Origin: Bacteroidota bacterium
GTDB taxonomy: Bacteria > Bacteroidota > Bacteroidia > Palsa-948
NCBI GenBank assembly: GCA_016213435.1
Contig: JACRAL010000157.1
Location: 1 to 33,408 of the forward strand
DNA length: 33,408 nt
Direction: 5' to 3'
Shown: one piece after another, positions 1 to 33,408 of the stretch
Layout of the letters: the number at the start of each line of letters is the position of its first letter
Numbering within the stretch: position 1 is the stretch's first letter
The notes under the pieces: generated by a model
The model's database searches: none
Seen by the model: the letters and a program-made list of their open reading frames with translations, nothing else
What the model was told of the DNA's origin: nothing
Position numbers and translations under genes: made by a program

Positions 1-187
1 AGGTTGTTAGTGGATTCATAGCATTTTAATTTTTATGCTAAGAACCTACTTGTTACAATTATTTATTTTGCCGCCCTTCTCTTTTTTTCATCACTCCTAT
101 GTTAATAGAAATCAATGCCGTTTAACCCGATTGCCTTGCGAGTTGAATGAGATATGAATAAATATCTTCTGTGCATCGTTTTTTAGT

Positions 188-195
188 TATCTTTA
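188..195 (+). promoter_or_regulatory. candidate -7 box for the AT-hook-like protein gene
   Basis: The bases TATCTTTA match seven of eight positions of the Bacteroidota -7 consensus TAnnTTTG and end 12 bases before the ATG at 208. No clear TTTG -33 element is seen at the usual spacing. This is inference from a short motif. Confidence 0.25.
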
Positions 196-207
196 CGTAA
201 ATCTAAA

Positions 208-477
208 ATGAAATTAAATAACCTGAAAGGCGGAAAACACAAAAGAGGCAGACCGCCCACCAAACCTGTTGTTTTCAAAGACGGATTTTATTTAGAAGTT
301 CGCAATAGGGCAACCGATCCTGGCAGCGGAGTAAAAATATGCAAGGCCACTCATGCCGAAATGCTTGCTGCAATCGATGAGTATCGTAGAACCAAGTTAG
401 TGGTTGTGCTTGGAGCTTACAAAGATGGCAAGCCTGTTAATGCCATCGTTCCTAAGAAAAGAAAAAAAGCGGACTAA
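208..477 (+). CDS. small basic protein with an AT-hook-like motif, function unknown
   Basis: This 89-residue protein is very basic at both ends. Near the N-terminus (residues 12-20) it has KRGRPPTKP, which contains the Arg-Gly-Arg-Pro core of an AT-hook, a short element that binds the minor groove of AT-rich DNA. The C-terminus is a second lysine and arginine cluster (PKKRKKAD). The middle (residues 24-74) could form a small mixed alpha/beta fold. No signal peptide or membrane segment is seen, so it is probably cytoplasmic. DNA or RNA binding is an inference from charge and the AT-hook-like core only; I do not recognise the family. The ATG at 208 is the first in the frame and lies just downstream of a -7-like box. 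It stands alone, about 270 bases before the hydrophobic-peptide locus. Confidence 0.7.
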   Translation: MKLNNLKGGKHKRGRPPTKPVVFKDGFYLEVRNRATDPGSGVKICKATHAEMLAAIDEYRRTKLVVVLGAYKDGKPVNAIVPKKRKKAD

Positions 478-648
478 CCTTTGGTTGCATTTTTCTTTTG
501 TTTGATGTTTATATAATATGCTGATTTTTAATTAAATATCAATATCTAATTAAATTTAAGCGCACACTTAATTTGTTCTATAATTTACATTATATTAAAT
601 TCTAAACTTTAAGGTGAAAAGAAAAGGGCTTTAATTACCCTTTAAAAT

Positions 649-656
649 TATATTTG
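649..656 (+). promoter_or_regulatory. candidate -7 promoter box of the structured small-peptide RNA
   Basis: TATATTTG is an exact match to the Bacteroidota -7 consensus TAnnTTTG. A start site about seven bases further on would place the hairpin at 659-691 at or very near the 5' end of the RNA. No TTTG is visible 19-21 bases upstream, so the -33 element is weak or absent. Confidence 0.4.
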
Positions 657-747
657 AAATGCAAAAACCCCACTCTTAATGGGGTTTGCATAAACAATGC
701 GAACAGTAAACCGTCCGAGGGGTCTTTAGGACACAATTCCAATCTAT

Positions 748-837
748 ATGGAAAAGGTCAAAAACCTGTTAGAGATAATCGTATTATCTCTAACCATTGC
801 TCTGACTATTCTCGAAATAGTCGTTATCTTTAAATAA
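748..837 (+). CDS. 29-residue single-span hydrophobic micropeptide
   Basis: The frame ATG 748 to TAA 835-837 encodes a charged N-terminus (MEKVKN), a hydrophobic core of about 22 residues containing LEIIVLSL and then LEIVVIF, and a final lysine. This layout predicts one membrane-spanning helix. The two LEI-I/V-V segments and their DNA are similar, which suggests an internal duplication of about 22 bases. No good Shine-Dalgarno sequence is present; AGGA lies about 17 bases upstream. The frame is covered almost completely by perfect RNA hairpins and is followed ten bases later by a rho-independent terminator. Size, hydrophobicity and structured mRNA resemble type I toxin peptides such as the Fst, Ldr and Ibs families, but I see no sequence match to any of them. 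It could instead be a regulatory membrane micropeptide, or an RNA gene in which the frame is fortuitous. Confidence 0.5.
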   Translation: MEKVKNLLEIIVLSLTIALTILEIVVIFK

Positions 838-846
838 GATAACATT

Positions 847-880
847 AAGGGGCGGTGCAAAACATCGCCCTTTTCTTTTT
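847..880 (+). terminator. rho-independent terminator of the micropeptide RNA
   Basis: GGGCGGTG (850-857), loop CAAAA (858-862) and CATCGCCC (863-870) form an 8-bp stem with one G-U pair, extended by AAG against CTT-like bases. It is followed by TTTTCTTTTTTCTTTT. The T-rich tail is on the plus strand only, so it ends plus-strand transcription and does not serve the convergent DUF2279 gene well. Confidence 0.75.
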
Positions 881-973
881 TCTTTTCTTCATTGATATTT
901 TTGGTTGCGTTTATTCCCGCCCCCCTTTGAAACAAAATTGCTTCATAAACTTCTCCAATCGCGTTGACCTCAT

Positions 974-1981
974 TCAATAATACAAAGCGTGAAATTTCAA
1001 TCCATGCTTATTCATTTCCAAAGCAGGAGCCGGAAACTTAATGAAGGCGATAGTTTCAAAAAGAGTTTTAAGAAAATGTGAGCGGGTTTTTATTCTCGTC
1101 AGATCAATGTCGAGAGAAAGATAATATTGCCGATACCGTTCAAACTCAATTACATTCCCCTGCGCATCTGTATAAACAAAATCTGGTTTTCCGCTTATCA
1201 TTCTTTCCGCGCCATAACCAAAAGCAACATTCAGCCATTTTGGGAACGTTAGGCGTGATTTAAAATCCCGACCAACACCAAAGAAAGAGGAAATATTAAA
1301 TGACATCCAGTAACTTTGTCCGTTATAATCTTTGAGCCATTGTTCTGTTAAGTTTTTTCCCAGAAGCGATGGGCGGTATTTTGGGTAATCAGTTTGAGAG
1401 AAAGAAAACTTTAAAGAAATCGCTCCTCCCCCTCTTTGCAAGGGGGAACCAGCAGTCTTATGCTGCAAAAGATTTTTCCCGATAATTAATCCTGATCCAA
1501 TCGTGTTGGCAGAGAAATCGCCCCATGAGAATCCCCACCCCTGAGAAAATCCATCAAGAATCTCCACGGTGCTGAGGAATGCAAAACCCATTGTTCCTCC
1601 CAACAGAATGTTTTTCTTTTGATTGGCTCCGCTCCACTCCATCATATCAATTCCCATCCTGCCGAGATAATAGGATGTCAGCATGTGCCCAGCTTTATCC
1701 ATTTGAAGCCACTCATTACCGTCATTAAAAAAATGAAAGGAAGCATGATAGTAGTAATCTTTATACCATGTATTGCTCAATTGCACGATGGTGCCTGCAT
1801 ATGCTAGTCCCTGAAAAGCAACTACCGAAACATATCGCTTGTTGTTAAATTCAGACGAAGGAGAGAAGAAATTTATAGTAGTATCCTGAGAAAAAAGAAG
1901 CCCCTCCCCGACCCTTCCCATTAGAGAGGAAGAAAAGAAAAAAAATAAAAGCAAATATCTTTTTCTAAACACAAGAAACAT
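974..1981 (-). CDS. DUF2279 family exported protein
   Basis: The 335-residue protein has a hydrophobic N-terminal segment (about residues 8-20) that fits a signal peptide. The region around residues 73-110, including GNEWLQMDKAGHMLTSY, followed by glycine-rich hydrophobic stretches (127-170), matches DUF2279, a YfiM-related family common in Bacteroidota and predicted to be periplasmic or outer-membrane linked. The biochemical role is unknown. The C-terminal half is rich in aromatic residues and could be beta-structured. Two dispersed DNA repeats are translated within it: residues 20-28 (LMGRVGEGL), right at the signal-peptide end, and residues 179-185 in SPLQRGGG. The first may shift the cleavage site. 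The gene lies 77 bases downstream of hemW but has its own exact -7 box at 2026-2033, so it may be transcribed separately. Confidence 0.8.
   Translation of the reverse strand: MFLVFRKRYLLLFFFFSSSLMGRVGEGLLFSQDTTINFFSPSSEFNNKRYVSVVAFQGLAYAGTIVQLSNTWYKDYYYHASFHFFNDGNEWLQMDKAGHMLTSYYLGRMGIDMMEWSGANQKKNILLGGTMGFAFLSTVEILDGFSQGWGFSWGDFSANTIGSGLIIGKNLLQHKTAGSPLQRGGGAISLKFSFSQTDYPKYRPSLLGKNLTEQWLKDYNGQSYWMSFNISSFFGVGRDFKSRLTFPKWLNVAFGYGAERMISGKPDFVYTDAQGNVIEFERYRQYYLSLDIDLTRIKTRSHFLKTLFETIAFIKFPAPALEMNKHGLKFHALYY
1428..1446. repeat. GC-rich palindromic repeat inside the DUF2279 gene
   Basis: CCCCCT (1428-1433) and AGGGGG (1441-1446) flank CTTTGCA. It is translated as part of SPLQRGGG. It resembles, in composition and symmetry, the other GC-rich palindromes of this window. 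Confidence 0.5.
1899..1923. repeat. dispersed 25-bp repeat, copy 1 (inside the DUF2279 gene)
   Basis: This segment begins AGCCCCTCCCCGACCCTTC and matches 2131-2155 at 21 of 25 positions. Here it is translated on the minus strand as LMGRVGEGL at the end of the signal-peptide region. Confidence 0.6.
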
Positions 1982-2025
1982 AAACTAAAATTTTATTTGT
2001 GTGAGCCTTTCCAAAAAGCACGGGA

Positions 2026-2033
2026 CAAAGGTA
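2026..2033 (-). promoter_or_regulatory. candidate -7 box for the DUF2279 gene
   Basis: The minus strand reads TACCTTTG, an exact match to TAnnTTTG. The predicted start of transcription lies about 35-40 bases before the ATG at 1981. No TTTG was found at the -33 position. Confidence 0.4.
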
Positions 2034-2058
2034 GGGAACATTTGTTCGCATCAATTAA

Positions 2059-3243
2059 TCAGGAAACAACAAACAAATCGCTGGCTATTTTATCGGCAAA
2101 AAGCTTGCCATTATCAGCGAGAAGAAAAAGAGCTCCTCCCCGATCCTTCTCATCAAGCCGGGAAATAATCTCTTTTGACTGCAGATACTTTTCACTATGC
2201 GTCAAAAGATGACGTAGGAGTTTATTCCCAAATTGTTTTTCTACAAAGGAAAGATCAATTCCCCATATTGTACGAAGCGAAGTCATGATATATTCATTAA
2301 ACTTTTGCTCTTGCGTGAGCAATTCTTTTTCAAACGGAAGAATGTTTTTCTCTGTAGAATTAATATATACATGATTACTGCTCACATTCCATTGTCGTGA
2401 ATTTCCATTGTAAGAATGAGCGGAAGGTCCTAGTCCGAGATAGTGGGTTCCCTTCCAATAACTTGTGTTGTGTTTTGAATAAAAATCTTTTTTACAGAAA
2501 TTAGAAATTTCGTAATGAATGAAATTATTCTTCCTCATTTCGTTCATTAAAGTTTCAAATTGCTCTGCGCTTTTTTGCGGATCCACATTCTGCATCTTTC
2601 CTTTTTTGATAAAAGCCGCTAAAGCTGTTCTTGGCTCGACCGTGAGGGAGTAACATGAAATATGCAGTACATCGAGAGAGAACGCAATTTGAATATTTTT
2701 CTCCCATTGCTCATTCGTCAGAGTTTGAATTCCATAGATCAGATCGATGGTGATGTTTTTAAATCCTGCTTCCTGCGCTTCTTTCACGGATTGTATTGCA
2801 TCGGATGAATCATGTATCCGGTTCAGAAATTTCAGATCCTCATCCCTAAAACTCTGAATACCGATGCTGAGACGGTTGATTGGAGTCTGAGAAAGCTCCT
2901 TTAGTTTTTCTTTCGAAAGATCATCTGGGTTTGCTTCCAAAGTAATCTCTGCATCCTTATCAATTGAAAAGTATTTTGAGAGTTCGTCAACAATCTGCTT
3001 AATCTCGTCTCCTGATAAAACAGAGGGAGTTCCTCCTCCAAAATAAATTGTATTAACTGCTTCGATCATTCTCTTATCTCCTGCGGGAGAGGGGTCGGGG
3101 GTGAGGTAGTCCTTCTGCAAATAAATTTCTTTCTTAAGCGCATTCAGAAAAGCCTGCTTGCTTTTCAGAGATGTGGAAAAATGAAAATCACAATAGTGAC
3201 ATGCCTGTCGGCAAAATGGAATGTGAATGTAAATGCCTGACAT
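2059..3243 (-). CDS. hemW: HemW, radical SAM haem chaperone (coproporphyrinogen oxidase-like)
   Basis: This 394-residue protein begins with the radical SAM cluster motif IPFCRQACHYCDF (Cys11, Cys15, Cys18), which holds a 4Fe-4S cluster with S-adenosylmethionine. Phe20 stands where true HemN oxidases carry a fourth Cys, which points to HemW, a protein that binds haem and hands it to target proteins. Further family motifs are IYFGGGTPS (residues 66-74), EANPDD, LSIGIQSF, DLIYGIQT, HYEISNF and YLGLGPSAHSY. Length is close to the usual 375-400. Two dispersed repeats are translated in it: residues 46-56 (LTPDPSPAGD), between the cluster motif and GGGTPS, and around residues 364-371 (EKDRGGAL) in the C-terminal HemN_C-like domain. 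The ATG directly follows the stop of the histidine kinase gene, so the two are probably co-translated. Confidence 0.93.
   Translation of the reverse strand: MSGIYIHIPFCRQACHYCDFHFSTSLKSKQAFLNALKKEIYLQKDYLTPDPSPAGDKRMIEAVNTIYFGGGTPSVLSGDEIKQIVDELSKYFSIDKDAEITLEANPDDLSKEKLKELSQTPINRLSIGIQSFRDEDLKFLNRIHDSSDAIQSVKEAQEAGFKNITIDLIYGIQTLTNEQWEKNIQIAFSLDVLHISCYSLTVEPRTALAAFIKKGKMQNVDPQKSAEQFETLMNEMRKNNFIHYEISNFCKKDFYSKHNTSYWKGTHYLGLGPSAHSYNGNSRQWNVSSNHVYINSTEKNILPFEKELLTQEQKFNEYIMTSLRTIWGIDLSFVEKQFGNKLLRHLLTHSEKYLQSKEIISRLDEKDRGGALFLLADNGKLFADKIASDLFVVS
2131..2155. repeat. dispersed 25-bp repeat, copy 2 (inside hemW)
   Basis: This segment begins AGCTCCTCCCCGATCCTTC and differs from 1899-1923 at four positions. 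It is translated as EKDRGGA, a different reading frame from that used in copy 1, which shows that it spreads as DNA and is not a protein motif. Confidence 0.6.
3077..3107. repeat. dispersed 31-bp palindrome-bearing repeat, copy 1 (inside hemW)
   Basis: The 31 bases beginning TCTCCTGCGGGAGAGGGG match 32261-32291 with a single difference (C against T at base 20). The start is an inverted repeat, CTCC-TGCG-GGAG. In hemW it is read on the opposite strand as LTPDPSPAGD. Confidence 0.8.
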
Positions 3244-4749
3244 TTATTTATTCAGCACAATTCTAAAGGTGGTTCCTTTGCCAAGTTCTGAGCGTTTGAC
3301 AAATATTTTTCCTCCATGATAATTTTCTACGATGCGTTTTACGAGCGAAAGGCCTAATCCCCATCCCCGCTGCTTGGTTGTATAGCCGGGCTGAAAAATT
3401 GTTTTGAACCTTGAACGAGGCATTCCTTTGCCTGTATCCGTAACATCTATATAAACAAACTGAAGCTGATCGGAGACTTGTACTGTTACTGAACCATTTC
3501 CATCCATCGCATCCACTGCATTTCGGCAAAGATTTTCTATTACCCACTCAAACAAAGGAATGTTCAATTTTACAAAAATAGTGTGCGAATGTTCTGAAGT
3601 AACAGAAAAACTCACGCTTTTTGAAGACCGCGTTCTCATATAGTCAATAGACGTATTCAACACTGAAAGAATATCTGCTTTATCAAGAACAGGAAGTGAA
3701 CCTATTTTTGAGAAACGTTCTGTAATTGTTTCCAGCCGTTTTACATCCTGCCTTGCTTCGGTGAGTGTATTCTCATCCACCCCTTTCATCTTCAGATATT
3801 CCAGCCAGGCAATAATAGAGGAAAGCGGTGTTCCTAGTTGATGTGCAGTTTCTTTCGCCATGCCGAGCCAAACCTGATCTTGTTCCGCTCTTCGGGCTGT
3901 ACTGAAAAGTATGTAAGAGATCAAAAGAAAGATTCCGATAACTCCGAACTGGATGTAAGGATAATAGCGAAGCTGGGTCAGCAAAAAAGAATCCTGATAA
4001 AAAATAAATTTTTTACGTCCATCCCCAAGGTCAACTTCTATAGGTTGATTTTGCAATGCTATGCTGCTCACCGTTTTCATCACATAAGCTGAATCCTTCA
4101 TCATCAGGGAATCCATGTTGCCAAAAGCAATAATATTTTTCCTCGTTGAATCGGTGTAAATCACAGGAACAGAAGCTGAATTAATCGCAACTTCAGAAAT
4201 AAACGATCGGATTAATCCGTCAAAAACTGTTTTCAGTTCAGTAAACAAATAAGAATCGCGATAGTAGAGATAATTTTTTTTACCGCGGGAGATTTCAATT
4301 TCGATGGGAGTATGCTGCAACTGCATCGTATCCATCTGCTTTTGAAAGAAATACTCCTTATCGGTCACGTTAGCTGTGTCTATGTTTTTCCACAACTTGA
4401 CGTTTCTCTTCTCATCTGCAATAATTGCAGGAATAGTCAGATTGTTTTTTATCACTTCAAACACAAATGTGTAATCACTCAACTCTTTTCCAAGCTGATG
4501 ATTCGCTTCTGCCCACAGTTCTATCTTCTGACGCTCTTCACCTTGTATTTTATGAAAGAGCTCGTTGGTGTATTTTACAAGACTTGCTTTGCGCTGAATG
4601 GCTTCAGCCCAGAGACGAACTTTTTTACGTTCATCATCTGCAATTTTCCTAACAAGGATGTTCGTGTACCACAGCGAGGCAATAACAATAAGTACTGCTC
4701 CTATTAGGAGAAAGAATTTCCAGCGTTGTTTGCGAGAGTAAATATTCAC
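3244..4749 (-). CDS. membrane sensor histidine kinase with duplicated extracytoplasmic module
   Basis: A 501-residue two-component kinase. Transmembrane segments lie at about residues 11-31 and 265-283 and enclose a sensor region of about 230 residues. The kinase core shows the H-box KETAHQLGTPLS with phosphoacceptor His303, the N-box ENLCRNAVDA (405-414), the G1 box DTGKGM (438-443), the F-box FQPGYTTK and the G2 box GWGLGL (462-467). The sensor contains two repeats of about 67 residues (106-172 and 194-260); each ends in a QxPIE, G-K/R-K, YxDSxLxTxL pattern. Two shorter repeats precede them (DDERKKVRLWAEA, residues 38-50; GEERQKIELWAEA, residues 70-82). No response regulator lies nearby, so the partner and signal are unknown. 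hemW follows with no gap. Confidence 0.92.
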   Translation of the reverse strand: MNIYSRKQRWKFFLLIGAVLIVIASLWYTNILVRKIADDERKKVRLWAEAIQRKASLVKYTNELFHKIQGEERQKIELWAEANHQLGKELSDYTFVFEVIKNNLTIPAIIADEKRNVKLWKNIDTANVTDKEYFFQKQMDTMQLQHTPIEIEISRGKKNYLYYRDSYLFTELKTVFDGLIRSFISEVAINSASVPVIYTDSTRKNIIAFGNMDSLMMKDSAYVMKTVSSIALQNQPIEVDLGDGRKKFIFYQDSFLLTQLRYYPYIQFGVIGIFLLISYILFSTARRAEQDQVWLGMAKETAHQLGTPLSSIIAWLEYLKMKGVDENTLTEARQDVKRLETITERFSKIGSLPVLDKADILSVLNTSIDYMRTRSSKSVSFSVTSEHSHTIFVKLNIPLFEWVIENLCRNAVDAMDGNGSVTVQVSDQLQFVYIDVTDTGKGMPRSRFKTIFQPGYTTKQRGWGLGLSLVKRIVENYHGGKIFVKRSELGKGTTFRIVLNK

Positions 4750-4764
4750 ACTTTCTAAATTACT

Positions 4765-4778
4765 AATTCGCGCGAATT
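4765..4778. promoter_or_regulatory. 14-bp perfect palindrome upstream of the histidine kinase gene
   Basis: AATTCGCGCGAATT is self-complementary and lies 16-29 bases before the kinase start. Its position could suit a dimeric regulator or a 5' leader hairpin. No known operator is recognised. Confidence 0.3.
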
Positions 4779-4806
4779 TACGAAAGAAGAGATAAATCCG
4801 TTCCTT

Positions 4807-5190
4807 CTATTGAACTATAAAAGAAACGTCCGGCAGCATTTTTACAGGTGATTGAGTTCCTGATTTCACATATTGAATGCTTTCAATATAGAATTTCCGT
4901 CCTGGTTTAGTATTATAAATAGCATTACGAAATAGTGCCGATAAATTAGAGCCGTTGTAGACGCGGCTAACGGACGTGCCATTTACATTTGTTGGAATAG
5001 CATAAGATACAATTTCAATACGAGAATAGTCCTTTGTTGAGTCTACTAAAGAAAGAAGTTGCATCATGGTGTTGCATGCTAGAATATCCTTCTGTTTAAC
5101 TTTTGGATAAACAGGAGCTTTTTTCTGCTGAGCAAATCCAAGAGAAAAAGAAACAATAACTAAAAATAATATGAGTAGTATTTTTTTCAT
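4807..5190 (-). CDS. small secreted protein resembling the GldM C-terminal domain
   Basis: The 127-residue product begins with a clear signal peptide (MKKILLILFLVIVSFSLGFA, then QQ). The mature part follows the pattern of the last domain of GldM, a periplasmic component of the T9SS motor: a conserved strand IEIVSYAIP, then a TVNG-like NVNG, then FRNAIYNTKPGRKFYIESIQ, and a final strand DVSFIVQ. It would be exported to the periplasm. A role with the secretion machinery is inference, since GldM-C-like domains also occur alone. An in-frame ATG 45 bases upstream exists, but the start at 5190 is preferred because the signal peptide begins there and a -7-like box lies inside the extension. The AsmA-family gene ends 48 bases upstream. 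Confidence 0.7.
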   Translation of the reverse strand: MKKILLILFLVIVSFSLGFAQQKKAPVYPKVKQKDILACNTMMQLLSLVDSTKDYSRIEIVSYAIPTNVNGTSVSRVYNGSNLSALFRNAIYNTKPGRKFYIESIQYVKSGTQSPVKMLPDVSFIVQ

Positions 5191-5205
5191 ATCGGAATAC
5201 CTAAG

Positions 5206-5213
5206 TAAATATA
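5206..5213 (-). promoter_or_regulatory. candidate -7 box for the GldM-C-like protein gene
   Basis: The minus strand reads TATATTTA, seven of eight matches to TAnnTTTG, 15 bases before the ATG at 5190. Confidence 0.25.
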
Positions 5214-5238
5214 AGGGAAATACAGTGATTAGCAAATA

Positions 5239-7872
5239 TCAAAAGTCCTCATCCTCTTTTTTATCTTTTCCTTTTTTCTCATCCTCATCCCATTTGATAA
5301 TAAACTTATTATCCTCTTTCGGCTTATCTTTCTTGTTGAGAGCGGTATCTTTTTTAAATAATCCGAATTCTTCTTTTAATATCTGCTTAAGCGTTTGTTT
5401 TTCCTGAACAATGTTTGCTTTGAGGTTTTGTTTGGCGCCCTGTTTATCGTATTTGATCACCGGATTATCTACCGTTCCAGTCATCGAAATGAACAGGCTC
5501 GTCTTGCCTTCTTTGTCATCTTCCACAACTCCAAATTCTTCGTTTTCTTTTTTTGCTTTCCGCGCTTTTTTAGAAAGCAGATCGGAAAGAAGCACTTTGA
5601 AGTGATAATCAATTTCATTTTCAAAGGAATGCGTACCGAAAAGCGTAACGTTCATTGCGCTTGATTCAAGATTCATCTTCGGGATAAAAATATTCTGATC
5701 TTTTATTTCGATCTGGTTCTGCAAAGTGGCGAACTTAATGTTATCCAGTTCCGACAATTCCACGAAGCGCGAAAGACTTTTCATGGGTTCATAATGCAGC
5801 AATTCTCCTTTCTCAATTACCATGCTGCTGCGAACGTAAATTTTGTTTAAATCAACCGTGAGATCCGACTTCCAGACGGATGCAAACTGAACATCAGCAG
5901 TAGCTATTCCTTTGAGATTATCAGAAGTAATCATATTTTGATGAAAGTCTTCAAGTTGAATAAATAACTTATTGATATTAAGTTTATTCAGTTTAGCATC
6001 ACAAGTGATCAATAATGTGCTGTCGGTTGTGTTTTCGATCATCCCGATTGCAGTGATTGAGCCATCCATCGTTGAAAAAGAAATAGGATCTCCTATGAGC
6101 TTCTGGTTTCTCAATTGAAAGGTTCCGCGAATGTTTTTTGCGTCAAATTTTCTGAACCTGAGGTGCCCGATATCGCTGTTCAAAATAAATTTTAATCGGG
6201 GCGAAAAATGGATCTTGTAAACCGTATCTCGTTTCGAAGATTCTTTCTGGTTCAGAAGAAATTCGTTGAGGTCTAAATTGTTTGACTGAAATGCTGCTTC
6301 CACATTAATATCTGCATCTTCCGAAAAGGAATAAGCAAGCACATCTTTTAAAGTGCCTTTGAGATAGAAATCGCTTTTTGGTGTATTTCCTGAAAAAGAG
6401 TTTACAGTAATATTATTATTGTTCAGCACAAAAGAACCGTTGATGCTGTCAAAAGCAAGCGTAGAGTTTTTAATTTTCATTCCGGCATTTTCAAGATTCA
6501 ATTCTCCTGAGAGGGTCATATTCTCAAAATCTGCCCTTGTGTACTTTCCAGTCTTATTTAGACTGCCTTTATATTCCATATTCACCTTTACACTTCCTTT
6601 AAGCGATTCCATCGGGTAATTCCATATAGAATCTATCTTTAAGAGATGCTGAACATCTTCCAGCAAAAGGTTTGCATTTAGAGAAGCGCTGACAGTGGGG
6701 GAAGAAAAATTATCCACCCTGATCATCCCCGAAATTCTTCCATTGGCGAGAGAAGCAGAAAAAGCTTTCAAATCGAGAAAATATTTTGAAGTGACTGAAG
6801 AAGAAAAATAACTTCCCAGAATATGTGCATCTTTTAATGTTATCCCTGAGCTCAATTGGGTGATTTCTGCTTTGGTGATCCCGAAATCAGCTTTTATTTC
6901 AGGAGAATTCACATCATCCAGCTTGCCGCTGATATGCGCGTTACAGTAAAATTCCCCTTCACTTTCAAAATCCCTGATATGCTTGCGATGTTTTTCAGGA
7001 AGAAGAGACAGCACTGATTGAACATCCATATCCTTTCCTTTTAAGAAAATATCAACATAATCCGATCTGTTATTGACGATGTATTTACCCTGAACTGAAA
7101 TTTTCAAATCTGAAACATACAACATCCCATCACTAAACTGATACACTTTCTTATCATTATCCACCCGCAAAGAAAAATCCATTTTCATCGGCTTATTGTC
7201 AAGATAATTCAAACTGTCTATGCTAAAATGCTTGGCGAGCATATCTCCTTTAATTGAAAGATCATACTGCTTGCTTGTAAATTCTCCTGCTATCGTACCG
7301 CTGTGAATCAGACACGAAATATCGCTTCTGCTTTTAAAATCAAAATACTGAACAGAAATATTTTCTAGATTAAATTTTTTAAGGTTAAACGCTGATTCTC
7401 CGGAAGTGGAAGTTGTATCTCCACTCCCCTTCCACACATCCCAGTTTCTGGAACCATCTGTACCAACCTTCAACTTTATTTTTCCATTTTCAACAGATAT
7501 TTTCTTTACCACGTATTTTTTTCGAAGAATATCCATCACATTAAATTGAAGAGAAACCTCGCTCAAAGAAAACAAGGTGTCCTGTTTTAGAAATTTTGAG
7601 ATCCCTTTTTTATCAGGTTTCGTGTTTGATATGGGAGCATCGATCATGATTATCTTTCTAAAATCAAGCGCTATATAGGGAAAACTTTTTAGCAGGGTAA
7701 GCTGAATGTCCTTGGGGTCGACAATCACTTTTGTTTTCAGATTCTTGTTCAGCTGCTGGATCATGTAGTCCTTCACTTCATTCTCATAAGCAATAGTCAC
7801 TACAACCAATACCCCTAGAATCAACAGGAATAAAAACAAAAACGTCAATACTATTCTTTTTAGGAGTTTCAT
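5239..7872 (-). CDS. AsmA-family protein, envelope-anchored
   Basis: The 877-residue protein has one N-terminal membrane segment (about residues 6-28) with a short basic cytoplasmic start, followed by a very long, beta-rich periplasmic part. The segment after the anchor (residues 30-75, including LNKNLKTKVIV, LTLLKSFPYIALDF) is typical of AsmA-like proteins of Bacteroidota, and the last third, around LSELDNIKFATLQN and MTGTVDNPVIKYD, matches the AsmA C-terminal domain. AsmA, TamB and YhdP relatives form hydrophobic grooves that help lipids or outer-membrane proteins across the periplasm; the cargo here is unknown. The tail is strongly charged and lysine-rich (KWDEDEKKGKDKKEDEDF). It lies between the RluB gene and the GldM-C-like gene on the same strand. 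Confidence 0.85.
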   Translation of the reverse strand: MKLLKRIVLTFLFLFLLILGVLVVVTIAYENEVKDYMIQQLNKNLKTKVIVDPKDIQLTLLKSFPYIALDFRKIIMIDAPISNTKPDKKGISKFLKQDTLFSLSEVSLQFNVMDILRKKYVVKKISVENGKIKLKVGTDGSRNWDVWKGSGDTTSTSGESAFNLKKFNLENISVQYFDFKSRSDISCLIHSGTIAGEFTSKQYDLSIKGDMLAKHFSIDSLNYLDNKPMKMDFSLRVDNDKKVYQFSDGMLYVSDLKISVQGKYIVNNRSDYVDIFLKGKDMDVQSVLSLLPEKHRKHIRDFESEGEFYCNAHISGKLDDVNSPEIKADFGITKAEITQLSSGITLKDAHILGSYFSSSVTSKYFLDLKAFSASLANGRISGMIRVDNFSSPTVSASLNANLLLEDVQHLLKIDSIWNYPMESLKGSVKVNMEYKGSLNKTGKYTRADFENMTLSGELNLENAGMKIKNSTLAFDSINGSFVLNNNNITVNSFSGNTPKSDFYLKGTLKDVLAYSFSEDADINVEAAFQSNNLDLNEFLLNQKESSKRDTVYKIHFSPRLKFILNSDIGHLRFRKFDAKNIRGTFQLRNQKLIGDPISFSTMDGSITAIGMIENTTDSTLLITCDAKLNKLNINKLFIQLEDFHQNMITSDNLKGIATADVQFASVWKSDLTVDLNKIYVRSSMVIEKGELLHYEPMKSLSRFVELSELDNIKFATLQNQIEIKDQNIFIPKMNLESSAMNVTLFGTHSFENEIDYHFKVLLSDLLSKKARKAKKENEEFGVVEDDKEGKTSLFISMTGTVDNPVIKYDKQGAKQNLKANIVQEKQTLKQILKEEFGLFKKDTALNKKDKPKEDNKFIIKWDEDEKKGKDKKEDEDF

Positions 7873-7923
7873 TGTTTTTGCAAAGTTGCGAAAAAAAATT
7901 ACCCTGACCCTAAAGGGAGAATA

Positions 7924-8826
7924 TTAACTGATCCTCTTCAGCATCCTCACTTCATTTTCAGCAAGGAAGCGCCACTTCCCGCGGGGAAGATTTTTCTTGG
8001 TGAGCGATGCGTAAAGCACTCTATCTAATTTATCTACTTTATATCCGAGACTTTCAAATATCCTGCGGATGATCCTGTTTTTTCCTGAATGTATTTCAAT
8101 GCCGATTTCCCTTCTTGAATCCGCACCATCCACGTAGGCAATGTCATCCACTTTAATGAAACCATCTTCAAGCCCAATACCTTTTTGTATTTTTTCAAAA
8201 TCTGTGGTGTTAAGATCTTTGTCCAGAACCACATTGTAAATTTTGGCGACTTTATATTTTGGATGCATCAGCGTTTTAGCAAGATCGCCATCGTTGGTAA
8301 GGAGAAGAAGTCCTGAGGTGTTCCTGTCCAATCTTCCAATCGGATAAACTCTTTCCGCCACGCCTTTAACTAAATCAAGCACTGTATCCCTTTCCTGCGG
8401 ATCATCGCAGGTGGTGATATATCCCTTTGGTTTGTTTAAAAGAATGTAAACGCTTTTTTCTTTATGCACAGCGTTGCCGCCAAACTGAACTTTATCGGCA
8501 GGAGAAATTTTGTAACCAAGTTGAGTAACGATCTCTCCATTCACTTTCACCACACCGGTAGCAATGAATGTATCCGCTTCCCTGCGCGAGCAAATACCTG
8601 CATTGGAAAGATATTTATTGAGACGGATTAGATTTTCACCTACTTGTTTTGCAAGAACGGGAGCGGGTTTGCCATCTGTTTTTGGCTGCACATGGTATTT
8701 CTTCTTCGGAGTAAAACCACTTTTTCTCTTTGGATGAAATTCTTTTTTTCTTTCAGACTTAAATCCGGTTTCTTTCTTCGACTTATAACTGCTTTTCTCT
8801 CTGGGCTTAAAACTATTTGGTTTCAT
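7924..8826 (-). CDS. rluB: RluB/RsuA-family rRNA pseudouridine synthase
   Basis: The product converts specific uridines of ribosomal RNA to pseudouridine; the RluB subgroup acts on 23S rRNA. Counting from the chosen start (300 residues), residues 1-60 are a basic, low-complexity extension common in Bacteroidota members. Residues 67-115 are an S4 RNA-binding domain (LIRLNKYLSNAGICSRREA). The catalytic domain follows with NKPKGYITTC, GRLDRNTSGLLLLTNDG (catalytic Asp167) and GKNRIIRRIFESLGYKV. An upstream in-frame ATG at 8853 is rejected, since an exact -7 box (8833-8840) lies between it and the ATG at 8826. Which uridine is modified cannot be read from sequence. Confidence 0.9.
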   Translation of the reverse strand: MKPNSFKPREKSSYKSKKETGFKSERKKEFHPKRKSGFTPKKKYHVQPKTDGKPAPVLAKQVGENLIRLNKYLSNAGICSRREADTFIATGVVKVNGEIVTQLGYKISPADKVQFGGNAVHKEKSVYILLNKPKGYITTCDDPQERDTVLDLVKGVAERVYPIGRLDRNTSGLLLLTNDGDLAKTLMHPKYKVAKIYNVVLDKDLNTTDFEKIQKGIGLEDGFIKVDDIAYVDGADSRREIGIEIHSGKNRIIRRIFESLGYKVDKLDRVLYASLTKKNLPRGKWRFLAENEVRMLKRIS

Positions 8827-8832
8827 AGAGGA

Positions 8833-8840
8833 CAAAGATA
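8833..8840 (-). promoter_or_regulatory. candidate -7 box for the RluB gene
   Basis: The minus strand reads TATCTTTG, an exact TAnnTTTG match. TTTT at 8861-8864 lies at the expected -33 spacing of 20 bases. It is so near the ATG at 8826 that the mRNA would have almost no leader. Confidence 0.4.
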
Positions 8841-8914
8841 AAAATATTTGCAAGGACTTAAAAAAGAAACTTCAGCATAAACACTTTTCCTTTTCCCTGT
8901 AATAATAAAAAAAA

Positions 8915-8922
8915 TACCTTTG
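8915..8922 (+). promoter_or_regulatory. candidate promoter for the CotH-type gene
   Basis: TACCTTTG exactly matches TAnnTTTG, and TTTT at 8891-8894 sits 20 bases upstream, close to the TTTG -33 element. The predicted leader is about 40 bases. Confidence 0.45.
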
Positions 8923-8970
8923 AAATAAGGTTTGTGATTTATAATCACCTCATAAGAGACACCAAGATTC

Positions 8971-10476
8971 ATGAAGAATATTACCCGTTCCATTATTTTC
9001 ATTTTATTTATCTACAGGAGTACCTCCTTTTCTCAAACGGAAGGCAATTCCATCTTTAACAGTTCGCAAATTCACTCCATCAAAATCTATTTTTCACAGT
9101 CCCACTGGTACGATTCATTGGTTGCCTATAAACCGCTTGACAAAAAGATGCTCGGCAAAGTGATGATCAACGGGCAGACGGTTGATTCCGTGGGCATCCA
9201 GTTCAAAGGGAATTCTTCATACAACAATCCCAGCAAAAAGAAATCATGGAAGATCGACTTTAACGAGTTTGACTCTACTAAAAGATATAACGGACTTAAG
9301 GCAATCAATCTGAACAACGGCTTCAAAGACCCTACCATGATGCGGGAAAAAATCATGAACGATTTCATGAACCGGAACGGTCTTCCTGCTCCGCGCTGCA
9401 CGTATGGGAATGTATATGTAAACGATACGCTCTGGGGATTTTATACTGTAGTGGAACAAGTGAATAATACTTTTCTCAAACGCTGGTTCCCCGAAAATGA
9501 CGGCAATCTTTTTAAAGGAGATCCCCAAGGCTCGTTGCAATGGGTTGGCTCAACTCCTTCATCATACTACACAAAGTACGAACTGAAAACAAATACCACT
9601 GTTAATGACTGGACAGACCTTGTTCACCTTCTGGATAAAATAAATAACACTCCGACAGGAAATTTTTACGACTCCTTGGAAACAGTGCTGCATACCAGTC
9701 TTGCTATCCGGGCATGGGCAGCAAACATTCTTTTTGTAAATCTTGATTCTTACGAGGGCTCAGGGCACAACTATTACATTTATCATGACCTTCTCTATAA
9801 TAAGTTCGGATGGATAACATGGGATGTGAACGAGGCGTTCGGGAACTTCAATCAGGGCATGAACATTTCACAGATCGAGAACCTCAGCATCTTTTATATT
9901 CCAACTCCTTCCACCAATCGCCCGCTCACAAACAAAATGCTTGCAAACACCACTTATAAAAATTCTTATATATGGGAAGTTTGCAACTTTGTTGCCAATG
10001 ATTTTGACACCACGGTTCTTAACCTGATGATAGATAGTTTGGCAAACGTAATCCGTCCCTATATATATGCTGATTTCAGAAAATTCTACACCAATCAACA
10101 GTTTGAAACCAACATCAATGCGGATATTACCGGCTCCTTTAATATTCCGGGATTAAAATCATTTCTGGTAAACAGGCGGTCAAGCGTACTTTCTGAACTT
10201 ACTGCAAACGGATGTTACATGAATGTAAACGAATCTTCCGTTTTCGGTTTACAGTTTACAGTTAATCCAAATCCGAACAAGGGTGAGTTTACAGTTTACG
10301 GGTTACGCTTCCCTGTTCAAATACAGGTTTATAATTCTTTAGGCCAAATTATCCATCAACAAACCGTAAACAGTAAACAGGAGACTGTAAACCTCAACCA
10401 AACAAGCGGAATATATTTCTACCGAATTCTTTCAAAAGACATTCCTGTCTCATCAGGAAAACTTTTTATTGAATAA
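8971..10476 (+). CDS. CotH-kinase-family protein with T9SS type A sorting domain
   Basis: A secreted protein of 501 residues. Residues 1-21 form a signal peptide ending near SFSQ. Residues 35-400 match the CotH family, related to the spore-coat kinase CotH, whose members phosphorylate secreted proteins: GIQFKGNSSYNNPSKKKSWK, GFYTVVEQVN, DGNLFKGD, SGHNYYIYHD and FGWITWDVNEAFG are visible. The last 75 residues are a T9SS type A sorting domain (NPNPNKGEFTV, QVYNSLGQII, GIYFYRI), so it is exported through the outer membrane and released or anchored. Kinase activity is not shown. The DNA coding for the sorting domain (10246-10394) contains several near-repeats of GTTTACAG in both orientations. It begins its own plus-strand unit, divergent from the RluB gene. 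Confidence 0.9.
   Translation: MKNITRSIIFILFIYRSTSFSQTEGNSIFNSSQIHSIKIYFSQSHWYDSLVAYKPLDKKMLGKVMINGQTVDSVGIQFKGNSSYNNPSKKKSWKIDFNEFDSTKRYNGLKAINLNNGFKDPTMMREKIMNDFMNRNGLPAPRCTYGNVYVNDTLWGFYTVVEQVNNTFLKRWFPENDGNLFKGDPQGSLQWVGSTPSSYYTKYELKTNTTVNDWTDLVHLLDKINNTPTGNFYDSLETVLHTSLAIRAWAANILFVNLDSYEGSGHNYYIYHDLLYNKFGWITWDVNEAFGNFNQGMNISQIENLSIFYIPTPSTNRPLTNKMLANTTYKNSYIWEVCNFVANDFDTTVLNLMIDSLANVIRPYIYADFRKFYTNQQFETNINADITGSFNIPGLKSFLVNRRSSVLSELTANGCYMNVNESSVFGLQFTVNPNPNKGEFTVYGLRFPVQIQVYNSLGQIIHQQTVNSKQETVNLNQTSGIYFYRILSKDIPVSSGKLFIE
10246..10394. repeat. GTTTACAG-type direct and inverted repeats in the T9SS domain coding region
   Basis: GGTTTACAGTTTACAGTT (10246 onward) and GTTTACAGTTTACGGGTT (10288 onward) are near direct repeats. 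AACCGTAAACAGTAAAC (10362-10378) and CTGTAAACC (10385 onward) are their near reverse complements, so a long hairpin is possible. Short pieces of the same sequence appear at 704-714 and 17809-17817. Confidence 0.5.
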
Positions 10477-10581
10477 TTTCTTTATTCTTCTATCACGCAA
10501 AAGTGTAATTTCGGCAGAGAAAACAAGGCATAGTCAAATTCAAAAGTAACATTCTCTAAAATGAATACAATCTTCTAATAA

Positions 10582-10950
10582 ATGGATAAGCAAACATTTA
10601 ATACAGAAAAAATAATCTCAAGATTAAAGCGCTTTAATTACAAATACGATCTCAAAGGAACAACTTTGAAGATTTTCCTGCCAATGTGGTGTTGTTTAAT
10701 GATCGATTTTTCATCAGACAAGATTAAAATGACCCCTACTGCTAATGCTTATTCTCTTTTTCCATTTACTTTGGAATTCGAGTTTATGATGATCTTCTTG
10801 TTTTTTGGGACTCTCGCAATCTACATGCAGGCTCCCTTTCTTTTTGGCTTGCTTGGCATAATTTCGATTCGATTTATTGCATGCTTTATAAAAATCGAAT
10901 CCATGAAAGTAATCGTTCACAATTGGATCGAGCAAGATTCTGCAATATAA
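10582..10950 (+). CDS. two-helix membrane protein of unknown function
   Basis: This 122-residue product has a soluble N-terminal part (about residues 1-50; MDKQTFNTEKIISRLKRF) and two closely spaced hydrophobic segments (about residues 62-80 and 84-103) joined by a very short loop, so both termini probably face the cytoplasm. The C-terminus (IKIESMKVIVHNWIEQDSAI) is soluble. I do not recognise a family. It lies between the CotH gene and the M15 peptidase gene with about 105 bases before it and 19 after it, which fits co-transcription with the peptidase. The frame has no internal repeats and its codon use looks like that of its neighbours. Confidence 0.6.
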   Translation: MDKQTFNTEKIISRLKRFNYKYDLKGTTLKIFLPMWCCLMIDFSSDKIKMTPTANAYSLFPFTLEFEFMMIFLFFGTLAIYMQAPFLFGLLGIISIRFIACFIKIESMKVIVHNWIEQDSAI

Positions 10951-10969
10951 TTTTCATCAAAATTAACCT

Positions 10970-11800
10970 GTGCTAAAACGATATTCCATACTTGCCCTTG
11001 TTGTAATTGGCGTTGAGATATTGCTTCTTTATCTTTTCCAAACTCCGATGAAGGAGATGCGATGGATTCCGAGAACGTATGAGCAAATAGTATCTGACAA
11101 TACTGTTTTTGCTGCGTCTCTATTGCCAAGCTTATTTCCGTCTCCTAAACTAAAAACTGAAAACCACAAACCGGAAACTGTTGAAAGGCACACTTTCTTA
11201 GAACAACAACTCATCACATTCGGATTGGTTAACATCAAGCAAATAGATTCCAGCATAGCTGTGAGTCTTAAATATGCAAGCAAAGATAATTTCCTTCACC
11301 AAAATCTTTACGGAGAAATTAAAAACTGTTACCTGCAAAAAGACATTGCGGAAAAACTCGCTAAGGCGCAACAGATACTAAAGAAAAGATTTCCTTTCTA
11401 TTCACTCATTATATATGACGGGGTTCGTCCGCTGGGCGTTCAGCAGCTGATGTGGGATGACCTGCAGGTTCCTGAAAAACTAAAAGACAAATATGTTTCC
11501 GATCCGAAAGTAGGGTCGCTTCATAATTACGGATGCGCGGTGGATGTCAGCTTCATTAATGAAAACGGATGGGAAATGGACATGGGAACTCCTTACGATT
11601 ACTTTGGAGAACTCGGTCATCCCATTGCAGAGAAGAGAATGATTGAAGACGGGAAGCTTTCCTGGCGCCAGTTCGAGAACAGAAAACTATTGAGAGAGGT
11701 AATGACGGAAGCAGGATTTATGACAATCTCTACTGAATGGTGGCATTTCAACGGCAGCTCCCTCAAAGAAGCAGAGAAAAAATATTATATCATCAAATAA
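10970..11800 (+). CDS. VanX-like M15 metallopeptidase, membrane-anchored
   Basis: The 276-residue protein has one N-terminal hydrophobic segment (about residues 6-24), so it is probably tethered and faces the periplasm. Residues 95-262 match the M15 D-alanyl-D-alanine dipeptidase family. The zinc ligands are visible as SLHNYGCAVD (His185, Asp192) and EWWH (catalytic Glu256, His259), and YDGVRP supplies the conserved Arg153. Such enzymes cleave D-Ala-D-Ala or related peptidoglycan peptides; wall recycling is more likely than vancomycin resistance, since no vanH or vanA-like genes are present. The linker at residues 58-70 (SPKLKTENHKPET) comes from a low-complexity repeat of the ctaaaaactgaaaac type. 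The start is GTG, 19 bases after the preceding gene. Confidence 0.87.
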   Translation: MLKRYSILALVVIGVEILLLYLFQTPMKEMRWIPRTYEQIVSDNTVFAASLLPSLFPSPKLKTENHKPETVERHTFLEQQLITFGLVNIKQIDSSIAVSLKYASKDNFLHQNLYGEIKNCYLQKDIAEKLAKAQQILKKRFPFYSLIIYDGVRPLGVQQLMWDDLQVPEKLKDKYVSDPKVGSLHNYGCAVDVSFINENGWEMDMGTPYDYFGELGHPIAEKRMIEDGKLSWRQFENRKLLREVMTEAGFMTISTEWWHFNGSSLKEAEKKYYIIK

Positions 11801-11888
11801 TGACGCTCGTCATATTGTGGAGTTGCTGAATATTTCTACTTTCGCCAATCTTAAAATCATATATGAAGAGGACCTTTTCAGGAACAAA

Positions 11889-11896
11889 TATCTTTA
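11889..11896 (+). promoter_or_regulatory. candidate -7 box ahead of the pnt genes
   Basis: TATCTTTA matches seven of eight consensus positions. Transcription from it would begin near the hairpin at 11903-11933, which would then be a 5' leader hairpin. Reading that hairpin as the upstream terminator is simpler. Confidence 0.2.
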
Positions 11897-11902
11897 AAAA
11901 TC

Positions 11903-11933
11903 AAAATCCCCTTGTTTTAACTGGGGATTTTTT
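11903..11933 (+). terminator. rho-independent terminator after the M15 peptidase gene
   Basis: AAAATCCCC (11903-11911) pairs with GGGGATTTT (11923-11931) across an 11-base loop, and six T residues follow the GGGGA. It lies 100 bases after the peptidase stop and 28 bases before the pntAA ATG. Confidence 0.6.
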
Positions 11934-11960
11934 GTTTCTGACAACCCCAAAAAAAGAGTT

Positions 11961-13088
11961 ATGAAACTATCTGTACCCAAAGAAACCAAACTGAAAGAAA
12001 ACCGCGTAGCGCTTACACCCGATGTGGTGAAAGGATTGGTAAAAAAAGGATTTGAAGTAATGGTAGAAAAAGGAGCAGGCGTTAATTCCTTTTATGCCGA
12101 TGATGCTTACACCGATGCAGGAGCAACTCTGGTTGACAATACATTATGCTACAGCAATGCCGATGTGGTTCTAAAGGTGAATGCGCCTCAGCCCGATGAG
12201 ATCAGCAAAATGAAAAAGGAAGCAATCCTTATTTCATTCATGTTTGCTGCAACCAATCCACAATTAGTAGATGCCTGCACTGTTGCCGGCATTTCTGCTT
12301 TTTCTATGGATGCTGTGCCGCGTATTTCACGTGCACAAAAAATGGATGCACTTTCTTCACAGGCAAACCTTGCAGGATATAAAGCCGTGATCATGGCGGC
12401 TGATACCTTAGGAAAAATATTCCCGATGATGACAACTGCTGCCGGAACCATCAAGCCATCCAAAGTGGTGATCTTCGGTGCAGGAGTTGCCGGATTGCAG
12501 GCAATTGCAACCGCAAAACGTTTAGGCGCTGTGGTTGAAGTGAGCGACATTCGTCCGGAGACAAAAGAACAGGTTCAATCGCTTGGCGGAAAGTTCATTG
12601 AAGTGAAAGGCGATGACTCTATTAAAATGGAAGGCGGATATGTTAAAGGTGTTTCGGAAGAATTCCTGAAGAAACAACAAGAGCTTGTCGGCAAACACGT
12701 GAAAGAAGCCGACATTGTAATCACTACTGCATTGATTCCCGGGAAAAAAGCTCCGCTTCTTGTAACAGAAGAAATGGTAAAGAGCATGCGCTTCGGCAGT
12801 GTTATCGTTGACATGGCAGTAGAACAAGGAGGAAACGTGGTAGGAAGCGAGTTAAATAAAAATGTAGTAAAGAATGGAGTAACCATCATTGGCGAAGGAA
12901 ATATTCCTTCACTTCTTCCTTTGAACGCAAGCGACCTGTATGCAAAAAATATCGAAACACTTCTGCTCCACCTTGCCGACAAAGACAAATTCAAGTGGGA
13001 GATGACAGAAGATATTACTAAGGGAAGTTTGATTGTACATAATGGAAAAGCAGTTCATCCAAGCATTTTAAAATTAGTGAATTCTTGA
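11961..13088 (+). CDS. pntAA: proton-translocating NAD(P) transhydrogenase, alpha subunit part 1 (NAD-binding domain I)
   Basis: The 375-residue protein is the soluble NAD(H)-binding component of the transhydrogenase, which uses the proton-motive force to move hydride from NADH to NADP. It opens with the alanine dehydrogenase/PNT N-domain (VPKETKLKENRVALTPD) and carries the Rossmann motif VVIFGAGVAGLQAIATAKRL (about residues 169-188), followed by an acidic VSDIRPET. The mobile-loop region with LIPGKKAPLL is present. Length agrees with the split three-gene form of the enzyme. A four-helix-bundle gene has entered directly after the stop; its left flanking repeat begins inside the last codons (from 13079). 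Confidence 0.95.
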   Translation: MKLSVPKETKLKENRVALTPDVVKGLVKKGFEVMVEKGAGVNSFYADDAYTDAGATLVDNTLCYSNADVVLKVNAPQPDEISKMKKEAILISFMFAATNPQLVDACTVAGISAFSMDAVPRISRAQKMDALSSQANLAGYKAVIMAADTLGKIFPMMTTAAGTIKPSKVVIFGAGVAGLQAIATAKRLGAVVEVSDIRPETKEQVQSLGGKFIEVKGDDSIKMEGGYVKGVSEEFLKKQQELVGKHVKEADIVITTALIPGKKAPLLVTEEMVKSMRFGSVIVDMAVEQGGNVVGSELNKNVVKNGVTIIGEGNIPSLLPLNASDLYAKNIETLLLHLADKDKFKWEMTEDITKGSLIVHNGKAVHPSILKLVNS

Positions 13089-13097
13089 TTTATTGAA
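13079..13097 (+). repeat. left inverted repeat flanking the four-helix-bundle insert
   Basis: GAATTCTTGATTTATTGAA overlaps the pntAA stop codon. Its reverse complement recurs at 13496-13514 with one mismatch (18 of 19). Confidence 0.6.
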
Positions 13098-13121
13098 ATG
13101 GAGAATTAAAATCCAAAAATT

Positions 13122-13511
13122 ATGTCTGAGTTCGCGGAAATATTAAAACAAAGAACAAAGTCTTTTGCTATTTCTATTATTAAACTTTCTAAATCATTTC
13201 CAAAAAATGATGAAGCATTTATTATTAAGAAACAATTATTGCGTTCATCCTTTTCAGTAGCGTCAAATTACAGAGCCGTTTTTCGATCAAGATCAGATGC
13301 TGAGTTTTTTTCTAAACTTTGTATTGTTGTTGAAGAGGCAGATGAAGTAGTTTTCTGGCTTGAGTTACTTTCAGAAGCAGATATCGTTGCAGGAATTGAA
13401 ATTGATCGAAATCTAAAAGAGGCAAATGAATTATTGTCTATCGCAGCCAGATCAAGAAAAACTATGAAGGAACGGACAAATCAGCAATTCACAAATTCAA
13501 TAAATCAATAA
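13122..13511 (+). CDS. four helix bundle protein (23S rRNA intervening-sequence protein family)
   Basis: This 129-residue protein matches the four-helix-bundle family first found in 23S rRNA intervening sequences: an N-terminal helix ending SFAISIIKLSKSFPK, then IKKQLLRSSFSVASNYRA, DAEFFSKLCIVVEEADEVVF and WLELLSEADIV, and a polar tail. Members form pentameric bundles; the biological function is unsettled, and nucleic-acid binding has been suggested for relatives. It sits between pntAA and pntAB, where it has no known partner, and is flanked by 19-base inverted repeats (13079-13097 and 13496-13514). Its last residues (FTNSINQ) are encoded by the right repeat. The arrangement looks like a small insert that kept the operon readable: it starts 33 bases after the pntAA stop and ends 10 bases before pntAB. 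Confidence 0.88.
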   Translation: MSEFAEILKQRTKSFAISIIKLSKSFPKNDEAFIIKKQLLRSSFSVASNYRAVFRSRSDAEFFSKLCIVVEEADEVVFWLELLSEADIVAGIEIDRNLKEANELLSIAARSRKTMKERTNQQFTNSINQ

Positions 13512-13514
13512 TTC
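13496..13514 (-). repeat. right inverted repeat flanking the four-helix-bundle insert
   Basis: TTCAATAAATCAATAATTC is the near-perfect reverse complement of 13079-13097. A further related unit (about 13479-13495, AATCAGCAATTCACAAA) lies just inside it, so this end is partly tandem. Confidence 0.6.
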
Positions 13515-13521
13515 ATAAAGT

Positions 13522-13830
13522 ATGGAACAAATCTTATCCTTTTTTAACGACAACAGAGACATGATCTACTTCATCATACTCTCAGTTTTTGTAGGCGTGG
13601 AAGTAATTGGCGGTGTGCCAACGGTATTGCACACTCCACTGATGTCAGGCGCAAACGCCATTCACGGAGTGGTGATAGTAGGAGCAATTTATGTAATGCT
13701 CAATGTAAATCCGGACGATACGGTTGCACTCATCCTCGGATGCCTGGCAGTATTGCTCGGAACACTTAATGTGGTTGGTGGATTTGTAGTAACCGACCGA
13801 ATGCTGGAAATGTTTAAGAAGAAAAAGTAG
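13522..13830 (+). CDS. pntAB: proton-translocating NAD(P) transhydrogenase, alpha subunit part 2 (membrane)
   Basis: The 102-residue protein is the small membrane subunit of the split transhydrogenase (domain II, alpha part). Three hydrophobic helices are visible (about residues 14-32, 46-60 and 66-90). Family-typical residues lie in VFVGVEVIGGVPTVLHTPLM and SGANAIHGVVIVGA, which line the proton path with the PntB helices. Length is usual for the family. It is separated from pntAA by the four-helix-bundle insert and from pntB by 114 bases that hold two GC-rich hairpins. Confidence 0.93.
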   Translation: MEQILSFFNDNRDMIYFIILSVFVGVEVIGGVPTVLHTPLMSGANAIHGVVIVGAIYVMLNVNPDDTVALILGCLAVLLGTLNVVGGFVVTDRMLEMFKKKK

Positions 13831-13843
13831 CGTCCCCCTCCAA

Positions 13844-13860
13844 CTCCTCCAAAGGGGGAG
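13844..13860. repeat. GC-rich hairpin repeat after pntAB
   Basis: CTCCTCC (13844-13850), loop AAA, GGGGGAG (13854-13860) form a 7-bp stem with one G-T pair. It belongs by composition to the GC-rich palindromes scattered through the window. Confidence 0.5.
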
Positions 13861-13907
13861 AGACAGGATACGGGATAATTGTAAAACAACAAACACTAAC
13901 TAAAATA

Positions 13908-13926
13908 GCCCCTCCTTCGGAGGGGC
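13908..13926. repeat. GC-rich perfect hairpin repeat before pntB
   Basis: GCCCCTCC, TTC, GGAGGGGC is a perfect 8-bp stem with a 3-base loop, 19 bases before the pntB ATG. It could lower or tune the expression of pntB relative to pntAA and pntAB. Confidence 0.55.
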
Positions 13927-13944
13927 CGGGGCAAACCTCACTTT

Positions 13945-15345
13945 ATGAAACAACACTTACTCGAAGTATGCTACCTCATCGGTTCCGTAACATTCATTAT
14001 GGGATTGAAGATGATGGGAAATGCAAAAACAGCACGTAACGGAAATTTAATTGGCGCGGTGGGAATGACCATTGCCATTTTGGGAACAATATTTCTCCAT
14101 GAAGGAGAAGTAAGCACCATGATATACGGAATGATCTTCGGAGCCATTGCGCTTGGAACAATTATAGGATGGTTTACAGCCAAGAAAGTGCAGATGACAA
14201 AAATGCCTGAGCTGGTTTCCATGTTCAACGGAATGGGAGGCGCCTGCGCGGCTTTAATCTCTTTGATCGAATACACACACCATCAGCACAGCGGTGAACC
14301 GGCAACCACAGGCACTATGATCGCAATTATCGCAGGTCTTGTTATCGGTTCGGTTTCTTTTTCAGGAAGCATTATTGCTTTTTTGAAACTGAACGGCACC
14401 ATGAACAAACCCGTTCGCCTTCCTTCCTACAACATGCTCAATAATGTATTTATGCTGGGCGTTTTACTTTTTGGCGCTTTCATGGTTTACTCAGGCGGAA
14501 ACATGATGCTGGCTTACTTGCTCTTTGCGGCTGCACTTGCTTACGGAATCTTATTCACACTTCCCATCGGTGGAGCGGATATGCCCGTGGTAATTTCCTT
14601 GCTGAATTCTTTCACAGGATTAGCAGCCGCCTTCGGAGGGTTTTTATACGGAAACAAGGTCATGCTTACAGGAGGTATTCTGGTAGGTTCTGCCGGAACA
14701 CTGCTCACACTCGTAATGTGTAAAGCAATGAACCGTCCGCTTTCAAATGTGATCTTCGGAGCATTTGGCGCAGGCACTGCAGGCGCTGCTGCCGGAAGCG
14801 AAGTAAAAGGCACCACCAAAGAAGCATCAGTATCGGATGTTGCGGTGCTGATGAATTATTCTAAAAGCGTGGTGATCGTTCCGGGTTACGGATTAGCCGT
14901 TGCTCAGGCGCAGCACGTTATTCATGAATTGGAAATGCTGTTGGAAGAAAGAGGAGTTTCCGTGAAATACGCCATTCACCCTGTGGCAGGACGTATGCCC
15001 GGGCACATGAATGTGCTTTTGGCAGAATCGAATGTTGCCTATGAAAAATTAGTGGAGATGGATGACATCAATCCTGAATTTCCAAATACCGATGTGGTGT
15101 TGATTGTAGGCGCAAACGATGTGGTGAATCCTGCCGCAAAAAATAATCCTGCTTCGCCTATTTACGGAATGCCGATACTGGAAGCCGAGAACGCAAAGAA
15201 CATCATCATCAACAAGCGTTCGATGAATGCAGGTTATGCAGGCATTGACAACGAACTTTTCTATAACCCCAAAGCAAGCATGTTCTTTGGTGATGCTAAA
15301 AAAGCGCTTACGGAATTGATTGCTGAATTAAAGACGATGGATTAA
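13945..15345 (+). CDS. pntB: proton-translocating NAD(P) transhydrogenase, beta subunit
   Basis: This 466-residue protein completes the transhydrogenase. The N-terminal part (about residues 5-260) holds eight or nine hydrophobic helices of domain II, with MPELVSMFNGMGGACAALIS as a marked conserved stretch. The C-terminal 170 residues form the NADP-binding domain III: VVIVPGYGLAVAQAQHVIHE, HPVAGRMPGHMNVLLAE, DVVLIVGANDVVNPAA, GMPILEAENAKNIIINKRSM and the final NPKASMFFGDAKKA are all present. It transfers hydride to NADP as protons enter the cell. No key residue appears to be missing. Confidence 0.95.
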   Translation: MKQHLLEVCYLIGSVTFIMGLKMMGNAKTARNGNLIGAVGMTIAILGTIFLHEGEVSTMIYGMIFGAIALGTIIGWFTAKKVQMTKMPELVSMFNGMGGACAALISLIEYTHHQHSGEPATTGTMIAIIAGLVIGSVSFSGSIIAFLKLNGTMNKPVRLPSYNMLNNVFMLGVLLFGAFMVYSGGNMMLAYLLFAAALAYGILFTLPIGGADMPVVISLLNSFTGLAAAFGGFLYGNKVMLTGGILVGSAGTLLTLVMCKAMNRPLSNVIFGAFGAGTAGAAAGSEVKGTTKEASVSDVAVLMNYSKSVVIVPGYGLAVAQAQHVIHELEMLLEERGVSVKYAIHPVAGRMPGHMNVLLAESNVAYEKLVEMDDINPEFPNTDVVLIVGANDVVNPAAKNNPASPIYGMPILEAENAKNIIINKRSMNAGYAGIDNELFYNPKASMFFGDAKKALTELIAELKTMD

Positions 15346-15351
15346 CCCTCT

Positions 15352-15406
15352 CCCCCATCCCATTCACCGATTTTCCTGCTCCCCGGTTCAGAAACTGAGA
15401 TGGGGG
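15352..15406. repeat. inverted repeat after pntB, possible terminator
   Basis: CCCCCATC (15352-15359) pairs with GATGGGGG (15399-15406) across 39 bases that contain CCGGTTCAGAAACTGAG. TGTTTAATT follows. It lies seven bases after the pntB stop, so it may end the pnt transcript, or it may be a further palindromic repeat. Confidence 0.4.
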
Positions 15407-15512
15407 TGTTTAATTCGTAGTCACCATCCATCCCATGCTTCTCAGCGCAATCAAAGCAGCAAAGGCGGGTTTATGCTGCAAAGGGGCGATTGCTGATTGC
15501 TGCTTCCTGCAC

Positions 15513-15701
15513 TTCGCTTAACGTTGGGGTCGTTTCGTTGAGCGTTGGGGTCGCTTCGTTTAACGTTGGGGTCGCTTCGTTGAGCATTGGGGTCGCTTCG
15601 TTTAACGTTGGGGTCGCTTCGTTTAACGTTGGGGTCGCTTCGTTTAACGTTGGGGGCGCTTCGTTTAACGTTGGGGTCGCTTCGTTGAGCGTTGTGGTCG
15701 T
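15513..15701 (+). repeat. nine tandem 21-bp repeats (minisatellite)
   Basis: The unit is TTCGTTTAACGTTGGGGTCGC with a variant TTCGTTGAGCGTTGGGGTCGC. Nine units in exact 21-base register run from 15513 to 15701; most differ at zero to four positions. Each unit contains the palindrome AACGTT or its variant AGCGTT. The two forms are interspersed (positions 2, 4 and 9 carry the GAGC form). Confidence 0.92.
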
Positions 15702-15873
15702 TATTTCAAGGATTTTAGTGAAGAAGAAAGTTTTTTCTCGCAGAGACGCTGGGGGAATAGATTGCTTTTTCTCTCAGAAACACGCCAAGATGCTAAGAAG
15801 ATGCTCATAACTCAGGGTATTATAAGGAAACAGGGGGTGTTTGAGGAGGTGATGGAAGTGTTTTCAAGGGTAA

Positions 15874-15894
15874 AAATTCTTATAAAAAGAATTT
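15874..15894 (-). terminator. AT-rich terminator-like hairpin at the end of wecE
   Basis: AAATTCTT (15874-15881) pairs with AAGAATTT (15887-15894) across ATAAA. On the minus strand the stem overlaps the wecE stop and ends in a run of five T. It would close the polysaccharide transcript. The stem is weak. Confidence 0.35.
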
Positions 15895-17004
15895 CTTAAT
15901 TGTTTCGGAAATAAAAACAATTTGCTCTTCCTTTAGTTCGTAATATAAGGGAAATCTGACGAGGCAATCAGTAAACCTGTCGGCATAGGTAAGTTGGGAT
16001 CCTGAATATAAGGATGAATAATATGGACTTTTATGGAGTGATAAATAATGAAAGACTGCGTAAATGTTATTCTCTCTGAGGAATTGTATGAGTGCTGTGC
16101 GCTGGTCCAGATTTTTGCATGTCAAATAAAACATGTGCCCATTATTTGTGGCATAAGAAGGGATTTGCGGCAGTTTAACCAATTTTTTTTGTTCAAGCAA
16201 AGACAAGTTTTGATAATACCAATTCCATATTTTTTTTCTTTTTTCCTGTATATCGTCTATGTTTTCCAGTTGCGCGAAAAGAAAGGCGCCAATAATATCT
16301 GAGGGAAGAAAAGAGGAGCCTACATCTACCCATCCGTACTTATCTACCTCTCCCCTAAAAAATGCAGAGCGGTTTGTTCCTTTCTCGCGAATGATCTCTG
16401 CACGCTGAACAAACTCAGAATTGTTAATTACAATCATGCCGCCTTCGCCAGAAATAATATTTTTGGTTTCATGAAAAGAAAATGCGGCAAAATCTCCAAA
16501 TGTTCCAAGCGCTTTTCCTTTGTAGAAGGAATCAACTGCCTGTGCACAATCTTCTACTACAAAGAGTTTGTGTTTTTTTGCAAGAGACATGATGGTGTCC
16601 ATATCGCAGGCAATACCTGCATAATGAACGGGAATTATAGCTTTTGTTTTGGGTGTTATTGCTTGTTCAATTTGTTCCGCATCCATGTTGGGATTGCCGG
16701 AACAGCTATCAATAAAAATAACTTTAGCTCCCCGCAGAACAAAAGCATTAACTGTTGAAACAAAGGTGTATGAGGGGGCAATTACTTCATCTCCTGGTTC
16801 AATGCCAATGAGCAATGCCGCCATTTCAAGGGCATCGGTACAGGATGTGGTAAGCAAGCATTTTCCGAATCCGTATCTTTTTTCAAAAAATGTATGACAT
16901 TTACGCGTAAAAATTCCGTCACCAGAAATTTTTCCGGACTCAACTGCCTGGCGGATATACTCCGTTTCCTTTCCGGATAAATAAGGTTTATTGAATGGGA
17001 TCAT
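15880..17004 (-). CDS. wecE: dTDP-4-amino-4,6-dideoxygalactose transaminase (WecE/RffA type)
   Basis: This 374-residue PLP enzyme transfers an amino group from glutamate to dTDP-4-keto-6-deoxyglucose, giving dTDP-4-amino-4,6-dideoxy-D-galactose. It follows WecE (RffA) of enterobacterial common antigen closely: MIPFNKPYLSGKE at the start, GKISGDGIFTRKC, MAALLIGIEPGDEVIAPSYT, FVSTVNAFVLRGAK, IPVHYAGIACDMDTIM, LAKKHKLFVVEDCAQ, and SFHETKN with the PLP-binding Lys181. Length agrees with the family. It is the last gene of the polysaccharide cluster, 15 bases after the acetyltransferase gene. The genes for dTDP-glucose synthesis (rmlA, rmlB) are not in the window. Confidence 0.92.
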   Translation of the reverse strand: MIPFNKPYLSGKETEYIRQAVESGKISGDGIFTRKCHTFFEKRYGFGKCLLTTSCTDALEMAALLIGIEPGDEVIAPSYTFVSTVNAFVLRGAKVIFIDSCSGNPNMDAEQIEQAITPKTKAIIPVHYAGIACDMDTIMSLAKKHKLFVVEDCAQAVDSFYKGKALGTFGDFAAFSFHETKNIISGEGGMIVINNSEFVQRAEIIREKGTNRSAFFRGEVDKYGWVDVGSSFLPSDIIGAFLFAQLENIDDIQEKRKKIWNWYYQNLSLLEQKKLVKLPQIPSYATNNGHMFYLTCKNLDQRTALIQFLRENNIYAVFHYLSLHKSPYYSSLYSGSQLTYADRFTDCLVRFPLYYELKEEQIVFISETIKKFFL

Positions 17005-17019
17005 TTTCGAATAGTATGG

Positions 17020-17766
17020 TTATTTTTTTTTAATCCAATGATGCATGGTTACAAAAGATTTATAGACTTTAAATCCTAATTTAGACATGGATCTGTTTAC
17101 GGGAAAGTTGGTTATTATAACATTGTGTTCCTCCCAATGGAGTTTCATTTCTTTTCCCCAGTTCAATCCTGCAACCATGATCATTCTGAAAATATCTTTA
17201 TTACGATATTTTTCAGCAACAGATCCAAGCCCACCCGCTGCATATTTATAAGTATTATCATTATATATCTTAAAGGATAAAAAACCGGCAATATCTCCTT
17301 TGTGTTCGGCTACTATGATTTTATCTGCAATATTTTTATCCTTGCAACTTCTTTCTATCCAATCGGAATATATGCCAGCGCATTTAATCGGGTCCAACTT
17401 TTTATCCTCAAAATAATGACCATAATTTTTAAAAGATTCTAAAGCCACTTTTTTTAATTTTGGAATATCCGACTTGCCGGCATCTCTGATCATAAAATCA
17501 GAATCAAAAGAAATATTTTTGGGAGTGTAATCTGTCAAATCATATTTATAGGTAACCTGAATATCTTTTATACAAAAACCAAGTTCTTCAAGTGTATTTA
17601 TTAATGTAATGTCTTCAGCATTTACCTTGCTGAGTATTAACTTAACGCCTTGCTTTTTAAGTGCTATTAATAACTTTTCAGATTTTTTGTCAAAATGGTT
17701 AACCTTTGCGACCTTAAAGCCAAATCTTTTTGTATCTAATTTACTTATCAAATCGTTAATCTTCAT
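17020..17766 (-). CDS. GNAT acetyltransferase, WecD-like (probable dTDP-4-amino-sugar N-acetyltransferase)
   Basis: The 248-residue protein has two parts. Residues 1-85 match the layout of the WecD N-terminal region, with a start like 'fFGfkV' (RFGFKVAKVNHF) and then LILSKVNAEDITLINTLEELGF. Residues 92-245 are a GNAT domain: MIRDAGKSDIPKLKKVA, then IIVAEHKGDIAGFLSF, then GGLGSVAEKYRNKDIFRMIM, which holds the acetyl-CoA loop. WecD (RffC) acetylates the product of WecE, and the gene lies directly before wecE, so the same step is likely here, giving dTDP-Fuc4NAc or a relative. The symbol is left open because sequence identity cannot be measured here. Confidence 0.75.
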   Translation of the reverse strand: MKINDLISKLDTKRFGFKVAKVNHFDKKSEKLLIALKKQGVKLILSKVNAEDITLINTLEELGFCIKDIQVTYKYDLTDYTPKNISFDSDFMIRDAGKSDIPKLKKVALESFKNYGHYFEDKKLDPIKCAGIYSDWIERSCKDKNIADKIIVAEHKGDIAGFLSFKIYNDNTYKYAAGGLGSVAEKYRNKDIFRMIMVAGLNWGKEMKLHWEEHNVIITNFPVNRSMSKLGFKVYKSFVTMHHWIKKK

Positions 17767-17854
17767 GAGTTTTAATATTGAATTAACCTGCCTATTTACA
17801 GGGAAGGTCTGTAAACTGTATTCTTAAACAAGTCGGAATCTGTGTGCCAGATGT

Positions 17855-18784
17855 TCATTGGTTAAGCACCTTATCGATTATAAAAACAGGTCTGTTTTTT
17901 ATTCCTTCAAATGCTTTTCCCAAATAAAGTCCTAAAATTCCTAATGTAAAAATAATAATGCCTCCAATAAACCACATAGAGGCAATCAAACTTGCATAAC
18001 CTATCATTCCAATTTTTCCAAAGTACCAGTAGATTACATTATATATAACAAAAATCAATGATATTACTGACATAAGCAATCCGGTTTTAATCGTTACTAT
18101 TAATGGTTTCTGAGAATAGGTGAGAATAATAGTAAACGCAAAAGCAATAAGTTTTGCATAGGTATATGAAGATTCTCCTTCTTTACGCGTGCCATGAGGA
18201 ATTTCCACGCTATATGTATTAAAACCTACCCACCTTGCCATCAAACTAAAAACCTTAAAAGGTTCTTTCATGGATAAAATTGCATTTGTTGATTTTCTGC
18301 TATAAATTCCATAGTTGGCAATGGTGCCATCAAAGTTAGAATTGGTTAAGTATGAGAATATTTTATAAAACATTTTTGAAGTAAGTTTTTTTATTACTCC
18401 ATCGGTTCGATCTGTGCGTTTTGCAAAAACAATATCGTATCCTTTCAGGGCTTCGTTATAAAGCGTAGGTATGTACTTAGGATCATCCTGAAAATCGCAA
18501 TCCATTACAACTACCCAATCGCCTTTTGAATATTCCAAACCGGCAGTAATTGCATTATGCTGACCAAAATTTCTGCTAAGCTTAATTCCTTTAATGCGTG
18601 TGTGTTTTTCACAGTTTTCCCTGATCTTCAGCCATGAATTATCGGGGCTTCCATCCTCCACCAAAATAATTTCAAACTTATGGGAAATCTTTAAAAGTTC
18701 GGTCGAGAGGTCATTTACCAGTGCATCCAGCATTTTTTCCGCTCTATAAACAGGAATTACAACTGAGATTAAGAAATCAGACAT
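17855..18784 (-). CDS. family 2 glycosyltransferase with C-terminal membrane helices (GtrB/ArnC-like)
   Basis: This 309-residue enzyme starts with a GT-A fold: ISVVIPVYRAEKMLDALV, VEDGSPDNSW, LSRNFGQHNAITAGL, and the metal-binding site VVVMDCDFQDDP. Two hydrophobic segments (about residues 230-250 and 262-290) anchor the C-terminus. The order matches the polyprenyl-phosphate glycosyltransferases GtrB, ArnC and DPM1, which load a sugar onto undecaprenyl phosphate on the inner face of the membrane. In this cluster it could supply a lipid-linked sugar for late side-group addition. The sugar is unknown. Spacing is 59 bases from the previous gene and 88 bases to the WecD-like gene. Confidence 0.85.
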   Translation of the reverse strand: MSDFLISVVIPVYRAEKMLDALVNDLSTELLKISHKFEIILVEDGSPDNSWLKIRENCEKHTRIKGIKLSRNFGQHNAITAGLEYSKGDWVVVMDCDFQDDPKYIPTLYNEALKGYDIVFAKRTDRTDGVIKKLTSKMFYKIFSYLTNSNFDGTIANYGIYSRKSTNAILSMKEPFKVFSLMARWVGFNTYSVEIPHGTRKEGESSYTYAKLIAFAFTIILTYSQKPLIVTIKTGLLMSVISLIFVIYNVIYWYFGKIGMIGYASLIASMWFIGGIIIFTLGILGLYLGKAFEGIKNRPVFIIDKVLNQ

Positions 18785-18843
18785 GTCGTTTAATGTTAAT
18801 AAACTCTGAATTCAAAAATACACATTAATAATAACCCGATAAC

Positions 18844-19980
18844 TTAAATTCGTTTTGCAATAGCATTTATCGTATCCAAAATTATTTTATCCCACAAATA
18901 TTTTTCTTTAACGATTGTTACAGATTTTTTTTTCATTGATATCAATTCATTTTCGGAAATATTTATGGCCTTCATAATTGCATCTGCAATCTCTTTTGAT
19001 CCAGGTGAGCTAAGAAGCCATCCGTTTTCTTTTGACACCATTAAGTTAACTGCTCCCACATCCGTTGCTATTACCGAAAGTCCGCTCGCCATCGCTTCCA
19101 AAATGACATTGGGCATCCCTTCAGAATAACTGGGACACACAAGCACATCAGAATCTCTATAAATAGATTTCATTTTTTCAATATCGGAAATACTGCCATG
19201 ATATATAACGTTTTCTAATTTTATTTTTTCGATGTCGGGAATAGGTCCTACAAAATGAAATTTAAAATTATCAGATGACAATTGTTTAATAGATTGAGTT
19301 AAGTCTTCTATCCCTTTAATCTTATCGTATCGTCCAACAAAAATAAAATTTCGGACCACAGATGGAACGTGTATGAATTCGTTTAACCAACTTGGTTCAA
19401 TCCCTGTGGGGATTTCTATGATTTTTTCTTGAGGGATATGTGCCTTCTGCACTATTAAGTCCGTTACTTTTCCTCCATAAGAAAAGATATAATCGGCATG
19501 GGTAAGGTTAAAATTCGCAGGGGAACGAAGCATCCATTGTTCAACCCTTGACTTAAAAGAATATGCTTTATCATACATATTCATGCCATGAAATTTCACT
19601 CCTATGGGGGAACACTTAAATCCATTTTTCTTTTCTCCAATAAGTTTCCATGCTGCAAAACCTTTTGCATATACAAAATCAACTCTTGCATTACTTCTGA
19701 ATAATTCAAAAATTCTTCTGGAATATTCGAATGATTCTCTAATATAATGCCCCGGAAGTTTTCCAAAATCAGGAAAATCAATCACAAATGAATTAATGTA
19801 TTTCCTTTCTTCATCAGAAAAAAACTCCAGCTTAGTTATATCATACTTGCTTTGGTTGGTGTGATACAAATCAACGTGTACTTTATTTTTTGCAAAATAT
19901 TTAGCCAGATAGAACGAATGCTTTTGCATTCCTCCTATCACATAAGGGTGAAGGCCATCTGTCAAGAGCGCTATGCGCAT
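18844..19980 (-). CDS. family 4 glycosyltransferase
   Basis: The 378-residue enzyme has the GT-B fold. The N-terminal half opens with MRIALLTDGLHPYVIGGMQK, the glycine-rich loop of GT4 enzymes. The C-terminal half has FVGRYDKIKGIEDLTQSI, FVGPIPDIEKI, VLVCPSYSEGMPNVILEAMA, which contains the E-x7-E nucleotide-sugar site, then SGLSVIATDVGAVNLMV. It should add one sugar to the growing lipid-linked repeat unit at the cytoplasmic face; donor and acceptor cannot be read from sequence. The start overlaps the end of the acyltransferase gene by 10 bases, which suggests translational coupling. Confidence 0.88.
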   Translation of the reverse strand: MRIALLTDGLHPYVIGGMQKHSFYLAKYFAKNKVHVDLYHTNQSKYDITKLEFFSDEERKYINSFVIDFPDFGKLPGHYIRESFEYSRRIFELFRSNARVDFVYAKGFAAWKLIGEKKNGFKCSPIGVKFHGMNMYDKAYSFKSRVEQWMLRSPANFNLTHADYIFSYGGKVTDLIVQKAHIPQEKIIEIPTGIEPSWLNEFIHVPSVVRNFIFVGRYDKIKGIEDLTQSIKQLSSDNFKFHFVGPIPDIEKIKLENVIYHGSISDIEKMKSIYRDSDVLVCPSYSEGMPNVILEAMASGLSVIATDVGAVNLMVSKENGWLLSSPGSKEIADAIMKAINISENELISMKKKSVTIVKEKYLWDKIILDTINAIAKRI

Positions 19981-21023
19981 ATTTTTATTTTTTCACGTAA
20001 GTTCATAACAGGTTTTTCTATATACCTATAACTCAAAGTACACACAACAAAAAGCAGGGTATGTACAATAATAAAGTCGATAATAAGATTACCTGTTCTG
20101 GGAGCATACTGATAAATGAATGGATGCAATAAATATAAACTGTAGCTGATTAAACTCACCCATGTGATAGCTTTAGTTAAAAAATTTACTTTTCGGGTAA
20201 AGGAATAATCTATGTACGGTATCATTAATGCAAATGAAAAGCTTATCAGAAAGAACCAAACAGTCCGAGTCCATAAAAGACTATTTACATTCAAATGCAT
20301 ACAGGAATATCCAAACGCTGAAACAAGTATTATGAATAAAAATAATCCTGACATTAAAGTATACTTATTCTGCCATCTGTTTTTATAAACCGATGGAAAA
20401 ATAATTTTAACTGCTGCTGCAAGAACGCCTGTCAATAATGAATCTAAACGAAAAGGAACGTTAGCAAAAATTCCTCCAAAGGAGCGATTGGAATAGAGAA
20501 CCCATAAAAATCTTGCAATGTTTATAACTATTATACAAGCTACTAGAAAAACAATGAACTTCTCTTTCCTATCAGAAATTCCTTTTTTAAAAAAAATAAG
20601 AATCCCAATTGGCAACAACAGATAAAACCATTCTTCTATTACCAAACTCCACGATACAGGGTAAAAATCAATTCCGATAAAATTATTTTGTAAAAAGAAA
20701 AAATAAACAAAAATTTTACCGCCTAAGGAAGAATCAATTATTATAAATTTCAATAAAATAATAATATAATATATTGGCAATGTTCGCATCCATCTCCTGA
20801 TCCAAAATCGAAAAAGCCCTTTTAAGGTAATGCCATTCATAAAATCTTTCACCAGTATTTGTCCGATCAAGAACCCACTGAGAACAAAAAATATTTCAAC
20901 TCCAATCATGCCGATAGGCACACCGGAAACGGTTTGCATAACAGAATGGGAAAACAACACAAGAAGAATAGCAATGGAACGAACCAAATCAAGACCAACA
21001 CTCCTCTCTTTTAACAATATCAT
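19971..21023 (-). CDS. acyltransferase 3 family membrane protein (OafA-like)
   Basis: The 350-residue integral membrane protein has about ten hydrophobic helices. The N-terminus carries the family pattern GLDLVRSIAILLVLFSH, with the conserved Arg and His that take part in acyl transfer, followed by VEIFFVLSGFLIG and RWMRTLPIYYIIILL. VSWSLVIEEWFYLLLPI is also typical. OafA-like proteins add acetyl or other acyl groups to surface sugars. It overlaps the following GT4 gene by 10 bases and lies 29 bases after the preceding glycosyltransferase, so it most likely acetylates the product of this cluster. No C-terminal SGNH domain is present. Confidence 0.9.
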   Translation of the reverse strand: MILLKERSVGLDLVRSIAILLVLFSHSVMQTVSGVPIGMIGVEIFFVLSGFLIGQILVKDFMNGITLKGLFRFWIRRWMRTLPIYYIIILLKFIIIDSSLGGKIFVYFFFLQNNFIGIDFYPVSWSLVIEEWFYLLLPIGILIFFKKGISDRKEKFIVFLVACIIVINIARFLWVLYSNRSFGGIFANVPFRLDSLLTGVLAAAVKIIFPSVYKNRWQNKYTLMSGLFLFIILVSAFGYSCMHLNVNSLLWTRTVWFFLISFSFALMIPYIDYSFTRKVNFLTKAITWVSLISYSLYLLHPFIYQYAPRTGNLIIDFIIVHTLLFVVCTLSYRYIEKPVMNLREKIKICA

Positions 21024-21052
21024 AAATATCTATGGTAAAGAATCTGTTTCAA

Positions 21053-22186
21053 TCATTTTTGAATTAACAACTTATAACTCTCCATGAAAGCATCTTTTGA
21101 AAAATAATTCATTGCATGATTACGAAGGTAAATCTTCTCATCTATAGTTAACTTGGAAAGATGTAAGGATTGTTTTTCATCTAAAACAACGTGACCACAA
21201 TTATTCTTCATTACAAATTCAGTGTAATCGCCAAGATATTCTGAAATCAAAATCTTTAATCCACAAGCAAGATATTCGGCAAACTTAACAGGGGACGCTA
21301 CTTGATTTGTTATTGATTTTTCTCTGATAAGAATCCCATAATCACAAGAGGAAAGCGCAGATGATACTTTATCTTCAGGAAGCCATTTGCAAACAATTCT
21401 ATCCCCAAACTCAGCAAGTATTTTCATTTGTCGGGGTACTTCTTTTGCAAGAAACAAAAACTTAATATTGGAGTTACGCTTAAAGAGGGTAGATAAAAAA
21501 TCATCTACTAATTTCATGGACTGCCAGCCCGCCAAAGAACCTGAATAAACCAGCACAATGTCTTCATCTGAAAATCCAAGTGCTTTTCTGTTCTCTCGAA
21601 TATCTTTTTCATTGGGAAGAAGATTAAAAAACTCAGAATGAAGTAAACATGGAATAACAATATGCTTTGCTTCAGAATATGAAAATTTTTCTTTCCAGTA
21701 GTTGACCAGTGCATTTGAAACTGAAACTCTGAAATCAGAATTTAAAACAGCATTGCTTTCAATTTTAAAAATATCTCTCTTAATGCTGCTGTTTCCAACT
21801 ACATTATATTCACTAAACTCAGCAACAGACCCTCCGCGTGCATCAAAACAAACCCATTTAATTATTCCAATTTTTTTCAGCCACAATGCCATTGATGCAG
21901 CAAAAGGTCCTCGAGCAATCACCTTTTTTGAATCAAGAAAAAGAAAAAGAAATAAAAGAGGAATAAAATTCCAACTCCAATTTCTTACACACGGAACCAT
22001 AGGGATTACAATTGCACCCGGACAATGCAACTTTATGCTTCTTCTGTTATGCAAATAATTTCTGACAGAAATTAATGAGACAAGGCGGATACGTGCGTTT
22101 AATTTTTTATTCAAAAAATTGCAAACGTCCGTTACCTGACTATAATAGATTCCTGAAGGTGAGTCATTATGCGTAATAAAAATCAT
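21053..22186 (-). CDS. glycosyltransferase, GT4-like
   Basis: This 377-residue product looks like a divergent GT-B enzyme. The N-terminus (MIFITHNDSPSGIYYSQVTD) resembles the acceptor-binding half of GT4 proteins. The C-terminal half has ENRKALGFSDEDIVLVYSGS, then WQSMKLVDDFLSTLF, NIKFLFLAKE and YGILIREKSITNQVASPVKF followed by AEYLACGLKILIS, a late GT4 motif. The usual E-x7-E pattern is altered. It may transfer one sugar in the cytoplasm. It starts 4 bases after the deacetylase-like gene, in the same operon. Confidence in the glycosyltransferase class is good; the family assignment is less certain. Confidence 0.75.
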   Translation of the reverse strand: MIFITHNDSPSGIYYSQVTDVCNFLNKKLNARIRLVSLISVRNYLHNRRSIKLHCPGAIVIPMVPCVRNWSWNFIPLLFLFLFLDSKKVIARGPFAASMALWLKKIGIIKWVCFDARGGSVAEFSEYNVVGNSSIKRDIFKIESNAVLNSDFRVSVSNALVNYWKEKFSYSEAKHIVIPCLLHSEFFNLLPNEKDIRENRKALGFSDEDIVLVYSGSLAGWQSMKLVDDFLSTLFKRNSNIKFLFLAKEVPRQMKILAEFGDRIVCKWLPEDKVSSALSSCDYGILIREKSITNQVASPVKFAEYLACGLKILISEYLGDYTEFVMKNNCGHVVLDEKQSLHLSKLTIDEKIYLRNHAMNYFSKDAFMESYKLLIQK

Positions 22187-22190
22187 CTTC

Positions 22191-23189
22191 TCATTTTTTA
22201 GGAGGTGGAATCATTTCATGAAAATCAAAGATTAAATCAAAATTATTTTCCGCGTATTTCAGAAACCTGTCAAACATTTTCAAGCCGTGCCTTGTAAACA
22301 TTTTAGGATGCGACAGCCAATGCATATACTCTTCATTTTGAACATATTCTTTATACCCTCTCAACTTAGATATATTCAATATCTCAATAGCCATCATCTC
22401 CTTATCAAATATAATAGTATGAGCTGATGTCTTTGCGCTAATGCCATCTCCCCAGCCCCTATCTCCAATTTTCCATAAATATTTTCTTACAAATCTGTCT
22501 TTAGTTTCAGCTATCTGTGAGATTTTTATTGTATATATTGGAAACTCGATAAATGCCCCTTTTACATCTTGCGTTTCAACAGCATCAGAAAACCAATACG
22601 GTGCATTCCATGTTACCATAGAATAGTCAAAAGCCTGATCAACATGAATATTCTTATACCCGGGCAAAACACTAAAATCAAAATAAACATCCTTAGCGAT
22701 AAAAATATCTTTAATCAAACTGAATGGCTGAATGCACCAACCTCCTGCCCTATAACCCCATTTAGTATAGGATATTCCAATCTCCTGCAAAAATTTAATT
22801 GACTCAGCAAACAAACTATTTATTTTATCTTTTTTAAGTTTATTCAATGAGTAATGCGAAAGATCATTTAATGAGAATTCTTTTTTATCCTCTAAATAAA
22901 CTGCATCTATCCAATGCGGGTGTATATGAGGAAATATATAACGACCTTCTGCATATAAAGTTTTTAATTGATCTATTATTGCAGTAATATCATTATTTGA
23001 TTCGGAGTATTTTTTTAAATTTAAAAGATACAATATATCGACAAAAAATACTGATTGCGCATTGTATTTATTTAATATTGTTCGCAAAGCATTTGTAGGT
23101 TGAAGCAGGCACCTTGCTGCCGTTCCGGATTTTGCACCCAAATAGGGCTCATAATCAAATGACAGTAATATCTTTTTAGAAAGCTTCAT
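22191..23189 (-). CDS. polysaccharide deacetylase-like protein
   Basis: The 332-residue protein shows the layout of the NodB-type carbohydrate esterase 4 fold. LLSFDYEPYLG near the N-terminus holds Asp12 and Glu14 in the place of the first motif. NAQSVFFVDILYLL follows as the next strand. HIHPHW (His88, His90, His92) supplies a metal-binding histidine group, and WGYRAGGWC corresponds to the R-x-G motif. The end FDLIFDFHEMIPP resembles the last strand motif. It may remove acyl groups from an amino sugar of the repeat unit; no signal peptide is seen, so it would act in the cytoplasm on lipid-linked or nucleotide-bound sugars. The function is inferred from motif order. Confidence 0.7.
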   Translation of the reverse strand: MKLSKKILLSFDYEPYLGAKSGTAARCLLQPTNALRTILNKYNAQSVFFVDILYLLNLKKYSESNNDITAIIDQLKTLYAEGRYIFPHIHPHWIDAVYLEDKKEFSLNDLSHYSLNKLKKDKINSLFAESIKFLQEIGISYTKWGYRAGGWCIQPFSLIKDIFIAKDVYFDFSVLPGYKNIHVDQAFDYSMVTWNAPYWFSDAVETQDVKGAFIEFPIYTIKISQIAETKDRFVRKYLWKIGDRGWGDGISAKTSAHTIIFDKEMMAIEILNISKLRGYKEYVQNEEYMHWLSHPKMFTRHGLKMFDRFLKYAENNFDLIFDFHEMIPPPKK

Positions 23190-23201
23190 GTGTAAGGAAC
23201 T

Positions 23202-23894
23202 TTAGCCCTGATTATCTTTTATAAGTTTTATTAAAAAATAATTTCCATGACCAATATTTAATTTTTCTTTAAAAAAACTTATACTATTCAAGTACACACC
23301 GGATCCACTTCTTAAAAGCATAGCATCCTTACGCGCAAACCAAGAAGTGTATGCTATTGGTTTGAAAAATAAAACCTTATATCCTAATTTCAGAAAATAC
23401 GAATTAAATTCTTCCGGCCTTAACAGAAAAGAATTTACAGAGGAATTAATTATTTGAAACCTTTTAAAATTCTGACCTGAAATATTAGGAACAATTATAT
23501 ATAATTCACCATCATTTTTTAATTTACTTCTCAACTTAACTAATAAGTCTTCGGGATGTGGCAATAAAAACAATGAATTAATGATACAAAAAACATCAAT
23601 AGAATCGTTCTCCTCTACAACACCATGTATGTCTTTCTTATAAAAACTCAGATTAGATACTTGATAATTAGTTTTCGCAAAAGAAATCGACCCTTCAGAG
23701 ATATCGTATGCTTTAACAATTGCATTTGTTTTTTTTGCTAAATAATAGGCGGTTTCCCCATTACCGCATGGCGCATCAATTAACAATATTTTTTTATCTC
23801 TATTTTTATTGCATTCATTTGCGATACGTTTTGCAAACACGTATTGAGGATAAACATAAAACCTTAATATTTTCTTTATTAACCTCAACCTCAT
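23202..23894 (-). CDS. class I SAM-dependent methyltransferase
   Basis: The 230-residue protein contains the SAM-binding signature LLIDAPCGNGETAYYLAKK (motif I, about residues 36-54), an acidic strand end AYDISEGSISFAK (motif II), a motif III-like DSIDVFCIINSLFLL, then LRSKLKNDGELYIIVPN. It most likely methylates a sugar hydroxyl or another group of the polysaccharide; no close relative can be named. The start is 3 bases after the stop of the preceding GT4 gene and the stop is 12 bases before the deacetylase-like gene, which shows tight operon packing. Confidence 0.82.
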   Translation of the reverse strand: MRLRLIKKILRFYVYPQYVFAKRIANECNKNRDKKILLIDAPCGNGETAYYLAKKTNAIVKAYDISEGSISFAKTNYQVSNLSFYKKDIHGVVEENDSIDVFCIINSLFLLPHPEDLLVKLRSKLKNDGELYIIVPNISGQNFKRFQIINSSVNSFLLRPEEFNSYFLKLGYKVLFFKPIAYTSWFARKDAMLLRSGSGVYLNSISFFKEKLNIGHGNYFLIKLIKDNQG

Positions 23895-23897
23895 ATT

Positions 23898-25112
23898 TTA
23901 ACCAATAATAAATTCACGGCCTACTTTATTGCAGTTTTTTTGATCTAACACTTTGCTATATATGTTTATTATCTGACCAACAATATGATCCTCACCAAAC
24001 CTAGTTCTGCAATCACTGCTTATTTCAACTTGGCTATAGGAATTATATGCTGCAATTAAATTTTTCATTCCCTCGGCAAAATGAGTTGGCTGCCAGCTAT
24101 TGATCAAAAGTCCATTTTGTTTAGTTATAATATCCGTAGGACCTTTTGAATTTGTGGATATCACCGGCCGGCCGGCAGCTAATGCTTCTATTAGTACCAC
24201 TCCAAAAGTTTCAAATTTACTTGTCAATAAAAACACATGACAGTTAGTCAACTGTGTTTTAACCTCTTGACGAGTAGTACTCCCTAAAAAAATTACATTA
24301 TCCTCTATTTTAAGATCTTTACAAAGTTTAATCAAACTTTTTTTCAGTATTTCATTTTCTTTTCCTATGGGATTCCCTCCAATCATTAATTTTGAATCTG
24401 GATATGACTTCAAAAAATCAGCAAATGCCTCTATCAGCATTTTATGGTTTTTTCTTTCATCTATAAAAGAGTTTGTAAAAAAGATCATACCCTCATTGCT
24501 GTTTATTTTCTTCTCTTTGAAATCATCAAAAAAAATAGGAGCTACCATATTATTAATAACAACGAATTTATTTTTATCTATTTCTAATTTATCACAGAGG
24601 TCTTTTTTAAAAGTAGTACTGACAGCAATATTTATAGCAGATTGATTAAACACCTGTCTGGCAAAATACAAGTCAGCTTTTTCAGTAATGCCACCGGAAA
24701 TAAAATTAGTCAAATGCTCTGTCATTACATAAGGTATGGCTGTTTTTTTACTTATATAACGTGCTATAATGCCACCCCAAAAAACAGAGTGCGCATGTAT
24801 GATATCAGGTTTGCCATTTTCTTTTACATAATTCTTAAAGTCCTTATACGCCTTTCTACTGATAGACCAGTAATTTAATCTCGACAATTTGGGCACTCTT
24901 CCTTTGTAATTGAAATAATAGGTAAGCAAACTATTATCAATATACTTTTCCTTCAAGAGTGGTCCTTTATATGAAAAAGATTTGAAGCCCACATGAAATA
25001 TACCAACTTTACATCCTTTTTTCATTAAGCCGCGAGCCTGTTCTTCAAAAAAAGTACCCACCATTGGATTTTCAGGATTTTTATACCAGGAGGGGATTAC
25101 TAATACATGCAT
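23898..25112 (-). CDS. family 4 glycosyltransferase
   Basis: The 404-residue enzyme (from the chosen start) shows the GT-B fold: MHVLVIPSWYKNPENPMVG at the N-terminus, PDIIHAHSVFWGGIIARYIS in the acceptor half, TNSFIDERKNHKMLIEAF, VIFLGSTTRQEVKTQL, and CHVFLLTSKFETFGVVLIEA followed by LAAGRPVISTNSKGPTDII. The E-x7-E donor motif lies in this last stretch. It should add one sugar to the repeat unit. An ATG 24 bases further upstream is possible but would overlap the methyltransferase gene and add eight residues not typical of the family; the start at 25112 lies two bases after that stop. Confidence 0.9.
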   Translation of the reverse strand: MHVLVIPSWYKNPENPMVGTFFEEQARGLMKKGCKVGIFHVGFKSFSYKGPLLKEKYIDNSLLTYYFNYKGRVPKLSRLNYWSISRKAYKDFKNYVKENGKPDIIHAHSVFWGGIIARYISKKTAIPYVMTEHLTNFISGGITEKADLYFARQVFNQSAINIAVSTTFKKDLCDKLEIDKNKFVVINNMVAPIFFDDFKEKKINSNEGMIFFTNSFIDERKNHKMLIEAFADFLKSYPDSKLMIGGNPIGKENEILKKSLIKLCKDLKIEDNVIFLGSTTRQEVKTQLTNCHVFLLTSKFETFGVVLIEALAAGRPVISTNSKGPTDIITKQNGLLINSWQPTHFAEGMKNLIAAYNSYSQVEISSDCRTRFGEDHIVGQIINIYSKVLDQKNCNKVGREFIIG

Positions 25113-25114
25113 AC

Positions 25115-26038
25115 TTACTTGATTTTTTTCAACCACAAACTACTAACAAATAACATTCCAGGTTCATAATAATTCATAGACGACTTAAGCAGGTCAGTAT
25201 GTTTTCGATGCATGTAATGAGATGTCCAGCTTATTTCAAAAGCATCATTATTGATGAGAAACGCCTGCACTAAATATTGTTCTGCCCAAAAGCGCTTATC
25301 ATCAAAAAATACTTTAGGATACTGGAAAGGAAAAAAGATATCATGAATATGTATATAAACACCTTTTTTCAAACGCGGCAATAATTCCAAAACTTCATAC
25401 ACCACATCACCACCGGCTCTAACGGTATGTGAAGAATCTATAAACAAAATATCATTTTCATTTAACTCTTCAAATTCGACATAAGGTACTTTTTCTACCG
25501 GCAAGGAAATTAAACGAGAAAGCCCTTCAAATCCTTTCTTAATATTTACATTTGGGTAAGGTTCGATTGCAGCAAAATCACAAATGCATTCGGCATTTTC
25601 AGTTTTATTTTTTCTGAGAGCTTGGGCAGTTAACATGGTGCTATAACCCGATCCTATTTCAATTATTTTTTTTGGCTTTAACTCTCTGACAAAACAATAC
25701 AACATTTGCGCATCCACGCATCGGTAAGATGTTTGAATAGTAAAAAAATCATAATAATTTGCAGGCTTTACAGGAAATCGATCGTATTCTGTGCGATACT
25801 TTCCTACAAACTTTTTTAATAACTCTAACTGTTTTGCTTCGTTTAAATCAAAACCAATGAGCTGACTTTCTTTGGCAAAAAAATCATCGGAGAATAAGGT
25901 CGTATCTGGTATTGGGGAATAGTAATAATTCAGCAAAACGTGATATCCGTTCTTCTGCCAAAATTCAAACGAGGCAATATTCAGATAATAATAAACAAGC
26001 CTTCTGATTACCTTTTTAAAAAAAATTGAGATGGTCAT
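25115..26038 (-). CDS. class I SAM-dependent methyltransferase
   Basis: This 307-residue protein carries the pattern KKIIEIGSGYSTMLTAQAL (SAM-binding motif I, about residues 125-143), AAIEPYPN (acidic end of the second strand), ENDILFIDSSHTVRAGGDVV and GVYIHIHDIFFPFQYP. This combination, with a His-Asp pair after the fourth strand, fits the methyltransferase 24 type often found in polysaccharide clusters. Residues 1-40 form a helical, aromatic-rich lead-in. It may methylate a sugar hydroxyl. It lies 67 bases after the GT2 gene (a short gap without features) and is followed directly by a GT4 gene. Confidence 0.82.
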   Translation of the reverse strand: MTISIFFKKVIRRLVYYYLNIASFEFWQKNGYHVLLNYYYSPIPDTTLFSDDFFAKESQLIGFDLNEAKQLELLKKFVGKYRTEYDRFPVKPANYYDFFTIQTSYRCVDAQMLYCFVRELKPKKIIEIGSGYSTMLTAQALRKNKTENAECICDFAAIEPYPNVNIKKGFEGLSRLISLPVEKVPYVEFEELNENDILFIDSSHTVRAGGDVVYEVLELLPRLKKGVYIHIHDIFFPFQYPKVFFDDKRFWAEQYLVQAFLINNDAFEISWTSHYMHRKHTDLLKSSMNYYEPGMLFVSSLWLKKIK

Positions 26039-26105
26039 TTTGTTTTTAAACCTCTTTTTTACAAATGTAGTAGTCTCGTCAAATTTACAGGAATATCACA
26101 TAAAC

Positions 26106-27017
26106 TCATTTAAATAAAAAGACATTTCTTGCAATTCCCAATAATTGCCTTATGTTTTTGAAATTAGTTTTATACAACAGCCCTTTAAGTAAATACTTTG
26201 AAGCGACAATTTTATTTCCTGAACGAGAATAGCAATCTGCCAAACCAATATAAATAGAATAAAATTTTTCTTTCACAGAAAAGTGGTTTTTTATATTGCT
26301 GTATATCGAACTCGAAAGAATATACTCAAATGCAGTTTTCGAACTTTCAAGAAATCTCACATCATATACCGTGCTGTTATTTTCATGGAGTTGCATAAGA
26401 ACAGTTTTCTCTGGTATTTTAACTACATTATAAAACGCAGCAACACGACCCATGAACTCATAACATTCAAAAGGAATAGGATACGAATCAAATAAAATAT
26501 TTGAGCAAATATTCTTATGAATTGCAGTAGTCTGTATCGAAGGGGAAAAAAGCCATACATTATTTATTAAACGACAATCTGTTTCTAATAGATCATGATT
26601 TATATAATTGTCATAACAAATCATATCCTCCACTCTGCCATTCCTAACATATTGCTGATACGTGTGGAACAGCGCAATAGTGAAATTATTTTTCTCAATG
26701 TTTGCATACAGAACTGACAGGTGGCTTGGCAAAAAATAATCATCACTGTCCAAGAAACAAATGTATGTACCCTGGGCTTTTTGAATTCCATTATTACGGG
26801 AAACGGAACGTTCTTGATTTTTCTGATAATAATATGAAATTCTTTCATCACTAAAAGATGATACAACCTCCTTTGTATTATCCGTGGAACCATCATCTAT
26901 AATAATTAATTCAAAATCTGTAAATATCTGGGTTAAAACGCTGTCAATCGCCTTTCCAATAAAACCAGACCGGTTATATGTTGGCAGAATTACCGAAAAG
27001 AAGGGGTTATTTTTCAT
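26106..27017 (-). CDS. family 2 glycosyltransferase
   Basis: A 303-residue GT-A enzyme with FFSVILPTYNRSGFIGKAID at the start, FELIIIDDGSTDNTKEVV, RSVSRNNGIQKAQGTYICF and the metal site LDSDDYFLPSHL. The rest is less conserved, as usual in acceptor domains. No membrane segment is seen. It should add a sugar from a nucleotide donor to the lipid-linked intermediate. The start overlaps the stop of the preceding GT2 gene by 4 bases, the ATGA type of coupling. Confidence 0.9.
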   Translation of the reverse strand: MKNNPFFSVILPTYNRSGFIGKAIDSVLTQIFTDFELIIIDDGSTDNTKEVVSSFSDERISYYYQKNQERSVSRNNGIQKAQGTYICFLDSDDYFLPSHLSVLYANIEKNNFTIALFHTYQQYVRNGRVEDMICYDNYINHDLLETDCRLINNVWLFSPSIQTTAIHKNICSNILFDSYPIPFECYEFMGRVAAFYNVVKIPEKTVLMQLHENNSTVYDVRFLESSKTAFEYILSSSIYSNIKNHFSVKEKFYSIYIGLADCYSRSGNKIVASKYLLKGLLYKTNFKNIRQLLGIARNVFLFK

Positions 27018-28021
27018 TTGATTTCAACACCATTCATACGCAAAAATAATTTAAGCCAACCCGGATTTTTCTTTTTCAAAACTAAATTTATACCGGTATA
27101 ATTTCCGCATACTAAAAGGCAGTCGATAATAGATTCTTTTACCTTTCTGCTTAAAACACCCTTTATTAAATATTTATTTAAAAGAATAAAAAGAGAAAAT
27201 TGACTCGTCTGCTTATTCTCGTATTTTTTTAATACCTGAGGATGAAATTCTACTTCAGCCAATGGAACGGAATACCTTGTAAAAAATCTTAACTTTTTAA
27301 CATATGTATAGTTCGATTTTTCTGCAGGAATCAAATGATTTAATTTTAATTCAGGACAAACACCCACTGCAAATCCCATCAATATAGCAGTATAAATAAC
27401 CTGATTGTCTTCAGCGCCCATTAAACTATTTCCGGCTCTGGCAATTGTTTGAAAATTATGTAACCGATATAATTCTATGTATTTGACAAAAACTTCTTTC
27501 CTAACACAGATACCGGAACCGGGTGGGTAACACCTATTCCATTCTTCCTGAAGAGCAAACTCCATGCGATCAAATTTCTTTTCCTGGAAGGTGGCCCTGC
27601 AATTTTTATCAATCCAATCGGTAGTTTCATCAATAAAATCAACATAAACCTGACCTGGTCCCCAAATTCCAACGTTGGGATATTTAGCAACAACAGAAGA
27701 TAAATTGACCAAATAGTCAGGATATGATTCATTATCTTGATCAAAAAAAACTAGCCATGGCGCATTAGAAATTTTTACACCAGCAATACCCGCATTGCTT
27801 GAACCGGGTTTTGGCTCTAAAATTATTTTCAGATTACTAATTCCACTTATTATTCCTACAATATCTTCGTGATCCTTCCATGCTATAGTGTTATTATTTT
27901 CAATAATAATTACTTCGCAATTAATTCCTGTTAAATCAAGTTTCTGAACGGCTTGCAAGCATCGTTTTATAATCCTGATCTCAGGATTATATGTGCGAAT
28001 AATTATTGAAAAATCAAACAT
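27014..28021 (-). CDS. family 2 glycosyltransferase
   Basis: The 335-residue protein has the GT-A N-terminus FSIIIRTYNPEIRIIKRCLQ, then VIIIENNNTIAWKD, ILEPKPGSSNAGIAGVKI and the divalent metal site LVFFDQDNESYPDYL. A Q-D-N core replaces the more common D-x-D. NSLMGAEDNQVIYTAILMGF carries the probable catalytic base (ED). This layout resembles rhamnosyltransferase-like GT2 members, but the sugar cannot be read from sequence. It overlaps both neighbouring GT2 genes by a few bases (8 before, 4 after), so three GT2 genes are translated in a row. Confidence 0.87.
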   Translation of the reverse strand: MFDFSIIIRTYNPEIRIIKRCLQAVQKLDLTGINCEVIIIENNNTIAWKDHEDIVGIISGISNLKIILEPKPGSSNAGIAGVKISNAPWLVFFDQDNESYPDYLVNLSSVVAKYPNVGIWGPGQVYVDFIDETTDWIDKNCRATFQEKKFDRMEFALQEEWNRCYPPGSGICVRKEVFVKYIELYRLHNFQTIARAGNSLMGAEDNQVIYTAILMGFAVGVCPELKLNHLIPAEKSNYTYVKKLRFFTRYSVPLAEVEFHPQVLKKYENKQTSQFSLFILLNKYLIKGVLSRKVKESIIDCLLVCGNYTGINLVLKKKNPGWLKLFLRMNGVEIK

Positions 28022-29000
28022 TTTTAATTTTTATTTTTAAATATTGCATCAACCCTCCATTCCAATATAGTAAATTCCAAATTCGATTTGGCATTATCAA
28101 GTATTGCATATTTATGAATAAAAGCCGAATGCTTCTGTGTTTGAGCGCTAAATCAAATGTATATACAACATCTGTAAAATATTTCTCGTTTTTTCCAAAA
28201 AGATATTTTTTATGATTCAAGAGAAATACGTTAAATAGAACAGAATAAATATTATGATAGTTTTTATTAATCTTATCCAATTGTTTTTGAATTACCAGAG
28301 TACGATAGTAACTCAATCTGGATGAGCTTGAAGATTTATTATCATTATGTCTTCTATAATAACAAGTAGACTTCGGATCGTTATCATAACTAAAATAGCA
28401 ATCAGATAATGCTGCCCGAAACCAGAAATCATAATCTTCACATGATTTTAAATTTACATCAAATATTCCAATTACTCCTACAACTTTTCTTCGCAAGAGC
28501 GCAGAATGCACTGGCATAATATTGTCTTGTATTAAATACTTCAAAACATCGTGGTTTTTTCCATTCACTCTTTTGGTTAGATTATTTTTATAATCAATGA
28601 CTGAATTGAAATTTACATTTCCCGATTTATTAAAAAAAATCACCTGACCGAAAACAATATCCACTAATTGATTCATCATCAGATAATTCATTTGAATTTT
28701 TAATTTTTCCGGATGAATTAAATCATCTGCATCTAAAAACTGAATAAATTCACCTGTTGAAAATTTAAGACCGGTATTTCTTGCAGCAGCTGACCCTGCA
28801 TTTTCCTGATAGTAGTAACGCATACGACTATCTTTCTCCACATAACTTTTAGCAATTGCTCCTGTATCATCTGTAGAGCCGTCATCAATAATAAGACATT
28901 CAAAATTGTCATATGTCTGAGATAAAACATTCTCTAATGTTTCTGACAGATACTTAGATGAATTATAAGCAGGGATAATTATAGAGACCAATGAGTTCAT
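28014..29000 (-). CDS. family 2 glycosyltransferase
   Basis: A 328-residue GT-A enzyme. VSIIIPAYNSSKYLSETLEN, FECLIIDDGSTDDTGAIAKS, AGSAAARNTGLKFSTGEFIQ and FLDADDLIHPEKL are the standard nucleotide-sugar and metal motifs. SCEDYDFWFRAAL contains the ED of the catalytic base. It differs clearly from the other GT2 products of the cluster, so each probably makes a different linkage. It begins 9 bases after the asparagine synthetase gene and overlaps the next gene by 8 bases. Confidence 0.9.
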   Translation of the reverse strand: MNSLVSIIIPAYNSSKYLSETLENVLSQTYDNFECLIIDDGSTDDTGAIAKSYVEKDSRMRYYYQENAGSAAARNTGLKFSTGEFIQFLDADDLIHPEKLKIQMNYLMMNQLVDIVFGQVIFFNKSGNVNFNSVIDYKNNLTKRVNGKNHDVLKYLIQDNIMPVHSALLRRKVVGVIGIFDVNLKSCEDYDFWFRAALSDCYFSYDNDPKSTCYYRRHNDNKSSSSSRLSYYRTLVIQKQLDKINKNYHNIYSVLFNVFLLNHKKYLFGKNEKYFTDVVYTFDLALKHRSIRLLFINMQYLIMPNRIWNLLYWNGGLMQYLKIKIKNV

Positions 29001-29009
29001 CAGAATTGA

Positions 29010-30764
29010 TTATATGAATTTTGAAGCCATCAATAATCGCCATTCCTTGGTAAATACATTTTTTGCGTCTACCTCATTCATTCTTGGCATGTTTAATATT
29101 TTAGAAGCCCGTTCAATTTCAACAGAAAACTTTTCTGATTGTATCCAGTTTTTTTGAGGCGGCTCATACCCTATTTTATCCACTCTCCAACAAATTGATT
29201 TGGGTAAAATGCCATCCATTGCCTTTCTCAATACAAACTTGGTCCAGCCCTGATGTAATTTAAATTCTTCAGGCAAGGAAAAAATAAACTCCACCAGTTT
29301 GTGACTTAAAAAAGGCAACCTCACTTCTACTGAATGAGCCATAGAATTACGATCACCATAACGCAATAATTCCTTTAATCCGGTTTGGGTGGTGCTGTTT
29401 TTAAAATTAATATTCAATTGATTCTTATAGGGCATTTCCCCTTTCAATATCCTGCGTCTGTAACGTCCAAATTTCATACGTAAGGTTTCACTGTCCGTGA
29501 CAGAGCAATAAGGCGTAGACTGTTGATGCAATTTTGTATAAGCAGCATATTCAGAATCGTACAATGAACTATTGGAATAGAATAGCTGATGTAAATATGT
29601 ATGGTAAAAGAAAAAATATCCGCCCAGTTGTTCGTCTGCGCCCTGTCCGTCAAGTAAAACAGTAACATTGTTTTGTTTCGCCAGTTCCATCACGGCATAT
29701 TGCGCAACCATACTGGCAGAACCATAAGGTTCATCTTGATAATAAGTTACTTTATCAAAAACTTTTTCAAAGTACTCTTTATCAGGCCATGTATAATGCA
29801 CTTCAAGGTTCTTGCACGCTTTTACAACAGCTTCAATATGCACGCCTTCATCTTTTGCAAAATCTTTGAACCGAGCCGAGAAGGTGTGTTGTTTTAATTC
29901 TTTTCCTTTTAAAGCATCGATCAACAAGACAATGCTGGAAGAATCCAAACCGCCAGACAAACTTGAACCGACAGGAACATCAGAACGCAAACGCAAACGT
30001 ATGGATTCGGTAAACAGCTGAAGGAATTTTTCAGCAGCCTGATCTATTGTTCCCTTGAATTTCGGAACATTTAAATTAATATCCCAATATTGCTTAACAG
30101 TTAATTGTTTATTGGAATCAATTAATAAATAATGTGCGGAATCTAATTGTTTAATGTTTTTGAAATACGTTGCTGTAATATTCTTCGGATCATCTATTAT
30201 GCCTGTTTGGGCATACTGAAGCAATTTCTCCTGATCTACTCTTTTTTCAATGTCTGTTTCCCAAAACTGTTTTATTTCTGAGCCAAACACAAAACGCGCT
30301 TCGTCATGATAATAGTGAAATGGTTTTTCACCAAATCTATCTCTGGCGCAAAACAATGTTTTTTCATGCTCATCCCAAATAGCAAAAGCAAACATGCCAT
30401 CTAAATCACTCAAACAATTTTCCTTTTTAAGATGATACAAGGCCAACAATACTTCTGTGTCAGAATTAGATTTAAAATCATACCCTTTTCTTACTAACTC
30501 TTCCTTTAGTTCAACATAATTATATATCTCTCCATTATAGGTGATGGTGTACCTGCCATTTGCATAATGCATTGGCTGCTTGGCATTTTCAGAAAGATCA
30601 ATGATGGATAATCGCCTGTGACCAAAGCCGACATTGCCAACGCTATTTACCCAATGACCTTCTCCATCCGGACCGCGATGAGTAATGACGTCAGTCATTT
30701 TCTTCAACTCGTATTGAGTTACAGAAGTGCTATTAAATTTATATATGCCCGCTATTCCGCACAT
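29010..30764 (-). CDS. asnB: glutamine-hydrolysing asparagine synthetase-type amidotransferase (AsnB family)
   Basis: The 584-residue protein starts MCGIAGIY, with Cys2 as the nucleophile of the class II glutaminase domain (about residues 2-190; RGPDGEGHW, GHRRLSIIDLS, YNGEIYN and NSDTEVLL are present). The synthetase domain (about 215-560) carries the PP-loop SLSGGLDSSS for ATP, then LLDGQGADEQLGGY and MAHSVEVRLPFLSHKLVEF. The family makes asparagine. In polysaccharide clusters, relatives are thought to form amides of uronic acids or other acidic groups, and that role is plausible here by context. It is the second gene of the cluster, 39 bases after the first. Confidence 0.9.
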   Translation of the reverse strand: MCGIAGIYKFNSTSVTQYELKKMTDVITHRGPDGEGHWVNSVGNVGFGHRRLSIIDLSENAKQPMHYANGRYTITYNGEIYNYVELKEELVRKGYDFKSNSDTEVLLALYHLKKENCLSDLDGMFAFAIWDEHEKTLFCARDRFGEKPFHYYHDEARFVFGSEIKQFWETDIEKRVDQEKLLQYAQTGIIDDPKNITATYFKNIKQLDSAHYLLIDSNKQLTVKQYWDINLNVPKFKGTIDQAAEKFLQLFTESIRLRLRSDVPVGSSLSGGLDSSSIVLLIDALKGKELKQHTFSARFKDFAKDEGVHIEAVVKACKNLEVHYTWPDKEYFEKVFDKVTYYQDEPYGSASMVAQYAVMELAKQNNVTVLLDGQGADEQLGGYFFFYHTYLHQLFYSNSSLYDSEYAAYTKLHQQSTPYCSVTDSETLRMKFGRYRRRILKGEMPYKNQLNINFKNSTTQTGLKELLRYGDRNSMAHSVEVRLPFLSHKLVEFIFSLPEEFKLHQGWTKFVLRKAMDGILPKSICWRVDKIGYEPPQKNWIQSEKFSVEIERASKILNMPRMNEVDAKNVFTKEWRLLMASKFI

Positions 30765-30803
30765 AAATCATGATCGTTAGATTCAAATCAGAACAGAAAA
30801 AAA

Positions 30804-31595
30804 TTAATTTATTCCTCGTATCATTTTATACAATTTTCCTTGTTGAATTTTTTTCACCGTTTGCATCAACTTTGAGTTTAAATAAAACTCAAGTTCTTCT
30901 CGTTTTGCTTGCAGCTCAATATAATCATCATACATCAGTGGAAATAACTTTCGCAAAATATCTTCACATTCTTTTAATCGAATCACTGTATATTTTTCAT
31001 CTGTACTCATACCGCCAAATTCAAAACAACTGATTGTGTTATCAATATGTTTATAGCTGCAATTGTTTTTCACCAAAGCAATGATAAAAAACTCCCAGTC
31101 AGATGCAATAGTATAATTTTCATTATAGTATCCGTAAGTATCAAAAAGAGATTTTCGTATAAATGTTGCCGGATGTGCAATGCTGCTAAAAAAGAAAACA
31201 GAAAAGGTAAGTTTCTGAGGGTAAGTCCATGTTCCCTTTGGTGTTTGCAAATTTCCGTAAACAATATCTTGATCAGGAAATTTTTTAAACACATTGCTCA
31301 AAGTGTCTTTCTCAAACAACCAGTCTCCCGAATTTAAAAACAAGCAATACTCTCCTTTTGCTTGCTTAATGCCTTTGTTCATAGCGTTATAAATCCCCTT
31401 ATCCGGTTCACTTACCCAATATCGTATTTTATCCGCATATTTTTTAATGCTCTCAACACTTCCATCGATGCTTCCTCCATCGATTACAATGTATTCATAA
31501 TCAGAAAAAGTTTGCTCCACTACGCTTTCAATAGTTTTTAGCAAACCATCGACATTATTAAGATTCACTGTTATGATTGAGAGCTTTGGAATCAT
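30804..31595 (-). CDS. family 2 glycosyltransferase, WcaE-like
   Basis: The 263-residue enzyme has the motifs LSIITVNLNNVDGLLKTIES, YIVIDGGSIDGSVESIKKY, WVSEPDKGIYNAMNKGI and the metal site LFLNSGDWLFEKDTL. The phrase 'SEPDKGIYNAMNKGI' is typical of the WcaE/colanic-acid type of GT2. The protein is short, as usual for that group. It is the first gene of the cluster, so it is read first after the divergent region shared with rdgB. It adds a sugar to the growing unit; sugar and linkage are unknown. Confidence 0.9.
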   Translation of the reverse strand: MIPKLSIITVNLNNVDGLLKTIESVVEQTFSDYEYIVIDGGSIDGSVESIKKYADKIRYWVSEPDKGIYNAMNKGIKQAKGEYCLFLNSGDWLFEKDTLSNVFKKFPDQDIVYGNLQTPKGTWTYPQKLTFSVFFFSSIAHPATFIRKSLFDTYGYYNENYTIASDWEFFIIALVKNNCSYKHIDNTISCFEFGGMSTDEKYTVIRLKECEDILRKLFPLMYDDYIELQAKREELEFYLNSKLMQTVKKIQQGKLYKMIRGIN

Positions 31596-31656
31596 AAAAA
31601 TCGTTTTTAATATCTTTTTCTCATCAGTTGTAGTTATCTCAAGCTACTTAAATATA

Positions 31657-31664
31657 TAGCTTTG
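31657..31664 (+). promoter_or_regulatory. candidate -7 box for rdgB
   Basis: TAGCTTTG is an exact TAnnTTTG match on the plus strand, 113 bases before the rdgB ATG. No clear -33 element was found. Confidence 0.3.
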
Positions 31665-31666
31665 TT

Positions 31667-31705
31667 CAATTAAAAGAGGTATCGTCTAACAAAAACTCTT
31701 AATTG
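31667..31705. repeat. inverted repeat in the divergent promoter region
   Basis: CAATTAAAAGAG (31667-31678) and CTCTTAATTG (31696-31705) pair over 10 bp with a small bulge and a 17-base spacer. It lies between the two candidate -7 boxes and could be a leader hairpin or a protein-binding site. Confidence 0.35.
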
Positions 31706-31754
31706 AAAGGCTATACAATGGAAAGCTTAGAATAATTCACATAAAACTTTCATG

Positions 31755-31762
31755 CAAATTTA
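31755..31762 (-). promoter_or_regulatory. candidate -7 box for the polysaccharide cluster
   Basis: The minus strand reads TAAATTTG, an exact TAnnTTTG match. A start here would give a leader of about 150 bases before the first glycosyltransferase gene and would include the inverted repeat at 31667-31705. It is a short motif in AT-rich DNA and could be chance. Confidence 0.3.
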
Positions 31763-31777
31763 ACTATAAATCCTGAG

Positions 31778-32392
31778 ATGAACTTAGTATTCGCAACCAA
31801 CAACAAACACAAAATCGAAGAAGTTCAACAGCTTCTTCAAACTAAAATTCATTTATTGAGTTTGGGTGACATCCATTGCAATGAAGAACTTCCGGAAACC
31901 GGAAACACACTTGAAGAAAACGCAAGTCAGAAAACAAATTACGTTCACAAAAAATTCGGAACTGATTGCTTTGCCGATGATACCGGATTGGAAATTGAGG
32001 CGCTGAATGGAAAACCGGGTGTATTATCCGCCAGATATGCGGGTGAAAAAAAAGATTCTGACAAGAATATTCAAAAAGTTCTACAGGAGATGAAGAATAT
32101 AAAAAACAGAAAAGCAAGGTTTAGAACTATAATATCCTTAATCATCGGCCATAAAGAATATTTGTTTGAGGGAATAGTAGATGGAATAATAGCAGAAGAT
32201 AAACATGGCGAAAAAGGATTTGGATACGATCCTATTTTTATACCTCAACCATTGCCCCCCTCTCCTGCGGGAGAGGGGTTGGGGGTGAGGTGGATGAGAT
32301 CATTTGCAGAGATGTCTCTTGAAGAAAAGAATACGATCAGCCATCGGGCGATTGCGGTAAGAAAACTTGCTGATTTTCTGAACAGGGTATAG
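31778..32392 (+). CDS. rdgB: RdgB/HAM1-type non-canonical purine NTP pyrophosphatase, with translated repeat insert
   Basis: This 204-residue enzyme hydrolyses dITP, dXTP and ITP to the monophosphate and keeps damaged purines out of DNA. Motifs are LVFATNNKHKIEEV (residues 3-16), CFADDTGLEIEALNGKPGV (64-82), SARYAGE, EKGFGYDPIFIP (145-156), FAEMSLEEKNTISHR (176-190) and a final LADFL. Between DPIFIPQ and RSFAEM a stretch of about 16 residues (158-173, containing PPSPAGEGLGVRW) replaces the short loop usual in the family. It is encoded by the 31-bp dispersed repeat at 32261-32291 and its borders. The loop lies near the active site, so activity may be affected, although all key motifs remain. 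Confidence 0.92.
   Translation: MNLVFATNNKHKIEEVQQLLQTKIHLLSLGDIHCNEELPETGNTLEENASQKTNYVHKKFGTDCFADDTGLEIEALNGKPGVLSARYAGEKKDSDKNIQKVLQEMKNIKNRKARFRTIISLIIGHKEYLFEGIVDGIIAEDKHGEKGFGYDPIFIPQPLPPSPAGEGLGVRWMRSFAEMSLEEKNTISHRAIAVRKLADFLNRV
32257..32291. repeat. dispersed 31-bp palindrome-bearing repeat, copy 2 (inside rdgB)
   Basis: The first part is a perfect 9-bp palindrome, CCCCTCTCC-TGCG-GGAGAGGGG (32257-32278), followed by TTGGGGGTGAGGT. Bases 32261-32291 match 3077-3107 with one difference. In rdgB it is read on the same strand as PSPAGEGLGVR. Confidence 0.8.
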
Positions 32393-32402
32393 TATCTATT
32401 TA

Positions 32403-33272
32403 TCATCTTATCAAACTCACATTACCTTGCTTGGTTATTTCATCTCCTGTGAGAAAAGTAGCTTTCAGGTAATAAACAAATACTGCCGTGTTTTCCAAAT
32501 AATCTTTATAATCTCCATCCCACTGAAAACTCGGATCAATGGCATTAAATACTTTTTCTCCCCATCGGTCGTAGATTGAAAACTGAAAAGTTTTTATGCA
32601 CCTGATATTATCAAAATAAATTTCAAACACATCATTTTCCCCATCTCCATTGGGTGAAAAAGCATTGGGCAGATAAATATCTTCAACTGCAAAAACAAAA
32701 CACGAATCTGCTACCGTAATTATTACACAATCTGCACTCCTGCAATTATTTGCATTGGTTACTGTCATACAATATTCTGTTGTCACTACAGGGTATACTA
32801 TGATTACCGTATCTGTTTCTCCAGTACTCCACAAATAGGTTCCTTCTCCGGAAGCAGTTAGTGTATCACTTTGCCCTTGCATAATAGCAATGCTGCTTGC
32901 CGCAACTGTTGCTTGAGGTTCTTCAAATAGCGCTATCATTACTGTATCTACTTGCGTACAACCATTTCCATCCGTACCAATCACACTATAAGAAGTTATG
33001 ATACCCGGAGTGGCAATAGGATTAGATATGCTAGCATTATTCAGTGAAGCTGCCGGACTCCACACATAGCTTGATGCTCCAGACGCATTTAATGTAGTAG
33101 ACTGTGTAGGACAAATGGTAACATCAGGAGAAGCCAGCACAACAGGAAGCGGATTAACAGTAATAAAAGTATCTGACTGAAGTTGACACGTACTACTAAC
33201 TGTAGTGGTTACAGCATAAGAATAAGTTCCTGCAGCAGTAGGCGCAACAACAATAGAGGCATTAGTGTGCGT
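32403..33272 (-). CDS. gliding-motility-associated C-terminal (CHU_C) protein, T9SS type B, 5' end missing
   Basis: The open frame runs on the minus strand from a stop at 33273-33275 to the stop near 32403 and has no credible start; the GTG at 33140 lies inside a repeat domain. It encodes the end of a large secreted adhesin-like protein. There are Ig/PKD-like repeats (VTTTVSSTCQLQSDTFITVN; then DVTICPTQSTTLNASG, SYVWSPAASLNN, SYSVIGTDGNGCTQVDT; then GTYLWSTGETDTVI, YCMTVTNANNC). The C-terminal T9SS type B domain follows with YLPNAFSPNGDGENDVFEI, FQFSIYDRWGEKVF, FQWDGDYK and VFVYYLKATF. It would be exported through the outer membrane and attached. Upstream of 33270 the sequence no longer resembles such repeats. 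Confidence 0.8.
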   Translation of the reverse strand, partial: THTNASIVVAPTAAGTYSYAVTTTVSSTCQLQSDTFITVNPLPVVLASPDVTICPTQSTTLNASGASSYVWSPAASLNNASISNPIATPGIITSYSVIGTDGNGCTQVDTVMIALFEEPQATVAASSIAIMQGQSDTLTASGEGTYLWSTGETDTVIIVYPVVTTEYCMTVTNANNCRSADCVIITVADSCFVFAVEDIYLPNAFSPNGDGENDVFEIYFDNIRCIKTFQFSIYDRWGEKVFNAIDPSFQWDGDYKDYLENTAVFVYYLKATFLTGDEITKQGNVSLIR

Positions 33273-33408
33273 TCACCTTCTTTGTTCTCACCATAGCATT
33301 CTGCTTGTCGTACAACTGACAGCAGCGCCCTTGACCTTGTCGCTCAGTACATTTCCGTGAAGGATTTGCACCACAAGGCGGTTTGATTAATTCGCCTGAA
33401 CATCTTAA
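33268..33408. other. unrelated-looking sequence at the window edge
   Basis: The PKD-type frame stops at 33273-33275 and the bases beyond differ in style. A minus-strand frame from the edge, rich in cysteine and charged residues (PPCGANPSRKC, GRCCQLYDKQNAM), is open to a stop at about 33265. No family is recognised. It may be another gene's end, a repeat or an assembly join. Confidence 0.35.

Follow-up and report, generated by a model that had tools for sequence, protein, structure and literature searches.

The DNA analysed here, referred to as the window, is a whole contig of 33,408 bases belonging to a 3.7 Mb draft genome. Within it, the region at 659-880 sits between two convergent genes, one encoding an 89-aa protein on the plus strand (208-477) and the other a DUF2279 lipoprotein on the minus strand (974-1981). 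The DUF2279 gene is transcribed toward the region, and an exact TAnnTTTG box of its own lies at 2033-2026. In the 89-aa protein, the stretch KRGRPP resembles an AT hook and the tail is rich in lysine; the protein has no match in Pfam or NCBIfam, and its gene is present in two copies in most congeners and has relatives across the class. Between the two genes lie a short hydrophobic reading frame, a series of hairpins and terminator-like sites on both strands:

617-643, minus strand: second minus-strand intrinsic terminator, AAAGGG TAATTAA AGCCCTTT TCTTTT, terminator-like at 643-623
649-656, plus strand: TAnnTTTG -7-type box TATATTTG of the putative toxin mRNA, an exact match but a weak one; transcription would start near 661-663
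659-691, both strands: hairpin F, a stem of about 12 bp interrupted by a 2-nt bulge; on the minus strand it resembles a terminator (687-665) and ends in GGGGTTTTTGCATTTC with a five-T run, and on the plus strand it is the 5′ hairpin of the mRNA
659-846, minus strand: putative antisense RNA (candidate antitoxin) or structured DUF2279 3′ UTR, from the minus-strand fold
692-802, minus strand: predicted four-way junction, with closing stem 802-795/699-692 and hairpins C (794-768), D (766-721) and E (717-700)
748-837, plus strand: frame for a 29-aa peptide, MEKVKNLLEIIVLSLTIALTILEIVVIFK, with an ATG start partly within a 5-bp stem; assessed by shuffle tests
768-794, plus strand: perfect 12-bp hairpin within the frame (hairpin C of the minus-strand junction), inverted-repeat arms 768-779/783-794
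804-822, plus strand: perfect 7-bp hairpin within the frame, arms 804-810/816-822
823-843, plus strand: perfect 8-bp hairpin spanning the stop codon, arms 823-830/836-843
847-880, plus strand: intrinsic terminator (hairpin 847-873), 11 pairs followed by TCTTTTTTCT, beginning ten bases past the stop codon

The initial annotation of this region had described the 29-residue frame, an exact -7-type box, a 12-bp 5′ hairpin, three perfect hairpins of 11, 7 and 8 bp and a rho-independent terminator ten bases after the stop. All are present, with corrections of detail: the 5′ hairpin contains a bulge, and the stem given as 11 bp measures 12 bp, while those of 7 and 8 bp are as described.

The first noteworthy plus-strand gene downstream of the frame begins at 8971, so that 748-837 is not the leader peptide of a downstream gene; a leader peptide or attenuator was rejected on the same ground, there being no plus-strand gene following. 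The protein at 8971-10476 has a tail that by eye resembles a Por-type sorting domain; this tail and the TAnnTTTG boxes suggest that the genome belongs to Bacteroidota. A frame at 15490-15810 on the plus strand is built from a short repeated unit (NVGVASF/LSVGVAS), and a group II intron fragment (Rfam RF01999) at 33315-33408 on the minus strand is cut by the contig end and is probably the repeat at which the assembly broke. A mobile element was also considered for the locus, as a 13-bp inverted repeat (617-629/867-879) resembles terminal repeats. It was rejected: both copies consist of terminator stems plus tails, the unit occurs only once in the genome, and inspection by eye showed no target duplication.

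A non-random hydrophobic frame in a strongly folded plus-strand RNA

The peptide encoded at 748-837 has a GRAVY of 1.56, a best 19-residue mean of 2.83, and three charged residues of each sign. It is shorter than 60 aa, hydrophobic and has one putative transmembrane helix, as is common to membrane-class type I toxins (PMC8309996). No ATG frame with an equally hydrophobic stretch appeared in 3,000 dinucleotide shuffles of the sequence. With every base pair preserved, the peptide's own hydropathy was never matched in 40,000 shuffles, and a value of at least 2.5 was reached in only three. Neither base composition nor the overlying hairpins account for the frame.

Its codons tell a different story. 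The synonymous codon score of 748-837 is -1.353, against -1.114 (s.d. 0.08) for gene-like choice, i.e. 3 s.d. below gene-like and the same as uniform choice. This fits a non-coding RNA or a chance frame, or else codons picked for pairing, and it keeps the non-coding reading alive. None of 600 synonymous variants of the frame folds as well as the natural sequence on either strand, meaning that the structure exceeds what the peptide requires.

The plus-strand RNA of 659-880 has a predicted folding energy of -72.8 kcal/mol (z -7.50), and none of 200 shuffles did as well. The candidate toxin mRNA is therefore strongly folded, with its own terminator at 847-880. The U and G of the start codon are paired in the predicted fold, and two of the pairs in the terminator hairpin are G-U, workable on the plus strand only. 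The promoter end of this putative transcript is less distinct. The window shows no enrichment of TAnnTTTG boxes, with 38 present where 45.7 would be expected, and no TTTG or TTG lies at the usual -33 distance from the box at 649-656, leaving the plus-strand -33 element poor; the box is accordingly weak evidence by itself.

The minus strand has the stronger fold

The initial annotation had noted that no antitoxin RNA promoter could be seen by eye on the minus strand, and had otherwise overlooked this strand. Its view of the promoter was borne out by analysis: no minus-strand consensus promoter was convincing, the best candidates being one base off the box, a grade of match that occurs about once per 100 bases per strand. 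What had been missed is that the minus strand of 659-880 folds better than the plus strand (-82.6 kcal/mol, z -9.26, vs. -72.8 kcal/mol, z -7.50) and carries terminator-like hairpins at 687-665 and 643-623. In the core at 659-805, z is -7.43 on the minus strand and -4.84 on the plus strand. The strand energy difference was exceeded by none of 300 shuffles for 659-805 and by one of 300 for 692-803, an asymmetry z of about 3, whereas over the whole of 659-880 it is unremarkable (exceeded by 24 of 300).

Terminator-like hairpins are enriched (7 found vs. 1.9 expected). With a minus-strand terminator at 687-665, the 5′ hairpin of the mRNA doubles as the terminator of a putative antisense RNA. Each strand thus has termination signals past the proposed start of the other, which amounts to an overlapping sense-antisense layout. 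Alternatively, the minus-strand RNA may be the terminal part of the DUF2279 mRNA.

No relatives were found in the sequences searched

The initial annotation had placed the peptide in no listed family, and we agree: it has no match in Pfam, NCBIfam or PHROGs, bearing in mind that profile searches are weak at 29 residues. The proposed search for homologous frames or RNAs in related genomes yielded no homologue of either. At the DNA level, the locus is single copy in its own genome and has no relative in 40 related genomes, 395 genomes of the class or 395 of the phylum; the class-level matches with E values of 0.001-0.1 are scraps of 17-60 bases drawn from all parts of the query. Peptide searches gave no relative in sets of 60 and 198 genomes, in phages or in plasmids, and the weak matches in genomes fall mostly within long frames. 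A homologous frame was likewise missing from six congeners, some 200-400 class genomes and 395 phylum genomes. A degenerate peptide pattern run against 84,980 genomes and viral contigs returned five genome matches and one viral match, none of them a short hydrophobic frame, and exact RNA patterns of the locus found no relative in the viral contigs.

The minus-strand RNA fared no differently. A covariance model of the minus-strand core (R1) found no relative in the 395 class and 395 phylum genomes, and no Rfam family reached its gathering score in this region. The best scores were 27.6 for rimP (cut-off 47) and 26.4 for the ohsC antitoxin (cut-off 50); these and a weak score for MicX were rejected as chance. 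Congener loci that are syntenic for the DUF2279 and 89-aa genes lack the element. With no homologue found, neither the frame nor its base pairs can be said to be conserved, and identification of the locus rests on its anatomy.

The genomic background was sampled in up to 1.57 Mb, from the host genome plus one congener. This 1.57 Mb holds 71 intergenic frames that are short and hydrophobic; of these, 748-837 has the strongest fold, and three others attain a hydropathy of at least 2.8. Judged by folding only, 160-nt windows of the locus rank about 10th and 15th among 661 intergenic windows. Hairpin-rich intergenic stretches are common in the host genome, and others also hold long inverted repeats. 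One such stretch (L078 on contig C13, 12770-12985) has four tandem intergenic hairpins with similar loops, three of which are perfect stems of about 12-15 bp, and has no sequence relation to 659-880. Another (L079 on contig C14, 500-1040) has very strong, long intergenic inverted repeats; one stem measures about 20 bp, GGGAGAGGGAATGTTCGGGC, and lies inside a second long stem. No similar unit was found in the 1.22 Mb of the host genome that was searched, and the combination was not met again in 1.57 Mb. By a rough estimate, chance would bring a strong fold and a hydrophobic frame together about 0.1 times in a genome, which makes the finding notable yet not beyond doubt.

An orphan type I toxin-antitoxin-like unit is the best single reading

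The frame, its departure from randomness, the folds of both strands and the terminator-like sites on both strands are computed properties of the locus. Taken together, they are best read as an orphan, lineage-specific type I toxin-antitoxin-like unit, a reading that we favour over any other single one while holding it tentatively, at a little short of an even chance. The initial annotation had come to a type I toxin-like locus by way of the peptide. In support of that view are a non-random peptide and a length, hydropathy and charge like those of ZorO; the codon choice and the failure to find a homologue detract from it. A type I pair is further supported by the terminators, two on the minus strand and one on the plus strand, which flank the unit at opposite ends.

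We infer transcription of either strand, translation, antisense control and toxicity, which might operate as follows. The plus strand would yield an RNA of about 220 nt (about 661-880) that encodes the 29-aa single-span membrane peptide. Translation of this mRNA should be low, as it is folded along its whole length and its start codon is partly held in a stem. The minus strand would supply a complementary RNA, with its end at the terminator hairpins at 691-659 or at 643-617; this RNA would pair with the mRNA, perhaps from the unpaired leader stretch at 703-712 onward, and would block translation or trigger decay of the mRNA. If the minus-strand RNA were lost, the peptide would insert in the inner membrane and dissipate the membrane potential. 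In a more specific and quite improbable version of this scheme, set in a palindrome-rich stretch of about 200 bp, the membrane toxin on one strand would face a multi-branched antitoxin RNA derived from the 3′ end of the neighbouring lipoprotein mRNA on the other. Were this true, normal expression of the lipoprotein gene would silence the toxin, and the pair would represent a new type I family in Bacteroidota.

The strand asymmetry speaks against the type I reading, favouring the minus strand as the natural RNA with no need for the frame. The functional product would then be a structured non-coding RNA of the minus strand, or the 3′ UTR of DUF2279, comprising the four-way junction and the tandem terminators at 665 and 617, and the frame would be a by-product. 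In addition to the better minus-strand fold and its core asymmetry, such an RNA would account for the two minus-strand terminators, for the DUF2279 gene being transcribed toward the region from its own box and for codons that are not gene-like. These codons, the failure to find a relative and the want of a good minus-strand promoter make a fortuitous frame, carried on a structured RNA or 3′ UTR, a serious rival. We nevertheless consider it unlikely, at about one chance in four: a frame of this kind almost never arose in the pair-preserving shuffles, the G-U pairs of the plus-strand terminator work on that strand only, and neither Rfam nor the covariance model produced a relative of the RNA.

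We regard two further explanations as improbable, to the same degree. The locus may be an ordinary spacer where the 89-aa and DUF2279 genes end, with overlapping terminators and palindromic DNA devoid of further function. The convergent genes, the enrichment of terminators, the long hairpins in other intergenic regions and the absence of the element beside the same genes in related genomes would all be expected of a spacer, but terminators leave the hairpins at 692-843 and the peptide unexplained, and the combination was unseen elsewhere in 1.57 Mb. Alternatively, the frame may encode a non-toxic small membrane peptide, for example a regulatory subunit of a membrane protein, translated from a tightly folded mRNA that has no antisense RNA. 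A single span with flanking charges, together with a stand-alone promoter-like box and terminator, is compatible with this. Regulatory membrane subunits, though, are usually conserved together with their partner, and here there is no adjacent partner gene and no relative was found; the minus-strand terminators would also be left unexplained.

Comparison with known type I systems

Most known type I systems come from Proteobacteria and Firmicutes. In the literature, of which our coverage was partial, we found no characterised type I toxin in Bacteroides, Bacteroidetes or Bacteroidota. If the locus is indeed an orphan type I toxin-antitoxin unit, it would show that such loci arise and vanish fast and evade homology searches.

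Type I toxins share small size, hydrophobicity and one putative transmembrane helix (PMC8309996), and the resemblance of the candidate peptide to those of the membrane class is one of analogy. It is not membership, given that no family model matches, no antitoxin promoter was found and toxicity is only putative. TisB is also a 29-aa membrane peptide with charged residues (PMC9860968), and its mRNA needs processing (PMC11264685). Unlike the TisB/IstR pair, the locus has no Pfam or NCBIfam match, and an adjacent divergent antitoxin gene was not seen.

ZorO of E. coli is a 29-aa peptide with a GRAVY of 1.4 and six charged residues, three of each sign (PMC9860968), and the toxin mRNA of the ZorO/OrzO system is folded (PMC9860968, PMC11264685). 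The candidate peptide agrees in length, single span, hydropathy (1.4 vs. 1.56 here) and number of charges, and its putative mRNA is folded as well. It differs in phylum and promoter type and in lacking a family match, its toxicity is putative, and the candidate antitoxin would be a cis antisense RNA of the same DNA rather than the product of an adjacent gene. Most type I antitoxins do overlap the toxin gene and are read from the opposite strand of the same DNA (PMC8309996). The locus has no sequence relation to the families of these overlapping pairs, and no good antisense promoter was found in it; the likeness lies in the terminators that it carries on both strands.
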